Shown here: positions 1-64,000 of the stretch, in pieces
Position numbering within the stretch: the stretch's first letter is position 1
Layout of the letters: each line of letters opens with the position of its first letter
Assembly (NCBI RefSeq): GCF_000172155.1
Contig: NZ_ABIZ01000001.1
Span: 5,365,105 to 5,429,104, forward strand
From: Verrucomicrobium spinosum DSM 4136 = JCM 18804
Lineage (GTDB): Bacteria > Verrucomicrobiota > Verrucomicrobiia > Verrucomicrobiales > Verrucomicrobiaceae
Direction of reading: 5' to 3'
Length of the DNA stretch: 64,000 bases
Translations under genes and position numbers: made by a program
The notes under the pieces: model-generated
Databases searched by the model: none
Told to the model about the DNA's origin: nothing
Seen by the model: only the letters and a program-made list of their open reading frames with translations

Positions 1-1705
1 CGCACGCGGCAGTATGCGTCCCCGCATGTGCATCCGCCGTGGTGTGTGACAGCATCAACGGATACACCCGCGTCTCCGCCCCGAAAGGCCCCACATCCTC
101 CGCGCCACTTGAGATGCCCGCGTTTGGATTGCGCATCACCGCCTCATAGGGCATGACCGCAAACATTACCGGATTCCGGTTAGAGCAGAAAAAATGACGC
201 CCCCAGTCATCAAAGGAAGCTCCAAACTGCCCGTACCCAGATGTTGGTTTGAGCCGACCCGTCACAGGATTCCACTTCAAGTTAGTGCGGGTGAAGTTCA
301 GCTTGCTCTCTGGAGACTCGGCCGGGTAGATCTCCTTGGTATCAAGACCGTTGTTGAAATAGAGATTCCCATCCAATCCCCAGCGGGGCGAGGAAACTTG
401 CAACTGTGAATGGTTGGGGTTGAACCCCTCCACCAACGGCTTGCGCTCGTCGGCCACGCCATCGCCGTTCGTATCACGGAGGAAAAGAATCTGTGTACGG
501 GTCGTCGCGATGAGCCCGTCCCGGCAGGGCGCAAGCCCTTGCACATGATCCATCTCCGGCGCGAAGGTCACCGCCCGGTCATACGTGCCGTCCCCATCAT
601 CATCGTAGAGGCATTGGATTCTCGACAACGGTGGTTTTCCCGGTCCTGCGCCCAGGGGATAGTCGATCATGTCCGCCACAAACATCCGGCCTTGGGCATC
701 CCAGCACACTTCCACGGGATCTCTGACCAAAGGCTCAGCCGCGACCAACTCCACCTCATAGGAACCATCAAGCTCAATGGACTTGCGGGTCTCTTCAGGC
801 GACCAGGCGCTCTCCCGGCTCTTTCTCACCGGGACATTGGTGCCACCTGATGCCGAGGCGGGATTCCAAGTTTCCTTGAACTTGCCCAGAGGATGAAGCT
901 CAAAACGTCGCACCAGCATCTCCGCCCCCTCCGTCTGCAGGCAGATCCGCCCCTCAGCAGGCTTGCACTCCAGCGCCTCATTCACCTCCACGCCGTTCAC
1001 ATAGTAGGTCAACTTGTCCCCCTCGGCGACCACCTCCATCCGGGTCCATTCATGGAACTTGGACTGTACATCGTTTTTCCCATAGAATCCCGCCTTGTCT
1101 GCCCAGTCCGGGTCGCGCTTCGCCCAGTTCAGCCGCTTCGGTTTTCCGTCGGTGCCCATGGGCAGCTTCTCTGAACCTCGCTGCCAGACCAGCTCTCCAT
1201 CGCGATCTTTGACAAACTCACCAGTCATCGTGGTGGGCACCGGCGTGCCGTCTTCAGTCTTGCCGGGAAGCACCAGGATGTCACCCGTGCCACCCTCGAT
1301 GATCTGGGCCTCTATGCTCGCCAGCCAGGTGCCGCCCACCGAACCTTCGGGTCCATGCCCATGCACCAGCACCCCGTTGTCGCGCGCCTTGTTTTCCCTC
1401 GAACCCATGGTCGGCCCTGGAAACTTGTACTCTATCACCAGGTGATAGTCCTTGTAGTCCGCCTTGGTGGCCAGATAACCAAAGCCGCGGCCGCTAATTT
1501 TGAGTTGCCCTTCCTCGCCGAACGTCCAGATCTGCTCCGGAGAGTCCTTGAGCGTCTGCTTCTGACTGACGAAGTAAGTCACCCCTGCGGACTTGATGGA
1601 CTGCAGGAGATCCACTTTGGCCGTGGGCACCTCCGCTCCGTGAAGCAACGGACTTAGGGGGGTCAAGGCAATCAAGCACGCGGCTGGAAAATGACGGAAG
1701 ATCAT
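1..1705 (-). CDS. DUF1080 (3-keto-disaccharide hydrolase-like) fused to PVC-type membrane-bound dehydrogenase, 3'-truncated by window edge
   Basis: The frame is open from an ATG at 1705 to base 1 without a stop, so the gene continues outside the window. Residues 1-23 form a signal peptide (MIFRHFPAACLIALTPL...). Residues of roughly 35-275 read as a DUF1080 / concanavalin-like domain (sequence FGYLATKADYKDYHLVIEYK, later DNGVLVHGHGPEG). From about residue 315 a beta-propeller dehydrogenase of the PVC membrane-bound family begins (ELVAAEPLVRDPVEVCWDAQ, then calcium-loop-like DDDGDGTYD and DTNGDGVADE). Such proteins usually end in a c-type cytochrome, which would lie beyond the window. They are secreted and thought to act in sugar oxidation or polysaccharide breakdown; the substrate cannot be told from sequence. 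It is divergent from the S41 protease gene that follows. Confidence 0.85.
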   Translation of the reverse strand, partial: MIFRHFPAACLIALTPLSPLLHGAEVPTAKVDLLQSIKSAGVTYFVSQKQTLKDSPEQIWTFGEEGQLKISGRGFGYLATKADYKDYHLVIEYKFPGPTMGSRENKARDNGVLVHGHGPEGSVGGTWLASIEAQIIEGGTGDILVLPGKTEDGTPVPTTMTGEFVKDRDGELVWQRGSEKLPMGTDGKPKRLNWAKRDPDWADKAGFYGKNDVQSKFHEWTRMEVVAEGDKLTYYVNGVEVNEALECKPAEGRICLQTEGAEMLVRRFELHPLGKFKETWNPASASGGTNVPVRKSRESAWSPEETRKSIELDGSYEVELVAAEPLVRDPVEVCWDAQGRMFVADMIDYPLGAGPGKPPLSRIQCLYDDDGDGTYDRAVTFAPEMDHVQGLAPCRDGLIATTRTQILFLRDTNGDGVADERKPLVEGFNPNHSQLQVSSPRWGLDGNLYFNNGLDTKEIYPAESPESKLNFTRTNLKWNPVTGRLKPTSGYGQFGASFDDWGRHFFCSNRNPVMFAVMPYEAVMRNPNAGISSGAEDVGPFGAETRVYPLMLSHTTADAHAGTHTAAC

Positions 1706-2014
1706 GGCGGCAGGAATACGCATCATGCGACAAGAGTATTACTATTTCCGCTACAAGGTGCTCGCCGGCTCCCCTCACCGCAAGCCATTTAAGCCCCGCA
1801 TCCCTCTATTTACAAGGAATCAGGCATATTAGTACCAGTCCCAACGCCTCCCCCACCCCCGCAAGAATATCACCCAACATGATCTTTTTATAACACCACC
1901 CCTCACCCCCTTCCTGACTCTCTCACTGGCCCACGCTATGCACAGCATCCTCTCAAGCGTTTGATGATGGTATGGTGCCCCCCCGGCCCTCCCACACTTC
2001 AAGCTCCAACCCCC
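1706..2014. other. Intergenic region between two divergent genes
   Basis: This 309-base stretch separates the start of the dehydrogenase gene from the first likely start of the S41 protease gene. It must contain both promoters, but I could not fix convincing -35/-10 pairs. An in-frame ATG at 1961 would extend the protease by 18 residues; the ATG at 2015 is preferred because it begins directly with a signal peptide. Confidence 0.5.
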
Positions 2015-3319
2015 ATGCATTCGCCCTTCGTCACTTTGCTTTTCATGGGCACTCTGGGCTGGCTGTCCACGGCCCCCTTGATACCCGCCCAGGCAACCGG
2101 CGACCTCCCTTCTGATGTCGCGTTTCTGCTGGACCAGTTCAAAATGCAGGCCGCACCGCTGCTAAACAGCAAGAAGATCGACTGGAAAATTGTGCGTACC
2201 GAATTCACTGCCGCGGCCCCCGATGCAAAAACAGACCATGATCAATATCAGTTGGTATCTCGACTCCTCAGCCGCCTCCAAGATGGCCACGCGACGATCA
2301 CCCATTCCACGATCAAGGCTGACGACCTCTCAAAGGGAAGACGCAACACCGGACCTCGCGTACACCTCGCGGTGAGCAACGACACCATACTCGTAAGGGC
2401 TGCGTTCAAGGATGCGGAACAGGCTGGCCTCAAACCTGGACAGCGGGTTAACCGCATCGACGGGAAGTCCGCGCTCGACTGGCTCAAATAGCAAACTCAG
2501 GCCCTGCAAAACCGTGGATCCAGCTTCTCAACTCCCCAGCAGGCGCTCTACGCCGCGTGTCATTGGGGACTGGCGGACTGGGAAGGCACCGAGATCACTT
2601 TCGAAGTCACCACCGCTGCTGGCGAAGAATTGACCGTCAAACGTCAACGCAATGGCGGCCCAAACTTCGTCCCCATCGGTCCCATCTTCCCGCCAGAAAA
2701 TCTACAGAGCGTAGGACGCCAGAGCTACGGTCGGACCGCAGACGGTAACGGCTACATCCACCTGCGCGACATCCCAGGAGACCTCCCCCAGCAACTCGAT
2801 CAGATTTTGAAAACCCTTGGAGACATCCCCGGCCTCATTCTGGACATGCGCGCCAATGGCGGCGGGGGCTGCGATCACGAGGCCGTGTTCGGGCGGTTTC
2901 TCGCCATCGGCCCATCGCTCGGTCAGCACCGCGGCCTTTCCGGGAACTCCTGTACGGGCCCCATGGTGGTCATCATCGATGCTGGCGTTCGCTCCGCGGG
3001 CGAGACCATTGCTGGCATGTTCAAAGAAGACGTCCGAGCCTACCTGATCGGCGACACTCCCACCGCTGGAACTTCCTCCCAAAAACAAAAGATCACCACC
3101 CCCAGTGGAAAATTCACCGTCCGATTCTCCGTCAGAAGCAACATGCAGCGCTTCAACGGTGGACGCGGGATCGAAGGCATCGGCATTCCCCCTCATGAAC
3201 TGGTGCCAACCAACGCGGTTGATCTCACGCAGCGGGAAGACACAAAGATCAAGCGGGCGACGGCACTCTTGAAATCCGGATTCCCGCAGGGCACCGTGAA
3301 ATACAACACCACCCGTTAA
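2015..3319 (+). pseudogene. Secreted PDZ/S41-family (C-terminal-processing-like) protease interrupted by an in-frame TAG
   Basis: Two open stretches, 2015-2488 and 2492-3319, lie in the same reading frame and are separated only by TAG at 2489-2491 (codon 159 of 434). The first begins with a signal peptide ending near APLIPAQA and holds a PDZ-like segment (AEQAGLKPGQRVNRIDGKSA). The second holds the S41 fold: LILDMRANGGGG, then VIIDAGVRSAGE with the likely nucleophile Ser327, then AGTSSQKQ. S41 proteases cleave periplasmic or secreted proteins. No frameshift is present, so a single base change (for example CAG or AAG to TAG) or a sequencing error would explain the break. The N-terminal part alone would lack the catalytic residues, so the gene is inactive unless the stop is read through. 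Confidence 0.75.
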
Positions 3320-3326
3320 GATTCAA

Positions 3327-4283
3327 TCATAGCTTCCCATTCCCCCCAGAGGCCAAAGCAGCCCCTTTGAGAGTGAAGGAAGTCGCTGACTCCTTTTCAC
3401 CACCTGCTCCGCTCGCGGCTTTTGCCGCGGGGACAGTCTTCGCCAACGGCTCCCCTTCCTCCCGTAGCAACTCCTCATCCGCCTTCGGCAGATGCACGAA
3501 ATCACTTTCCGGCACAGGGACCGGCTCACTGGTGGCCACAGCCTTGGATTTCCCTTTGCTTCGCACCTTCCCTGCCGCAGCGGTGGCGGCTTCAGCACGT
3601 TTTTCCTCTTCCGTTTTCGGGCTGATCAGACCGCCGGAGACGATCAGTTTCATGGCCTCCTCAACGGTCAATGGGGCATCTTCCAAACGACTCGTCTCCG
3701 TAACGATCACAAGGCCCGTCATGGGACTGAGGGCGGCAGGGAGCAGCACGGCACTCATGCCCGCACCTGACTTGGGATCAATATACTGACCGGTCACAAA
3801 GCCAAGCATCTTCAAGCCCGGGGAGGGGTAGTCCACGTACACCACCCGCTTGAAGCTTTTGACCCCTCCAAACCCCTTGAACGAGTCCATGACTTGTTTC
3901 ATGAACTTGTAGATGAAGGCGACCAGTGGGATGCGCAGGAGGAACTTCTCCAGCGCGGAAACCACCCTGACCCCCAGGACGTTCGTCGCCATGACACCCA
4001 AGGCCACGAGGAACACGATGGGGATCAGGAATCCCAGGAAATTCATGAACTGCAGCAAGCGGGGATCGTGGGTGTCAATCATCCACGCCACCGGCACCGC
4101 CTGATTATAGATGGCGGCGAAGAACTCCAGCAACGGAATGCTCACCTGCTTCAGGGTCGCATACACGATCTGAAGAATCCAGAAGGTCACCACCAGCGGA
4201 GTCACCAGCGCCAGCCCGGCCAGGAACTTGTTGCGCACCCAGATGATTGGGTGTCGCAGAGGTGGAGGTGTGGGCTCAGCCAT
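3327..4283 (-). CDS. DUF502 family integral membrane protein
   Basis: The 318-residue protein matches the DUF502 pattern: two hydrophobic hairpins near the N terminus (about residues 20-42, LAGLALVTPLVVTFWILQIV, and about 75-100, FLGFLIPIVFLVALGVMATN), then LRIPLVAFIYKFMKQVMDSF and a conserved soluble part (VVYVDYPSPGLKMLGFVTGQ). The last 90 residues are a charged Ala/Lys/Glu-rich tail typical of a disordered extension. The ATG at 4283 (MAEPTPPPLRH) is chosen over one 69 bases upstream because the family starts close to the first membrane segment. The family's function is unknown. It converges with the broken protease gene, only 7 bases away. Confidence 0.85.
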   Translation of the reverse strand: MAEPTPPPLRHPIIWVRNKFLAGLALVTPLVVTFWILQIVYATLKQVSIPLLEFFAAIYNQAVPVAWMIDTHDPRLLQFMNFLGFLIPIVFLVALGVMATNVLGVRVVSALEKFLLRIPLVAFIYKFMKQVMDSFKGFGGVKSFKRVVYVDYPSPGLKMLGFVTGQYIDPKSGAGMSAVLLPAALSPMTGLVIVTETSRLEDAPLTVEEAMKLIVSGGLISPKTEEEKRAEAATAAAGKVRSKGKSKAVATSEPVPVPESDFVHLPKADEELLREEGEPLAKTVPAAKAASGAGGEKESATSFTLKGAALASGGNGKL

Positions 4284-4553
4284 GGCAGGGTTATTTTTCG
4301 GTGCAGAAGAGTTGTCAGTTACGGGCACGGACAAAGAGAACGACAGCAGCAATACGGGGCGGGTTCAATCTCTCCGTGCACGATTTTGCGGCATTCTTCG
4401 AGCCCGACTCAGGGATTGCATTCACACAGGCGCCGAGAACCCGGCCGTGAAAACAGCGCGTTAACCTATGATGCCCAGAGAATTGCAACAAGGTCACCCC
4501 TCTCCCGGGCGCTCCGGCATCGTAGAACGATGCCGGTTCTGTGCCCCTGCTTT

Positions 4554-6677
4554 TTATCCCTTCACCATCTCGGTAGGCAGCGCCGCCCCTTCCTCCCGCT
4601 TGTCCGACTTGTCCGACTTGTCCAGAAAATGCAAGATCACTGCATAAACTAGGAAAGCCGATTGCAGAGCCCAGAAGCGGTAGAGCCAAGTCCAGACGCC
4701 ATCCGTGAATCCGTACGCATGCAGCCCCACTCCAAGCTGATTGGTGCCAAACCAGGAAAACGCCACGATCATCCCCAAGACGATGTTCGAAGCATGGAAA
4801 CCGACTTCCCGGATATAGCCACCGAGGCGTGCGTGCAGAATGATCAGATTCATGAGCACGATCATGAGCGCTCCGTTCTCCTTGGGATCCCATCCCCAGA
4901 AGCGACCCCATGAGTAGTTGGCCCAGATGCCTCCCAACACCGTGCCCACCAGGGAAAGGAACAGGCCGGCCATTACAAAGGCGTAGGCCATGCGGCTGAT
5001 GTCCTTGGAAGTCTCGTCCTTGTGCTTGGCGATGCCAAAGAGTCGCATCACGAAGTAGATCATCGAAAAGATGGCGGCCACCATGCCAGCTGCGTAGCCG
5101 AGGTTGATACAGGGCACATGTGTGGACAGCCAGAAGTTCGTGATCAACACCGCCTGCAGTTCCTGAAGCGTGTCAGCGCCGTCCATTTCCATGAATCGCA
5201 GGGAGAGGAAGAGTCCAGACATCCCCGCCAGACAGGCCACCGCCAGCCCGAGCCCCTTGGCCCGACGACCAAACCCCTCCATCAGCAGTCCCAGCCAGAC
5301 GGATGAAACCGCGATGAACAAGATGGTCTCATAGAGTGTCGTGATAGGAGGCCGCTCCATGATCAGGCAGCGGACCACAATCCCCGTGGTCCCGTAGCCC
5401 GCGCCAGCAAGCATGAGCAGCCAGCACAGGGCGCGTACAATCCTGCCCCAGAGAGCCTCCGGCGCCACCCAGCTCAATCCCAGCGCAATCGTACCCGCCA
5501 CAAAGAGGATAAGCGCATAGTAAAAGTAGTCCTTCTGGTGGTACTTCAGCTCCATCGCAATGTGACCGCTCTCCCCACGTTCCGCGGCAGATTTCACCAC
5601 ATGATTGTGAAACGCCTCCAGGCTGTTTTTGAACTTGGCCACATCCATCCGGCTCCGGTAAATGTTCTCATATTCAGCCAGCAGCTTGAGTTCATCCGCC
5701 TTGGCCGCGGTTCCTTCGATGGCCGTCTGCAGCACAGAACCCGGCCCGTACCAGATCTCCACCTTTTGGTCGTCAGGCGGAAAGATGCGGAGCACCGTTT
5801 CCGAATTGCCACTCATCAGCGCGCCCAACACAGCGCGAAAATACTCGCGCAGCCAAGGATTGTTCATAGGTGCCGCCGCTTCCGGGTGCGCCTGTAGATG
5901 CGCCTGAATTTTGGGAACCAAGGCTGCGACACTCACTTTCCCACTCTCGCCTGCTGCGAGGATGTCGGTCGGCACCGTGGCGGCCAGACCGCCAAACGGA
6001 TCGCGGGCAAAGTCGAAATGCCCCATGATCATTTCGTAGTCGAGGAAATCCATCGCCAGCTTGCCGAGCGCCCGCTGCACCGGGTTGCGGTTCTTGGAGT
6101 CCACCTCGCGGATCTCCTGCATCTTTTTCATCAGGTTCGACCGGCCTGACACCAGCTCGTTGTAAGAGTAGCGATCCCGCTTGTTCTTGGCTTTAACGCC
6201 GATCTCAATGATCGCATCCGAGTTGTCCACGATGAAGACCCGCAGATCCTTCGCAATGTCCGGGCGGAACCAGGTGAGAGCCAGCCATTCGGTGGCACTC
6301 AATTTGTAGGGCTTGCCCTTGGCATTGAGCAACTCCTTGCCCGTGACCGGATCGGTGAGCGGCTTGCCAGAGGACTTTGCATCCTCCGTCACTGGGATGG
6401 ACTGCCGCCCGCTGAAGCGCAGCAAGCGAAAGCGCGCGATCGTATCCAACGGCTTGATTCGCCCAGACTCCTGGGCCGGCAAGCCAGCCAGCAGAGCAAC
6501 GACTTCCGGGTCCAACACCGTCGCCAGATCCGCCATCTGCGGAGCCGCCGGAAGCTGGACTTTTTCTGCCGGTGCCGGCACAGGCGCTGCGGGCGCAGGC
6601 GCGGGATCTTGCGCCACCAACGCGGTCGCAGGCACCACTGCGGCAAGAAACAGGCTGAGGAAAGAACGAACAATCAT
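4554..6677 (-). CDS. ccsA: Cytochrome c biogenesis protein CcsA/CcsB-type haem handling subunit
   Basis: This 707-residue protein has a signal peptide (1-22), a long periplasmic region (to about 375) and a C-terminal bundle of about eight membrane segments. The haem-handling WWD-like motif is present as WGRFWGWDPKE at residues 590-600, with candidate haem-ligand histidines in nearby segments (WLSTHVPCIN, and the His of HASNIVLGM). CcsA works with ResB in System II maturation: it moves haem across the membrane and attaches it to CXXCH motifs. The start overlaps the stop of resB by ATGA (6674-6677), which shows translational coupling. The fused periplasmic N-terminal half makes the protein longer than the usual 300-400 residues; its role is not known to me. 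Confidence 0.9.
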   Translation of the reverse strand: MIVRSFLSLFLAAVVPATALVAQDPAPAPAAPVPAPAEKVQLPAAPQMADLATVLDPEVVALLAGLPAQESGRIKPLDTIARFRLLRFSGRQSIPVTEDAKSSGKPLTDPVTGKELLNAKGKPYKLSATEWLALTWFRPDIAKDLRVFIVDNSDAIIEIGVKAKNKRDRYSYNELVSGRSNLMKKMQEIREVDSKNRNPVQRALGKLAMDFLDYEMIMGHFDFARDPFGGLAATVPTDILAAGESGKVSVAALVPKIQAHLQAHPEAAAPMNNPWLREYFRAVLGALMSGNSETVLRIFPPDDQKVEIWYGPGSVLQTAIEGTAAKADELKLLAEYENIYRSRMDVAKFKNSLEAFHNHVVKSAAERGESGHIAMELKYHQKDYFYYALILFVAGTIALGLSWVAPEALWGRIVRALCWLLMLAGAGYGTTGIVVRCLIMERPPITTLYETILFIAVSSVWLGLLMEGFGRRAKGLGLAVACLAGMSGLFLSLRFMEMDGADTLQELQAVLITNFWLSTHVPCINLGYAAGMVAAIFSMIYFVMRLFGIAKHKDETSKDISRMAYAFVMAGLFLSLVGTVLGGIWANYSWGRFWGWDPKENGALMIVLMNLIILHARLGGYIREVGFHASNIVLGMIVAFSWFGTNQLGVGLHAYGFTDGVWTWLYRFWALQSAFLVYAVILHFLDKSDKSDKREEGAALPTEMVKG

Positions 6678-7984
6678 GGCGTGGCAGGGTTGGTGGTGCT
6701 GGCGCTGGAGGAGGCCTCCGGCTGGAAAGCTTTGGTGGAACGGGAAGCAGGTTTACGGAGGAAGCGGACCAGTTGGGCAATCATGTGACCAAGCATGCCA
6801 GCCATCGTCGCGAGCATGGCGTAGAGCGGCCAGTGATCAGAGGGGTTGTTCACCACCTGCAGCGTGGAAGACTCCACCATGGCGCCTCCCCGCTCGCCCA
6901 CATCGAATGCCGACTGGAACAAGGCAAACCCCTCATCGCGCAGCGGTTCATTCATGGTGATGATCTTCTTCTCTTCGTTCTCACCGGTGATCTTGGTGAT
7001 CACACTGGTAAACTTGCGCGCGCGCTCCGTACCAGGGTGGACTTCGCGCTGAAAGTCATCCAAGCGCACGGAGAACGGCAGCTTGTAGGTCTTTCTTGTA
7101 AGGGAGATGCCATAGACCTCGTCCCCCACCTTCACAGAGAAGGGGGCAGCCGCGAAGCGCCACAGGATACCTTTCACAGCCTCCCCACCCTTCTTGGGGG
7201 TGACCTTCACATACGCACCGTCAGCATTGCGCTCCTGTTCGAGCTCCTCTTTGAGGGTCTGCAGGAAATATCCGTCCGCCACCTCCCGGCTGGTTGAGGA
7301 ACCTGCCGCCTTTTTGGGGGCAGAGTTCACCTCGTAGTTCATGACCATCAGGTCGAAAGGAAGATCCTTGTTCACGAAAGTGCGGGCCTTGCCACCCGTC
7401 AGATCCTGAAACTGACGTCCGGGAATCACCATCGCCGTCCTCTTCCCATCCTTTGAGACGGGTTCCAGACGCTCGATCTCAATCACCACATCGTGAAAGC
7501 TCTGAAACTCATCCGCCACCTGTCCTTCAGCCAGTCGCACCGCTCCCTCTTTCTTGAAGACGAAGGAGACAAGCCCCGCCACCAGCATGAACACAATGGA
7601 ACCGTGAGTGACGATGACCCCAAACGTGCGGCCTGTCTTGCGAATACGAATGAGCCCCCCAAGGACCATGTTCACGGTCAGGACCGCCATGAGGGTCATG
7701 CCGCCTGGAATCAGCACCGGCAGGTTCCAGTTGCCCTGATAGTGGACGTGCATGGCGCGGAGGCAACAGGCCAGATCCACGCTCGTGATCACAAAGGAAT
7801 CGAAGTACTTCCTCACACTGTCATACAGGCCATGCTCCACCTGTTCCAGAGTCCCAAGGAAGGTGATCAGGAGCAGAAACACCAGCACCACTGTCGCCAG
7901 ACCAAAAGAGGCGAAGAAGTGATAGAGCTTCACGTGGAGCGGCACGGCAGATCGTGGCGGCGGAGTGGGCTTGACGGCAGGCAT
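6674..7984 (-). CDS. resB: Cytochrome c biogenesis protein ResB/Ccs1
   Basis: The 436-residue protein has the ResB layout: three N-terminal membrane segments (about residues 22-45, 90-112 and 122-143), a large periplasmic domain and a last segment near 383-405. The segment ending FKKEGAVRLAEGQ followed by the periplasmic domain is typical. ResB chaperones apocytochrome and forms the haem ligation complex with CcsA, encoded directly downstream with overlapping codons. The 38-residue C-terminal tail is Ser/Ala-rich and likely disordered. Three genes upstream on the same strand is the tri-haem membrane protein, a plausible client. Confidence 0.9.
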   Translation of the reverse strand: MPAVKPTPPPRSAVPLHVKLYHFFASFGLATVVLVFLLLITFLGTLEQVEHGLYDSVRKYFDSFVITSVDLACCLRAMHVHYQGNWNLPVLIPGGMTLMAVLTVNMVLGGLIRIRKTGRTFGVIVTHGSIVFMLVAGLVSFVFKKEGAVRLAEGQVADEFQSFHDVVIEIERLEPVSKDGKRTAMVIPGRQFQDLTGGKARTFVNKDLPFDLMVMNYEVNSAPKKAAGSSTSREVADGYFLQTLKEELEQERNADGAYVKVTPKKGGEAVKGILWRFAAAPFSVKVGDEVYGISLTRKTYKLPFSVRLDDFQREVHPGTERARKFTSVITKITGENEEKKIITMNEPLRDEGFALFQSAFDVGERGGAMVESSTLQVVNNPSDHWPLYAMLATMAGMLGHMIAQLVRFLRKPASRSTKAFQPEASSSASTTNPATP

Positions 7985-8115
7985 TGACGGGAAAGAGTTG
8001 CGGTTCGCAGTAAAAATTGAGAGGTGGATCCGGAGTGATGGCTTCCGCTCCGCTGAGGCTGATTTCGGATTTAGATCAGAACTTTTTCCATGAACCCAGG
8101 CAGGCGCTCATGAGA

Positions 8116-8823
8116 TTATCGTTTCAGGCTGATGGAGCTCGCAAACTGGTCGAAAGCGGCCTCATTCTTGACAACAAGGTCTTTTGGACCCGTGAGTTTG
8201 ACAAAAAGCGTGAACTCGGGGGCTTCCTGGACCAGCCCGAGCATACGAAAGCCGGTGGCGGCGGCTTCTGCACCCACCCCTTTGAAATCACCATCGAACG
8301 CCACAAAGGTGGCATCCCGACCCACAAAGGTCTTTTTGGGAAGCGCGGCCAGTTCCGCTTCCGAGTAGGGCGGCAGCCCCATTTGGGTCCGCCAGCGATT
8401 GACGTTCGCCGCAAGACCGCCCGCCTGGCCCGGCATGATCGAGAGATAGCACTCCCCTTCCTGATTGGGTCCGAATCTCAGATCGATCAGCCGCATGCCG
8501 CCACCGGATCCCGCAGGTGCCTCCGTCCAGCCTTCCGGAGTGATCCATGCGAGCGGATTCTCAGCGGGTGGCTGTGCTTGTTGGGTGTCGAAGAACCTCT
8601 CGGCACTGGTCGCTTCCGCCTTGGGCATGATGGCATGCTCAGAAATCACACGAGACTCTTTGATCTCCATGCTCTCTGTCAGGCGCTCACAAGAGCTCAG
8701 CAACAGCCCTGCGCTGATCCCCATAGACATCCCCATGCCGGTCAATACCGACCCTCTGGATTGCTGGACATTGCGTCCAGGCTCGCGGCCGGTCACTTTC
8801 GTCATGCTGAAAAAACGGTTCAT
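8116..8823 (-). CDS. Predicted lipoprotein of unknown function
   Basis: The ATG at 8823 is preceded by a good Shine-Dalgarno-like run (GGAAGAAGAGG). An unusually long N-region is followed by the hydrophobic stretch MGISAGLLLSSC, whose LSSC is a lipobox. The mature part (about 190 residues) includes WITPEGWTEAPAGSGGGMR and ends in SISLKR. This resembles a family of PVC proteins that precede cytochrome c maturation genes, but I do not recognise a named domain. It lies 131 bases upstream of resB on the same strand, so a link to cytochrome maturation is possible and unproven. Confidence 0.75.
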   Translation of the reverse strand: MNRFFSMTKVTGREPGRNVQQSRGSVLTGMGMSMGISAGLLLSSCERLTESMEIKESRVISEHAIMPKAEATSAERFFDTQQAQPPAENPLAWITPEGWTEAPAGSGGGMRLIDLRFGPNQEGECYLSIMPGQAGGLAANVNRWRTQMGLPPYSEAELAALPKKTFVGRDATFVAFDGDFKGVGAEAAATGFRMLGLVQEAPEFTLFVKLTGPKDLVVKNEAAFDQFASSISLKR

Positions 8824-8996
8824 CCTCTTCTTCCTTAGGCTGGCTCCCGCCCGGGCATCAAGCCGTGAGTGGTCATTTCGTGACGGGAGACAAGGTGGAT
8901 ATATACGCACCAGGGCGGGTTGTCGTTGCGGATCAGTCAGAGTGGTGTTTGCAGTGCGGCAAAACGCCGCACCTTCATTCCGAGATCATCAAAAGT

Positions 8997-9037
8997 TCTG
9001 AAGGGGCTCCGATCAAGTCGCCAGCTACCCCTTCAGA
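8997..9037 (-). terminator. Inverted repeat downstream of the tri-haem gene, possible terminator
   Basis: A perfect 10-base inverted repeat (TCTGAAGGGG, 8997-9006, with CCCCTTCAGA, 9028-9037) spans a 21-base loop. It begins 19 bases after the stop codon of the 1196-residue gene on the minus strand and is followed by ACTTTT. The T-run is short, so termination would be weak; it may instead be a 3' stabilising stem. Confidence 0.45.
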
Positions 9038-9055
9038 TCGTCATTTCCATCTGCC

Positions 9056-12000
9056 TCACTTCTTGTTGGCGTCCGCAGCAGGGGCTGGCACCGCTGGCGG
9101 GGCATCAGGCTTCTTCTCCTCAGGTTTTGGCGCAGGAGCGGGAGCGGGTGCAGGCGCTGCATCAGGCTTCTTGACCTCCGCGGGCTTCGCGTCGGCCGGT
9201 TTTGCCGGAGCAGGAGCCGCAGCTGGTGTCTCAGGCTTTTTCGCTTCCGGCTTCTTCTCCTCGGGCTTGGCTGGGGCGGCGGCTGGCTTCGGGGTCTCGG
9301 CAGGTTTCGGCGGCGGTTGGGCGGACTCTATGAGTTTGGCAATTTCAGCCTCGCTCAGCCCCACATTCACAACCAGACCTGGGATTTGAGCCTCCAGCTT
9401 CTTCGCCCCTTCCCGCGTAGCCCCTGTCTGCCAGACGAAGAGCTTCTTCAGGGATTTGGCAGCGGCCAGTTTGGCCAGGCCGGCATCGGTCACCTTGGTA
9501 CCGTAGAGATTGAGGTACTCCAGCTTGCCCAGCTTGGCCAGGTGATCGAGTCCGGCATCCGTGATTGCCGTATTCTCCAGATGCAGGCGCTCCAGGTTGG
9601 TCATCCCCGCCACCATGGCGAGTCCTGAATCCGTCACCTTCGTCCGGGCCAGATCCACCCAGATGAGATGCGGGTTCACAGGAGCCAGCAGCGCCAGCTC
9701 CTTGTCACCGAACTTGTCCGCTGCATTCACCGTACCGAGACGCAGTTGCTCGCTGTCCAGAGACACCGCCATCATGGAGGCATTCAGCGCAGTGACCTTG
9801 GCAGACACTTCAGCAATGATCTTCTTCTCCGCATCTGTCAGGGGCTTGGGCTTCGGTTTCTCGACAACCTTTTTGCCACCGTCAGCTTTGGCAGGCTTGG
9901 CAGCGTAGAGCGCCTTGGCGATCACTTCGATCTCCGGGGTCTTCCTGGCGTTGGCAAAGGTCAGGGATTCACTTGCCCCCTCGGCGATCCACCACTCCAG
10001 GAAGGCCAGCTCTTCCTTGCTGAGCTGCGGCTCATCAGCTGGCGGCATGTGCTCGTCGTCCTCCTTGGGCAGCTTGGCACGCACCAGCAGCAGGCTGTCC
10101 TTGGTGTTGCCAGCGATCACCGTGGTGGCACCATCACTGCCGCCTTTGAGCAGGTCGGAAAATGTGTGCATCTTAAGCTTGCCCTTGCTTTTGTCTGTTC
10201 CGTGGCAGGCGTTGCATTTGGCGGCCAGGATGGGCGCAACCAGTTCGTCGTAAATTTTGGCATTGGGGTCAAGAGCCTTGCCCCCGCCAGCCACAACCTT
10301 TGCGCTTTCAGGCTTGGCCGGAGCAGGAGTTGCAGCCGGAGCAGGCGCAGGCGTTGGCGCAGGAGCTTTCGGCTCCACTTTGGCCACCACAGGGGCAGGA
10401 GCAGCAGCAGGCTTCTTGGCGGAAAGATAAGCATTGGCGAACCCCTCGATCTCTGGAGACTTCTTGGCCGCCGCTAGGGTCAGCGTCTCGCTGGCTCCCT
10501 CCGCCACCCACCATTCCAGAAGTGCCAGCTCCTCTTTGGTGAGCTGGGGCTCATCGCTCGGCGGCATGTGATCGTCATCATCCAGCGGCAGCTTGGCCCG
10601 TACCAGCAACAAGCTCTCCTTGGCATTGCTCGCGATCACCGTCGTGGGACCGTCGCCACCGCCCTTCAGCAGATCCGCAAAGGTGTGCATGCGCAGCTTG
10701 CCTTTGCTCTTCTCCGAGCCGTGGCAGGCATTGCACTTGGCGGCCAGGATCGGGGCCGCGATGTCCGCATAGATTTTAGAGTTGGGGTCAGCCTTCCCTG
10801 CCGGAGCAGCAGCTGGAGCAGGCGCAGCGGGCTTCTCAGGAGCGGGTGCAGGGGCAGGTGCCGCAACCACTTTTGCATTGTCCTTCTCCGTCCAGCCGAT
10901 GTTCACCAGCAAGCCGGGGCGCTTGGCGCGGAAGGCTTCCGCCGCCGGCTCGGTCACTCCCGTCTGCCAGAGGTAGAGCGCCTTGAGCGCTTTCAACCCT
11001 TCCAGATCGCCAAGGATCTTGTCTGTCACTTTCGTACCGTACAGGTTGAGGTACTCCAGCTTCGCCAGCCCCTTCAAACTGGACCCAGCGGCATCCGTCA
11101 CCGCCGTATTTTCCAAATGCAGTTCCTTGAGATTGGTCATTTTGGCCAGAGCAGCCAACCCTGCATCGGTGACCTTGGTGCGAGCCAGATCGAGCGCCAC
11201 CAGAGAGCTACCGATAGACTCCAGCTCCTTGAGATTCGCATCACTGTAGTCACGCGCCACATTGAGCGCTGTGAAGCGCAGCTCCTTGGCATTCTGAGCC
11301 ACTGGTGCCAGGGAAGCCCCGGTACCATTGATCTTCTTCATGGCCTCCGCCACGGCGGGATCCACCCCGCCCGCGCTTGGGGCCTGCGCTGCCGCTTCCG
11401 CCAGGGTCAACATGACCGGCGGCGTACTTCCACCACTGCCACCTTTGGCCTTGGAAAGGAGTGCCTGGAGCGTCGGCTTCAGGTTGTCCGGAACCTGGGC
11501 GTCAGCCACCTTCAGATCCTTGCTGGCACCGGCTTTGACCCAGATCGCCACCAACTCAATTTCTTCGGCGGTCGGCTGATCCTTGTTTTCCGGAGGCATG
11601 TGGTCGTCATGATCCAGCGGCAGCTTCATGCGAGCCACCAGCAGGCTCTTCTCAGGATCGCCCGCCACGACATTGTCGCCACTTTCGCCCCCTTTCAAGA
11701 TGGCCTCATGATTGTCGAGTCGAAGATCGCCTTTGGTCTTGTCGGCATTGTGGCAATTGTTACACTTGGCCTCCATCAGCGGGGCCACCACCGCCGCGTA
11801 GAACGTCGGGCTGCCCGCCGTGTCCACCGTCGCCACGGCCGGAGCCGGGGCAGCAGGACCGCCACCCACTTCTGTCCCATTTGTTTCCGGCACCATGGCT
11901 GGGGCAGGCGTCCCGACCGGAGCGGGCTCGGTGGCCACAGTCTCAGCGGTGACGCGTGTCACCTCAACCTGCGCTGCACTTGGCGCAAAAAAGTCCACCA

Positions 12001-12646
12001 CCTTGGCCTCCACCGTCCGCACCGTGTTGCGCACGTCTTTCGGCGCATACTCCAGCAGGTAGTCGCTGCCATGCACCATGTTGCCGCCAAAGTGCGCGCC
12101 CACGCTCATGATCCCCAGCGTGAGGAAAAGCAACCCCCGATAGACGAACCGGATCCTTCCGCCACTATCTTCGGAGATCTGCTTGAAGATGAGGGCCAAA
12201 AGCGACCCCACCACCGTGGCGATGCCCAGCGCCTGGTGCGCGGCGAACATGCCCCCCTTGTACCCGCCCTCGCGAGAAAGCAGGATGCCGAACACCACCG
12301 CCACAATCGAGCCAAAGGCCCCAAAGCCCATCACAAATCCCACGGACCCCCTGACCGCCTGTCCGAGAGGAAAGCGAAGCATGACCAGAGCTTCCATGAA
12401 GGCGGCCATGATAAGCACCCCAACAGGCAAGTGCACCGCGATGGGATGGAATCGCCCAAAAAACAATGCCCACTCCGGAGTCGGCAGTGCTTTGGCCGCA
12501 TTCGTCACGGGCGGGACAAGCATCATCGAAACGGCAAAGAGCACCACAAGCCCCACGGCACAGATCCAGCCCACCAGCGGACGACGCGGGTTGGATGGGT
12601 TCTCGGGGGATTCACTCTGGCTGAGACTGGCTGCTGAAGCTGGCAT
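9056..12646 (-). CDS. Membrane-anchored multi-haem protein: DUF2231 + three PSCyt-type cytochrome domains + two leucine-rich repeat blocks
   Basis: The 1196-residue protein begins with about five membrane segments including the DUF2231-like signature HPIAVHLPVGVL. Three CXXCH haem motifs follow: CNNCH at 295-299, CNACH at 638-642 and CNACH at 811-815. Each has a downstream DHMPP or EHMPP whose Met is the likely axial ligand. Leucine-rich repeats (LEYLNLYGTKVTD type) occur after the first domain (about 450-590) and after the third (about 955-1105). Pro/Ala linkers separate modules and the last 90 residues are Lys/Pro/Ala-rich. Cytochromes 2 and 3 are close copies, and so are the ends of the two repeat blocks, which shows internal duplication. 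It probably carries electrons or binds partners at the periplasmic face; resB-ccsA lie just downstream. Confidence 0.85.
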   Translation of the reverse strand: MPASAASLSQSESPENPSNPRRPLVGWICAVGLVVLFAVSMMLVPPVTNAAKALPTPEWALFFGRFHPIAVHLPVGVLIMAAFMEALVMLRFPLGQAVRGSVGFVMGFGAFGSIVAVVFGILLSREGGYKGGMFAAHQALGIATVVGSLLALIFKQISEDSGGRIRFVYRGLLFLTLGIMSVGAHFGGNMVHGSDYLLEYAPKDVRNTVRTVEAKVVDFFAPSAAQVEVTRVTAETVATEPAPVGTPAPAMVPETNGTEVGGGPAAPAPAVATVDTAGSPTFYAAVVAPLMEAKCNNCHNADKTKGDLRLDNHEAILKGGESGDNVVAGDPEKSLLVARMKLPLDHDDHMPPENKDQPTAEEIELVAIWVKAGASKDLKVADAQVPDNLKPTLQALLSKAKGGSGGSTPPVMLTLAEAAAQAPSAGGVDPAVAEAMKKINGTGASLAPVAQNAKELRFTALNVARDYSDANLKELESIGSSLVALDLARTKVTDAGLAALAKMTNLKELHLENTAVTDAAGSSLKGLAKLEYLNLYGTKVTDKILGDLEGLKALKALYLWQTGVTEPAAEAFRAKRPGLLVNIGWTEKDNAKVVAAPAPAPAPEKPAAPAPAAAPAGKADPNSKIYADIAAPILAAKCNACHGSEKSKGKLRMHTFADLLKGGGDGPTTVIASNAKESLLLVRAKLPLDDDDHMPPSDEPQLTKEELALLEWWVAEGASETLTLAAAKKSPEIEGFANAYLSAKKPAAAPAPVVAKVEPKAPAPTPAPAPAATPAPAKPESAKVVAGGGKALDPNAKIYDELVAPILAAKCNACHGTDKSKGKLKMHTFSDLLKGGSDGATTVIAGNTKDSLLLVRAKLPKEDDEHMPPADEPQLSKEELAFLEWWIAEGASESLTFANARKTPEIEVIAKALYAAKPAKADGGKKVVEKPKPKPLTDAEKKIIAEVSAKVTALNASMMAVSLDSEQLRLGTVNAADKFGDKELALLAPVNPHLIWVDLARTKVTDSGLAMVAGMTNLERLHLENTAITDAGLDHLAKLGKLEYLNLYGTKVTDAGLAKLAAAKSLKKLFVWQTGATREGAKKLEAQIPGLVVNVGLSEAEIAKLIESAQPPPKPAETPKPAAAPAKPEEKKPEAKKPETPAAAPAPAKPADAKPAEVKKPDAAPAPAPAPAPKPEEKKPDAPPAVPAPAADANKK

Positions 12647-12831
12647 GTTGAGAAGGTCGGGATGACGTTATCGTGTTCCTACGTAAGTCCAAAACGAACG
12701 GCACAGCCGGGATAAATCAATTCCAGTATAAATTCATGGCAATCTCCGGCCCTGCAAAAAGAAGTGACAGAAGTGGATGTCACAAACCACCCGGCGTTAC
12801 GCCATCGGGCATTTTTTGCTCAGAATCAGTC

Positions 12832-14325
12832 CTATCCGGCGAAGTAGCCCCCGTTAAGGTCGTCGGCCAGATGCAAGGCGGTGAATCCCAGCCAGATCAC
12901 CAGGAACCCTGCGATGAGCAGTTTCTCCAGTGAGAAGGTCCGTCCTGCCAGTCGCACTGGCATGTCCTTCAGCAGCCCATGCACCACCGCCATGCAGAAC
13001 AACAGCGGCACCAGCGAGATGGAATTCACCAGTCGCGGCCCCACCTTGAGGGTGGTGAACCACCCGAACAGGTAGCAGAACGCCGTCATGAGTCCCGCCA
13101 CATAGAGCAACTCCCACTTCCACTTCAGCAGTCCTAGAGACGCCTGCTCCCAGTTCACCGCCATCGCCATCAGCATGAGAGCCCCCCAGAGCAGCAGCAT
13201 GACAAAGAACGGCGGATACTCAGCCAGCGCGTTGTTGAACATCATCACCACCCCGCGCTCCACCCGCCGCTCGATGCTCTCCAGCGAGTGCTCCCGGAAG
13301 TACTTCCTGGCACTCGGCAGTTCATCCGGGTTGTCCACTTTCCCATCCCCATCCTTGTCCACACTCTCCAGAGACCGGTCCAGCCCCATTCCCTGCATGT
13401 CGTGCTTGTCGTCCACATCGGTCGCCCACATGTAGTACATGCTCTGCACGTTGTAGAGCGGATTGCCGAAGGTCTTGTACGAGGTGTAGAGGTACGGGGA
13501 GATCGGCACCATGTAGCCCAACACCATCACAGGTCCGGCGATGAGGATGGCGATCCGGCGTTTATTGCCGGCAAAGATGAGCTGCAGGCCCATAACGCCG
13601 CCCGCCGCAGCGAGCGCCACCAGGGCATTGGCCTTGCTCATGTGCCAGGCACACAGGAAAAATCCCGCGATCAGGGCATGCCACCACTTCGGGTCCTGAA
13701 GGGTTCGCACGATCCAGGCTACCGCCACCACGATGAGGGTCGCCACCAGCACCTCAGGCTGCACATAGGGTGCTTTCAGGATGAACAGCTGAAAGGCCAC
13801 AATCAGACAGAAGGCCAGCCCCATCCAGTTCCCCAGCCAATGCCGCAAGGCAAAAAACAACCCCACCAAGAGCACAACGGAGAGGCCAATGTTAAAGGCC
13901 CGCGCCACGGGGAAGTATTCGTTGTAGAATTTCTTCAACCCTTCCGGATCCTGAGGGCGCAGGGTGGAATCTGCCGTGGTTGAAAGCAGGTACATGAAGA
14001 GCGGCATTCGCATACGGGTGATGAACATCTCGTAGTTCGACTCCCGGAGCCCCTTCCCGTAGTTCATGTACACCCGCTGATCATTCAGGTCGTACGCGTT
14101 CACTGGCCGGTTGGCCTTTGCGGCCGCGGCCTCATCGCCGTTGAAACGATCCTTGACCTCCGTGTCCATGGTCCGCTGCAACTTCACGTTGACCTCGTAG
14201 CCATGTTTCACAGCCCTCTCCACATAGAACCAGCCCGCGCCCACCAGCACCAACAGAATCAAGCCAGTCGCCCAACGGGGAAGTTTGGCACCAGGGGCAA
14301 AGGCATCGAGCAGGGCGGAAAACAT
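12832..14325 (-). CDS. Multi-pass membrane protein, GT-C / PMT-like glycosyltransferase candidate
   Basis: The 497-residue protein has a first membrane segment at about residues 14-33 and about nine more after residue 130. A periplasmic first loop contains conserved-looking acidic and Tyr residues (VNAYDLNDQRVYMNYGKGL). This is the GT-C layout used by enzymes that take sugars from lipid-linked donors. A calcium-binding-type loop DKDGDGKVDNPDE sits at residues 323-335 in an extramembrane loop. The ATG at 14325 is chosen; the frame stays open 86 codons further upstream but that stretch has no protein-like features. The catalytic identity is inferred from topology only. Confidence 0.65.
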   Translation of the reverse strand: MFSALLDAFAPGAKLPRWATGLILLVLVGAGWFYVERAVKHGYEVNVKLQRTMDTEVKDRFNGDEAAAAKANRPVNAYDLNDQRVYMNYGKGLRESNYEMFITRMRMPLFMYLLSTTADSTLRPQDPEGLKKFYNEYFPVARAFNIGLSVVLLVGLFFALRHWLGNWMGLAFCLIVAFQLFILKAPYVQPEVLVATLIVVAVAWIVRTLQDPKWWHALIAGFFLCAWHMSKANALVALAAAGGVMGLQLIFAGNKRRIAILIAGPVMVLGYMVPISPYLYTSYKTFGNPLYNVQSMYYMWATDVDDKHDMQGMGLDRSLESVDKDGDGKVDNPDELPSARKYFREHSLESIERRVERGVVMMFNNALAEYPPFFVMLLLWGALMLMAMAVNWEQASLGLLKWKWELLYVAGLMTAFCYLFGWFTTLKVGPRLVNSISLVPLLFCMAVVHGLLKDMPVRLAGRTFSLEKLLIAGFLVIWLGFTALHLADDLNGGYFAG

Positions 14326-14730
14326 GGGAGACGGGCGTGAAGAATCGGGAAAAGCAGGCGCATTAGAGGCGGATTGCGGGAAAGGGCAAGGGGGAGGACA
14401 AAATTGAACCGTGTTTTCATGCTCCTCGATGGCGCAATCGCCATTCCCAAGCACATGGGACCCGGGGATGGGAGCTGCCGCCCCACTTGGCAGCACGTTC
14501 AAGCCCGTGGACGCCGCCTCCGACACCCGCAACTGGAAAGAAGGCGACTCCTGACAGCTCGTCGACTGGGCCCACGTCACCATACGGGGCCGTCACCGGC
14601 ACCTTCGCCGCTTATGGCCCCCCACTCTGGCCACAGGTCTCGAGTGGGACATCAGTCTCCTCGTCCAGACCGGGGGCATCTCCGTGGTCGCCAACCACCC
14701 TGCCGCAGCCGCCTCAACCAGCGCAGCGTC
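14326..14730. other. 405-base gap without a supported gene
   Basis: The stretch lies between two minus-strand genes. Plus-strand frames give short protein-like pieces (for example one ending AAAASTSAASQRAT before a stop at 14744) but none has a start, ribosome site and continuous frame. It may hold the promoter of the membrane protein and decayed sequence. Confidence 0.4.
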
Positions 14731-17319
14731 TCAACGCGCCACTTGAGGCACATCTCCGCCCCCCTTCCCCTCCGGTGCCGCGTCCCATTCTGCGACATCA
14801 TGAAAGGTTGGCGCATCGAACCCACTGCTCAGCCCATCCTTCACAAAAAGGCTGTCCAGTTCTGGATGATCTTCCGGGCGTTGCAACCGGAGTTTCAAGG
14901 TCTGCCCCAGTTGCAGCTTCTGGGCTGGGAGGGGGTGCGCGCCCATCCAGCTCCAGTGGGAGACCACGATCTGATCCCCGGGTTTCACCCCAAGGTCACC
15001 CACCCCTTCCACCACCTCCGTCACTTCATAGAGGTGATTGACGAGAGCCTCAGTATAGGGCTGAAACTCCTGCAACGTGGGCGTGGGAGACATCTCCGTC
15101 AACTTCGCCCAAACGACGCCCTCCTTCACGGGAAGACGCTGTCCCGACATCACGATGGACGAATTGGCATGCTGGGCCACCTCCTCGTCCCTCAACTTGC
15201 GATTGTAGATCAGCACCCGTTCGATCTCGCCACGCCAGGCTTGCTTGCCCTCTGATGAGGCACCCAGACGCATCTTCATGGACTCCCAGTTGCTGAAGTC
15301 GCCCGTGATGCGGTTTCTAGTCCAGGCCACCTGCCCGTCCACATACACGGTCAGTTTATCCTTGCCGTAGGCCAGGACGAGGTGGTGGGGGTATCCCTTC
15401 TGCACCACCGCCAGGGAGGTCTCCTCCACATCCCCCGCCGGGCCGTTGGCCGGGGTCCTCATCCAGAGAAATAGGCGCGGCCCACGCTGGATGATCGTGA
15501 GATTGCGCTCCTGGTCATTGTTTGCCAGCGTCAGGATGCGCCGGTCCTCCTTCTCCTTCACGTTGCCCTGGGGCGTGATCACCATTTCCAAGCTCACCTC
15601 ATGAGTCTTGCGGCATTCCGAAGAAACCAGCTCACCGGCATCCGGCGCATCAAACCAGCCGCCACGCAATTTCATCGCCCCCCGCTGATCCCAGAAGGCC
15701 ACCCCTTGAGGCACCACGGTGCAGGGGTTCCCATTGGGCAGCTTCGTCAGCCCCCGCACCTGTTCCCACACAAAAACAAGCCCTTCATCGGTGGCCGGCC
15801 AGGCAGCCTTGGGCACACGAAGGGCCGTCGCCGCCATCCGGTTGGGATGTTGCGCCCGGTCCTTGAAGCCCTCGATCACCAGTGCCTCTGCATCTTTCGA
15901 CTGCTCCGGAAGCTTCACGGAAAGGGAAAGATCCCCCTCACTCAGTTTCCAGCCATTCAGCACGGTGCCATCCGCCAGCTTGACGATGGCCTCCCTGCTG
16001 TCAACAGGCTCGTCGAAATCCACCACAATGCCATCCTTGCCCTCACGCCGGGCGCCTTCCACCTTGGGCGGAGCAGGGGGGCTCACATGCACGTAGCCAC
16101 GCAACTTTCTCCCATCCGGAAGCTGTCGGGCTTCAATCCAGTATTCACCCGGTTTTTTGAACGTGTGCTGCACCTTGTCCCCTTCATAGTTCACCTTGCC
16201 GGTCATGTGCCAGCCCCATGGCCCCTTCCCCACATCCTTCACCGCAAAGTCCAAGGTAGTTTCCCCTTCCACATACCGGGTGCCCAGGGGCAGCTCTGTC
16301 CGGTACACGTCGGGATAACGGTCCGTTCCCTTGAAACTGGTATAACGTACAGGGTTGCCAATGATCTCCAGTGTCACCGGGTTCAGGTGGGCGAGGTACA
16401 GATCGTAGTCCGCCTCGAAGTGGTCATGGCTGTCCGGGGAGGCAGCGAACGCGATGAGCCGTTGACACGGAGAAACCATGGGAAAGTAGATGTAATTCCG
16501 CTTTCCGTGCAGGCGCTCGTCGTCCTTCTGCAGGATCTGGCCGATCTCGCGCGTGGCCAGACGCATCTTGTTCACAGGTCCGCCGGCCCCTCCCATCCAA
16601 AACCCCCACTTGCTGTCGGCGGTGAAGTAGGGCTGACAGCCGCTCTGCCTCTGTTCATGCCAGAGGGTCTGGGCCTCCGTATCCACCCTTGCAAATTCTG
16701 GCGTGCCGGAGGTGGCATGCCTCCCGTCTGGACTCATCAGGTAACCAAACACCTCACTGGGCTGCTTGAGCAGGCGGGTCGTCTGCCCCGTGCTCAAGCT
16801 GAACTCCTGGGTAAATCCCTTGTTGTCGATAAAGCACAGCCGGTCCTCCCCCCTCCAAACCACGGCACGGTGCTCCGCATAGCTGCGAGCTTCCGCAGCC
16901 ACCACTCGGCGTTTGCGGCTTTTCAGGTCCATCACCCACAGCACTCCGTACCGCCCCACATGCCCAGGGTAGCCTGTGGACCCCCGCGGATAGCTCAGGT
17001 AGGCCAAGCGCCTGCCGTCGGGGGAAATTTTGGGGCAGAAGTGATCCCGCCCAGACTCAGTCGGCACCAGACGGCGTTCCTTGCCGCCGTTGATGCGCTT
17101 CGACCAGATCTCCCAAGCTCCCGACTTCGTGCGGCGCTCCCACACCAGAAATCCGGACCCCACGCGGGACAACCCCATCATCTTCTTTTGGTCCAGATCC
17201 AGGGGCACCTCTTCAGCACGAACGTCTTTTTCACGGTTCCGCCTCCATTCCACCACGGCAATGGCTGCCGCCGTAATCACTACAAAAACAGGAACATAGA
17301 TCTTCCAAAAGCGCGACAT
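14731..17319 (-). CDS. Membrane-anchored TolB-like beta-propeller protein with C-terminal LamG-like domain
   Basis: The 862-residue protein has an N-terminal signal anchor (residues 7-25, VPVFVVITAAAIAVVEW). A TolB/WD40-like propeller follows, with repeated blades such as FCPKISPDGRRLAYLSYPRG and YLMSPDGRHATSG. A middle part contains GEYWIEARQLPDGRKLRGYV. Residues of about 560-700 resemble a LamG/concanavalin fold (LVLAYGKDKLTVYVDGQVAW, then GEIERVLIYNRKLRDEEV). Such proteins bind glycans or proteins at the outer face. It precedes the GT-C-like gene on the same strand with a 405-base gap. No enzymatic motif was found, so binding is the safer guess. Confidence 0.7.
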   Translation of the reverse strand: MSRFWKIYVPVFVVITAAAIAVVEWRRNREKDVRAEEVPLDLDQKKMMGLSRVGSGFLVWERRTKSGAWEIWSKRINGGKERRLVPTESGRDHFCPKISPDGRRLAYLSYPRGSTGYPGHVGRYGVLWVMDLKSRKRRVVAAEARSYAEHRAVVWRGEDRLCFIDNKGFTQEFSLSTGQTTRLLKQPSEVFGYLMSPDGRHATSGTPEFARVDTEAQTLWHEQRQSGCQPYFTADSKWGFWMGGAGGPVNKMRLATREIGQILQKDDERLHGKRNYIYFPMVSPCQRLIAFAASPDSHDHFEADYDLYLAHLNPVTLEIIGNPVRYTSFKGTDRYPDVYRTELPLGTRYVEGETTLDFAVKDVGKGPWGWHMTGKVNYEGDKVQHTFKKPGEYWIEARQLPDGRKLRGYVHVSPPAPPKVEGARREGKDGIVVDFDEPVDSREAIVKLADGTVLNGWKLSEGDLSLSVKLPEQSKDAEALVIEGFKDRAQHPNRMAATALRVPKAAWPATDEGLVFVWEQVRGLTKLPNGNPCTVVPQGVAFWDQRGAMKLRGGWFDAPDAGELVSSECRKTHEVSLEMVITPQGNVKEKEDRRILTLANNDQERNLTIIQRGPRLFLWMRTPANGPAGDVEETSLAVVQKGYPHHLVLAYGKDKLTVYVDGQVAWTRNRITGDFSNWESMKMRLGASSEGKQAWRGEIERVLIYNRKLRDEEVAQHANSSIVMSGQRLPVKEGVVWAKLTEMSPTPTLQEFQPYTEALVNHLYEVTEVVEGVGDLGVKPGDQIVVSHWSWMGAHPLPAQKLQLGQTLKLRLQRPEDHPELDSLFVKDGLSSGFDAPTFHDVAEWDAAPEGKGGGDVPQVAR

Positions 17320-17492
17320 GTACTAGAATGAGGAGAGGGCGGATGATGAAATAGATGAACGAAAATTCAGAATCGTAAATCTGCACACATCCTCCTCACC
17401 GGGCAATGAGGAAAAGTTCCTTGATACAATTAAAGCATGCCTCCGGTTGCGGTGCAGCCGACGTATAGCTGCAACTTCGTCTTCCCCTTCCG

Positions 17493-18920
17493 ATGTTGAC
17501 CAAAACACCCGTCTCACTGCACTGGTTTCGCCGCGACCTGCGACTCACAGACAACACTGCCCTACACGCCGCTCAGACGGCTTCCACTCAGGTGATCCCC
17601 TTTTACGTCCTCAGCAGTTGGAAGAAGGCGCACGCCTGGACAGGCCCCAATCGCCAGCATTTTTTGTGCGGCAATCTGGAGTCTTTGGCCAAGAATCTGG
17701 AGGCAATCGGTTCCCGTCTCATCATCCGGTCTGGAGAGACGGTGTCAGAAATCGAGCGGTTGATTCGCGAGACGGGGGCCACCGCGCTCTATACAAACCG
17801 TGATCCCGATCCCTATGGGCAGACGATCGAGACCCATGTGATCGCTCTTTGCAACAAGCTCGGCGTGGCGTTTCATACCTGCAAAGACGCCGTGCTCCAC
17901 CAGCCACAGGAGGTGCTCACTGGCAATGGCGGCCCCTACCGGGTCTTCACTCCTTATTCCAAAAACTGGTTGTCGCTTCCCAAAGCCCAGCCTCTCAGCA
18001 AGGTACGCACCCTGGGAGACGCACCCTCGCCGAAGATCAAGAGCCTCCCCCTCCCCACAGTGGTTCACTGGCACCTGCCAGAGCCGACCGCCACCCTGCC
18101 CACCCCCGGCGAAAAAGCCGCTCGCGACCGGATGAAGACGTTTGTGGACAGCGTCAGGCTCCCCCGGTACGAGGAAACGCGAAACTTCCCTTCCGTGCCC
18201 GGCACCTCGCAGCTCAGTCCGGACTTGCGATACGGCCTGATCAGCATCCGGGAGCTCTATCATCGCTGTCAGCAGGCGCTGGCCCAGGCGGGCGGACAGC
18301 CGGCGGCACAGTCAGGCATCAACACTTATATCAAAGAACTGGCCTGGCGGGAATTTTACATGGCTGTTCTCCACTTCTACCCGGAGGTGCTGGAGACCGA
18401 CTTCAACCCAGACCTCCGCGGCGTTTCCTGGCACCAAGATCCCGCCGGTCTCGCAGCGTGGAAAGAAGGCCGCACAGGCTTTCCGCTGGTGGATGCCGGC
18501 ATGCGCCAGCTTCTCGCCACCGGCTGGATGCACAACCGTGTGCGTATGATTGTTTCCATGTTCCTCACCAAGGATCTTCATGTGCACTGGATGGAGGGTG
18601 AGAGCCACTTTATGCAACTCCTGGTGGACGGGGAGATCGCCAGCAACAATGGCGGGTGGCAGTGGAGCGCAGGCACCGGTGCCGACGCCGCGCCGTGGTT
18701 CCGCATCCAGAATCCCTGGACCCAGACCAAACGCTACGATCCCGAGGGCAAGTACATCAAGACCTGGGTGCCGGAGTTGAAAGACGTCCCGGCGGAGATG
18801 TTCTTTGCACCGCCCACGAATGGCCTGCCTCTGGCCAAAGGATACCCCCTTCCGATAGTCGATCACGCCACAGAACGGGATCGCACGCTGCAACGGTTCA
18901 AGGTGGCAACGAAGCGATAA
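17493..18920 (+). CDS. phr: Deoxyribodipyrimidine photo-lyase (class I cryptochrome/photolyase family)
   Basis: The 475-residue protein has the normal length and both domains: an N-terminal antenna-binding Rossmann domain opening with LHWFRRDLRLTDNTAL, and the FAD-binding helical domain. The FAD-site signature NNGGWQWSAGTGADAAPWFR falls near residues 384-404, followed by NPWTQTKRYDPEGKYI. It uses blue light to split cyclobutane pyrimidine dimers in DNA. It is divergent from the propeller gene, with 173 bases between them. No SOS-type operator was recognised. Confidence 0.95.
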   Translation: MLTKTPVSLHWFRRDLRLTDNTALHAAQTASTQVIPFYVLSSWKKAHAWTGPNRQHFLCGNLESLAKNLEAIGSRLIIRSGETVSEIERLIRETGATALYTNRDPDPYGQTIETHVIALCNKLGVAFHTCKDAVLHQPQEVLTGNGGPYRVFTPYSKNWLSLPKAQPLSKVRTLGDAPSPKIKSLPLPTVVHWHLPEPTATLPTPGEKAARDRMKTFVDSVRLPRYEETRNFPSVPGTSQLSPDLRYGLISIRELYHRCQQALAQAGGQPAAQSGINTYIKELAWREFYMAVLHFYPEVLETDFNPDLRGVSWHQDPAGLAAWKEGRTGFPLVDAGMRQLLATGWMHNRVRMIVSMFLTKDLHVHWMEGESHFMQLLVDGEIASNNGGWQWSAGTGADAAPWFRIQNPWTQTKRYDPEGKYIKTWVPELKDVPAEMFFAPPTNGLPLAKGYPLPIVDHATERDRTLQRFKVATKR

Positions 18921-19002
18921 AGATTCACCCTAATTCCGCCAGTCCTGCATAAACCTCCGTTTCGATCGCGGAGGCCCCCGCGCTTCTGCGGCAGAGCCAG
19001 TC

Positions 19003-19695
19003 TCACCCTTCCGCATCCGCCATCTCCACCAGCCACGATGCCTGGGTGAGGCGTCGTACGATGGCCCATCCTTCGCCACCATAGCGGGCAGCCAGTTCGT
19101 TCAGGCTGAACTGGCTCGTCCACAGAACAGGCAGGCCGCAAGAACCCCGGTGGTCGAGCAGAGCTTCAAGCTCCGGCGCAGCCTCCCGAGGTGCGTCTTC
19201 CTCACCCATGTCGTCTAACAACAGCACCCGCACCCGACGTGCTTCACTGAGCAGGCGCCTGGCTCTCTGCACCACCCGGGCGTCATCATCGTGTTGATCC
19301 GTCACCGCAGTGGCCAAACGGGAGGCCGGCAGATACATCCAAGAGCAAGTGTCCGGCAACCGCAGGAGCAACGTGACAAGCATCCGCGTCTTGCCCATCC
19401 CATCTGGCCCAAGCAGACCAATCCCATGAGAATCCTCCGCGCCTTCCACACACCAATCCAAGGCTCTCCGCACCACTTCACGTGGGAGACTCGTCCGCCA
19501 CGGTTCAAAGGGTTTCAAAAGACTGTCCGGTATTTCCGCCAGGCGTCGAGCCCGACGACGGACAGACTCACCACGTTCCTTCCCGGCCACGAACGGACGA
19601 AAAAGTCGCGGCTCCACCTGGCGACTCGGCGAGATCTGTCCTGCGCAATGGGGCCGGTCGTCGTGGGCAGATAAGGTGTCTGGGAAGGCGAACAT
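19003..19695 (-). CDS. DnaC/IstB-type AAA+ ATPase, orphan
   Basis: The 230-residue protein has a Walker A motif GPDGMGKT at residues 96-103 and Walker B VLLLDDMG at 157-164, then a sensor-like TSQF and a terminal arginine-containing helix. DnaC/IstB ATPases load helicases or help transposases. No DnaB, primase, DnaA or IstA gene is near. The ATG at 19695 (MFAFPDTLS) is chosen; the frame is open for 45 more codons upstream. The region before the ATPase core is short and rich in Arg, plausible for DNA contact. Confidence 0.75.
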   Translation of the reverse strand: MFAFPDTLSAHDDRPHCAGQISPSRQVEPRLFRPFVAGKERGESVRRRARRLAEIPDSLLKPFEPWRTSLPREVVRRALDWCVEGAEDSHGIGLLGPDGMGKTRMLVTLLLRLPDTCSWMYLPASRLATAVTDQHDDDARVVQRARRLLSEARRVRVLLLDDMGEEDAPREAAPELEALLDHRGSCGLPVLWTSQFSLNELAARYGGEGWAIVRRLTQASWLVEMADAEG

Positions 19696-20076
19696 TTTCG
19701 TGATATTCGCCGGAAACTCCAGATTGGCCGTAATGGGCTGGTGACTTTTTTGCCACCGCCTGAATGCGCGCTCCCCCTCCCCTCTAAAGCCCTCAGAATC
19801 AACGCAAAAATCCGCCCTGAAAATGTTCAAATTCCGTTGGAAAACTGGCTCTGAAGCGCCTCATCCCGCTTTACCCCTCTAAGAGTGATGATGGCCATGG
19901 CAAATTTCGCCGCAACCGCATCGGTTTGAGGTCTCCCGATTTTCTTAATACACCTCACAGGTCTCTTGGCCCCACGCATCCCGCGGCCAGAAAGGACATC
20001 AAGCATACCTGAGAGGTAGCCTCAAGAGACGCACACAGTCTTATCCAGTTCGCTGTGCGTATGGTCCGTTAAACCC
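19696..20076. other. Intergenic region with a hairpin next to a start codon
   Basis: The stretch separates divergent genes and should contain both promoters. An inverted repeat ACGCACA (20029-20035) / TGTGCGT (20054-20060) with an 18-base loop ends 16 bases before the ATG at 20077. In the messenger it could limit access to that start. No small gene is supported. Confidence 0.45.
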
Positions 20077-20568
20077 ATGAAGACGGAACTGACTTCAACC
20101 CCGCGTCACAATCGCAGTGCTGAGAACAAGAAGTTGGATAAGAGCCGCCCACAAGGCCATCAGAACATGAAAACCAACACCACGACTGACCGCACCCGCC
20201 ATTTTGACGAGAGCGAGACCACTTCCATCGAGACGACCATCTACTCGGAGAACTCCATCTCCATGAGCGAATACCGCATCCTCAATCCCCAGACCGCCGA
20301 GGTGCCCACCTTGACGCAAAGCCGGGTGCTGGCTGCCGTGCTCGAACGCGTGCGGATGAAAGAAGCCCGTCGCGCCAGGAGTGCAGCCCGCCGCAAAGAA
20401 CTGTTAGACGCAGCAATGAACGCGGTGCTTCATCCCTGGGAGCAGTTCATGAGTGTGTTCCACCACGCCCCGCAGCCCGCACTGGCCCGCGTGCATGTGG
20501 CGACCGGCAGCCAGGCTGGCAAGAGCGTGCGCGTGACCTCCCCCTATCTCACTCTGCCACGCGCCTGA
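20077..20568 (+). CDS. Hypothetical protein, 163 residues
   Basis: I do not recognise this protein. It is soluble, with a polar Thr/Ser/Glu-rich N-terminal half, a central conserved-looking part (SMSEYRILNPQTAEVPTLTQ) and a basic helix (residues of about 88-110, ERVRMKEARRARSAARRKEL). No membrane segment or signal is visible. A later ATG at 20167 (MKTNTTTDR) could be the true start. A palindrome just upstream of the first ATG may affect translation. Confidence 0.6.
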   Translation: MKTELTSTPRHNRSAENKKLDKSRPQGHQNMKTNTTTDRTRHFDESETTSIETTIYSENSISMSEYRILNPQTAEVPTLTQSRVLAAVLERVRMKEARRARSAARRKELLDAAMNAVLHPWEQFMSVFHHAPQPALARVHVATGSQAGKSVRVTSPYLTLPRA

Positions 20569-20984
20569 TTGCTGGGAGAGGATGATCACGCCGCCCGAGT
20601 CCCGGACATGGGGCGGCTGCTCTTCACACGCGCAAGCAACATTCTCCCGAGTCGTTCTACAAGCTTTCCGGCCCGGCCAACTGGAGACGCAGAACCTGCT
20701 TGGGGAAAAGACGCCCGGAGTGTTGCGGTGCATTTAGAGGCGGGAAGAAGAAGTGAATCGAGATTCACACCTGATGCCCAACGCCGTCCGGCTCAAAAGG
20801 GCCGCAACCCGCAGGGGCAGACCTTGGTACCGACGGTGCCGCACTTATTTCGCCCCCTTGAAACAACCTGCCACACCAGGAGGTTTTCACCCTAACTTGG
20901 AGACGGTCCAAAAAAGGTTGTCGTTCGGTGCTGGTTCATGGTCTAAGTTGGACAAGAGCAGTCTGTCCGCCTCCGGCCATCGCC
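20569..20984. other. 416-base gap without a supported gene
   Basis: Short frames exist on both strands but none looks like a protein family or has a ribosome site. The near repeats CTAACTTGGA (20892-20901) and CTAAGTTGGA (20943-20952) lie shortly before the acetyltransferase start and may be part of its control region. Confidence 0.35.
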
Positions 20985-21518
20985 ATGATCCATCTCTTAC
21001 CCGCTGCCTCCGAGCACCACGATGCCATCTGGCACATCTTCCATGAGGTGATCCAGGGTGGGGATGCATACGTCTTCCCGGAGCACATGAGCCAGTCAGA
21101 AGCGCTGGCTTACTGGCTCGCTCCAGGCCACCACGCCTATGTCGCCGTGAATGGCGGCGGCCGGGTGATCGGCAGTTATATCCTAAAACCCAATCAACCC
21201 GGGCGCGGGGCCCATGTCGCCAATGGCAGCTACATGACCGCCGGCAGTGCCCGCGGCATGGGCGTCGGCTCCATCATGGCGGAGCACTCCATCGCGGAGG
21301 CGGAACGGCTGGGCTACCGGGCCATCCAGTTCAACATCGTCGTCAGTACGAACGGCACGGCAGTGCGACTTTGGCAGCGGCACGGCTTCAAGATCCTGGC
21401 CACCCTGCCCCTGGCATTCCATCATGCGAAGCTGGGCTACGTGGATGCCTATCTCATGCACCGGTTTGTGGGTGAAGCCCCAGCGGCTCCTACCATGCCA
21501 GGTGAATCCCCGCCTTGA
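20985..21518 (+). CDS. GNAT family N-acetyltransferase
   Basis: The 177-residue protein shows the GNAT fold in order: an N-terminal beta-alpha part (MIHLLPAASEHHDAIWHIFH), a central strand GGGRVIGSYILKPN, the acetyl-CoA pyrophosphate loop of motif A (ARGMGVGSIMAEHSIAEA), and motif B (NGTAVRLWQRHGFKILATLP). Relatives acetylate amino groups of small molecules or proteins; the substrate cannot be read from the sequence. The start at 20985 begins directly at the first strand. It has its own upstream gap. Confidence 0.88.
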   Translation: MIHLLPAASEHHDAIWHIFHEVIQGGDAYVFPEHMSQSEALAYWLAPGHHAYVAVNGGGRVIGSYILKPNQPGRGAHVANGSYMTAGSARGMGVGSIMAEHSIAEAERLGYRAIQFNIVVSTNGTAVRLWQRHGFKILATLPLAFHHAKLGYVDAYLMHRFVGEAPAAPTMPGESPP

Positions 21519-21807
21519 TCACACAGGGCCACTCCCACCAGCATCAGAATGCCCCCTATCGTCAAACGAAGGAAAGGTTAACCCTCCGCCGGGAGCTGTC
21601 GGACTGCAGGCGGGATTCTCAAAACTCAAAGGGCCGCAGCCCCCTTTTCCTGCCCACTACTAGTACGAATATGATCCACCCTCACACCCTCTGCCGGAGT
21701 GGCATGCTGGCTGCTTGGTGAACACTGGCCCAAGACTACCCTAAAAAAATACCGCCTTCAGCGGGACAAGGGATGTCCACGACCTCGTCACAAGCAGCCC
21801 CCGCCGT

Positions 21808-24800
21808 ATGAGACACATCACATTCGTATTTTTTCCACTTCTTGTTTGTACGTTTCTGACTCTTCCCGGCCTGGCTCAGACGCTCACATTTGACGGTGTG
21901 CCTACCCCCGTCGATTCCGGTGCGCAGAATGGCGGCGGAGACTGGAACACCACTGCTCTCAATTGGTATGACCTCACCCTCAACCAGAACGCCACCTGGA
22001 ACAACGACGGGGCCCACGATGCCGCCTTTGGCAACACAAACAGCGTCACCGGAGGCACCATCAACCTTGCGGAAAACATCTTCGTCCGTAACATGCGATT
22101 CAACAGCCTTCAATCCGGCCCGACCCTCGCCGGAGGCATGACCCACACCTTCAGTTCCACCAACGGCAGCACGCTGAACTTCGCCGATGGAGCCGTCATC
22201 ACGTCGGCGGAAAACAGTTCCTCCGGCTCTGGCACCATTCTGTTTATCAACTTCAATCTCGCCGTCAAAGCCCACAACCTCACGATGGCCCGCGATTCCG
22301 GCACGCTGTCGGCCACTTTCCAGTACCTCCGTTTTGCCAATGACAACGACCTCACCGGCACACTGACGCTCCAGTCCGCCCCTGATCTCACCAAGGGCAT
22401 CTTCCTGCTGACCGCAGGTAACAACACCCTCGAAGGTCTGGACAAAGTGGTGGTTCAAGCGGGAAGCGTTCTTGCCACCAGCGGCACCGGCCAGACCTAT
22501 GTGACCGATATTCACCTCGCTGGCAACGGTGTCGGCAACGGAGCCATCCGGGTGGACTCCGCAAACATCACCTATACGGGCGACATCGTTCTGACAGCGG
22601 ATGCAGGAATCATGACCAACACGTCCGCAGGGAACGCCATCATTTCCGGTGGCATCTCAGAGCAGGGAGGAAGCTACGGTTTCGCCCGTTTCGCGTCGGC
22701 AGTGGATACCATCCTGACCATCACCGGGGTCAATACCTACACGGGGAAAACGACCTTTGGTCGCTCCAGCTCCGTCGCGGGCGGCATCACCATCCTGGAC
22801 TTCAATGGTGCGGGCGCACCAGAGGACGACATTCTTTACAACAACGTGACCAGCGCCGGGATGCTGGAACTCATCGGCGGCACCTACGGTCGCGCTGCCC
22901 TGGTGCTGCAGGGCAAGGACGGGATGGCCAACAGCCAGCGCTTCGGCAATCTCAGCGCCACCGGCACCCGGTCCAGCTTGGCGCTCATCTCGGGTACGGG
23001 GGGGACAATGGACCTCTCGCTTGGCACCATCAGCCGTGTGCAGGCATCCACCACTCTGGCGTTTGTCACGCCAGCTTCGGGCACCATCACGACCACCCAG
23101 GCCAATGGTCTGATCGGTCCGTGGGCAACCATTGCAGATGCTTCCGGCAACGGCGGGTGGGCCCAGGCCAGCGGAGGCTTCGTGACCCGCTTCACCGGCA
23201 CCACCACCCATGCTCTCGGCACCACGCTGAACGCCTACACCGCCACGACGGATCTCCAGCTGACGAATGCCTCCCGCGCCGTTGTGACCGCCAGCGAGTC
23301 AGCGACGGTGGCGTCCATCTCTCAAACCGACACCGTCTCAAAGCGCCTGCTCGACATTGGCACTGGCAATCAACTGCAGCTTGGCCAAACCGCCGGCATC
23401 CAGATAACAGGCGGAGCCAGGGATCTGATCGTGGGACGCGCCGGCAGCGCGGGAAAGCTCACGGCAGGCACCGCCACCGGGGCCAGTCTCTTCCTCACCA
23501 ACATGTCTCCCAGCGCCACACTCACGGTCCATTCCCAGATCGTGAACAATGCCGCTGGCCCCGTCAACCTCTACATCAACGGCTCTGGCAATGTCGTACT
23601 GGATGGTGACAACACCTTTACAGGCAGCGTCCAGATCGCCAGCGGATCCCTGGAGATACGTCACCCAGGGGCGCTGGGCACCACAGCGGGTTCCACCACT
23701 GTCCTCGCGGGGGCCGCACTGCGCCTCTCCGGGGACGTCTCCTCGGCAGAAGCCATTAGCTTTGCGGGGACCGGAGTGAGCAATGACGGAGCCCTGCGCA
23801 GTGTGAACGGCAACAACACCCTGACGGGGCTTCTCACCCTGGCCGGGCCGGGCCGTATCAATGTAGATGCCGACACGCTGACGCTTCAGGGGGCCACCCT
23901 CGCCACCAACGTGATTACCGTCAGCTCCACCTCCAACACCTTGAATTTTGGCGGGGCTGGCACCCTGGTCGTCAACGGCCGGATCAACTCCTCCACTGGC
24001 ACCGCCTTTACGAAAGACGGCAGCGGCTTGATGGTAGTGAACGGCGACAACGCCTACACCACTGCGACCGCCGTGAGCAATGGCATCCTGCGCATTGGCC
24101 ACGTCAACGCGCTGGGCACTGCCGCAGGCACCACCACAGTCTCCGGCACCGGTGCGGTGGAACTTTACGGAAACGGGTGGACCGTGGCCGAAACCTTCAC
24201 CTTGGGCAGCACCGGCACCAACCAGAGCGGAGGTCTGCGCAGCACAGGCGGGGACAACAGCTACACCGGGCTCATCACAGTCAACGGCACTTCCCGCATC
24301 CAGTCACTGGACGGGACTCTCACCCTGGATGTCGCGAGTGGCAGCGCCATCATCAAAGACAACTCCAGCACCAACCGGGCGCTCAGCTTCGGCGGCGCAG
24401 GAAACATCCTGGTGCTCGATGCCATCTCCAGGCAGAGCACCGGCATCTTCTCCATCACCAAGGACGGCAGTGGCACCATGACGCTGCACGCCGCCAGCAA
24501 CTATGACGGCACCACCACCCTCAGCGCAGGTGAGTTGCACCTTGACTTCGGCGGCGCGGGCGTTTCCACGAACCTCCTCTACAACGGCCTGTCCACCCCG
24601 GGCGGGCTCACCATCTCCGGCAGCACCCTGCGCCTCACCGGGCGGTCGGGCACCACCACCAGCCAGCAGTTTGGCAATCTGGCCATCGGCGTCGGCCAGT
24701 CCTACATCACCACGGTGCAGAACGGTGCCACGGCCATGAACGTCTCATTCGGGAACATCTCCCGGGCACTCTCCGGCAGCGTTCTGGAGTTCACCCCACC

Positions 24801-26838
24801 CACCGCTGGCAGCTACACCACCACCGGCGGAGTGAACGATGCCATTATCACCCATGATGGCACCGCCTCCGTCACCTGGGGTAAAAACGACTGGGCCGCC
24901 ACCACCGGAGCGGTGGATGGGCGGCGTCAGGTCGTGGGACTATCCAGCATTGTGGACGGCTACACCGCCAGCACCTCCACCACCTTGTCAGGAAATGCTG
25001 ACGTCGTGCTGGGTGCCGGAACCATCACACTGGCCGCAAGCGCTGACACCAGCAGCCTGCGGTTCAATGCCTCTCAGATCAACTACATCGGCATAGGCGA
25101 AGGCAACACACTCACCACTGGGGGCATCCTTGTCGGTGAGGGCGTGGGAGCGCACGCGACCTACATCGACGGCGGCATCCTTCGAAGCAATTCCACCGGA
25201 CTGTCATTCACCACTTCTGATCTGGTCATCGTGCAGAACAACACCTTGGGCGATCTCATCATTACCGCGAACATCGACAACAACCTGGGTGGCACAAACA
25301 CCAGCACCTCTCTCACCAAGAGCGGCGCAGGCACCGTCATCCTGGACACGGCCACTCACAACTACTCCGGCACCACCAAGGTGGTAGAAGGTACCTTGCA
25401 CCTCCGCACAGGCAACATCAACACCGCCGGCCAGTACACCCTGGGCGGAGGCTCCACCAGTGGCAAGTTCAAGATCGGCAACAACAGCACCTCTATTCTG
25501 GTCTATTCAGACTGGCTGCAAATCGACGGCTACGGCACACAAAACGCCCTGGTCGGCGGAGGCTCCCTGCTCTCCACCTTCCTGCTGGATGGCTCAAACA
25601 TCACCAGCGACTTCCGCAAGGGCTACATCGGCGGCACCGGAGAGTATGAGAACAACATCAGCATCCGTATGGCGGCCGACAACGCCCCGCTGATTTTGGG
25701 TGCGAACAACACCTATGCAGGGAAGACGACGATCTCCTTTGGCATCATTGAGGTGGAAAAGCTGGCCGACCTCGGCCAAGTCAGCTCCCTGGGCACCGGC
25801 ACCTTCAATGGCACCGGCCTCACCGCAGACTCCGGCATCATAGACCTCTCGAACCGCACGACCGGCTCGACTGGCCTCAATGCCTACTCCGTGCTCCGCT
25901 ACATCGGAAGTACGGACTCCTCCACCAACCGCGTGGTCCGCATTTCAAACTCTGATCTTCCCAACGAGATCATTTCGGTCGTGGCGGTACTTGAGAACAA
26001 CGGTACCGGCTTGGTGAAATTCACCTCCGCGATGCAGGCGGGCGGGTCCAATCCCGTCGAGCGGCTCCTGCGTCTCAGTGGCACCAACACCGGAGCCAAC
26101 TCCATCGTCAGCATCAACAATCCGAGCGCCTCCATTCTGACCCGCATTGAGAAGACCGGAACTGGCACCTGGGCCATCACGGGGGCCAGCACCCACGGCG
26201 GCGGCACAGACATCCTGGCGGGCACCCTCCTGGCCATGAACACCGGCGGCAGCCCCGGATCCGCCACCGGCACCGGAAACGTCACCGTGGCCGCGGGAGC
26301 GACCCTGGGCGGTACCGGACGGGTCGCACCGGGCGCAGGGTCGAACATCACCGTGAATGGCACCGTAGCGGTGGGTGACTCCACGTTGACCATCGCCCAA
26401 GCCGCCCGCCTTGAAATCGCCACCACCGGCATCGGCACCCTCACTTTCAAGACTGGCAGCAGCCTCGCACTCGACCTGTTCCATGGCCAGACGTTAGGAA
26501 ACAACACCAGCGACAGCACCGCAGCGGATGTCATGGTCATCAACGGCTCCCTGGTGATCGAGAACGGAGCCACCCTGCTCATCAACAACCCTGCGGACAT
26601 GATGGAGTGGGCTGTGAACGATTCCTGGAAACTCTTTGACTGGTCCGGCCTCGGGTCCCGCACGGGAGAGTTCAGCGTCCTCTCCCTCCCCGGATTGAGC
26701 GGTGATCTTTCGTGGGATACCAGCAAGCTCTACACCGACGGCATCATCTCCATCACCAACGTCCCCGAGCCGGGCAGGTTGGTGCTGCTGACGGCGGCCC
26801 TGGCAGCTGGGGTGACGAGGAGGAGAAGGCGTCTTTAG
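21808..26838 (+). CDS. Giant secreted autotransporter-type beta-strand-repeat protein with PEP-CTERM-like end
   Basis: The 1676-residue protein has a signal peptide (MRHITFVFFPLLVCTFLTLP) and at least seven units resembling the autotransporter-associated beta-strand repeat (for example TYTGKTTFGR, NTFTGSVQIASGSLEIRHPG, ATHNYSGTTKVVEGTLHLRT, NNTYAGKTTISFGIIEVEKL). It is very rich in Gly, Ser, Thr and Asn, as expected of a parallel beta-helix. It ends VPEPGRLVLLTAALAAGV plus a basic tail, the VPEP motif, membrane helix and Arg cluster of PEP-CTERM sorting signals. No autotransporter barrel is present. It is likely an exported surface or matrix protein processed by an exosortase encoded elsewhere. 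Confidence 0.9.
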   Translation: MRHITFVFFPLLVCTFLTLPGLAQTLTFDGVPTPVDSGAQNGGGDWNTTALNWYDLTLNQNATWNNDGAHDAAFGNTNSVTGGTINLAENIFVRNMRFNSLQSGPTLAGGMTHTFSSTNGSTLNFADGAVITSAENSSSGSGTILFINFNLAVKAHNLTMARDSGTLSATFQYLRFANDNDLTGTLTLQSAPDLTKGIFLLTAGNNTLEGLDKVVVQAGSVLATSGTGQTYVTDIHLAGNGVGNGAIRVDSANITYTGDIVLTADAGIMTNTSAGNAIISGGISEQGGSYGFARFASAVDTILTITGVNTYTGKTTFGRSSSVAGGITILDFNGAGAPEDDILYNNVTSAGMLELIGGTYGRAALVLQGKDGMANSQRFGNLSATGTRSSLALISGTGGTMDLSLGTISRVQASTTLAFVTPASGTITTTQANGLIGPWATIADASGNGGWAQASGGFVTRFTGTTTHALGTTLNAYTATTDLQLTNASRAVVTASESATVASISQTDTVSKRLLDIGTGNQLQLGQTAGIQITGGARDLIVGRAGSAGKLTAGTATGASLFLTNMSPSATLTVHSQIVNNAAGPVNLYINGSGNVVLDGDNTFTGSVQIASGSLEIRHPGALGTTAGSTTVLAGAALRLSGDVSSAEAISFAGTGVSNDGALRSVNGNNTLTGLLTLAGPGRINVDADTLTLQGATLATNVITVSSTSNTLNFGGAGTLVVNGRINSSTGTAFTKDGSGLMVVNGDNAYTTATAVSNGILRIGHVNALGTAAGTTTVSGTGAVELYGNGWTVAETFTLGSTGTNQSGGLRSTGGDNSYTGLITVNGTSRIQSLDGTLTLDVASGSAIIKDNSSTNRALSFGGAGNILVLDAISRQSTGIFSITKDGSGTMTLHAASNYDGTTTLSAGELHLDFGGAGVSTNLLYNGLSTPGGLTISGSTLRLTGRSGTTTSQQFGNLAIGVGQSYITTVQNGATAMNVSFGNISRALSGSVLEFTPPTAGSYTTTGGVNDAIITHDGTASVTWGKNDWAATTGAVDGRRQVVGLSSIVDGYTASTSTTLSGNADVVLGAGTITLAASADTSSLRFNASQINYIGIGEGNTLTTGGILVGEGVGAHATYIDGGILRSNSTGLSFTTSDLVIVQNNTLGDLIITANIDNNLGGTNTSTSLTKSGAGTVILDTATHNYSGTTKVVEGTLHLRTGNINTAGQYTLGGGSTSGKFKIGNNSTSILVYSDWLQIDGYGTQNALVGGGSLLSTFLLDGSNITSDFRKGYIGGTGEYENNISIRMAADNAPLILGANNTYAGKTTISFGIIEVEKLADLGQVSSLGTGTFNGTGLTADSGIIDLSNRTTGSTGLNAYSVLRYIGSTDSSTNRVVRISNSDLPNEIISVVAVLENNGTGLVKFTSAMQAGGSNPVERLLRLSGTNTGANSIVSINNPSASILTRIEKTGTGTWAITGASTHGGGTDILAGTLLAMNTGGSPGSATGTGNVTVAAGATLGGTGRVAPGAGSNITVNGTVAVGDSTLTIAQAARLEIATTGIGTLTFKTGSSLALDLFHGQTLGNNTSDSTAADVMVINGSLVIENGATLLINNPADMMEWAVNDSWKLFDWSGLGSRTGEFSVLSLPGLSGDLSWDTSKLYTDGIISITNVPEPGRLVLLTAALAAGVTRRRRRL

Positions 26839-26971
26839 GACTTGGGCGGGTTTCTGTTTGTACTACGATCAGTTCCCTCCGGGCTCCAAGCTGACATCAA
26901 ATTGCCCCATCACGAGGCAAGACAATCGTTCGCCCTCGAACCCGAAGGATTCCCCATGGAATCGGCCACCT

Positions 26972-27814
26972 CTAGTCAAACAACCTCGCCAGCGCCTCCC
27001 GCATCACGCCCTTGTCTGGGGAAACACCTGACCAATACTCGATATTCGTCGCCCCCTGGTTCACAAGCATGCCCAGCCCATCCAGCACCTTGCAGCCCAG
27101 GTTCTCAGCCTCCTTGAATAGCCGGGTATAGGGGGGATTGGGAATGACATCCGCCACCACCATCTCCGGCTTCAAGGAGGCCAGATCAATCTCAGGCATG
27201 TCATCCACGTCCGGATACAGCCCTATGGATGTCGCATTCACCACCACCCCGGCATCACCGGGGATGGCAAAGGGGCCGGTCCACGGCACAAACACCGCTG
27301 CGGCAGGCGTGTTTCGCGTGACATGGGTCGCCAGTTCCATGCCGCGGTCCTCGGAGCGGTTCACGATGGTGAATTTCCTCGCTCCCGCCAGGGCCAGCTC
27401 CACGGCGATGGCACGGGCTGCGCCACCCGCCCCCAGGATGACGACATGCTGCCCGCTGGGGTCTGCCACCTCCTGCAGGCTGTTGAGGAAGCCTTTGCCA
27501 TCGGTATTTTCCCCGATCCACTGGTCCCCACGTTTCACTGCGCAATTCACGGCCCCGATCAACCGGGCCGCTTCGCCCAGACCATCCAGATGCTCAATCA
27601 CTGCCACCTTGTGCGGCAGGCTGCAGTTGAATCCCACATACCCCTGAGCCTTGGCACCGCGCACGGCGTCTGCCAGATCTCCAGGAGCCACCTCCATGTT
27701 CACATAGAGGTAGTGCAGCCCATGATGCCGGAATGCCGCCTCCATCATCACCACGGTGGGATTTTCGGCGACGGGCTTGGCAAAACAGCCGGTGAGGGTG
27801 GGCAGGAAGTTCAT
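26972..27814 (-). CDS. aroE: Shikimate dehydrogenase (AroE family), divergent substrate motif
   Basis: The 280-residue protein has the AroE two-domain layout. Lys69 (in FNCSLPHK) and Asp105 (in GENTDGKGF) match the catalytic pair. The NADP loop GAGGAA is at residues 128-133, followed by VNRSEDRG, and the later VVNATSIGL and LDGLGMLVNQG match the family. AroE reduces 3-dehydroshikimate in aromatic amino acid synthesis. The usual N-terminal SxSP motif, whose serines hold the substrate carboxylate, is replaced by KPVAENPTVV. The ATG at 27814 begins right at the first strand. It is divergent from a dehydrogenase gene and not in an aro cluster. Confidence 0.85.
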   Translation of the reverse strand: MNFLPTLTGCFAKPVAENPTVVMMEAAFRHHGLHYLYVNMEVAPGDLADAVRGAKAQGYVGFNCSLPHKVAVIEHLDGLGEAARLIGAVNCAVKRGDQWIGENTDGKGFLNSLQEVADPSGQHVVILGAGGAARAIAVELALAGARKFTIVNRSEDRGMELATHVTRNTPAAAVFVPWTGPFAIPGDAGVVVNATSIGLYPDVDDMPEIDLASLKPEMVVADVIPNPPYTRLFKEAENLGCKVLDGLGMLVNQGATNIEYWSGVSPDKGVMREALARLFD

Positions 27815-27930
27815 GCAGAGGCAGGCGGGGCGTACTGGACGGACCGAACGACTCTGGCCTTTCGATCCATCGAGCAAAGATCATGACTCCCGGATTGTTT
27901 CCTTGTCAACCGTTGCGTAAACTGGCGCTG

Positions 27931-30501
27931 ATGAACGGTGTTTCCCTCCCGCCAATCCCGGCCTTGTCTCTGACGGCTGGACTTTTCCTGCTGCTGATGC
28001 CCCCTGCATGGGGCCAGAACGGGGGCGGCGGCACTTCGAAAGAAAAAATCGAGCCCCCCACGGTGGTGGACCCAGGCCTCAAGGTGGACCTCTTTGCCAG
28101 CGATCCCCTTCTGCGCACCCCCATCGGGCTGACTTTTACCCAGGACGGCAAGCTGCTCGTCATCGAAAGCAACACCCATTTCCGCCCCCCCGGCTACCAG
28201 GGACCAGAGCACGACCGCATTCTCTGGATGGAAGACGCCGACAACGACGGCAAGGCCGAGAAGGCCAACGTGTTTTTCGAAGGCACCAGCATGACCCTGG
28301 ATCTAGCCACGGCCCCGGATGGCTCCGTTTATGTTGCCACGCGCAATGAGATCTTCCGACTCCGGGATGCAGACGGGGACGGCAAGGCTGAGCAGGTGGA
28401 CCGAAAGCTCGTCTCTCTTGAGACGGACGGAAACTATCCACACAATGGTCTGGGTGGACTGGCCTTTGACGGCAACGGCGGCCTTTACTTCGGAATGGGA
28501 GAGAATCTGGGTGCCGCGTACACGCTGGCGGGATCAGACGGCAGCAAGCACAGTGACCAAGGGGAAGGCGGGAACATCTTTCACGCCACCGTCGAAGGCG
28601 GCAGGCTGCGGCGTGTCGCCACCGGGTTCTGGAACCCCTTTGGAGTCTGCGTGGATTCCTGGGGCGACGTGTTCGCCACAGACAATGATCCTGATTCCCG
28701 CCCCCCCTGCCGTTTGCACCATGTCATCGAGGGTGGCGACTACGGCTACCAGTTCCGCTACGGCCGCAGCGGTCTGCACCCCTTCATCAGTTGGGACGGA
28801 GAACTGCCTGGGACACTGCCCATGCTCGCCGCCACCGGCGAGGCCCCGTGCGACATCACCTTCTATGCCCCAGGCGCGACCAAGGGATTCCGGGGTCTGC
28901 CCGCACCATGGCACGGCAGCCTGCTCGTGGCCTCCTGGGTGGATCACACCATCGAGGCCTACTCCCTGCCCGACACCGCCCACGCCTACCTCTCGGCGGA
29001 GAAAAAAGTTCTGGTTCAGGGTGGCAACGACTTCCGCCCGGTCGCCTTTGCCACGGCTCCAGATGGTTCCATCTATGTGAGTGACTGGGTGAAGCGAGAC
29101 TACGAACTGCACGGCAAAGGGCGAATCTGGCGAATCTCCGCCAAAAAAGCGACCGACTTGAAGGGCCCGCTCGCAGTAAAAAGCGGCATTGCCTGGAAGC
29201 AGGAGCAACTCGACAAGATCCTGAACAAGGAAAAGGTCACCCCGCTGGAGGCTGCTGAATGGCTCAATGATCCCAACCCTTGGACCTTCTCCGCCGCCAT
29301 CACCCGGATGTCCAGAGAGCAGGACCTGCTCTGGATTCTAAAGGACAACAAACTCCCCTACCCCCGCCAGCGGCAGGGACTTCTCCTGGCGCTGAGCCGT
29401 GATGCCAAACGTACTGGAGCAGAGCCCCTCCTCCTGCCCAAGGAATTCCTCACCGATTCCGATCCCACCGTCCGCCTCCTCGCTCTGAAGTGGGTTTCCG
29501 ACAACCGGATGGCGGACTACAAGACGGATGTCGAAAAGCTGCTGACCGATCCTGATCTCACACCAGCACTGTTCTACGCCGGCATCACCGCACTGGGGCG
29601 CCTTGAATCCGAGCAGATCCAGGAGGCCGATCTCATCAAGCGCTTGAAAGCCCGCCTTTCGGATGCCCAGACGCCATACCGCCTCAAGCGTGCCGCTCTG
29701 GAAATACTGCCGGATCGCGAACATCAACTGCTGGCTGCCGATCTCGCGCCCCTTCTGAATGAGGGTGACGGTGCCTTCCAGGAGTTTGTCACCCAGATCA
29801 TCGGCTCCCTCCGCGACAACAACCGCGAGGGCCTGCTCCGACAGGTCGCGTTTGATCCCAAGAAGTCTCCCGAGGCCAGATCCTCTGCATTGATGCGCAT
29901 GACCTTGAATGAGGAGGACAAGAAAGCTCTGGGCATCCTCAGCATGGACTCCGATCCGATCATGAAGCGGGCCAAGGAACTCGCCATGAGCGAATCCCCG
30001 CTGCCGCCTCCTCCCGCCGGCCGGCCCCCGCTCAATGACATCCCGGCATGGGAAAAATACCTGGCTGCAGTGCCCGGCAAGCCCGATCTCGCACAGGGGC
30101 GCGAGGTGTTCTTCCACCCAAGGCTTGGTGGTTGCGTCCTCTGCCATCGGATCGATGGCGTGGGCAGCCCCGCTGGCCCCAACCTCTCCACCATCGGTGC
30201 CACCAAATCACCAGATTATATCCTTGAATCCTTGCTTCAGCCCAGCCGCAACGTCCCACCCCTGTACGAGTCCTACAACCTGACCACCAGTGATGGAAAG
30301 GCGCGCACCGCCTTCCAGCTCATGGAGCGCGGCAATGTCCACACCTACGTCGGTCTGGATGGGCGCTCGTTTGATGTGAAGATTGAGGAAATCACCAAAC
30401 GTGAGCACCTCCCCGTCTCCATCATGCCCGAAGGAATGGTGGCCCGCCTGAGCGACGCCCAGATCCGGGATCTTGTGGAGTATTTGAAGTCGAAGAAGTA
30501 G
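27931..30501 (+). CDS. Secreted PVC-type dehydrogenase with HEAT-like region and C-terminal cytochrome c
   Basis: The 856-residue protein has a signal peptide (SLTAGLFLLLMPPAWGQ). An N-terminal beta-propeller (about 35-400) follows, with DADNDGKAEKANVFFEG, DADGDGKAEQVD and FATDNDPDSRPP, as in membrane-bound dehydrogenases of this phylum. The middle (about 420-690) is helical and HEAT-like (DPTVRLLALKWVSDNR). A cytochrome c domain has CVLCH at residues 735-739 and the possible Met ligand in SIMPEGM. Such proteins oxidise an unknown sugar or alcohol in the periplasm and pass electrons to the haem. The haem would need the CcsA/ResB system seen earlier in the window. Confidence 0.9.
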   Translation: MNGVSLPPIPALSLTAGLFLLLMPPAWGQNGGGGTSKEKIEPPTVVDPGLKVDLFASDPLLRTPIGLTFTQDGKLLVIESNTHFRPPGYQGPEHDRILWMEDADNDGKAEKANVFFEGTSMTLDLATAPDGSVYVATRNEIFRLRDADGDGKAEQVDRKLVSLETDGNYPHNGLGGLAFDGNGGLYFGMGENLGAAYTLAGSDGSKHSDQGEGGNIFHATVEGGRLRRVATGFWNPFGVCVDSWGDVFATDNDPDSRPPCRLHHVIEGGDYGYQFRYGRSGLHPFISWDGELPGTLPMLAATGEAPCDITFYAPGATKGFRGLPAPWHGSLLVASWVDHTIEAYSLPDTAHAYLSAEKKVLVQGGNDFRPVAFATAPDGSIYVSDWVKRDYELHGKGRIWRISAKKATDLKGPLAVKSGIAWKQEQLDKILNKEKVTPLEAAEWLNDPNPWTFSAAITRMSREQDLLWILKDNKLPYPRQRQGLLLALSRDAKRTGAEPLLLPKEFLTDSDPTVRLLALKWVSDNRMADYKTDVEKLLTDPDLTPALFYAGITALGRLESEQIQEADLIKRLKARLSDAQTPYRLKRAALEILPDREHQLLAADLAPLLNEGDGAFQEFVTQIIGSLRDNNREGLLRQVAFDPKKSPEARSSALMRMTLNEEDKKALGILSMDSDPIMKRAKELAMSESPLPPPPAGRPPLNDIPAWEKYLAAVPGKPDLAQGREVFFHPRLGGCVLCHRIDGVGSPAGPNLSTIGATKSPDYILESLLQPSRNVPPLYESYNLTTSDGKARTAFQLMERGNVHTYVGLDGRSFDVKIEEITKREHLPVSIMPEGMVARLSDAQIRDLVEYLKSKK

Positions 30502-30668
30502 CGGTGGTTGAGGCTGCGGTGCTGGAGTGGCCAGTGCCGCCAGGACTATGCTGCGTATTCCTCTCCGCTCCCGCCCCGACGGGGACCAGTGTGCCAATGC
30601 TCCCCCCTGATCACCTGTCCCCGACAAAACCCCAGGTCTTGCGTCTTGTGTCTCCCGCGCAGCGGGCT

Positions 30669-31745
30669 CTACTGCCGCATGATCAGCACATCCTCCGTGC
30701 GCGCCATCAGCCGCAACTCATCCGGCCCAGGCTGGTACAGCGTGGAGGGGTTCATCTCACTGATGCGGAGCAATGTCCCATCCCTGGTACAAAGCTCGTA
30801 CTGCACCATCTCGCCGAGATAGGTGGTCTCGATGATGTTCCCAAAGAAGCGATTGGGAGAGTCCCCCACCTCCCCTAGAAAAAGGGCCTCCGGCCGGATG
30901 GACAAGGTCACCGGCTGACCAGCCACAGGCACGAACTCTCCGCTCGGGCTGCCCCGCAACATGCCACAGGGCGTGTCCACATCCCAGAGACCGGCACGGT
31001 AGCTCTGTTGTTTCACCGTACCATTGATCAGGTTCGTCTCCCCGATGAAGGCGGCCACCATCTTGCTGGCGGGCTGGCAGTAGATCTGCGGAGGCGTCCC
31101 CACCTGGACGATCTTGCCGCCGTCCATCACCGCCATCCGGTCCGCCATGCTCAGCGCCTCCTTCTGATCGTGGGTCACATAGACTGCCGTCAAACCGGAG
31201 TCGCGGCAGATCCGGCGGATCTCGGAACGCATTTCAATCCGCAGACGTGCATCCAGGTTGGAGAGCGGTTCATCCAACAGCAGCACCTGCGGTCGCACTA
31301 CCAGCGCCCGGGCCAAAGCCACGCGCTGCTGCTGTCCCCCGCTCAGTTGCGATATCCGTCGGTCCCCCAGCCCGTCCATCTTCACCATGCCCAGGGCATC
31401 TTCCACCCGGCGATCGATCTCCTTCGCCGGGCGGCGGCGCTCCTCCAGCCCAAAGGCCACATTTGCCGCCACATCCATGTGCGGCCATAGGGCATAACTC
31501 TGGAACATCATGGCGGCCCCTCTCCGATGCGGCGGCAGCCCACTCACATCTTCCCCGTCGAAAAGCACCTGCCCTTTGTCCGGACGGTAGAATCCGGCGA
31601 TGTGACGCAGCAGAGTCGTTTTCCCACAACCGCTCGGCCCGAGCAGGAAGAACATCTCCCCGCGCAGGATCTCCAGGCTCACGTCATTCAGGCCAAAGAC
31701 CTGGCCGAAGCGTTTTGTGACGTGCTTGATGGAGATCGAAACCAT
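30669..31745 (-). CDS. ABC transporter ATP-binding protein (MalK/PotA/FbpC type)
   Basis: The 358-residue protein has Walker A GPSGCGKTT at residues 36-44, the ABC signature LSGGQQQRVALARAL near 134-148, Walker B VLLLDEPLSNLDAR near 154-167, the switch His in TAVYVTHD, and a C-terminal TOBE domain (PVTLSIRPEALFLGE, then YLGEMVQYEL). The TOBE domain places it with importers for sugars, polyamines, spermidine or iron; the substrate cannot be chosen from sequence. No permease or binding protein gene is adjacent, so it is an orphan here. It converges with the dehydrogenase gene. Confidence 0.92.
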   Translation of the reverse strand: MVSISIKHVTKRFGQVFGLNDVSLEILRGEMFFLLGPSGCGKTTLLRHIAGFYRPDKGQVLFDGEDVSGLPPHRRGAAMMFQSYALWPHMDVAANVAFGLEERRRPAKEIDRRVEDALGMVKMDGLGDRRISQLSGGQQQRVALARALVVRPQVLLLDEPLSNLDARLRIEMRSEIRRICRDSGLTAVYVTHDQKEALSMADRMAVMDGGKIVQVGTPPQIYCQPASKMVAAFIGETNLINGTVKQQSYRAGLWDVDTPCGMLRGSPSGEFVPVAGQPVTLSIRPEALFLGEVGDSPNRFFGNIIETTYLGEMVQYELCTRDGTLLRISEMNPSTLYQPGPDELRLMARTEDVLIMRQ

Positions 31746-31833
31746 CCCGCTTTCTAGTGGGTCTCAACGGTCGTGGCAAGCAACGAACCGCACAACGTGA
31801 CCGGAGCCCTGCAGCCCCGGCCTGAGTCAGGCA

Positions 31834-34041
31834 CTACCGGCGCGAAGGCGATGCCGCATGCTTGAGGATGAACTCCACGATGGGGGTGCTGTCCTGCAAC
31901 CCATGGGGATGATGCCCCACGCCCGCTTTCGCGATCAATTCAATCGGGGCACCTAGCTTGCGATAACGCTCAGCCACCAGGCCGGTGTTCTCCTGCCAGG
32001 GTACGATGTCATCGGTATCGCCAAACACATGGATGATCGGCACCTTGCGTTTGGCCAGACCTTCCAAGTTGTCCACCGGATTGCCCTTGTACGCAAGCGC
32101 CTCGGCTTCGTCCTTGAACCCCCAGAGATCCATCACCAGCTGCCAGTTCTTCGCATCGCCTTTGCCATTGCCTTTGCCACCCGGCCAGCTCTTGAAGTCG
32201 CACACCGGCGCATCGCCATAGATGCAGGCCACCTTGTCCGGGTTGGCAATGGCCCAGTTGTAGCAATAGAGACCACCACGGCTCAGCCCCACCAGGGCAG
32301 GCTTCTTGTTGAACCCATACTGCTTCGTGAGCACGGCATAAAAAGCATTCCAGTGCTTCACCGCAGGAGGACTTCCGAGCATGTCGCTCACGCGCATGTA
32401 GGCGATGTGGAAACCTTTTTCCAGCAGGGCCACATCGGGATCCGGCTTGTGGCCAAAGAACTCACCATGCCACACCCAGGGTTTGCCCTTGGCTGCCGTC
32501 GTGGGGGCCACCACCGTCACCAGCGGACCATTAACATCGAAGTCATAGCGGTCAAAGCCCTGCCACTTGCTGCGACGCCCAGGGAAAAGCGCAGGACCTT
32601 CAGCCTCTGCGGAGGAGTCCACACTGATCCCTGGCGGCGGGGGCACACCGGGATTCTTCAAAGCCGGAGGAGGCACAGGGGCAGACATGGGGACCGGCTC
32701 CGCCTTCACCAAGGTGGCGGCGGCCACCATCGGCGCGGGAGGCAGGGGCGAAGAGAGGGAGACCTGCGGCGCCGGGGCTGGCGCTGGAAGTGGCGCGGGT
32801 TGGGGTGCTGGAGCAGCCTCCGGTTGCGGAGCAGGAGTTGCCACCACCATGGGGGGCGGCGGGGGTGCCCCCACAGGAGCGGGTGCTGGTGCAGCCTCTC
32901 CCGTTGGGGTTGCGGGAGCGACCGTCATGGGAGCGCCGACGCTGGCCCCTGGTTCAGGAATCGGCACCGCAGAAGGAACAGATGCCTGCGGAGTAGAAGT
33001 CGCGGCCAGGACCGCTGGGCCACCCTTCAAAATCGCCTCGATCTCCGTGGTCAACGCCGCGGCTTTCTCTTGGGCCTCCTCCAGCGGCAGCCCGGCTTTC
33101 ACCCCAGGCCGCTTGTGCCCCACCTCACTCAACCAGGCGGCCTTCATGAGGCGCTGGCGTTCTGCAACCACCGCATAGAGCTTGCCCAGCCGTCCCTCGG
33201 GCGTCGTCATATCTTCCAGCTTGTAGTCATGCTTCACTCCCCATGAGGCGAGCAGCGGTTGGGCCATGACCCAGTGCCCCTCTTCATTGGGGTGCACCCC
33301 GTCTTTGGCCATGGTGAATTCTGGATCCGCCTTGCGCTTCTCCTCCAAGTAGTCCGCCATGGCCTTGTGCACATCCACCACACGCCACCCGGTACGGCGG
33401 CTCTTCCCGTTCATCCACAGGGTGTAGCGGTCGAGCACCGAGTTGTAGCGCTCGAACGGCTGCGGATAAGAATTTCTCCCTGCTGGCAGGACCTTGTCCT
33501 TGATAGGCAGAGGGTCGAATACGGGCGGGGTGAGATGGGTGACGGCGATCTTGCGATCCCAGGCGCGGTCCCGGACGACCTGCACCCCGGCCACGAACTT
33601 GTTGAAGCGGTCATCCCGATACGGGTGGTAGATGCCATCATTCATGCCATAGCAAGCAACGATGAGCTGGGGCTTGGTCTTCTCCAGTGCCCTGACGAGA
33701 CGTTCATGCAAATTGGGCCGTGGGAACTTCCCGTCCGCGTGCCCGTTCTCCGTCAGCCCGGAAACCGTCTCGCTGGCCAGCCCCAGGTTGATCATGTCGT
33801 ACCGCTTTTTGCTCGTGGCCAGCACGATGGTCTCCACGTACTCAATGTACTTGCCATCTGCCGTGATGCTGTCGCCAAGGAAGAGGATGCGATCAACCTT
33901 GGGGAGTTCACCCACCTTCCCCACCGAGTAGCCGGAGGCAGAATTTTGCGCGGAGACATTTCCCGCCATCACCCCCGCGCAGATGGCAATCAGGGCAGAC
34001 AGCACGGGGGTCGGCCAAGCATGCTTCAAGAAAAGATTCAT
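31834..34041 (-). CDS. Secreted fused SGNH-hydrolase / alpha-beta-hydrolase (copy 1, long linker)
   Basis: The 735-residue protein has a signal peptide. An SGNH esterase domain follows with block I ILFLGDSITADG (Ser58), the Asn block VACYGMNDGIYHPY and the catalytic DGVHPNEEGH. About 100 residues of Pro/Ala-rich linker come next. The second catalytic domain has an alpha-beta hydrolase elbow GLSRGG (Ser587), Asp in FGDTDDIVPW and His in GVGHHPHGLQ. Two esterase folds in one chain suggest deacylation of a complex polysaccharide (for example acetylated pectin or xylan). The gene is followed on the minus strand by the orphan ABC ATPase and preceded by its paralogue. Confidence 0.85.
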   Translation of the reverse strand: MNLFLKHAWPTPVLSALIAICAGVMAGNVSAQNSASGYSVGKVGELPKVDRILFLGDSITADGKYIEYVETIVLATSKKRYDMINLGLASETVSGLTENGHADGKFPRPNLHERLVRALEKTKPQLIVACYGMNDGIYHPYRDDRFNKFVAGVQVVRDRAWDRKIAVTHLTPPVFDPLPIKDKVLPAGRNSYPQPFERYNSVLDRYTLWMNGKSRRTGWRVVDVHKAMADYLEEKRKADPEFTMAKDGVHPNEEGHWVMAQPLLASWGVKHDYKLEDMTTPEGRLGKLYAVVAERQRLMKAAWLSEVGHKRPGVKAGLPLEEAQEKAAALTTEIEAILKGGPAVLAATSTPQASVPSAVPIPEPGASVGAPMTVAPATPTGEAAPAPAPVGAPPPPPMVVATPAPQPEAAPAPQPAPLPAPAPAPQVSLSSPLPPAPMVAAATLVKAEPVPMSAPVPPPALKNPGVPPPPGISVDSSAEAEGPALFPGRRSKWQGFDRYDFDVNGPLVTVVAPTTAAKGKPWVWHGEFFGHKPDPDVALLEKGFHIAYMRVSDMLGSPPAVKHWNAFYAVLTKQYGFNKKPALVGLSRGGLYCYNWAIANPDKVACIYGDAPVCDFKSWPGGKGNGKGDAKNWQLVMDLWGFKDEAEALAYKGNPVDNLEGLAKRKVPIIHVFGDTDDIVPWQENTGLVAERYRKLGAPIELIAKAGVGHHPHGLQDSTPIVEFILKHAASPSRR

Positions 34042-34206
34042 CGCGAGAGAAGTCAGAGGTGGATGGGACAGGACTGGCAGCAGTTCACCGGACACGTCCG
34101 GTGACGCACCGCCCCGCCTTGTGGCAGGGACTGTAAACCGACCTCTGAAAACGCCCCTCGCAAGCGATTTTTGACAATCTGTGTGGGTTCCCGCCCCGCA
34201 ATGCCC

Positions 34207-36045
34207 TTATGAGGCAGCCTTCGTGGGTACGCTGGCGTGGTTGAGAATGAACTCTACAATGGGAGCGCTGTCCTGCAGGCCGTGCGGATGGTGGCCCACG
34301 CCCTTTTTCTCGATCAACTCAATGGGCCCGCCGAGATCGCGATAGCGAGTGGCGATCACGCCGGTGTTCTCGTCCCAAGGCACCACATCATCCGCATCGC
34401 CATAGACATGGAGCAGCGGCACCTTGCGCTGCGCCAGGAGTTGGAGGTTGTCCACCGGATTCCCCTTGTAGGCCGCAGCCTCCATCTCGTCCTTGAATCC
34501 CCAGAGTTTCAAAACCAACTGCCAGTTCTTGGGGTCACCCTTCCCCTTCCCTTTCCCGCCCGGCCAGCTCTTGAAATCGCAGACCGGCGCATCCGCATAG
34601 ATGCAGGAGACCTTGTCCGGGTTGGCGATGGCCCAGTTGTAGCAGTACAAGCCACCTCGGCTCAGCCCCACCAGCGCCGGCTTCGCTCCCAGGCCATACT
34701 GCTCCGTCAGAACCTTGTAGAGGCCGTTCCAATACTGCACCGCTGCCGGACAGCCCAGCATGTCATTCACCTTCAGGTACACAATGTGGAAACCCTTGCC
34801 CAGTAGGGCCACATCCGGATCAGGCTTGTGCCCAAAGAACTCCCCATGCCAGACCCATGGTTTCCCTTTCGCGGCGCTTTTGGGCACCACCACACTCGCC
34901 ACGTGCCCTTCCACGTCGAACTCATACCGATCATAGCCCTTCCAGTCGCTCTTTTTGCCGGGAAACGGCGCTGCTACAGCAACCAAACCCGGTGCGGGGG
35001 TCTCCGGTTTGGCCACACCCACCCAGGCGGAAGGTCCCGCCGCCAGCAGGGCCTGGATCTCAGTCGTCAGCGCCGCCGCCTTGGCTTGCGCTTCTGGCAG
35101 GGGCAACCCTGGGGCCACGCCGGGACGCTTGTGCCCTACATCGCTCATCCAGGCCGCCTTCATCAGACGCTGGCGGGCAGCTACCGCCTTGTAGAGGGCG
35201 GACAGCCTGCCTTGAGGAGCCGTCAGGTCTTCTACCTGGTAATCGTGTTTTACGCCCCAGGCGTTCAGCAGCGGCTGCGCCATCACCCAGTGCCCTTCCG
35301 CGTTCGGGTGCACCCCGTCCCGGGCAAATGTAAAGGCGGGATCTGCCTTGCGCTTCTCATCGAGAGCTTTGGTCATGGCTCCATGGATGTCCACCACCAC
35401 CCATTTTTCGCTGTCTGCCATCCGTTGGAGCCAGGCGCCATATCGGCCCAACACTTCATCGTACCCCACGAAAGGCTTCGGGTAGGCGTCCAGGCCTGCC
35501 GGCAGGACTTTGTCCTTGATCGGCACCGGATCAAACACCGGCGGCGTCAGATGCGTGACCGCGATACCCCTTGCAGACGCCTCCCTGCGCAGGTCTCCCA
35601 TACCCGATTCATATTTCCCAAACCGCTCGTCACTGTACGGGTGGTAGATCCCGTCGTTCATCCCGTAGCAGGCGACCACGAGTTGCGGCTTGGTTTTGTC
35701 CAGAGCCCGGGTCAGCCGTTCATGCAGGTCCGGACGCGGAAACTTCCCGCCTGCATGCCCATCCTCAGAAAGTCCGGAAACTGTCTCGCTGGAGAGCCCC
35801 AGATCGATGATTTCATACCGCTTGGGGCTCCTGGCCAGCAGCACGGTTTCCACATACTCGACGTACTTGCCATCCGCCGTGATGCTGTCTCCCAGAAAAA
35901 CGATCCGCCCGGCCTCGGGAAGCACCTGCTGGGCAGATGAAGATGCAGACTGGGCAACCAGGGTATCGGGTCCGATAACGGCAGATACGGACGCGGCAAC
36001 CGCCAGCAGCAATGACGGCCAAGGACGACTCAATGAGATGCTCAT
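34207..36045 (-). CDS. Secreted fused SGNH-hydrolase / alpha-beta-hydrolase (copy 2, short linker)
   Basis: This 612-residue protein is a tandem paralogue of the next gene downstream. It has a signal peptide (MSISLSRPWPSLLLAVAASV), SGNH block I IVFLGDSITADG (Ser54), YGMNDGIYHPY, GVHPNAEGHW and the alpha-beta-hydrolase elbow GLSRGG (Ser462), then YGDADDVVPW and GVGHHPHGLQ. Long stretches of the C-terminal domain are identical to copy 1. The Pro/Ala linker of copy 1 is missing here, so the linker was gained or lost after duplication. The ATG at 36045 is preferred to one 102 bases upstream because it begins with the signal peptide. Confidence 0.85.
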   Translation of the reverse strand: MSISLSRPWPSLLLAVAASVSAVIGPDTLVAQSASSSAQQVLPEAGRIVFLGDSITADGKYVEYVETVLLARSPKRYEIIDLGLSSETVSGLSEDGHAGGKFPRPDLHERLTRALDKTKPQLVVACYGMNDGIYHPYSDERFGKYESGMGDLRREASARGIAVTHLTPPVFDPVPIKDKVLPAGLDAYPKPFVGYDEVLGRYGAWLQRMADSEKWVVVDIHGAMTKALDEKRKADPAFTFARDGVHPNAEGHWVMAQPLLNAWGVKHDYQVEDLTAPQGRLSALYKAVAARQRLMKAAWMSDVGHKRPGVAPGLPLPEAQAKAAALTTEIQALLAAGPSAWVGVAKPETPAPGLVAVAAPFPGKKSDWKGYDRYEFDVEGHVASVVVPKSAAKGKPWVWHGEFFGHKPDPDVALLGKGFHIVYLKVNDMLGCPAAVQYWNGLYKVLTEQYGLGAKPALVGLSRGGLYCYNWAIANPDKVSCIYADAPVCDFKSWPGGKGKGKGDPKNWQLVLKLWGFKDEMEAAAYKGNPVDNLQLLAQRKVPLLHVYGDADDVVPWDENTGVIATRYRDLGGPIELIEKKGVGHHPHGLQDSAPIVEFILNHASVPTKAAS

Positions 36046-36147
36046 ACGGTGAGAGAGGAAGAAACGGATGGGGTAAACAGACGGGATTGCAGGCACCCCT
36101 TTATCCAAATAACCAGCCGCAGGCGTTTCTTCCCCACTATTTGCCAT

Positions 36148-36478
36148 TCACTGGCGCAAAACCTCCCCCACCGTCACGCGCATCGCTTGGAGTTTGAATG
36201 GACCAAACAACGTCGCCAGCGCCACGTCGGCAGCATCCCGCCCATAGGCCACCACGATGCGGTTGCCCTTGGTCACGTCCTCGGTCGCATCGAAGGTGAA
36301 CCACCGCCCTCCCAGATAGGCCTCAAACCAGGCATGCAGGTCCATGGGATGGAGTTCATGCAAAAAGCCCACCACCATCCGCGCCGGAATGTTCAGTGCC
36401 CGGCATAGGCTGATCCCCAGGTGCGCGAAGTCCCGGCACACGCCTACCCGGCTCTGAGCGGTATCCAGAGCGGAGGTG
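36148..36478 (-). pseudogene. C-terminal half of a transglutaminase-like protease gene, cut off by an insertion sequence
   Basis: This fragment encodes the catalytic core of a transglutaminase-like protein: [19 protein letters not shown] (nucleophile Cys167 of the reconstructed 262-residue protein), [11 protein letters not shown] (His201) and FTFDATED (Asp216), ending in VTVGEVLRQ. It joins in frame with the N-terminal fragment at 37716-38182 once the insertion sequence and one 9-base duplication are removed. The reading frame now continues out of the insertion sequence, where ATGs at 36492 and 36516 would add about 5 or 13 element-coded residues. Whether this hybrid is made is unknown. Confidence 0.9.
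36470..36478. repeat. Target site duplication, left copy (GCGGAGGTG)
   Basis: The nine bases GCGGAGGTG directly flank the left end of the insertion sequence and recur at 37716-37724 after its right end. Confidence 0.9.
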
Positions 36479-36495
36479 CAGGGCTTACGCATGAA
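36479..36495 (+). repeat. Left terminal inverted repeat of the insertion sequence
   Basis: CAGGGCTTACGCATGAA matches the reverse complement of 37699-37715 at all 17 positions. Confidence 0.93.
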
Positions 36496-36566
36496 CAGAG
36501 TGAGAAAACTTAACATCTCTTAACGATATGATTTTTCTACAGGGCACCGCTGTTTAAGCTGGGAGA

Positions 36567-37709
36567 GTGACCCACTCCCTTCCTCCTCAAGGCACTTTGG
36601 AAGCCCTCCGGGCCAAATTTGCCCAGATTCATGATCCCCGCCAGGCTGGCAAAGTACGTCATCGCATTGATGAGGTGCTCATCATCGCTTTCTGTTCGAC
36701 TCTCTGCGATGGCGAAAGCTATTTGGATATGGGGGATTTTGCCCAGAGCCAGCTGTCGTGGCTGCAAAGCTTTCTTCCTCTGAAGCATGGGGCTCCGTCC
36801 CACGACGTGTTTCGCAATGTGCTCATGGCCATACAACCGCAGGCCCTGCTTGAGGTGCTCACGGGCTGGTGTGGCGACCTTGAGGGCAGACATATTGCCA
36901 TAGATGGCAAAGCTCTGCGCGGCACTCACAACGCTGAAACCGGCAGGCACTTGGTCCATTTACTACGGGCCTGGGTGGACGACTACCACCTCAGCGCCGG
37001 GCAGATCACCTGCCATGAGAAGAGCAACGAAATTGAGGCCATTCCCCGTCTGCTGGAAAGCCTGCAACTCAAAGGGGCCACCGTCACCATTGATGCCATG
37101 GGCACCCAAGCTCACATTGCCGAGCAAATCACCGGGGCAGGGGCCGATTATGTCCTGGCACTCAAGGCCAACCACCCAACGGCTCATGAGACTGTAAGAA
37201 AGCACTTCACGGAAGCCGAGCGCCTGGACCTCAGCCCCTCCCACCATCGCAAAAGCGTGACGCTGGAACTCTCCCACGGGCGCTGTGAAAGACGTGAGTA
37301 CACCATCACTGAGGAACTTGACTGGTACCACAAGAGCTGGAAATGGGCCGGACTGCAAAGCGTGGCACAGGTGCGCCGCCAGGTGCAGCGCAGCCACGAT
37401 GGGCCGCCGTTGGAAGAGGTGCACTACTTCCTGTGCAGCTTCAAAGCCGATGTGGAACGCCTTGCCAAACTGGTGCGCGGACACTGGAGTGTTGAAAACC
37501 GCTGCCACTGGGTGCTGGATGTGACCTTCAATGAGGACCACTGCCAGGTGAGGGACCGCAACGCGGCCCACAACCTCACCATCCTGCGCGAAATGGTCAT
37601 CACCACCCTGCACCGGCACCCAGCAAAAGTCAGCCTGCGCAGGAAGCGCAAAATCGCCACCATGGACCCGGCCTTCAGGCTCCAAATGCTAGGCCTCCTT
37701 CATGCGTAA
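36567..37709 (+). CDS. ISAs1-family transposase (DDE type)
   Basis: The 380-residue protein begins at a GTG. It carries an N-terminal part with FAQIHDPRQAGKVRHRID, the catalytic first Asp in HIAIDGKALRGTHN, the second in TIDAMGTQ, LALKANHPTAHETV, and the C-terminal HWSVENRCHWVLDVTFNEDH with RDRNAAHNLTILREM. These match the ISAs1/H-repeat transposases, which cut and paste the element. The frame is complete, so it may be active. The stop TAA at 37707-37709 is part of the right terminal repeat. Confidence 0.93.
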   Translation: MTHSLPPQGTLEALRAKFAQIHDPRQAGKVRHRIDEVLIIAFCSTLCDGESYLDMGDFAQSQLSWLQSFLPLKHGAPSHDVFRNVLMAIQPQALLEVLTGWCGDLEGRHIAIDGKALRGTHNAETGRHLVHLLRAWVDDYHLSAGQITCHEKSNEIEAIPRLLESLQLKGATVTIDAMGTQAHIAEQITGAGADYVLALKANHPTAHETVRKHFTEAERLDLSPSHHRKSVTLELSHGRCERREYTITEELDWYHKSWKWAGLQSVAQVRRQVQRSHDGPPLEEVHYFLCSFKADVERLAKLVRGHWSVENRCHWVLDVTFNEDHCQVRDRNAAHNLTILREMVITTLHRHPAKVSLRRKRKIATMDPAFRLQMLGLLHA

Positions 37710-37715
37710 GCCCTG
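37699..37715 (-). repeat. Right terminal inverted repeat of the insertion sequence
   Basis: TTCATGCGTAAGCCCTG is the exact inverse of the left repeat; it contains the last codons and stop of the transposase. Confidence 0.93.
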
Positions 37716-37724
37716 GCGGAGGTG
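37716..37724. repeat. Target site duplication, right copy (GCGGAGGTG)
   Basis: Identical to 36470-36478. It encodes part of Thr-Ser-Ala on the minus strand in both host fragments, which is why the frame is restored when one copy is removed. Confidence 0.9.
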
Positions 37725-38182
37725 GAGGAGTGGCTCGCCCCCGGTTGATAGGTGACGTTCCGGTGAATCCAGGTGCGGATGCGCGCCACCCTCAAGTAGG
37801 TGCGGGGAGAGTTTCCCGCCACCTGAAGCGCCAGTTTACCCAGTTGATCTGATGGGCAATACCGACTTGGAAGCAGGTAGTGCATCACCTCGGTGGGGAG
37901 TTGCTCCACCGGGAGGATGGGTGCCATGAGATCCACATCCACGCCATCCGCCACATCCGCCCGGTACTCCACAGACAGGTGAAGCCGTCCTCTGGGTATG
38001 ACGAGCCGCTGGCAGAGATTGCCATAGAGATCGTCAAACTCCACCACCGGCACTCGGGGCTGGAGATGAAAGGACTCTTTCATGATCCACTGGGCCCACC
38101 CACTGCGCGGGCGCAGCATGAACACGGCAGAAATGGAAGTGGAGCATTCATAGTCCAACTGGCAGGTGGCATCGAGAATCAT
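37716..38182 (-). pseudogene. N-terminal half of the transglutaminase-like protease gene, cut off by an insertion sequence
   Basis: The fragment begins at ATG 38182 (MILDATCQLDYECS) and encodes the N-terminal beta domain usual for bacterial transglutaminase-like proteins (VEFDDLYGNLCQRLVIPRGR, then LPTEVMHYLLPSRYCPSDQL), ending RTWIHRNVTYQPGASHSSTS at the insertion. Reading then runs into the element and stops after Arg-Ala-Tyr-Ala. Proteins of this type cleave or cross-link peptides in the cytoplasm. This piece lacks the catalytic residues, so it should be inactive on its own. The gene was 262 residues long before the insertion. Confidence 0.9.
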
Positions 38183-38309
38183 GGGTGTCAAAAATCGCGG
38201 CTTGGTTTTGCCAGGCCGTCTACCCCCGATTCGCCCTGCCGCACCGCGCTGGTTGTGAGGCATGCGGGGGAAGTTGCCTTCGCAATCAAAATGGTTTTAC
38301 ATCATCCTC

Positions 38310-38555
38310 ATGCGAACCAAGCGCGACCGCCCCCCTGTCCTGGCCCCGGCGTCCCTATGCCTCACCCTCATGCTGTTGGCGGCGTGCAGCAGCCCCGTCA
38401 ACGCACGCAAGCCCACCTCACGCAAAACCGCCCGCCAGATGGAACACTACAACTCCCTTTACGGCGGGGCTCCAGTACTGGGTGAACCCTCGCCAGACGA
38501 CCAGTACGTGCCCCGGTCACAGCAGGAAGGCTTCACCAACTTCCAGGTCCGCTAA
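38310..38555 (+). CDS. Small predicted lipoprotein, 81 residues
   Basis: The sequence has a lipoprotein signal (LCLTLMLLAACSS, lipobox LAAC) and a short polar mature part containing RQMEHYNSLYGGAP and ending GFTNFQVR. I recognise no domain. The ATG at 38310 is chosen because the upstream extension would displace the signal. It is divergent from the broken transglutaminase gene, with 127 bases between the two starts. Confidence 0.65.
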   Translation: MRTKRDRPPVLAPASLCLTLMLLAACSSPVNARKPTSRKTARQMEHYNSLYGGAPVLGEPSPDDQYVPRSQQEGFTNFQVR

Positions 38556-38593
38556 GTGACGGTCGCAGTCGCTCCGCCAGACCTCCCTCCACC

Positions 38594-38758
38594 ATGGAAT
38601 CCCCCTCCCCTCCGATGCTTCAAGAGACCGTCACGGACGGTCTGACTTCCGGCGAGATCCGGGCGGTGACCCATGAGCGGCTCCGGCTGCTCTCCTGGGG
38701 ATATTCAAATCTTAGCCGCCCTGAGTCACGGTCACGGTCAGTCCGGGAACGGACTTGA
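38594..38758 (+). pseudogene. Truncated N-terminus of a small membrane protein gene
   Basis: A 54-residue frame begins at ATG 38594 and includes VTHERLRLLSWGYSNLS. That pattern looks to me like the start of a family of small membrane proteins in this phylum, in which a hydrophobic stretch should follow. Here the sequence after SNLS is Arg/Ser-rich and only copies the antisense of the downstream gene's 3' end. The membrane part is therefore missing, and the join falls close to the stop codon of the neighbouring minus-strand gene (38712-38714). The family assignment is from memory and uncertain. Confidence 0.4.
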
Positions 38759-39803
38759 TCTTCTCAGCCAGGTATCGCGAGTAGATGCTCGCCCCCAACT
38801 GGTTTAAGTGGGTGCGGTCGGCGAGGTCGTCCTCACCTGCGCCACACTCATCCGTGTCCAGGATCTGAATCACGGCCGCGGGAGCTGGCTTGAGAGAAGC
38901 CACATAGTCAGAGAACTGCTGGAACCCCTTCATGTACCGCGGATCCGACTTCACGAGTTTCACCACCTCGGGATGTACGGGCATCTGATGCAACACCACC
39001 GGCACCTTGTGCTCATCGAGCCAGGCCAGAAGATTCCGTAACGACTCGTCCTGGAGCTCTGACACCCTCCAGTTGCCAAAGAAGCGTCGGGCGACCATGT
39101 CTGGGGAGGCCTTCTGACGTTCGCGATTGTCGCGATGGGCTCGATTCACCACCCAACCGGCAGCGGGCAGAGCCTTCTGCTCCGGACAGGGACATAGCGC
39201 ATTTCCCGGACAGGGATCAAGCACGTTAAAAAAGACCGTGCGCAGAGATCGGCGGGCTGAGTAGAGCGGCAGCACGAGATCCATCAACTGCCGCCTCCGC
39301 ATCTGGGCGCTGGCAATCGTGAGCCGCTCATGCAGAGTCGCTTTCTGGCTCAAACTCAGCACCATGCGGTCATCCCCTTCCAGCCCTTTTTGCAGGACAA
39401 ACGGGTTGATCTCCACCACCGCAAGGTGCAAGTCCTTGAAGCTCTCTGGATTCCGGCGCACGAGACTCCACATGTCGAACGGCGTCCCCCCGGGGGTTCC
39501 GAGATTGCGCACACGTTCCGCCTTTTCTCCCAGACAGGTGGCCACTTCACTCTCGGAGATTCCAAAGACGCTCTGGCTCGTGCCAAAGCAGGCGACCTCC
39601 ACGGGATTCGGATTCTTTTTCAGATAGTAGGTCTCCACCGCTCCGTAGGCATCCATCCCGCCCCGCTCATCAAAGTGGGGCAGCCCACGCAACTTTTCTG
39701 CAGCGAATCTTCCTGCCAGGAGGACGGCCAGAGCCACCAGCGCTCCTGATCCAAACCACTGCGAAAAACCGCGCTTGGGTGAGGTGGGGAGAATGTCGGC
39801 CAT
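38712..39803 (-). CDS. Membrane-anchored SGNH-like (DUF1574/AlgX-like) protein, copy 1
   Basis: The 363-residue protein has one N-terminal membrane anchor (about residues 15-35, GSGALVALAVLLAGRFAAEK). An SGNH-type periplasmic domain follows, with VACFGTSQSVFGISESEV as the nucleophile block and DRTHLNQLGASIYSRYLAEK as the Asp-x-x-His block. Such proteins accompany membrane O-acyltransferases and move or remove acyl groups on surface glycans. It is a paralogue of the next gene upstream and the last gene of the acylation cluster. ATG 39803 is chosen by alignment with the paralogue; ATG 39830 would add nine residues. Confidence 0.75.
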   Translation of the reverse strand: MADILPTSPKRGFSQWFGSGALVALAVLLAGRFAAEKLRGLPHFDERGGMDAYGAVETYYLKKNPNPVEVACFGTSQSVFGISESEVATCLGEKAERVRNLGTPGGTPFDMWSLVRRNPESFKDLHLAVVEINPFVLQKGLEGDDRMVLSLSQKATLHERLTIASAQMRRRQLMDLVLPLYSARRSLRTVFFNVLDPCPGNALCPCPEQKALPAAGWVVNRAHRDNRERQKASPDMVARRFFGNWRVSELQDESLRNLLAWLDEHKVPVVLHQMPVHPEVVKLVKSDPRYMKGFQQFSDYVASLKPAPAAVIQILDTDECGAGEDDLADRTHLNQLGASIYSRYLAEKIKSVPGLTVTVTQGG

Positions 39804-39876
39804 GTCGAGGGTAGAATGCCGGAAAGGCATAACATACCCAAATAAAAAATCCAGCCTCAAGCTGGGCCGGATTCCT

Positions 39877-40986
39877 TCAGAGATCGTCCCGCGCCTTTTC
39901 CGCCGCCACTGGATCCACCAAAGTACGGATGTTCTCGCCCAGATGAAGGGAGTAGTAGCCGGCACCGCTTTCATTCAGGTGCATGCGGTCCGCCATGCCC
40001 GACATCCCCGCGCCGCACTCGTCCGGATGCAGGAGCCGCACCATGCCAGCCGCCTTCGGACGCAGGCGATCCACATAGGCGGAGTACTGGGTGTAGCAGT
40101 GATGAAAATGGGCGTCGTTGTGGATGAGATCCACCACCTCCGGATGCAGCGGGAACTGGTGAATGAGCACCGGGATCTCATGCTCCTCCATCCAGGCCAG
40201 CACCTTCTTCAGGCACAGGTCCTGCAAGGCAGAGGCCTTCCACCCCTTGTATCCCACCAGCCGCCGGGCGGCTATATCCGCCGGCACCAACGAGCGCTTC
40301 GTGACGGCACCAGCATTGTGCATGTACCAATCGGCAACGGGGTGAATGCGCCCTTCCGGAAAAGGATAAAGTTCCGCCCCTTCCTCTGGATCGGCCAGCG
40401 CGAGAAACACCGAGCGCAACGAGTGCCTCGCAGAGGTCAGCGGCAGCAGCCACTCTGCCTGCTGCTTGAGCCGCTCATGCCGGTGATGCAGCAGATTGCG
40501 CTCCTCCAGCGTCGCGTGCTGGCTGATGGAGTGCTGCAAGCGTGCATCCCCCTCTTTCCCTGTCTGCATCATCACGGGATTCACCTCCACCACCGCCAGT
40601 TTCAGGTTGTCAAAGTACTCGGGGTTGCGCCGGATCAGGTTCCACATGTCAAACGGCGTGCCCGCTTCCACTCCAAGGACCCGCAGTTCGTCCGGATCGT
40701 GCCCGGAGGCGCGACCGATCACCTCCGGCACCAAACCCCAAAAAGTCTGGCTGCTGCCAAAGAAAGCCACCTGAGGATCCACCGGCTTCTTGCGCAAACC
40801 GTAGTGCTCCACGGCCGCAAAGGCCTCCATCGCACGGCCATCATAGTGCCCCAGCGTTCTGAGAGGCTCAGCGGCCAGCCTTCCCAACACGAATAGTCCA
40901 GCGGCGATCAACGCCCCAGAGCCCAACCATCGCTTCTTTGAGAGAGGTGCCGCCGGGGTGTCAGGTGAGGGATCGATGGCGAGCAT
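39877..40986 (-). CDS. Membrane-anchored SGNH-like (DUF1574/AlgX-like) protein, copy 2
   Basis: The 369-residue protein shares the layout of its downstream paralogue: an N-terminal anchor (WLGSGALIAAGLFVLGRLAA), the nucleophile block VAFFGSSQTFWGLVPEVI, conserved GTPFDMWNLIRRNPEYFDNL, and the Asp/His block DRMHLNESGAGYYSLHLGEN. The two proteins arose by tandem duplication (73 bases apart). By analogy with alginate acetylation, one could transfer and the other remove or relay the acyl group from the MBOAT protein. Substrate specificity cannot be read from sequence. Confidence 0.75.
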   Translation of the reverse strand: MLAIDPSPDTPAAPLSKKRWLGSGALIAAGLFVLGRLAAEPLRTLGHYDGRAMEAFAAVEHYGLRKKPVDPQVAFFGSSQTFWGLVPEVIGRASGHDPDELRVLGVEAGTPFDMWNLIRRNPEYFDNLKLAVVEVNPVMMQTGKEGDARLQHSISQHATLEERNLLHHRHERLKQQAEWLLPLTSARHSLRSVFLALADPEEGAELYPFPEGRIHPVADWYMHNAGAVTKRSLVPADIAARRLVGYKGWKASALQDLCLKKVLAWMEEHEIPVLIHQFPLHPEVVDLIHNDAHFHHCYTQYSAYVDRLRPKAAGMVRLLHPDECGAGMSGMADRMHLNESGAGYYSLHLGENIRTLVDPVAAEKARDDL

Positions 40987-41074
40987 TGTGAATCATGAAT
41001 GAATTTTCATTCATAGTCCAGCGCGCAACGATACCTGCTTGAAACTTTTTTAGCACCTGTCTTGAGTGAACGAA

Positions 41075-42700
41075 TCAGGCCGCCAGGGCGTCCTCGTCCC
41101 CCTTGTCGTCGGCATACGGGCCTTCAGACAACTCGATATCCGGGTTGCGATTCTGAAAGGTGCCCAGGTACCAGGCGTCCGAGATCAGCAACACGGGACG
41201 GCCCAACTCGTCCCGGGCCAGGGCAGTTTCCCGCACAGGCGTGACCGCATCATCTGACCATGCTTCCCCTCCCTTACGCCGCACCCAACGGACAACCTGC
41301 CAGGAGGCATTCTCCAGGCGCGATTCCGCGTTGTATTCAGACTGAAGACGGTACTTCACCACCTCGAACTGGAGGGGGCCCACCGCTCCGAGCAGAGGCA
41401 CCCGCTGCACGGAGCCGGGCTGGTGGAACTGTTGGATCACGCCCTCCTGGAGCAGCTGTTGGAGACCTTCACGGAACCGCTTGTAGGTGGAAGGGGAATC
41501 GCCATGCAAATAGGCAAAACACTCCGGCACGAAGCGCGGCATCACATCGAACTTCAGCTTCGGATCGGCCGCCAGAGTGTCACCGATCATCAGGTCGTAG
41601 TTGCCCACGACGCCGAGCACGTCCCCTGCGAAGGCCTCGTCCAAGGTCTCACGCTCCCGGGCAAACACACGTTGGGAGTTGGACAGCTTGACCGCCTTGC
41701 CGGTGCGCGGGTTGTTCACCACCATATCGCGACGAAAGGCTCCTGAGACCACGCGGAGGAAGTAGATACGGTCGCGGTGGCGGGGATCCATGTTCGCCTG
41801 GATCTTGAAGACGAAAGCCGAGAACTCTGGAGCTTCAGGGGTAACCGCCCCAGTATTGGCTACCCGCGGTGCTGGAGGTGGAGCCATCTCCAGGAAAGCG
41901 TCCAGCAGGAGCTGCACGCCGAAGTTGTTGCTCGCACTGCCAAAGAACACAGGCGTCAGTTCACCGCGCGAGATGGCGTCCATGTCAAAGGCATGGCCCG
42001 CTCCATCCAGCATCTCCAACTCTTCACGAGCCTGGGCCAGGGCATGCTCATCTACATGCTCTTTCACATACTCATCCTCCAGCCCGCCCACCCGGACTGG
42101 TGCCCGATAAGCACCGCCAGCAGTGCGCTGGAAGAGATGCACCTGACTCTCGCGACGCTCGAAGATACCGCGGAAGCGGTCCCCCATGCCCAGCGGCCAG
42201 TTTTGCGCACAAGCTCCGATCCCCAACACTGTTTCCAGCTCATCCAGCAGCGTCAGCGGTTCACGAGCCGGACGGTCCAGCTTGTTCATAAACGTGAAAA
42301 TGGGCACACCGCGCTTGCGGCAGACCTCAAAGAGCTTCCGCGTCTGGCTCTCGATGCCCTTACCGGCATCCACCACCATGATGGCGGCATCCACGGCGGT
42401 GAGCACCCGGTAGGTGTCTTCTGAGAAGTCCTTGTGACCGGGTGTGTCCAGCAGGTTCACCACGCAGTCTTTGTACTCGAACTGCAACACCGTGGAGCTC
42501 ACAGAGATCCCACGCTGCTTTTCCAGATCCATCCAGTCGGAGGTGGTGGAGCGCTGATTCTTCCTGGCCGTGACTGAGCCAGCCAGCTGCACCGCCCCTC
42601 CGTAGAGGAGGAGCTTTTCCGTCAGCGTGGTTTTCCCGGCGTCCGGGTGGGAAATGATGGCAAAGGTGCGGCGGCGGCGGACTTCGGAGGCAATGTCCAT
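41075..42700 (-). CDS. prfC: Peptide chain release factor 3
   Basis: The 541-residue GTPase is full length. It has the P-loop SHPDAGKTT (residues 17-25), RGISVSSTV switch I, DTPGHKDF (G3), MNKLDRPA (G4) and the RF3-specific C-terminal domains (VLGVVGNYDLMIGDTLAA, then VPLLGAVGPLQFEVVKYRLQ). RF3 removes RF1/RF2 from the ribosome after termination. It sits on the same strand inside the acylation cluster (123 bases after the MBOAT gene, 88 bases before the SGNH gene), which is unusual but may be a chance arrangement. Confidence 0.95.
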   Translation of the reverse strand: MDIASEVRRRRTFAIISHPDAGKTTLTEKLLLYGGAVQLAGSVTARKNQRSTTSDWMDLEKQRGISVSSTVLQFEYKDCVVNLLDTPGHKDFSEDTYRVLTAVDAAIMVVDAGKGIESQTRKLFEVCRKRGVPIFTFMNKLDRPAREPLTLLDELETVLGIGACAQNWPLGMGDRFRGIFERRESQVHLFQRTAGGAYRAPVRVGGLEDEYVKEHVDEHALAQAREELEMLDGAGHAFDMDAISRGELTPVFFGSASNNFGVQLLLDAFLEMAPPPAPRVANTGAVTPEAPEFSAFVFKIQANMDPRHRDRIYFLRVVSGAFRRDMVVNNPRTGKAVKLSNSQRVFARERETLDEAFAGDVLGVVGNYDLMIGDTLAADPKLKFDVMPRFVPECFAYLHGDSPSTYKRFREGLQQLLQEGVIQQFHQPGSVQRVPLLGAVGPLQFEVVKYRLQSEYNAESRLENASWQVVRWVRRKGGEAWSDDAVTPVRETALARDELGRPVLLISDAWYLGTFQNRNPDIELSEGPYADDKGDEDALAA

Positions 42701-42823
42701 AAGGTCGGGTCAGAATCGAGCGGCTCCCCTGAGAAGTCCCAGAGGAAAAAGTGGGTGGCGAGCAAACCACGGAAAACGGGTGCTGGCAAGCGATGGTGCA
42801 CCGCCCGTCAGTACCCACGCCGA

Positions 42824-44293
42824 TCAAAACTGGAAGTACACGAAAGACACCCCGGTCATCTCCCCCAGATAGGTGAGCAACAGGAGCAGGCAGCCGAAGA
42901 CCAGCCCACGCTGCCACGAGGGGGCGTCATCCGCCACGGGACGCTCGCGATCATTCCACCAGCAGGGGAAATCCAGCAGCACCACGACGAGACCGTAGAA
43001 GGCAAAATAGACGGCCGGAATGGTATCGGCAGTGGAGAAGCCCTTTGTGAAGATGCCTGCCACATGGTTCCAAGCCTCCGTCAGGTTCCGGGTCTTCACG
43101 AACACCAGGGTGAGACAAACCGCGTGGAAGGTGAGGAACATGCCTGCCAGCTGGACCGCCCAAGCGCGGAGAGTGTGAGGACGATGCGGGTGTTTCCCCG
43201 CCTTGGGACCCGCCCACAGCTTGTGGATCACCAGCAGTATCCCCAGCACCATGCCCCAGAAGACGAAGTTCCACGAGGCACCGTGCCAGATGCCAGACAC
43301 GAGCATGGTGACAAAAAGATTGAACGGGATCCACTTCTTGCCCCTAAAGATGCGGCACAGCGGGACAAAGAGGTAGTCCCGCAGCCAGCTCGAAAGGGAA
43401 ATGTGCCAGCGCTCCCAGAACTCGGTGATATTCCGTGAGAAGTAGGGCTGGCGGAAGTTGATCATGAGCTCCACCCCCATGAGGCGGGAACAGCCCCGGG
43501 CAATGTCGCTGTAGCCAGAGAAATCCCCATAGATCTGCAGGGCAAAAAGGTAAATGCCCAGCAACAGCCCCACCCCTGAGTGGGTCAAGCCGGGATTAAA
43601 CGCATCGGCCGTGATGGGGGCAATCGCGTCGGCGATCGCCACCTTCTTCACATAGCCAATGATCACCAGCTGGAGGCCGCTCCAAAAGCGCTCTGGCGTA
43701 AGCGTGCGCTGCCGCATGAGCTGGGGCAGCAGATTCGGCGTCCGTTCAATGGGGCCGGCGACGAGTTGCGGAAAGTACGCATGAAACAACGCAAAGTCCC
43801 ACAAGCGATCCGGCGGCTTCTGGGAACCGCCATCCACGTCAATGAGATACGACAAGCCCTGGAAGGTATAGAAGCTGATCCCTGCAGGAAGTATGAAGTG
43901 CCGCTCCATGGCGGTGAGGTGCCAGCCCATCTGTGCCGCCAGCGCCTCCACGTTCTCCATGAAGAACCCCCGGTACTTGAAGTAACCCAGCATTCCCACG
44001 TTGATCACCACGCCCACCCAGAAGATGACCCGCCTTCGCTTCGATTCCTCGGGCAGCGGATACAGCGCCACGGCACAGACATGCGTGGCGACGGTGGAGG
44101 TGATCAGCAGCACCAGGGGCAACACACGATCAAAGCCCTGCAAGCCAGGCGCATTGAACCCCCACCACCCGTAGAACACGTAGCTCGCGCTCAGAAGGAA
44201 CCAGTTTTGCCAACGCCAGCGGCGCGCCAACATCCAGTAGATGGCGAAGACAAAGAGAAAAAAACCAACAAACTCCGGTGAGTTGAAAAGCAT
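42824..44293 (-). CDS. AlgI-like MBOAT membrane O-acyltransferase
   Basis: The 489-residue protein has about ten membrane segments and starts MLFNSPEFVGFFLFVFAIYW, the usual start of AlgI/PatA relatives. Conserved blocks include LPAGISFYTFQGLSYLIDV, YFSRNITEFWERWHISLSSW and GIWHGASWNFVFWG with the catalytic His. MBOATs move an acyl group across the membrane to surface polysaccharides. Upstream genes encode a carrier protein and an FkbH-like enzyme, so the donor may be a carrier-bound acyl group rather than acetyl-CoA. It is 159 bases from the FkbH-like gene; that gap holds two small hairpins. Confidence 0.92.
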   Translation of the reverse strand: MLFNSPEFVGFFLFVFAIYWMLARRWRWQNWFLLSASYVFYGWWGFNAPGLQGFDRVLPLVLLITSTVATHVCAVALYPLPEESKRRRVIFWVGVVINVGMLGYFKYRGFFMENVEALAAQMGWHLTAMERHFILPAGISFYTFQGLSYLIDVDGGSQKPPDRLWDFALFHAYFPQLVAGPIERTPNLLPQLMRQRTLTPERFWSGLQLVIIGYVKKVAIADAIAPITADAFNPGLTHSGVGLLLGIYLFALQIYGDFSGYSDIARGCSRLMGVELMINFRQPYFSRNITEFWERWHISLSSWLRDYLFVPLCRIFRGKKWIPFNLFVTMLVSGIWHGASWNFVFWGMVLGILLVIHKLWAGPKAGKHPHRPHTLRAWAVQLAGMFLTFHAVCLTLVFVKTRNLTEAWNHVAGIFTKGFSTADTIPAVYFAFYGLVVVLLDFPCWWNDRERPVADDAPSWQRGLVFGCLLLLLTYLGEMTGVSFVYFQF

Positions 44294-44372
44294 CAGTGAA
44301 ACAGGAATGACAGTATGCGCGTGAGCCCGCTCCCCCCGATGGCCAAGTGCCCGGAGGTTTATAGTTTGGGTT

Positions 44373-44415
44373 GTGCTTCACTCATCTGAAGCACGTCAAC
44401 CCGCCATCACGGCGG
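44373..44415 (-). promoter_or_regulatory. Two small hairpins between the FkbH-like and MBOAT genes
   Basis: GTGCTTC/GAAGCAC (44373-44379 and 44388-44394, loop of 8) and CCGCC/GGCGG (44401-44405 and 44411-44415, loop of 5) lie in the 159-base gap. They could modulate readthrough between the two genes. No T-run follows either. Confidence 0.3.
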
Positions 44416-44452
44416 CGTCATGGTCCTGGTCAATGGCATCACTGGTCTTGAG

Positions 44453-46276
44453 CTAGGAAACCTGCGTTGGCAAATCAGAATATGAAGAAAGTTTCAGCAT
44501 GTATTCACCCACACGCCCTTCCCGAGGAACGAAGCCAAAATCCGCGAGGAGCGTCTGCACCGGGACGTTTTTGGCCGTCGGCACGTATTCGCCATTCACG
44601 GCATCATAGCCCAACTCCCGCGCCAAACGGGCGAGATGGTTGAGGGTCCAGTGCTCCACCGTCCGCCCCATGGCTCTACAGCTCATCAGCCAGCTGTCCA
44701 AACGGAGCAAACTCTCCTCTCCAAGGACCTTCGTGCCCAGCACCACCGCGATCAAGCCGTAGTCACCAAACTTGTCCGCCAGACTCACGGCAAAGGCCAC
44801 GGAGCCGGACTCGGCCATCATCTCCTCCACTGCGGCGCGGGAGTGACGCCGGGTGGTGAGGTTGAACTGGTTGGTCTTGGTGATGAGATCCACCACGCGG
44901 TCCAGATTGGCTCCGTTCACAGGCTGGGCCTCCGCCTTCATCCCTAGTGAGGCAAGATAGTCCTCGGGTGAGGCAGCGCTCTCCTGACTGGCGCGTCTGG
45001 AACTTTCGGCCTGATACTGCGCAGTGCGTTCCGCATCCGCACTGTTCACGTCCACGGCCTCAAAAGCCAGAGACTCCTGTAGCGCCCGGATGTAGAGGTC
45101 CGGATCGACCGGAGCCTCAATGACCGTCACCTCCGGTAGCTCCGCCCGCATGCGCTCACGCTCCACAGGGTTGTCATCGAAGAACACAAAGCTGTCCAGG
45201 CCCAGGTTAAGCTCCATCGCCATCAGACGCAGTCGAGTGGGTTTGGGGTCCCAACTCGCATGAAACGACGCGAAGTCGGTGAGCTTCAGCACCATCTCCT
45301 CGTTTTTCTCGAAGGGCTCCCGGGCATCGGCATCGTTGTTTTTGGATGATACGGCGAGAATGACACCCGAGTCCTTGAGGCGCTTCGCGTACTTCTGAAA
45401 CGCGGTGAAGGCCTGCCCTTCCCCGGTACCACCCACAGCGATGCCATGGGGACCACTTTCCCCCACCACACCGCCCCAGAGGGTATTGTCCAGATCCAGC
45501 ACCAGCACCTTTCGCCGTCCGGAGGTCAGCGCACGCACTCCAGTGGCCAAATGACGGCCCACCAGCGACAATCCCGCGGGCGAGAAAGGTTGCTTGAGCC
45601 AGTGGTAGTTGCGCTCGTCATAAAACTCCGCCTTGCCACGCCAGGCGCTGACGCTTTCGAGATCCACATAGTACGCACCCGCAGGAAGCGCCGTCCGAAG
45701 ATCTGCATTGACACGCTGCACCAGCTCCACCGTACCACCACGTCGTGAGGAAAGACTGTAGCCTAGGGGACCGGGATGCACCCAGTCGTAGGAGACCTGC
45801 ACCAGTTTGACCTTCAGCCGGACTACCTGGGCCCACACCTGTCCGAGAAAGGCCAGTTCGTCATCCACGCGCTCAGCCACTCCACGATCGCCAACCCCAA
45901 GGAGACGCTGGTTCCACGGCAACACCACAATCACCGCCGGAGCCTGGTCCGGCGTCAATTGCATAAGCTCCTGCAGCACCTGGTCATACTCTCCATCCTT
46001 TACACTCACCCGCAGACCCTCTGACCACGCCCAGGCAGTGACCACCGGCGGCAGGTAGGTCGTAGTGCACTGCCCGAGCAGGAGCACCTCCACAACAGGT
46101 GTGTCGCCGGCGGAGCCCGGCAGATCTTTTTGCAGCAGTTTCCCGAGCTGGGCGACCTGCCCCGGTTCCACGGTGGACACCCCCTTCCGGGCCAGCCGCA
46201 GAGCCTCATTGAGGGCACCATCCTTACGCAAGCGGCGATAGTTGGCAACGAGGTCCGGTGAGACGTTGGGCTCCAT
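44453..46276 (-). CDS. FkbH-like HAD-superfamily protein (carrier-protein glyceryl/acyl loading)
   Basis: The 607-residue protein has an N-terminal SGNH-like region (about 60-240, VEVLLLGQCTTTYLPPVVTA) and the HAD core with motif I VLVLDLDNTLWGGVVGE (first Asp about residue 261). A later FVFFDDNPVERERMRAELPE matches HAD motif IV, and a GNAT-like part follows (TRRHSRAAVEEMMAESG). In polyketide pathways FkbH enzymes dephosphorylate 1,3-bisphosphoglycerate and load glyceryl on an acyl carrier protein. The carrier gene lies 58 bases upstream on the same strand, supporting such a role here. The glyceryl identity of the substrate is inferred. Confidence 0.85.
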   Translation of the reverse strand: MEPNVSPDLVANYRRLRKDGALNEALRLARKGVSTVEPGQVAQLGKLLQKDLPGSAGDTPVVEVLLLGQCTTTYLPPVVTAWAWSEGLRVSVKDGEYDQVLQELMQLTPDQAPAVIVVLPWNQRLLGVGDRGVAERVDDELAFLGQVWAQVVRLKVKLVQVSYDWVHPGPLGYSLSSRRGGTVELVQRVNADLRTALPAGAYYVDLESVSAWRGKAEFYDERNYHWLKQPFSPAGLSLVGRHLATGVRALTSGRRKVLVLDLDNTLWGGVVGESGPHGIAVGGTGEGQAFTAFQKYAKRLKDSGVILAVSSKNNDADAREPFEKNEEMVLKLTDFASFHASWDPKPTRLRLMAMELNLGLDSFVFFDDNPVERERMRAELPEVTVIEAPVDPDLYIRALQESLAFEAVDVNSADAERTAQYQAESSRRASQESAASPEDYLASLGMKAEAQPVNGANLDRVVDLITKTNQFNLTTRRHSRAAVEEMMAESGSVAFAVSLADKFGDYGLIAVVLGTKVLGEESLLRLDSWLMSCRAMGRTVEHWTLNHLARLARELGYDAVNGEYVPTAKNVPVQTLLADFGFVPREGRVGEYMLKLSSYSDLPTQVS

Positions 46277-46334
46277 GATGGGTCAGCTCAGAAAAGAAAA
46301 ACAGGATGCGGTTCCGGCAGGACAGGCGTGCGCC

Positions 46335-46571
46335 CTACTTCTTCTTTTTCCTGTCGATGAGTTCCACAAGGTCACCCACGTTCTTCAGGTAGGCCATTTC
46401 TGAGGTGGACAGGCGCACCTTGAAAGCATCCTCCACTTCCAACATCAAGGTCACATGCTGGACAGAGTCCCATGCCTCAATGTCCTGGGCAGTGGTTTCA
46501 TTGGCGATCACCAGCGAGTCATCGTCGAAGACATTGCGAAAAACTTCCTGAAGCTGCGCGAGAGTACTCAT
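46335..46571 (-). CDS. Acyl carrier protein
   Basis: The 78-residue acidic protein has the four-helix carrier pattern and phosphopantetheine attachment at Ser36 (IEAWDSVQHVTLMLEVEDAF). It lacks a longer N-terminal region and ends in a Lys run (RKKKK). It is the first gene of the cluster and probably receives its acyl group from the FkbH-like protein encoded 58 bases downstream. It is distinct from the fatty-acid carrier, whose usual motif is DSLD. Confidence 0.93.
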   Translation of the reverse strand: MSTLAQLQEVFRNVFDDDSLVIANETTAQDIEAWDSVQHVTLMLEVEDAFKVRLSTSEMAYLKNVGDLVELIDRKKKK

Positions 46572-46701
46572 GGTGCTTTCGCTAGCTCAACCTGGGTTTT
46601 TATCAACCCGGTGTTGCAGAAGGCCTTTTCAGAGCCGGATTTGCGCCCCGCCGTTTCTCGACAACTCCCCCGCGCTGACCTAGTTTGGGCAAAATCTGAC
46701 C

Positions 46702-47922
46702 ATGAAATCCCCTTTCCTTCTCACACTCTGTGCCGCTCTAGCAACCACTCTGGTGGCCCTGCCATCTTGTTCCAAAAAACAGGCACCGCCAACCGTTGGC
46801 AACGAAGAGGCCACAACGACGCCCCCGGCTTACAAAGCCTTGGCTGACGTCCCAGAGGCAGATCGCACGGCCCTCGACGCCTTCGCAAAAAAGCTGGAGC
46901 AGGATCTGAAGGATGGGAACGCCGCCGGAGTCAAGGCAGCTTTCAATCTGAAAGGCATCATCTCCAAGATCCTCTCCGGAGTGCAGACCTCCGGTCCGGA
47001 CATGGACAAGTTCCGCCTCGGCCTGAACCAGGGCTTGAGGCAGAATCTGGACCACCTCGTCAAGACGTGGGCGGAGCAGCAGGTGACTTACAAGCACCTT
47101 GTCATCCATGAAGGCATGCCCAAACCCAGGTTCCGTTTTTCCTCAGACACCATGGGCACCATCCTCCTCGACTTCACCGTTGAAAAGGACTCCGAGGGCA
47201 AGTTGGGCATCGTGGATTTCTACAACCAGGTGCTGGGCTCCGGCATGGTAGAGCAGAGCCGGCAGGCCGCACTTCCCGCTTTGGCGGAAATGGACAAGTC
47301 CTTCATGAAACGACTCTTCGACAAACCCAACACCAAATTGGAGGACATCGAGAAGTTCGGCAAACTCTCAGACAAGTTCCGCCAACAGGATCACAAGGGC
47401 GTCGTTGAGGTGTACAACTCGATGCCAACGGAGATGAAAAGCAACATCACGGCAAATGCCATGTACCTGGGTGCGCTGCAGGCCGCGGGGGATATGGAGG
47501 GCTACAAGAAGGCTCTACAGGCCTCTGCAAACCAATACACCTCTGCCAACTTCCAGTTCAAGCTGGTGGATCTTTACTACATGGAGAAAAACTATGACAA
47601 GGCCATCGAGTGCCTGGATGGATTCATGGCAGCGTTGGAACAAGACGCGGAACTCCTCTCGTGGAAGGGTCAACTTCAGGTGGCCAAAGGCGAACCCGCC
47701 CTTGCAGCCACCACGATCCGCGAAGCCCTGGCCCTGGAGCCGAAGAACACCGAGGTCCATGCCCAGGGGTTGGATGTCTTCCTGGCCGCCAAGGACTTTG
47801 AGGCAGCGGCCACCAGCATGAAGTTCCTGGAAAGCACAGGGAAGTATAACTTCAAGGACTCCCTGAAGGATCCGCTCTGGGCGGAGTTCCTCCAGTCCCC
47901 TGCCTCCCTGCCCTGGCGCTGA
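46702..47922 (+). CDS. TPR-containing lipoprotein
   Basis: The 406-residue protein has a lipoprotein signal (LCAALATTLVALPSC). The mature protein is helical and ends in tetratricopeptide-like repeats (about residues 260-390: VDLYYMEKNYDKAIECLDGF, then LSWKGQLQVAKGEPALAATT). TPRs bind other proteins. It is divergent from the acyl carrier gene with 130 bases between starts, so it might share control with the acylation cluster. No enzymatic motif is visible. Confidence 0.75.
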   Translation: MKSPFLLTLCAALATTLVALPSCSKKQAPPTVGNEEATTTPPAYKALADVPEADRTALDAFAKKLEQDLKDGNAAGVKAAFNLKGIISKILSGVQTSGPDMDKFRLGLNQGLRQNLDHLVKTWAEQQVTYKHLVIHEGMPKPRFRFSSDTMGTILLDFTVEKDSEGKLGIVDFYNQVLGSGMVEQSRQAALPALAEMDKSFMKRLFDKPNTKLEDIEKFGKLSDKFRQQDHKGVVEVYNSMPTEMKSNITANAMYLGALQAAGDMEGYKKALQASANQYTSANFQFKLVDLYYMEKNYDKAIECLDGFMAALEQDAELLSWKGQLQVAKGEPALAATTIREALALEPKNTEVHAQGLDVFLAAKDFEAAATSMKFLESTGKYNFKDSLKDPLWAEFLQSPASLPWR

Positions 47923-48006
47923 TCCGGTGCCAGGCAGAAGCACAAAAGTACCTCTTGCTGGCACAAAGGAGCGCCAGTTGCGGTCGGGAATGCCCGTATT
48001 CCCCGC

Positions 48007-49470
48007 ATGACCCGACGTTTTGTGATTTCTGCGCTCACGGTTCTTGCCGCCGCCATGGCCGCACCCGCCTCCCCTGCTGCTCCGGTTTTCAAAGCCGGGG
48101 CGCACGCTCAGGACATTTCCCCCACGCATTTCCCCTCACCCGTGAACGGAGGCATGAAGGGCGGCTTTGCCAAGGGCATTACGGATCCCATTCACGCCCG
48201 CTGTCTGGCCCTGCAGGATGGCAGCAAGGCCATGATTCTCGCAGTGGTGGACGCTTGCATGATCCCCCTGGACATCTGCGACAAAGCCAAAGCGGCAGCC
48301 TCGGCCAAAACGGGCGTGCCGGTGGAACGCATGCTCATCTCCGCCACACACACGCACAGCTCCGCGACGATGACGCCCGTGTTTCAGAGCGATCCCGATC
48401 CGGCCTACCTCGCCACCTTGCCCGACCGCATCGCCCTTGGACTGATCACGGCGTATCAAAACCTCGAACCCGCTGAGGCTGGCTGGGCGGTGGGCGAAGA
48501 TGCCACGCAGGTCTTCAACCGCCGCTGGCTCGTGAAGGAGGGTGAGAGCTATGAGAACCCCTTCGATGGCAAGGCCGACCGCGCCTGGATGAACCCCGGC
48601 GTGGGCAATGCCAAGGTGAGCGGGCCGACTGGACCAGTGGACCCCCAGGTGGCGGTCTTCGCCGTGCGTTCTGCAGCCGACCACCGCCCGATCGCGGTCC
48701 TGGCCAACTACAGTCTGCACTATGTGGGCGGCAATCCTCCCATCTCCGCCGACTACTTTGCCGCTTTTGCCAATGAACTCGCACACCAGTTGGAGACAGG
48801 CGACCATCGCTATCAAAACAAGCCACCCTTTGTGGGCATCATGTCCAACGGAACGAGCGGCAACATCAACAACCTCAACTTCGGTGCCACGGTCCCTGCC
48901 GGCAGACTTCGCGCCGGACAACGCATTCAGGAGGTGGCCGCATCCGTGGCCGGGGCTGCCATGAAGGCCTACGGTGCCGTCCCCTGGAAAAAAGACCTCA
49001 CGCTGGACTCCCGGGAAGAGGTGCTCCACCTGGACGTTCGGAAGGCCTCCGGGGAAGAACTGGTTCGAGCCCGTAACTTGCTGAACTCCGTCCCCAAAGA
49101 CAAGGACGGGCAGTGGGCGGACCGCAAGGCCATCTACGCACGGGAGGCCCTGCTGCTGGACGCCTACCCTGACAAGGTGCCGGTGAAGCTGCAGGCGCAT
49201 CGGATCGGCGATCTCGCCATCACCAGCATTCCCTGCGAGGTGTTTGTGGAGATCGGCCTGGACCTGAAAAAGACGAACCCCTTCAAAGGCAGTTTCACCA
49301 TCTCCCTGGCCAATGGTTACAACGGCTATCTTCCCACCACAGAGCATCACGCCATGGGTGGCTATGAGACATGGAGGGCCCGCAGCAGCTATCTGGAGGT
49401 GCCGGCGGCAGACAAGATCAGCACCTCCTTGAAGGCGATGCTCGCCAGCTTGAAGAAGGACGCCTCCTGA
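48007..49470 (+). CDS. Secreted neutral/alkaline ceramidase-like hydrolase
   Basis: The 487-residue protein has a signal peptide (VISALTVLAAAMAAPASPAA). The core is like the N-terminal domain of neutral ceramidases: KAGAHAQDISPTHFPSP, then ERMLISATHTHSSATM with the histidine zinc-site motif near residue 115, and VANYSLHYVGGNP with another conserved His. Later GIMSNGTSGNINNLNF matches. The domain also occurs in many PVC proteins of unknown substrate. A C-terminal ceramidase immunoglobulin-like part is missing, so ceramide cleavage is not assured. It follows the TPR gene by 84 bases. Confidence 0.75.
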   Translation: MTRRFVISALTVLAAAMAAPASPAAPVFKAGAHAQDISPTHFPSPVNGGMKGGFAKGITDPIHARCLALQDGSKAMILAVVDACMIPLDICDKAKAAASAKTGVPVERMLISATHTHSSATMTPVFQSDPDPAYLATLPDRIALGLITAYQNLEPAEAGWAVGEDATQVFNRRWLVKEGESYENPFDGKADRAWMNPGVGNAKVSGPTGPVDPQVAVFAVRSAADHRPIAVLANYSLHYVGGNPPISADYFAAFANELAHQLETGDHRYQNKPPFVGIMSNGTSGNINNLNFGATVPAGRLRAGQRIQEVAASVAGAAMKAYGAVPWKKDLTLDSREEVLHLDVRKASGEELVRARNLLNSVPKDKDGQWADRKAIYAREALLLDAYPDKVPVKLQAHRIGDLAITSIPCEVFVEIGLDLKKTNPFKGSFTISLANGYNGYLPTTEHHAMGGYETWRARSSYLEVPAADKISTSLKAMLASLKKDAS

Positions 49471-49627
49471 GGTTCCAGGAAGCACCGTCGCCAGGGCGGA
49501 GGGTGCGACAGCCTCGATGCAGCCCGGTCAGGCAAAGGAAAAGCGTGCTTTGCAGAGGCAAATTCGCTATCTATTGGGAAAACGCCGCAGGTTATCCTGT
49601 GGCGGAACCCCCATCCTGACAGCACCT

Positions 49628-50806
49628 ATGCAACCTCCCGTTTTCCGGGCCGTCTTGGCGGCGGCCGCTGGCCTTCTGTGCCTGCCCTCCTTGATCGGGG
49701 CGCAGCCCAACCTCGCCCAGCCTGTGAATCCCGCCCTGCTCTACTGGCAGGGCATCGGACTCCTCACAGAGATGACCCGCAATGAGGTCGCCCTGTTGCA
49801 AGGGCATCGCAATGGCAACCATTGGGACCCGGAGAACGTCCGCGCCCTTCTCTCCCACCAGAAGGCCGCCCTCAACCGCTTCACCAAAGCCGGTGTCTCC
49901 ACCGCCCCTTGCGACTGGGGTCTGACCATGGAGGAGGGCCCCTTCATGCCCCTGCCTCACTTGGGCAAGATGCAGACCCTCTGCAATCTGGGACTCATGA
50001 AGGCGGCACTCGAATTCAACGAAAACCGCAAAGGCCACGCCCTGGATGCCGTGGAAGCCGTCCGACGCGCCGCGCGACATTTGGGCGACAGTGACATGCT
50101 GGTGACCGCGATTGCGCAGTACTCAACCGAGAGCGATGCTCTCGCCCTGCTGGCCAAGCACCTGCTGACCCTGGATGAAGCCACGCGTCGGGAACTGCTC
50201 ACCAGACAGACCAAACTGCCCCCCCTGCGCACCATGGCTCAGGCCGTGTCTGGCGAACGGGGCTTTGCAGCGTGGGCAGAGCAACAGGCGACGGAGGTGG
50301 CCACGCTGATGATGCTACAGAATTCGAGTCAAGCCGGGGGAGCTCCCACAGAGAGCGCCCCTGCCCCCACTCCCGCAGGGGTGGAGGAGCACCTGTTTTC
50401 CTCCCTCACCCCGGAACTGCTGACTGCCTGGCTGGCGGAAATGAGGTCACGCTATGCTGAGGCCGAGTCCGCCCTCACCCTCCCTTGGCCACAATCCCAA
50501 TCGGCCATCAAGGAACTCCAGGAACGCCTGAAAGCGGGCAATCCTCTGGTGCGCACCATCTTCCCCTCCCTACAGGCTGCAAGGGACACCCAAGCCCGTA
50601 CGGAGACGCACCTGCTGATGGTCAACCTGGCTCTCCTCCACGGGCCAGGGCTGACGCCCGAGATCGCCGCAAAAGCCGCCGATGCCTTCGCTGGGCAGCC
50701 TATCCAGTTCAAAAGCAACCCGGATGGGGGTTACACGCTTTCCAGCCTCCAGGCAGTGCGGGGCAAGCCGGTGTCCCTGAAATTTACAGCCCCCAAGCAA
50801 AACTAG
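49628..50806 (+). CDS. Secreted hypothetical protein, 392 residues
   Basis: The protein has a signal peptide (VLAAAAGLLCLPSLIGA). The mature part is mainly helical, with ALLYWQGIGLLTEMTRNEVA at the start, a Pro/Ala linker near residue 250 and a conserved-looking C-terminal part (DAFAGQPIQFKSNPDGGYTL). I do not recognise a family; the N-terminal motif occurs in PVC proteins of unknown role. The frame is open upstream, but ATG 49628 starts directly with the signal. Confidence 0.65.
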   Translation: MQPPVFRAVLAAAAGLLCLPSLIGAQPNLAQPVNPALLYWQGIGLLTEMTRNEVALLQGHRNGNHWDPENVRALLSHQKAALNRFTKAGVSTAPCDWGLTMEEGPFMPLPHLGKMQTLCNLGLMKAALEFNENRKGHALDAVEAVRRAARHLGDSDMLVTAIAQYSTESDALALLAKHLLTLDEATRRELLTRQTKLPPLRTMAQAVSGERGFAAWAEQQATEVATLMMLQNSSQAGGAPTESAPAPTPAGVEEHLFSSLTPELLTAWLAEMRSRYAEAESALTLPWPQSQSAIKELQERLKAGNPLVRTIFPSLQAARDTQARTETHLLMVNLALLHGPGLTPEIAAKAADAFAGQPIQFKSNPDGGYTLSSLQAVRGKPVSLKFTAPKQN

Positions 50807-50890
50807 AATTTCTGAACTCTTGTTAAGCAATCCTGTCAAAAACGGATCTCTGGCGAGCGCCCTCCAGCACTCGCCCCCTTTTATCAGGTC

Positions 50891-51619
50891 ATGAATCCGT
50901 CCTCTCCCACGGATCCCGTTCCTGCCGGACCGAAGATCCTCTATCACGATGAGTGGGTGCCCAACCGGACCCGTCGGCGCATGGCAGCCGCGCTGGCTGG
51001 CACCACGGCGGGAGCATTGCTGGGAGCAGCAGGCTACCCGTGGATCGCTGGCAAACGGCAACAGGAGCTGGTCACCCTCTTGGACCGGGCCTGGAACGGC
51101 ACCCCGAAGTCCCCCCGAGAACTGGTCCAGCGCATCAGAGAAGAGGCCGGTGACCGTGAGAGCACCCATCGCCCCATGGTTCTGGACGCCACCGGCGTGG
51201 CGTACCAGACGTTTCTAGAAGAGCTCCAACTCCTGCACATCCGGCCCAAGGATCTGCTGGCCGCCCACTTCCGCACCCGCCAAGGGGTAAACAACGAACT
51301 GCCCGGCCGCCATCTCTGGAAAAACATGGTGGCCACCCTGCGGATGGCGGATCGTCTTCAGGACGAACTGGGCGTCCGGTTGGTGACCATTGCCAGTGCC
51401 TACCGCAGTCCCGCCTACAACGCCACCTGCCCCGGTGCCGCTCCGCAGTCCTTCCACCTCCATAACCTCGCACTGGACTTGGTGTACGACTGCCCTCCTG
51501 CCAAGGTGGCCGAGGCCGCCCACGCCCTGCGAAACCGCGGCTTTTTCCGCGGTGGCATTGGGAAGTATCCCAGTTTCACCCACATCGACACGCGCGGAAA
51601 AAATGCGGACTGGGGCTGA
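50891..51619 (+). CDS. M15-family peptidase-like protein (DUF882/YcbK type)
   Basis: The 242-residue protein is membrane-anchored by a hydrophobic Ala-rich segment (about 33-52, ALAGTTAGALLGAAGYP). The C-terminal domain carries the zinc-peptidase pattern: ASAYRSPAYNATCPGAAPQS, then SFHLHNLALDLVYDC with His and Asp ligands, and FTHIDTRG with the third His. M15/YcbK proteins cleave peptide stems of peptidoglycan. Gly of the usual HxxGxAxD motif is replaced by Asn, so activity may be altered. It follows the hypothetical gene by 84 bases. Confidence 0.75.
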   Translation: MNPSSPTDPVPAGPKILYHDEWVPNRTRRRMAAALAGTTAGALLGAAGYPWIAGKRQQELVTLLDRAWNGTPKSPRELVQRIREEAGDRESTHRPMVLDATGVAYQTFLEELQLLHIRPKDLLAAHFRTRQGVNNELPGRHLWKNMVATLRMADRLQDELGVRLVTIASAYRSPAYNATCPGAAPQSFHLHNLALDLVYDCPPAKVAEAAHALRNRGFFRGGIGKYPSFTHIDTRGKNADWG

Positions 51620-52090
51620 GGAATGAGGCTTTCGGAAGTTGGAATAACGGGCGCTGGGCATGCCTTCCGCATTCGTTTCCGGCCCAGTCGAAGTTCTTCC
51701 GCGAAGAAGCCACAGCCACCAGCCCAACTTTGACGAATTCCCAGCAAGTCCACGTGGAGCAAACAGAAAAATGCGTTCCCGCTCCGATGGAGTTTGGGCG
51801 ATCTGGCACTGTTCTAGGAACCAACAGAGGAAACAAGCCCAACTCGACACCTCCCGCCCCCTTTGCTCCCCGCCCCGCCGGGGACCGTCCAACCCCTGCA
51901 TTTTGCAATCAGAGTCGCGGTTTGCATGACATTTCGGAACTTCCAAGGCCAAACCCTTCACACGTCTCCATAGAGCAATCAAAAATCCAGACTTTGGCAA
52001 CCGCCTCAAAATGAGGCTCATTCGTCAAGACAACCTCCCTTGCGCACGAGCGATCTGTCACAGGGCACATTTGATGCACCAGCAAGGAGC
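51620..52090. other. 471-base gap without a supported gene
   Basis: Frames here are only antisense shadows of neighbours. A short palindrome GCCTCA-AAA-TGAGGC (52003-52017) lies 74 bases before the next start and could be an operator. Nothing else was recognised. Confidence 0.4.
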
Positions 52091-52891
52091 ATGAAGACGC
52101 CCAAACCCTTTCGCACCGAGCTTCGGGGATCCCTCATGGTGCTTGGCATCATCTCCCTCACCAGTTTGAGCGTCAACGCCCAAACCTATTCCAGCTCTAA
52201 TTCCAACGGCAACTCAAACTCCCGACGGACAACGGTCGCCACCTCTTCAACCCGCGAAGAGCCAGGATTCCTGGATCGTCTTTTCTCTCGATCGACACGT
52301 CGGGAAACCACCCAGACCCGGGCCCAGAACCAGCGTCTGCAGCAGCAGGAGTATGCCGCAGCCAGGACCAACAGCCGCTACTATAACCCACCCACTTCCA
52401 CCTACATCCCCACCCAGCCCACGGCCCCGGCGATGACGTTCACAAACCGCACCAGCCAAGCGCGGAGCACGGTGATCTATCAGAACGCGGCACCCCAGCC
52501 AGGCGTTGTCACTTCAAACTACACCTCCAGTTACACCACGAACTCCACCGGCCGCCAGCTCCAGCCCGGGGAATCTGCCACGATCACTTCAGATGGCACG
52601 ATGTACCGGACACAGGAGGGCCAACCCTTCACCAACGAGCCGCAGACTGATTCCCCGGCAGACGCCATCACCCAGCCGCCACGCGACCTCATGCCGGTGA
52701 CGGAGCCCAAGCCCCTCACCCCGCCCAAGGCTCTGCTCGACAGGGAATCCCTGCCAGTGGCGAAGCGCTCCCCCACATTTGGCCGCGTTGTTTCCCCTTA
52801 CCCCCCCCATCATGAGCTGGATGTCACCGGCCTTCCGCCCGGCTCCCTGGCCCGTGACCCCGTTTCGAAACTGATTTTCCGCCTGCCATGA
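52091..52891 (+). CDS. Secreted low-complexity hypothetical protein, 266 residues
   Basis: A signal peptide (SLMVLGIISLTSLSVNA) is followed by a Ser/Asn/Thr/Gln-rich, probably disordered chain with several repeated polar runs (SNSNGNSNSRR, STRRETTQTRAQNQRLQQQE, TTNSTGRQLQPGESATI). The C-terminal third is more ordered (PHHELDVTGLPPGSLARDPV). The composition is that of a surface or matrix protein. Its stop codon overlaps the start of the next gene by ATGA, so the two are co-translated. Confidence 0.65.
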   Translation: MKTPKPFRTELRGSLMVLGIISLTSLSVNAQTYSSSNSNGNSNSRRTTVATSSTREEPGFLDRLFSRSTRRETTQTRAQNQRLQQQEYAAARTNSRYYNPPTSTYIPTQPTAPAMTFTNRTSQARSTVIYQNAAPQPGVVTSNYTSSYTTNSTGRQLQPGESATITSDGTMYRTQEGQPFTNEPQTDSPADAITQPPRDLMPVTEPKPLTPPKALLDRESLPVAKRSPTFGRVVSPYPPHHELDVTGLPPGSLARDPVSKLIFRLP

Positions 52892-53352
52892 TCAAAGCCC
52901 CCGCCACGACCGGAGCCGGAACACCGGCCACCGAAGGAAAGAGTCTTCGGGAACGAGTGGAACACCAGTGGCATCTGTTCGCCAGCGACCAACCAGGTGA
53001 ACGCTTCGTGAATCTCCATAAGCGCCGTCAAGAGCAGCGCCAAGGCAACTTCAGCTGGAGTCGGATACTCTTTGTCGGAGCTGGCATATTGCTGATCATC
53101 GCCGGATTGTTCTTCATGGCGGTGCCTGGACCTGGGCTGCCCGTGCTGGTGGCCGGGCTTGGGTTGATGGGCAGCGAATCCCTCGTCATGGCCCGAGGGC
53201 TGGACTGGACGGAGCTGAAACTGCGTCCGCCCGTATTAAAGCTCAAAACCCGTTGGGACGCTTTAACATCTCGAACCCGTCTGTATTGCTGGTGCGGCGT
53301 CGGGGCCGCTGGTGCCGCCGCCGCCATCTGCCTGCTGATGTGGTGGATGTAG
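52888..53352 (+). CDS. PGPGW-type small membrane protein
   Basis: The 154-residue protein has two membrane segments, the first containing LLIIAGLFFMAVPGPGLPVL; the P-G-P-G turn gives the family its name. A basic N-terminal region (ERFVNLHKRRQEQRQGNF) and a second helix near the end (YCWCGVGAAGAAAAICLLMW) complete it. Function is unknown. The start overlaps the stop of the secreted low-complexity gene (52888-52891). Confidence 0.75.
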   Translation: MIKAPATTGAGTPATEGKSLRERVEHQWHLFASDQPGERFVNLHKRRQEQRQGNFSWSRILFVGAGILLIIAGLFFMAVPGPGLPVLVAGLGLMGSESLVMARGLDWTELKLRPPVLKLKTRWDALTSRTRLYCWCGVGAAGAAAAICLLMWWM

Positions 53353-53363
53353 CCCAAACCGGA

Positions 53364-53792
53364 TCACGCGGCGTCCGGAGCTTCCAAGAGCCCTTTGAGC
53401 CGACGCAGGTCTGACAGCACCATTCGCTGATCCGCGGCAAATTCCGAGTCGGACATGCCCGGCAGACGAAAAAGGGTGAACATCACCTCACTGCCATACG
53501 GAGCGGCCACAACACGCATCGGCACGTGAATCTCGATCTCAGGTGCCGGCCGCACCCAGTGGTCCAGCACCCCCAGGTCATTGCGGGCCGTGAACTGTAC
53601 ACGGATCTGGGCCTCGGGAGTGTCGATGATCCATTCATCGCCCCCGTCGCCACGGCGGATGTTATTACATAAACCGGGCGCCCAGCGCGGCAGATGGGCA
53701 GGATTGGAGGCAAAGTCATAGACCACCTGCGCCTCTCGCAGGATCGAAACGGTGAGCGTGACAGAGTTGGAATGGGGGGCGGGGTCGGACAT
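53364..53792 (-). CDS. SRPBCC-fold (polyketide cyclase/START-like) protein
   Basis: The 142-residue protein has the SRPBCC helix-grip pattern: VTLTVSILREAQVVYDFASN at the start, WAPGLC, and mid strands EIEIHVPMRVVAAPYGSEVM. Such proteins bind hydrophobic ligands or act as cyclases. It converges with the PGPGW gene, with 11 bases between stops. The ATG at 53792 is favoured by family length. Confidence 0.7.
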   Translation of the reverse strand: MSDPAPHSNSVTLTVSILREAQVVYDFASNPAHLPRWAPGLCNNIRRGDGGDEWIIDTPEAQIRVQFTARNDLGVLDHWVRPAPEIEIHVPMRVVAAPYGSEVMFTLFRLPGMSDSEFAADQRMVLSDLRRLKGLLEAPDAA

Positions 53793-54171
53793 GCGCAAAC
53801 CCCAACTTGAGGCGATCCCGCATAACTTGCAAGGCACCTTGCATCTTCCAGAAGCGTAGTATGTTAAAGGAGGCCCGCCGAGTCCGGGCTTGTCACCCTG
53901 CTGTCATGACACCCGCACTGAAAACTTCCAGCCCCGCCCGCCCGGTCATCCGACGGTGGACGGGTGGTCGCGGGCACCGTCTTGACGCCAGCCGCGCTTA
54001 AGCGGGGCAGGCCTTTGCCAGGGATTACCGGCCATTGAGCCCGTCCTGGCCTGCCCTGATTCATTCCTTGCTCCATGCGCACCCACGGGCCTGCGCAGGT
54101 TCTCCACGGCCCGGTCTTACCATGTCCGGAGCCTCTCTCAATCCGTGCCCATATTCCCCTTTTGAAACATC
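53793..54171. other. 379-base gap with a long-stem inverted repeat
   Basis: The 9-base inverted repeat GGGCAGGCC (54005-54013) / GGCCTGCCC (54048-54056) encloses a 34-base loop and lies 116 bases before the GreA/Rnk-like gene. It could be a structured leader. Short ORFs here (for example 53863-54001) have no support. Confidence 0.4.
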
Positions 54172-54585
54172 ATGAAATCTTCCTCTCATTTCGCCATCTC
54201 CCAGTCTGACCTGCATACCCTCCGCACCTTCTTGGACCATGACGACGCCTTTAACCCGCTCGATGCGCGAGAGCGCAGTCTGCTCATAGAGCGGCTTCAG
54301 GATGCCAAGGTCTTTGAAGATGAATCCGACGACGAGCCTTCTGTGGCCGGACTACAAACACTCGTGCGAGTGGAGGACCTCTCCACCTCACCTCCAGACC
54401 AGTTCGACTTCACCCTCGTGCTTCCCCATGAGGCAAACTTCGAAGACGACCAGATCTCCATCCTCTCCCCGTTGGGGGCGGCGGTCTTCGGCCGGTCGGC
54501 CGGTACCCAGGTGGTGATGGACTCACCGACCGGAACCAGAAGGTTGCTAGTGCTTGCAGTTTTTAGAAAGGCGGCGATCCATTGA
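54172..54585 (+). CDS. GreA/GreB C-terminal-like (Rnk type) protein
   Basis: The 137-residue protein has an N-terminal helical part (ISQSDLHTLRTFLDHDDAFN) and the C-terminal FKBP-like GreA/B domain with DDQISILSPLGAAVFGRSAG and VMDSPTGTRRLLVLAVFRKA. Rnk-like proteins bind RNA polymerase without the long coiled coil of GreA. It partly overlaps in position with the next gene, whose start at 54599 is 13 bases after its stop. Confidence 0.8.
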   Translation: MKSSSHFAISQSDLHTLRTFLDHDDAFNPLDARERSLLIERLQDAKVFEDESDDEPSVAGLQTLVRVEDLSTSPPDQFDFTLVLPHEANFEDDQISILSPLGAAVFGRSAGTQVVMDSPTGTRRLLVLAVFRKAAIH

Positions 54586-54598
54586 TGGCCCCGGCCCC

Positions 54599-55117
54599 AT
54601 GAATCACGACGATCTCCACACCGCCGCCGAACCAGCCCGTCACGCAGGCACCAGTGCGGCAACCCTCGCTGAAGTCCCCCGACAAAGCAGTGCGGACCAG
54701 GTGGAAACCTGGATCCGCCGGGTGAATGACCGCTGGCTCGTGCACTCAGGGCTGAACCACCATGCCCGGGCCTACATGGACCGGCTGGCGGTGCAGGATC
54801 CCCAACGGCTGGCCCGGTCTTGTGAAATCGTGCACCGGCTCATGAAGGCCCATGATCCGGACTCGGATCCCAAGCCTTGGTTCTACGGTGGGCTCTTCTC
54901 TCTGGTGACCCCGGAAGAGGAGAGCCAGTATCTGGAAGGTCACCGCTTCACGCGGATGCTCCTGCCATCCACCCCGGAAGCACGCGTACGCGGCGAGGCG
55001 GAAGACTTGGAGCTGGCACCGGAAGTGCTGCGGAGGGTGCAGAACATCCGCTCCCAAATCCGGGAGCAGATCCTCCACACCGCTCGCACCGGCCGGGAGC
55101 TCAAGGCTGCTTGTTGA
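54599..55117 (+). CDS. Hypothetical cytoplasmic protein, 172 residues
   Basis: No signal or membrane segment is visible. The middle (DRLAVQDPQRLARSCEIVHR) and the end (VLRRVQNIRSQIREQILHTA) are helical, and no family is recognised. It closely follows the GreA/Rnk-like gene (13 bases) and so is probably in the same transcript. Its last 17 bases overlap the 3' end of the convergent phosphatase gene. Confidence 0.65.
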   Translation: MNHDDLHTAAEPARHAGTSAATLAEVPRQSSADQVETWIRRVNDRWLVHSGLNHHARAYMDRLAVQDPQRLARSCEIVHRLMKAHDPDSDPKPWFYGGLFSLVTPEEESQYLEGHRFTRMLLPSTPEARVRGEAEDLELAPEVLRRVQNIRSQIREQILHTARTGRELKAAC

Positions 55118-56801
55118 GCACCGCCTTGATGGGCCGCCCCACGCAACCGTTGGGCATTTGAATGTGCAACAGCGCCGCCACGGTGGGCGCGATGTCGTGC
55201 TGATAGACGACCTCGTGGCTGCTGCCGTGGCGGATGCCCCAGCCCATGAACACCACCGGGATGTGGGTGTCGTAGGGATACCAGGAGCCGTGGGTGGTGC
55301 CCTGTTTGCCAGCACCGGGGACCCAGCCAGGATTGGGCACCACATGGATGCTGCCGCAGCGCTTGGCATTGAAGCCGTTTATCATCATCGTCCGCAGGGG
55401 CTCAGGCACTGGAGCGCCGTCCATGTCCTCCATATCCACAGCGAAAAGCACGCCCGGATACTTCCGAATCCAGCGCACCGCGGCACTTCTGATCGCGTCG
55501 AAGTCCAGGTTCTTCTCCTCGATCCTGGGCAGGTCGAAGTTCACCAGATAGTTTGCCTCACCTGCCACCAGCTTCTCCACGCCGAACCGTCCGTTCAAGT
55601 AGTCATTGAGCTCACGCACCAGGCCCTTCGGGTTCCACCCCTCTGAAGGGAGGCGGTTTTCTTTCATATAACCCACCGTGTGGGCCACCCCGTGGTCCGC
55701 AGTGAGGAAGACCAGGTAGTTTCCCTTACCCACACGACCGTCCAGAAAGTTGAAGAACTCCGCCAGGTCCTGGTCGAGCCGCAGGTAGGTGTCTTCCACC
55801 TCCATGGAGTTCGGGCCGAACTTGTGGCCGACATAGTCGGTAGAGGCACAGTTGATGGTGAGAAAGTCCGTCTCCGGTCCTCCACCGAGGTTGTAGCCTT
55901 CCACCGCCGCCCTGGCGAAGCGCAGACTCAGCGTGTTGCCAAACGGGGTGGTACGAATGGTGTCCTTCTTCAGCTTGTAAGATAAAGAAACACGGTGGGG
56001 GAAGACTGGAGCCGCCTCTTTGTCAAACTTGCCCTCCCAAGGCACATCGTCACGGGTGCTCTGCACATACTCCTCCGCCGGGCGGAGGAGATTCCACTCA
56101 CCGGACAGAAGCTGCTCTCCCACCTTGGCGTCATTGAACTGCTTGACCCACTCCGGCAGGTCGTTCATGTAATAGGTGCTGGTGATGAAGTTGCCCGTCA
56201 AATCCTCCAGCCAGTACGCAGCCGTGGCAGTGTGCCCGGCGGGAAGGATGGAGGCACGATCCTTCAGCGACACCCCCACCACCTTCGAGCGGTAATTCGT
56301 CGCAATCCGCAGTTCATCCGTCACCGTTGACGTGAGCATGTTGCGAGGAGACATTTTGCCGTCATCAGTGGTGCCACCCACCGTTTGCACCGTGTCGTCA
56401 TCCGTGCAATAAACACTCTTTCCGGTGAACTGGTCGGTCCAGTCGTTTCCTGTAATCCCGTGGATCGCCGGAACAGAACCGGTAAACACCGTGGCATGGC
56501 CGACCGCAGTGTAAGAAGGCAGATGACCGATCATCCCATTCTCACATGTGAACCCCTCACCAACCAGTCGTTTAAAGCCACCCTCGCCATAGCGTTCCTG
56601 ATACTTGTACAGGAAGTCCCAGCGCATCTGGTCCACCGCGATGCCGACCACCAGCTTGGGCCGCTCAGGACCCGCGCCCCCAAGGGACGTCTTACCAGGC
56701 TCCTTGGCTCCCTCTTGCGCGGTCGCACCGGATGGAAGCCAGACTATGGACAGGGTGAGGACGGAACAGAATAGTGCCAGGGGCGGGCTGGAGAATCTCA
56801 T
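55101..56801 (-). CDS. Secreted alkaline phosphatase, PafA-like (type I phosphodiesterase/nucleotide pyrophosphatase superfamily)
   Basis: The 566-residue protein has a signal peptide (FSSPPLALFCSVLTLSIVWL). The core begins LVVGIAVDQMRWDFLYKYQE with the metal Asp and has the catalytic Thr in AVGHATVFTGSVPAIHGITG. Later NCASTDYVGHKFGPNS and LVFLTADHGVAHTVGY carry metal-binding Asp and His residues, and GTTHGSWYPYDTHIPVVFMG follows. PafA enzymes release phosphate from many esters in the periplasm. The ATG at 56801 is favoured by the signal peptide. No pho-box was found. Confidence 0.9.
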   Translation of the reverse strand: MRFSSPPLALFCSVLTLSIVWLPSGATAQEGAKEPGKTSLGGAGPERPKLVVGIAVDQMRWDFLYKYQERYGEGGFKRLVGEGFTCENGMIGHLPSYTAVGHATVFTGSVPAIHGITGNDWTDQFTGKSVYCTDDDTVQTVGGTTDDGKMSPRNMLTSTVTDELRIATNYRSKVVGVSLKDRASILPAGHTATAAYWLEDLTGNFITSTYYMNDLPEWVKQFNDAKVGEQLLSGEWNLLRPAEEYVQSTRDDVPWEGKFDKEAAPVFPHRVSLSYKLKKDTIRTTPFGNTLSLRFARAAVEGYNLGGGPETDFLTINCASTDYVGHKFGPNSMEVEDTYLRLDQDLAEFFNFLDGRVGKGNYLVFLTADHGVAHTVGYMKENRLPSEGWNPKGLVRELNDYLNGRFGVEKLVAGEANYLVNFDLPRIEEKNLDFDAIRSAAVRWIRKYPGVLFAVDMEDMDGAPVPEPLRTMMINGFNAKRCGSIHVVPNPGWVPGAGKQGTTHGSWYPYDTHIPVVFMGWGIRHGSSHEVVYQHDIAPTVAALLHIQMPNGCVGRPIKAVLNKQP

Positions 56802-56946
56802 GGAGCAGGTTGCGTTGTGGTAAGACCGGGGGGGCTGGTAAAGGCTCACACCTTCACCATCGGACCCAAGGCAACGCAGTGGCCCCTGGCATTCTGTCTT
56901 GCAAATGGGAATCACCGAAACATCGGAAGACCCGCTGGCAGCAAAA

Positions 56947-57264
56947 TCAGTATCTCCGGACATGGACGCCTACACCAGGCCCGCGATAGGCGCCGCCGTA
57001 GTAATAGCGACCACGGTGAAAGTAGCGGTGGTCATAGTACCGGCCGCGATGGTAGTAGCGGCCCACATCATACCGTCCGCCATAGTAATACCGGTTCCCA
57101 TAGTAATAGGTGGGACCAGCATATCCGACGGGCAGGCTGTTGTAGTAACCCAGGTCTGCCGTGACCACACGCCCAGGGGGAGGAGGCGGCAGGGGTTCGA
57201 CAACGCAGGAGGGCAGGACAGCCATGGCCGCCAAACCCAGAGCGAAAAGTGCAGGTGTCTTCAT
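56947..57264 (-). CDS. Tyr/Gly-rich small lipoprotein
   Basis: The 105-residue protein has a lipoprotein signal (LFALGLAAMAVLPSC). The mature part is Pro-rich, then a low-complexity Tyr/Gly/Arg repeat (YYYGNRYYYGGRYDVGRYYH and similar), ending RRY. Such repeats are typical of surface adhesive or structural proteins. ATG 57264 is used. It lies upstream of the phosphatase gene on the same strand. Confidence 0.65.
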   Translation of the reverse strand: MKTPALFALGLAAMAVLPSCVVEPLPPPPPGRVVTADLGYYNSLPVGYAGPTYYYGNRYYYGGRYDVGRYYHRGRYYDHRYFHRGRYYYGGAYRGPGVGVHVRRY

Positions 57265-57375
57265 CAATCCGGAATCGTCCCCCCCTCACGTCAGGACTTA
57301 AAATTCAGCTCCATCGAGCTTTCCAGTTTCTTCCGCCCGCGTTGACCCGCCTGCCGTACGGTGCCACCTTTCGCC

Positions 57376-58071
57376 ATGATCTGGCGATTCCAGTTCCCGG
57401 AAAGAACGTTCCTGCTTGCTGTGCTGGCCGGTTGCCTGAGCCTCTGGCTTTTCATCGAGGTGGCGGACGAGGTGCAGGAGGGCGAGAGCCATGCCTATGA
57501 TGAGGCCATCCTGCGCAGCCTTCGCCAGCCCGCCGATCCAGCCCTGCCCATCGGTCCCACCTGGCTGAGAGAAGCCAGCCGCGACATCACCGCGCTGGGA
57601 GGCGGCACGGTGGTCACCCTGGTGACTCTGGCCGTGCTGGGCTTCCTGCTGCTCAGGCAAAAGCTCGCTCTCATGTTGGTGGTGCTGATCTCCACCGCGG
57701 GCGGTGGATTGCTCTCGGGAGTTCTCAAGAGCTTCTTTGCGCGGGAGCGTCCCTCCCACATCCCTCATTTGATGGAGGCGACCTCCCCCTCCTTCCCCAG
57801 TGGTCACTCTATGCTTGCGGCCATCGTGTACCTCACCCTGGGTGCCATGCTCGGTCGCATCACCCAGCGCCGTAGGGAGAAATACTACTTTCTGGGCGTG
57901 GCAGTGGTCATCGTCATCCTCGTGGGGCTGAGCCGCATGTTCTTGGGGGTGCACTTTCCCACAGACGTCCTGGCTGGTTGGTCCGCGGGGATTGTCTGGG
58001 CTGTGTTTTGCGCCTCCGCAGCCCGCTGGCTGCAACAGAAGGGACAGGTGGAACCACCTGACGCCATCTGA
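57376..58071 (+). CDS. PAP2-family lipid phosphatase
   Basis: The 231-residue protein has several membrane segments and all three phosphatase motifs: KSFFARERPSH (K-x6-RP), PSGHS, and SRMFLGVHFPTDVLAGW (SR-x5-H-x3-D). PAP2 enzymes remove phosphate from lipids such as phosphatidic acid or undecaprenyl pyrophosphate. The upstream GTG at 57361 is possible, but ATG 57376 fits the first membrane segment. It is divergent from the Tyr-rich lipoprotein gene. Confidence 0.93.
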   Translation: MIWRFQFPERTFLLAVLAGCLSLWLFIEVADEVQEGESHAYDEAILRSLRQPADPALPIGPTWLREASRDITALGGGTVVTLVTLAVLGFLLLRQKLALMLVVLISTAGGGLLSGVLKSFFARERPSHIPHLMEATSPSFPSGHSMLAAIVYLTLGAMLGRITQRRREKYYFLGVAVVIVILVGLSRMFLGVHFPTDVLAGWSAGIVWAVFCASAARWLQQKGQVEPPDAI

Positions 58072-58259
58072 CATTGGATAGCAACCCCATGCACCAATTT
58101 CTCCATTACGCCACCAACATTAAACATTTTACTTGAAATCGTCATACAGTCTCACTCCCACTGGGAGGCTGATTCCAGCGGCTTTTTGTTGACAGTCTGC
58201 TCATGAAAAGGCCTGCGCAGAGTCTTGACAGCGCGCCTTTCCGACCCCTAACATGCGCC

Positions 58260-58538
58260 ATGGCCAAGAAATCCACCTCCTCCGAGCGCAAACCCAATCC
58301 TGCGCTGATGAAACCCGTGCAGCCCGATGAAATCCTCGCGGTCATCGTGGGCTCTACACCCATCCCACGCAGCGAAGTTACCAAGAAGCTCTGGGATTAC
58401 ATCAAGAAGAACGGGCTCCAGGATCCGAAGAAGAAGACGAACATCAACGCGGACGAAGCCCTCAAGGCCGTATTTGGTGGCAAGAAGCAGGTCACGATGT
58501 TTGAGATGACAAAGCTCGTCTCTGCTCACATCAAGTAA
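58260..58538 (+). CDS. SWIB/MDM2-domain protein
   Basis: The 92-residue protein is nearly all SWIB domain (LMKPVQPDEILAVIVGSTPI, then KKLWDYIKKNGLQDPKKKTN and INADEALKAVFGGKKQVTMF). SWIB domains are common in eukaryotic chromatin proteins and in chlamydiae and relatives, where their role is unclear but DNA-related. The N terminus is Lys/Ser-rich, fitting DNA binding. A clear terminator follows at 58661. Confidence 0.9.
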   Translation: MAKKSTSSERKPNPALMKPVQPDEILAVIVGSTPIPRSEVTKKLWDYIKKNGLQDPKKKTNINADEALKAVFGGKKQVTMFEMTKLVSAHIK

Positions 58539-58660
58539 GCGACCCGCTGCCTGCCGAGCAAGGCGGTTCGCGACGGGAAGCTCCGGTTGAGACCGGCCGC
58601 GCCCCGTGGCACTCCCACTTCCCTGCTGAAAGGCACCCATCATTCTAGGTATTCCTGCAG

Positions 58661-58693
58661 AAGGAGGGCCCTCACCGGCCCTCCTTCCTTTTT
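58661..58693 (+). terminator. Rho-independent terminator after the SWIB gene
   Basis: The stem AAGGAGGGCC (58661-58670) / GGCCCTCCTT (58677-58686) with a 6-base loop is followed by CCTTTTTG. It lies 123 bases after the SWIB stop codon. Confidence 0.85.
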
Positions 58694-58776
58694 GCACCTG
58701 CAGCCACCCGGTAGTTCCTTTGAGTAAATCCGGGCCGGTCGCTGTCGGAATGTGCCAGTTCACCTCCGTTCCACTT

Positions 58777-60144
58777 ATGAACATGCGCCCCCGACTCCCC
58801 CTTCTGGCGACCCTGGCCCTGCTGCTGGCGTGCCCGCTGCTGAGCGCCGCGAGCACGGACTCTCCGACCCGCACCTCCGGCGAGGAAGTCACTCCGGTGC
58901 CAGCCGCTCCGCCCAAGATAGAGCCCGCCCCCTCTCCAGGCGCTGCTGACGCGTTGTCCCATCTGCCAGGAGTGGGTCTGGCCGAAGGGGTCTCCCAGAT
59001 CACCGGCACCGCCGTCAGCCCCCTGCTGGGCGTGAGCGCTGTCGGGGCCTGGAAGTACTTCACCACTGAGGAAGGCCTGCGCTCCCGACTGCCCTGGTAC
59101 TGTCATCCAGGCGTCTGGGGCAGTTGTTTCGCGGTCTTGGGACTTTGTTTCCTGAAGGATTTTCTGGGCGCAGCCGCCCCGCCGCTGGTAAAGAAACCCC
59201 TGGATTTCATCGAACTCTTTGAGGACAAGGCCAGCGCGCTGGTCGCCAGCACCGCCTTTGTACCGCTTGTAGCCGTGGCCATGGCACAGATGAATGCCAT
59301 CCCACTGCAGCCGGAAAACGCAGCCCAGAGCACAGCCATGATCACGCAGACCGCGCAGATGGGTTTTGCCACCCTTCCAGTTCCCGGCCCGGCACTCGCC
59401 GCGACGGATTTCACATGGGTCAAGACCGCCCTCTACATACCGGCTGGCTTCGCCATCTTTGCGGTGGTGTGGCTTTCCAGCCATGCCATTAATGTCCTCA
59501 TCGCCCTCTCGCCGTTTGGCATCGTAGATGCCGCCCTCAAGGTGGTGAAGCTGGGGGTGCTGGGGCTGATCACCGCCAGCGCCTTCATCCACCCGGCATT
59601 GGGCCTGCTGGTGTGCCTTCTGATCATCATTCCAGCCTGCTTCATCGCTGGCCCGGCCTTTCGTCTCATGGTCTTTGGCAATGTCTTTGGCCTGGACCTT
59701 TTGCTCGCCCGCAAAGCAGTCCCCACTGACGTTGCCACCGGGGTTCGCGCCTTCAACTCCACCAAGATTGGCAGCACACCTGCACGCACCTATGGCCGAC
59801 TGGGGAGAAATGCCGAAGGCGCAGCGGTCTTCCGCTATCGCCCCTGGATCATCCTTCCCATGCGTGAGACAGCGGTGGCCGCCACCCCCCAGCCCGACGG
59901 CATTGCCCAAGGGCTGATCTACCCTTCACTGACGCGGGACGACAGCTCCGGCAAGTCAAAGACCTCATTTGTTCTGCTACCCCGTTACCGCGATTGCGTC
60001 AGCCGCATCACCGAGCACTTCGGCATCACCAAGGTGACTGACAGCACCCTGCTGCGCGGATTCAAAGCCATGCGCAACTGGCTGGTTGAGGCCCTCAGCT
60101 TTGGCCGGAGTTCCGTCGCACTGACCGCCCCAGGACGACAGTAA
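58777..60144 (+). CDS. Hypothetical multi-pass membrane protein, 455 residues
   Basis: A signal peptide (PLLATLALLLACPLLSAAS) is followed by about six membrane segments (for example GFAIFAVVWLSSHAINVLIA and LLVCLLIIIPACFIAGPAFR). The C-terminal 150 residues are soluble (DSSGKSKTSFVLLPRYRDCV, ITEHFGITKVTDSTLLRGFK). No family is recognised. ATG 58777 is chosen because a signal starts there; an upstream frame adds a short basic stretch. It follows the SWIB terminator and so has its own promoter. Confidence 0.7.
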   Translation: MNMRPRLPLLATLALLLACPLLSAASTDSPTRTSGEEVTPVPAAPPKIEPAPSPGAADALSHLPGVGLAEGVSQITGTAVSPLLGVSAVGAWKYFTTEEGLRSRLPWYCHPGVWGSCFAVLGLCFLKDFLGAAAPPLVKKPLDFIELFEDKASALVASTAFVPLVAVAMAQMNAIPLQPENAAQSTAMITQTAQMGFATLPVPGPALAATDFTWVKTALYIPAGFAIFAVVWLSSHAINVLIALSPFGIVDAALKVVKLGVLGLITASAFIHPALGLLVCLLIIIPACFIAGPAFRLMVFGNVFGLDLLLARKAVPTDVATGVRAFNSTKIGSTPARTYGRLGRNAEGAAVFRYRPWIILPMRETAVAATPQPDGIAQGLIYPSLTRDDSSGKSKTSFVLLPRYRDCVSRITEHFGITKVTDSTLLRGFKAMRNWLVEALSFGRSSVALTAPGRQ

Positions 60145-60233
60145 GGACCACGACCGCCCGCATAAAAGCAACACACCGTGATGCACACAGCGCATTGAAT
60201 TGCATTGTGCCAGTCCTGCGCTGTAGTACGCGC

Positions 60234-60578
60234 ATGATCGTCGAACGGGTCAAATACATCATCTGGGCCGCAGACATGGACCGGGCAGCGCGCTTCTACA
60301 CACACGTGTTGGGAGGCACGGTGTTGCGTCAAAATCCGCACATCTGTGAGATCCAGATCGCTGGCGGCATCATCGGCATCCACGGCGGCGGCGAGGGAAC
60401 CCGTACCTGGACCGGCCTCAGCTTTCAAGTGCCGGACGTGGTGGCCGGCGCCGCCGAGATTGTGGCCGCCGGCGGCGAGTTGGTCCGAGAACCCCAGCCT
60501 GAGGACGATGAACCGCCCCACCTCGCCATGTGCGTGGACACGGAGGGGAATGAAATCATGCTGACACGAAAGCGATAG
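60234..60578 (+). CDS. VOC-family (glyoxalase/bleomycin resistance-like) protein
   Basis: The 114-residue protein has paired VOC motifs: VKYIIWAADMDRAARFYTHV at the start, CEIQIAGGIIGIHGGGEG and the C-terminal DTEGNEIMLTRKR with a metal-binding Glu. VOC enzymes bind a metal and act on small molecules, here unknown. The ATG at 60234 starts at the first strand. Confidence 0.85.
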   Translation: MIVERVKYIIWAADMDRAARFYTHVLGGTVLRQNPHICEIQIAGGIIGIHGGGEGTRTWTGLSFQVPDVVAGAAEIVAAGGELVREPQPEDDEPPHLAMCVDTEGNEIMLTRKR

Positions 60579-60778
60579 GACCCCAGTGTCGGCCAGCATC
60601 GGCGACGTCACTTCCGCGAACCTCGTTCAATCGCCATCCCACCCCGCCTCCGCTGCTGTAGCATCGGCTCAAGCCCGACACAGGACTCCCCAAAGGCGTT
60701 GGATATTCCAGCTTCTCAGGATGATGCGTCAGCTTCCCACCCAACGAAAACTCCTCGCCCCCACACTGACACACCGGT

Positions 60779-61615
60779 TTACTGACCTACTGAATCACCG
60801 ACTGCCAGCAGGCTCACCTTCAGCTCTGCACATCGGCGGAACACTTCGCTTTGATCCAGGATCAGAGTCATGCCGGCCTCCACGGCAATCACATCCACTC
60901 CCGCAGCAGCGGCGGTGGAGATGGTATCAGGACCGACGACTGGGACGTCAAAGCGCATATCCTGGTTGGGCTTGCTCACCTTGACCATGGTGGCACTGCC
61001 CTTACCCAGGGCACCGCCACGTTTGATGGCTTCATTCGTGCCCTCGAAGGCCTCCACAGCGAGCACCGTGCCGTTGCGCACCACCACGGTCTGACCGATG
61101 TCGAGCTTGCTGGAGGCCTTGGCGATGGTGAAGCCGTACTCCGCGTCTTCCCAGCGACGTTTTTTGGGATTAGGCCCCGCCACATGACCGGCGGCGGGCA
61201 TGAACTCCTCCAGAAACGTCGTTGCGGGCAGCAACTCGATGCCGTCCTTTTTCATCTCATCAGCAATGCCGCCAAAGAGGGTCTCCGCATTGCGCCGTTT
61301 CAGACGGGCCAGCATCATCAGCAGCCGCAGGTCGGGCCGGAGATCGAAGAGATTTTTGGGGGCGATCTGACCTACCATCACTACGTGTTTTACCCCTTCT
61401 TTCTTGAAAAAGGCGATCATCTTGCTGAGCTGGCCCACCCGGAACCAGGCCATGGCATCCACACTCCCTTCCAAGCTGGGACGGGTCTCATCAACAAAAC
61501 CTGCGACGACGAGGCGATCCACCCCAGCCTTGCGGGCAGCACGGACGAACGTTTCTGGATAGACGCCGTTGCCGGCGATCAGGGCGATGGTGGACGGAGG
61601 AGGCGCGGCGGACAC
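60779..61615 (-). CDS. lpxI: UDP-2,3-diacylglucosamine pyrophosphatase LpxI
   Basis: The protein matches LpxI: STIALIAGNGVYPETFVRAA at the start, KHVVMVGQIAPKNLFDLRPD, the C-terminal FDVPVVGPDTISTAAAAGVD with the catalytic Asp, and IAVEAGMTLILDQSEVFRRC. LpxI removes UMP in lipid A synthesis and replaces LpxH, so the host has a lipid A-containing outer membrane. No ATG is suitably placed: GTG 61615 (or TTG 61636) is the likely start. It is on the same strand as the TatD-like gene, 107 bases upstream. Confidence 0.93.
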   Translation of the reverse strand: MSAAPPPSTIALIAGNGVYPETFVRAARKAGVDRLVVAGFVDETRPSLEGSVDAMAWFRVGQLSKMIAFFKKEGVKHVVMVGQIAPKNLFDLRPDLRLLMMLARLKRRNAETLFGGIADEMKKDGIELLPATTFLEEFMPAAGHVAGPNPKKRRWEDAEYGFTIAKASSKLDIGQTVVVRNGTVLAVEAFEGTNEAIKRGGALGKGSATMVKVSKPNQDMRFDVPVVGPDTISTAAAAGVDVIAVEAGMTLILDQSEVFRRCAELKVSLLAVGDSVGQ

Positions 61616-61722
61616 TGGAAGACGGTAATGGGGCAAAAGCTGGGCAGCTAGTTAGACGCGGTTGTACGCCAAATCAACTGGGCAGCCATCCACTAAGACC
61701 GCCCGGCCCGCGCCCAGAGCAC

Positions 61723-62526
61723 TCAGTCCAGATGAAACTTCCCGCTCTGCTTCATGAAGGTCACGGGGTTGTCATAGGCCACCCGCTGTACGGCGCTGGG
61801 GCTCCAGCCACGGCGCCTCATCTCCAGCATGGTCTTGGGGACGGCCAAGGGATCACTGATACCCCAGTCACACGCCGAATTCATCCAAATGCGCTCGCCA
61901 CTATGACCCTCGAGCATATCAATCGCACGATGCGGGGTGCACTTGCTCTCCGGGTACAAGGTGATGCCCGCCCAGAATCCCTTATCCAGCACGAGGTCGA
62001 TGGTGTGCTCTTCCACGTGATCAATGATGACGCGGTCCGGCGTGATTTTGGAATGGTTCTTGAGGGCGTCTAAAATCAATCGAGTGCCCTTGAGCTTGTC
62101 CTCCAGGTGGGGCGTGTGCACCAGAATGAGCTGATCGTAGTCGGCCGCGATCTGAATGTGCTTCTCCAACACCTGAAGTTCATTGCGGCTGTTCTTGTTC
62201 AGACCGATCTCACCGATCCCAAGCACGTTGGGCTTGCCCAAAAACTGCGGGATGAGTGCCAGCACGTCGTCCGCGAGCTCGGGATCCTCTGACTCCTTGG
62301 GATTGATACAGAGCCATGTATAGTGTTTGATGCCAAAGCGGGCCGCGCGCTTGGGCTCGTACTCAGTGATTTGACGGAAGTAGTCGTAGAATCCCTGGGC
62401 GCTGGCGCGGTCAAACCCCGCCCAGAAGGCAGGCTCGCAGATGGTTTCACATCCGGCCAGAGCCAGCTTTTCGTAGTCATCCGTCGTGCGGCTGACCATG
62501 TGACCATGAGGCTCGATGTAGGGCAT
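61723..62526 (-). CDS. TatD-family metal-dependent hydrolase, EboB-like
   Basis: The 267-residue protein has the TatD metal ligands in order: EPHGHMVSRT (HxH), GIGEIGLNKN (Glu), ILVHTPHLED (His), VIIDHVEEHT (His) and NSACDWG (Asp). TatD proteins are nucleases or amidohydrolases. The sequence resembles the TatD hydrolase found in ebo/edb gene clusters of uncertain function, but the other cluster genes (prenyltransferase, dehydroquinate synthase-like, isomerase) are not in the window. ATG 62526 begins directly at the HxH strand. Confidence 0.8.
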   Translation of the reverse strand: MPYIEPHGHMVSRTTDDYEKLALAGCETICEPAFWAGFDRASAQGFYDYFRQITEYEPKRAARFGIKHYTWLCINPKESEDPELADDVLALIPQFLGKPNVLGIGEIGLNKNSRNELQVLEKHIQIAADYDQLILVHTPHLEDKLKGTRLILDALKNHSKITPDRVIIDHVEEHTIDLVLDKGFWAGITLYPESKCTPHRAIDMLEGHSGERIWMNSACDWGISDPLAVPKTMLEMRRRGWSPSAVQRVAYDNPVTFMKQSGKFHLD

Positions 62527-62597
62527 TTTGAGTAGGGGAGAAGAAGCAGATGAGAAAGACAGTAGCGGAGCAACAGGACAAAACAAACCGCCAGCCC

Positions 62598-62885
62598 TCA
62601 GCCCAGAGCGGGAGGAACGGCTCCCACCGCCCCTTGGGTCGTAGCCTTGGGGATCGGCTCTGTGCTGGGATCGCTAAAGCTCAACAAGATGTTCCGGGCC
62701 CGCTCGGGCTGATCGCCCGCCAGGAGCTGAATGGCCTGCTTCAGGGCGACCACACGAAAGTCCCCCTCCTGCCCGGCCCGCTGCACCCGATCCAAAAAGG
62801 CAGCGAGATCAATGAGCTTGCTTCGCGAATCCATGAACCCGAGGTCCACAAGATTCACATTCGCAGGAGGCGTCCAGGTGTTCAT
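62598..62885 (-). CDS. Small hypothetical protein, 95 residues
   Basis: No signal or membrane segment. The middle is helical (DSRSKLIDLAAFLDRVQRAG, ALKQAIQLLAGDQPERARNI), and the end is Pro/Ala-rich. Its place just before the TatD-like gene suggests a partner of the Ebo-type hydrolase, possibly in the position of EboA, but I see no clear similarity to EboA. Confidence 0.6.
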   Translation of the reverse strand: MNTWTPPANVNLVDLGFMDSRSKLIDLAAFLDRVQRAGQEGDFRVVALKQAIQLLAGDQPERARNILLSFSDPSTEPIPKATTQGAVGAVPPALG

Positions 62886-63091
62886 GAGTGAGCGTGAGAA
62901 AGCGGCAGGTGCAAAAGACGGGATACGACAGACAATGCCGTCGAATCAAGTATTTTGGACACCTAACCGCCCAAGTCGCTGGTTTTTGCCCGCGCCCACC
63001 CTTTGGGGGTGCCTCACTCACCAAGCATCGCCGCTCTGGCCTCAGAATTGACCCGTCCCCGCTTTTGGAGGCCCGCACTCCTCCATAGAGA

Positions 63092-63391
63092 CTACTCCAA
63101 CCCCTGCCCAATCGAGAATCGGAGGGTATCCACACTCGCAGTCTTGGTGAACCGTTGGGGCTCAGGTTTGGCTCCACTGGATTGGACCGTGCGCACCTCC
63201 CGCTTCTTAGGTTGTGAGTTAGCCACTCCAACGCGGTTTGCATCGATTAACTCCAGAATCATCCAGAGACCGAATCCAACAGAAAGGGTCGCCATCGCCA
63301 GCCCCGAACCAAGCACAAGAATGGCAATCAGCCAGGAACCCTTCCGCTTGACGGTCCGCCGGAGTGGAGTCTGCAAACGCTTCGAAGTCAT
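63092..63391 (-). CDS. Small single-pass membrane protein, 99 residues
   Basis: A basic N terminus (TSKRLQTPLRRTVKRKGS) precedes a membrane helix (WLIAILVLGSGLAMATLSVG, about residues 20-45), with a polar, positively charged C-terminal half. No family is recognised. It is at the edge of an AT-rich stretch. Confidence 0.55.
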   Translation of the reverse strand: MTSKRLQTPLRRTVKRKGSWLIAILVLGSGLAMATLSVGFGLWMILELIDANRVGVANSQPKKREVRTVQSSGAKPEPQRFTKTASVDTLRFSIGQGLE

Positions 63392-63960
63392 GCCCGCTAA
63401 ATGCCCTACTATGGCTCATCCGTCGAGGAATAATTTCTCACAACTCATTCACCCTCAATAATATCTATTTGGAAACTAATTTGCCACCATAGATTCTATT
63501 GACACAATATTTACCCTACGTATTCCCTTTTTCTGGACACAATTTACCAGTGTATAGAGCTAACCCCCTTCTCATCCCTTGAAGACGTGTAAACTTCACT
63601 AATATTTTCAAACAGCATCATAACCCGCACTTCATCTACATCATCGACTAACTTTTTATTGCGACAGCAGTTGCAATTATAGTTTCTTGAAATTTGCACT
63701 CAGGAGCTATCTCAGGCTCGCCCATAAATATCTTTTTGCAGGAAACAACATACGGACTCCCCCCCCACTTTTTCATCCGCCAAATTTCAAAGATGCCGAT
63801 GCGCTGCGTTCCAGCTCAGTCCCGGGTACCCATCGGCGCCAAGCCACCTCCCCACGGAGTCATTTCCCGGGTTGCAATCTGCGGTCTGGACGTACCTTGA
63901 GAACCCGGCCGGACGCCTCGCTCGAATCTGTCCGGCTGGCTTTTCCTGCTCCTCCGCTTC
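63392..63960. other. 569-base AT-rich intergenic region
   Basis: From about 63420 to 63740 the sequence is much richer in A and T than the rest of the window, with no believable frame. A candidate promoter is TTGACA (63499-63504) with TATTCC 16 bases downstream (63521-63526). The abrupt change may mark acquired DNA or a control region. Confidence 0.5.
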
Positions 63961-64000
63961 ATGTCAGATCCTCTTCCAGCCCTGTCACCCGATGAATTGC
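63961..64000 (+). CDS. First codons of a gene cut by the window end
   Basis: An open frame starts at ATG 63961 and reads Met-Ser-Asp-Pro-Leu-Pro-Ala-Leu-Ser-Pro-Asp-Glu-Leu to the edge. The composition is that of a normal N terminus, but no ribosome site is obvious and only 13 codons are visible. Confidence 0.45.
   Translation, partial: MSDPLPALSPDEL

Follow-up and report, generated by a model that had tools for sequence, protein, structure and literature searches.

A membrane protein of alternating cytochrome and leucine-rich repeat modules in Verrucomicrobium spinosum, the most elaborate member seen of a graded series and a candidate electron hub

Few families of unknown function have expanded as much in Verrucomicrobia and Planctomycetes as those of the PSCyt, PSD1 and DUF1501 proteins. 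Their PSD/PSCyt architectures in Verrucomicrobia have been described with a suspected carbohydrate role, their function being unknown, in an architecture text that names no combination with LRRs or DUF2231 (PMC5615132). Membrane-bound periplasmic sugar oxidation is exemplified by LacABC, the lactose 3-dehydrogenase (PMC9007349). The closest relatives by composition are DUF2231-PSCyt1-LRR proteins annotated simply as "c-type cytochrome domain-containing protein" (WP_268076618.1 of Catenovulum, and loci in Algoriphagus and Pseudozobellia), in which the three domain types follow one another as in the protein described here. In the literature searched we found no description of DUF2231-cytochrome-LRR proteins and no LRR combined with a planctomycete cytochrome, DUF2231 being mentioned there only in passing.

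The genome of Verrucomicrobium spinosum forms one contig (8.22 Mb); of its named relatives, Verrucomicrobium sp. BvORR106 and BvORR034 are the closest. We analysed a stretch of 64,000 nucleotides, here called the window, to which all coordinates refer unless a locus label is given. Domain borders were set by profile HMMs built in this analysis, and Pfam matches were judged against curated cut-offs. Architectures are abbreviated with D for DUF2231, H for a PSCyt1 haem domain and L for an LRR block; L followed by a number is the locus label of a relative. The coordinates of the initial annotation are correct, and to these we add the strand: the gene reads from 12646 down to 9056. Its features and those of its neighbours are:

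9056–12646, minus strand: whole gene, 1196 aa, D-H-L-H-H-L (open reading frame, Pfam and our own HMMs)
12038–12463, minus: DUF2231 four-helix membrane domain, residues 62–203 (Pfam, HMM, model)
11522–11800, minus: haem domain 1 (PSCyt1), residues 283–375, CNNCH at 295, MPP
10904–11248, minus: LRR block 1, residues 467–581 (Pfam, HMM, structure model)
10490–10771, minus: haem domain 2, residues 626–719, CNACH at 638, tandem duplicate of haem domain 3
9971–10252, minus: haem domain 3, residues 799–892, CNACH at 811
9368–9715, minus: LRR block 2, residues 978–1093, concave face and Trp1072 conserved
9059–9349, minus: Pro/Ala/Lys-rich tail, 58% P+A, 17 K
8116–8823, minus: next gene, predicted lipoprotein of 235 aa without a Pfam family, its start at 8823 placed by comparison with relatives
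6674–7984, minus: ResB, system II cytochrome c biogenesis, sole copy in the genome
4554–6677, minus: CcsB/Cytochrom_C_asm, system II cytochrome c biogenesis, overlapping the ResB gene by 4 nt
12764–12783, minus: terminator-like hairpin and T run between the gene and its upstream neighbour, a consensus match only

The order of domains, from a DUF2231 part with four transmembrane helices through haem 1, LRR1, haem 2, haem 3 and LRR2 to the tail, is as first annotated, and all profile matches exceed their cut-offs: PSCyt1 (PF07635) strongly and in three copies, with 129 bits against 22, LRR_4 and LRR_8 likewise above theirs, and DUF2231 (PF09990) barely, with 26.8 bits against 26.4, the model giving it four transmembrane helices. 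A Pfam search of the 1196-aa protein found neither PSCyt2 nor PSD1 domains, nor was homology to ResB, CcsA/B, ResA or CcdA found in it, such genes being its neighbours. On the plus strand, an antisense open frame of 689 aa covers 10568–12637, and opposing long frames occur also in L020 (718 aa) and L021 (793 aa); the frame in the window is probably a shadow of GC content and codon bias.

The CxxCH motifs, at residues 295, 638 and 811, are each accompanied by a distal Met ligand, and the pair is kept in all 111 haem domains of the family, 110 with MPP and one with MPT. On these sequence grounds we infer that the three PSCyt1 domains load haem. The closest solved match of haem domain 1 is FoxE (PDB 5mab), both by sequence (E 3e-7) and by fold (Z 10.6 over 93 residues, rmsd 2.6). 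AlphaFold2, given DUF2231 and haem 1 with 52 aligned sequences, returned a confident four-helix bundle that is joined by a linker without structure to a cytochrome c fold, at a mean pLDDT of 84.8. The Pro/Ala-rich linkers between haem domains are at least 70 residues long, or an LRR block intervenes. A compact multihaem wire is thus unsupported, with linkers of 70 residues or more and domains that do not pack in the model. The long flexible linkers and the absence of predicted packing would also suit a haem-based redox or gas sensor, or a scaffold tethering enzymes near the membrane, that takes no part in catalytic electron transport; but every haem domain keeps the His/Met-type ligands typical of electron carriers, and haem number seems to have risen at least twice independently (see below), which better suits relay capacity, so that we give this idea very little weight.

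The LRR calls of the initial annotation persist: the profile matches lie above cut-off, and a structure model of the L1-H2-H3-L2 segment gives the alternating strand/helix units expected of them. Both blocks are regular repeats of ≈ 24 residues per unit at a pLDDT of about 90, the haem folds lie at about 80–88, and Foldseek matches the model to LRR proteins; interdomain placement is not predicted (pTM 0.37). Across the family the concave face of the LRRs is more conserved than the convex one (mean entropy 2.11 vs. 2.91 bits, Mann–Whitney p = 5e-5). It is by this concave face, to judge from its conservation, that the LRRs would bind periplasmic partners.

The protein was first read as a product of module duplication, and this is borne out. 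Haems 2 and 3 are near copies, as claimed, at 79% identity; the other modules are 51% (H1/H2), 45% (H1/H3) and 56% (L1/L2, 64/115) identical. The repeated ends of the LRR blocks are also present as quoted, LEYLNLYGTKVTD occurring twice exactly and LYLWQTGVT in one block answering LFVWQTGAT in the other. Module alignments score 225–414, whereas the maxima for shuffled copies are 8–13, so the likeness is far from chance, and a chance or compositional artefact is ruled out.

Relatives with different numbers of modules, which the initial annotation had suggested seeking, were found and form a graded series: H-L, D-H, D-H-L, D-H-H-L, D-H-L-H-L, a two-gene form D-H + L-H-(H-)L, and D-H-L-H-H-L. The D-H-L form occurs in Bacteroidetes, Planctomycetes and Akkermansiaceae, D-H-H-L in L015, and D-H-L-H-L in L012 and L092–L095. 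The two-gene split takes the form D-H + L-H-L in Prosthecobacter and relatives and D-H + L-H-H-L in L089–L091, with a stop/start overlap in L089 and L090. D-H-L-H-H-L is found in the window protein, L009 and L010, and the myxobacterium L065 has D-H-H-H. The window protein is the most elaborate member seen of this series and not a unique chimaera. The idea of a one-off assembly fails because single-module DUF2231-haem-LRR proteins exist in several phyla, and a unique chimaera or misassembly is ruled out by the identical architecture in two sister genomes together with the graded relatives. The V. spinosum genome itself holds a soluble paralogue, an H-L gene of 347 aa with a single module (L115 6409–7449, minus strand; also L002) that adjoins an NfeD-family gene. 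It had been taken as degraded, with stops inside, but is intact, the stops lying beyond the gene end.

The trees place haem 1 with the haem of D-H genes and put haems 2 and 3 together in another group; L1 and L2 are likewise kept apart. Such a pattern agrees with a haem-LRR unit duplicated once at the base of the window protein's family, although the deep forks are modestly supported, followed by tandem duplication of the haem. This tandem duplication appears to have arisen at least twice, a result that gene conversion could mimic. A single ancestral haem 2/3 duplication that includes the L091 lineage is rejected when the leading haem of the pair in L091 is constrained to group with that of Verrucomicrobium (AU p = 0.0017), whereas an origin shared with L011, L089 and L090 is not rejected (AU p = 0.42).

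The membrane domain carries a conserved set of histidines. His67, 72, 137 and 192 (numbering of the window protein) are invariant in 52 DUF2231-haem proteins of several phyla, and His185 is present in 51 of the 52. In the model all five gather where the predicted helices lead into the cytochrome domain, at one end of the bundle, and for this reason probably on the periplasmic side. Because the conserved cluster would lie at the periplasmic face, DUF2231 may hold a cofactor or quinone site; a cofactor or metal at the His site may plausibly be present. No natural protein among solved structures matched the membrane bundle significantly in a structural search: cytochrome b561 scores Z 10.4 and cytochrome b6 Z 10.8, de novo bundles 12–14. 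One D-only relative matches Cytochrom_B561 below cut-off (E 0.002). The His pairs at both membrane faces that mark the b561 type, with its two haems across the membrane, were not found, the conserved His lying at one end only, with which a single-face haem is compatible.

Haem-less DUF2231 proteins were also seen (L110 2215–3021 and L112 2317–3204, both minus strand, and L113), two of which carry a YHS domain in the same chain and lie next to CusA-like RND genes; one haem-less protein adjoins a YHS/HMBD P-type ATPase. These contexts suggest a metal role for DUF2231. Four D-only proteins without haem keep His67, 72, 137 and 185 and have Trp or Tyr at 192. DUF2231 might accordingly be a copper or iron site in a protein for membrane metal or redox handling, whose cytochromes would re-oxidise or reduce the bound metal, as four of its five His are kept also in haem-less proteins near RND metal-efflux or YHS/HMBD P-type ATPase genes. 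However, His192, present in 52/52 haem-linked proteins, is missing from those in metal contexts, so the site differs; moreover, the haem-linked family is partnered by PSD1 and DUF1501 rather than by metal genes, and we consider a metal-handling protein improbable.

At its own locus the gene leads the only ResB/CcsB locus of the genome, as it does in Verrucomicrobiaceae, where, as in some Akkermansiaceae, it heads the order lipoprotein-ResB-CcsB (ResB in 25 loci, CcsB in 20). The lipoprotein family (8116–8823) recurs between the gene and ResB, and is worth naming. Upstream on the minus strand lie a LamG/PD40-like protein and a multi-TM protein with a weak DUF6057 match (14731–17319 and 12832–14583), and in Prosthecobacter-type relatives the neighbour that reads divergently is a photolyase gene like the open frame at 17493–18920 (plus strand). 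The gene order in Verrucomicrobiaceae is consistent with a role in cytochrome c. The protein could work with the lipoprotein, ResB and CcsB in cytochrome c maturation, as a redox partner, a haem reservoir or a platform presenting apocytochromes to the sole maturation machine: the order is conserved in Verrucomicrobiaceae and some Akkermansiaceae, ResB is single in the genome, and the same genome offers dozens of PSCyt1 clients. We nevertheless think maturation unlikely to be its role, since PSD1 and DUF1501, not ResB, adjoin the protein in Bacteroidetes, Planctomycetes and Catenovulum, and since controls show ResB/CcsB to be general, with a range far wider than that of this protein family.

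The association with PSD1 is seen at two levels. As neighbours, the order PSCyt1-PSCyt2-PSD1, DUF1501, (unknown), D-H-L recurs in Bacteroidetes and Planctomycetes, where gene clusters c3 and c4 are each found in 19 loci. Catenovulum adriaticum, a gammaproteobacterium, has PSD1 and DUF1501 beside D-H-L on two megaplasmids (L116, L117), all three domains being confirmed, so that the PSD1-DUF1501-D-H-L cassette appears to have been transferred to Gammaproteobacteria as a unit; one of the two sits in a GH43/GH115/GH98 glycan-degradation island. One D-H protein without LRR adjoins the other planctomycete cytochrome system, PSD2-5/PSCyt3 with DUF1552, and another D-H protein is near a GFO/IDH/MocA oxidoreductase gene.

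At the genome level, PSD1 accompanies D-H(-L) in 47 of 48 cases; only the D-H-H-H myxobacterium lacks it. The order was represented by 144 genomes: 108 with both, 2 with D-H only, 10 with PSD1 only and 24 with neither (Fisher p = 3e-17, kinship ignored); PSD1 is thus found in 108/110 genomes with D-H vs. 10/34 without it, and the ten PSD1 genomes without detected D-H are mostly fragmented assemblies. In a phylum sample of 96 genomes, three have D-H in a long open frame, and it is these three that show PSD1 expansions; four others have a short D-H frame and no PSD1 expansion at that threshold. A MAG labelled Akkermansia muciniphila (L030, L049) carries D-H and PSD1 genes, both of which are missing from the sampled group g12 (probably Akkermansia); the label of that MAG is probably wrong.

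In V. spinosum itself about 48 PSD1 loci stand against one DUF2231 protein found, and no PSD1 gene adjoins the 1196-aa gene: the link is genome-wide here, and adjacency is found only in other lineages. The number of modules does not simply follow that of PSD1 copies, as single-module Akkermansiaceae relatives have many PSD1 copies; extra modules are therefore not required for many partners, a single D-H-L being present in many-PSD1 genomes (L031, L032, L034).

The best reading, to which we give even odds, is a membrane-tethered electron hub that docks periplasmic PSCyt/PSD1-DUF1501 enzymes via its LRRs. The DUF2231 bundle would anchor the protein in the inner membrane, facing the periplasm, and may itself hold a cofactor or quinone site. 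Electrons would pass to or from the membrane through three PSCyt1 domains, each with one haem and held on flexible Pro/Ala linkers, and the two LRR blocks, judging by their conservation, would dock periplasmic partners on the concave face. The partners would most likely be pairs of PSCyt1-PSCyt2-PSD1 (DUF1549/DUF1553) and DUF1501 enzymes, which adjoin the single-module form in other phyla, and multiplication of modules would give each anchor additional sites for docking and relay. The initial annotation had spoken of an electron-carrying binding scaffold; the conserved concave face, the intact axial ligands and the periplasmic cytochrome enzymes as partners fit this, the binding and the haem loading within it being our deduction. 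A bolder extension, which we hold only tentatively, is that DUF2231 is an unrecognised quinone-linked module bearing a cofactor (haem b or metal), and that DUF2231-haem-LRR proteins are a general membrane electron port for periplasmic PSD1/DUF1501 enzymes, one hub serving about 48 enzymes in V. spinosum through LRR docking and repeated gain of haem.

A membrane partner that is present once and whose haem and docking parts are defined offers a direct genetic and biochemical handle on the PSCyt, PSD1 and DUF1501 families. If the hub reading is true, deleting this one gene could cut off the electron path for dozens of paralogous enzymes, and the protein would be an unusual case of LRRs fused to cytochromes in which haem number changed repeatedly via tandem duplication.

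Comparison with known systems places the protein as follows. With LacABC it shares a working principle only, the enzyme families being different. FoxE matches haem domain 1 alone, with no membrane domain or LRR matched. The PSCyt1/PSCyt2/PSD1 proteins with DUF1501 partners have the PSCyt1 domain and genome neighbourhoods in common with the window protein, but lack DUF2231 and LRRs, whereas the window protein lacks PSCyt2 and any PSD domain. Like the multihaem cytochromes MtrC and OmcA it carries several haem sites per chain; unlike them, it has each in a domain of its own, set apart by linkers of at least 70 residues or by an LRR block. The single-module DUF2231-PSCyt1-LRR proteins share with it the LRR end motif (WQT in many), the invariant His and CxxCH, and differ in having one haem and one LRR block in ≈ 450–600 aa, compared with the three haems and two LRR blocks of the window protein.
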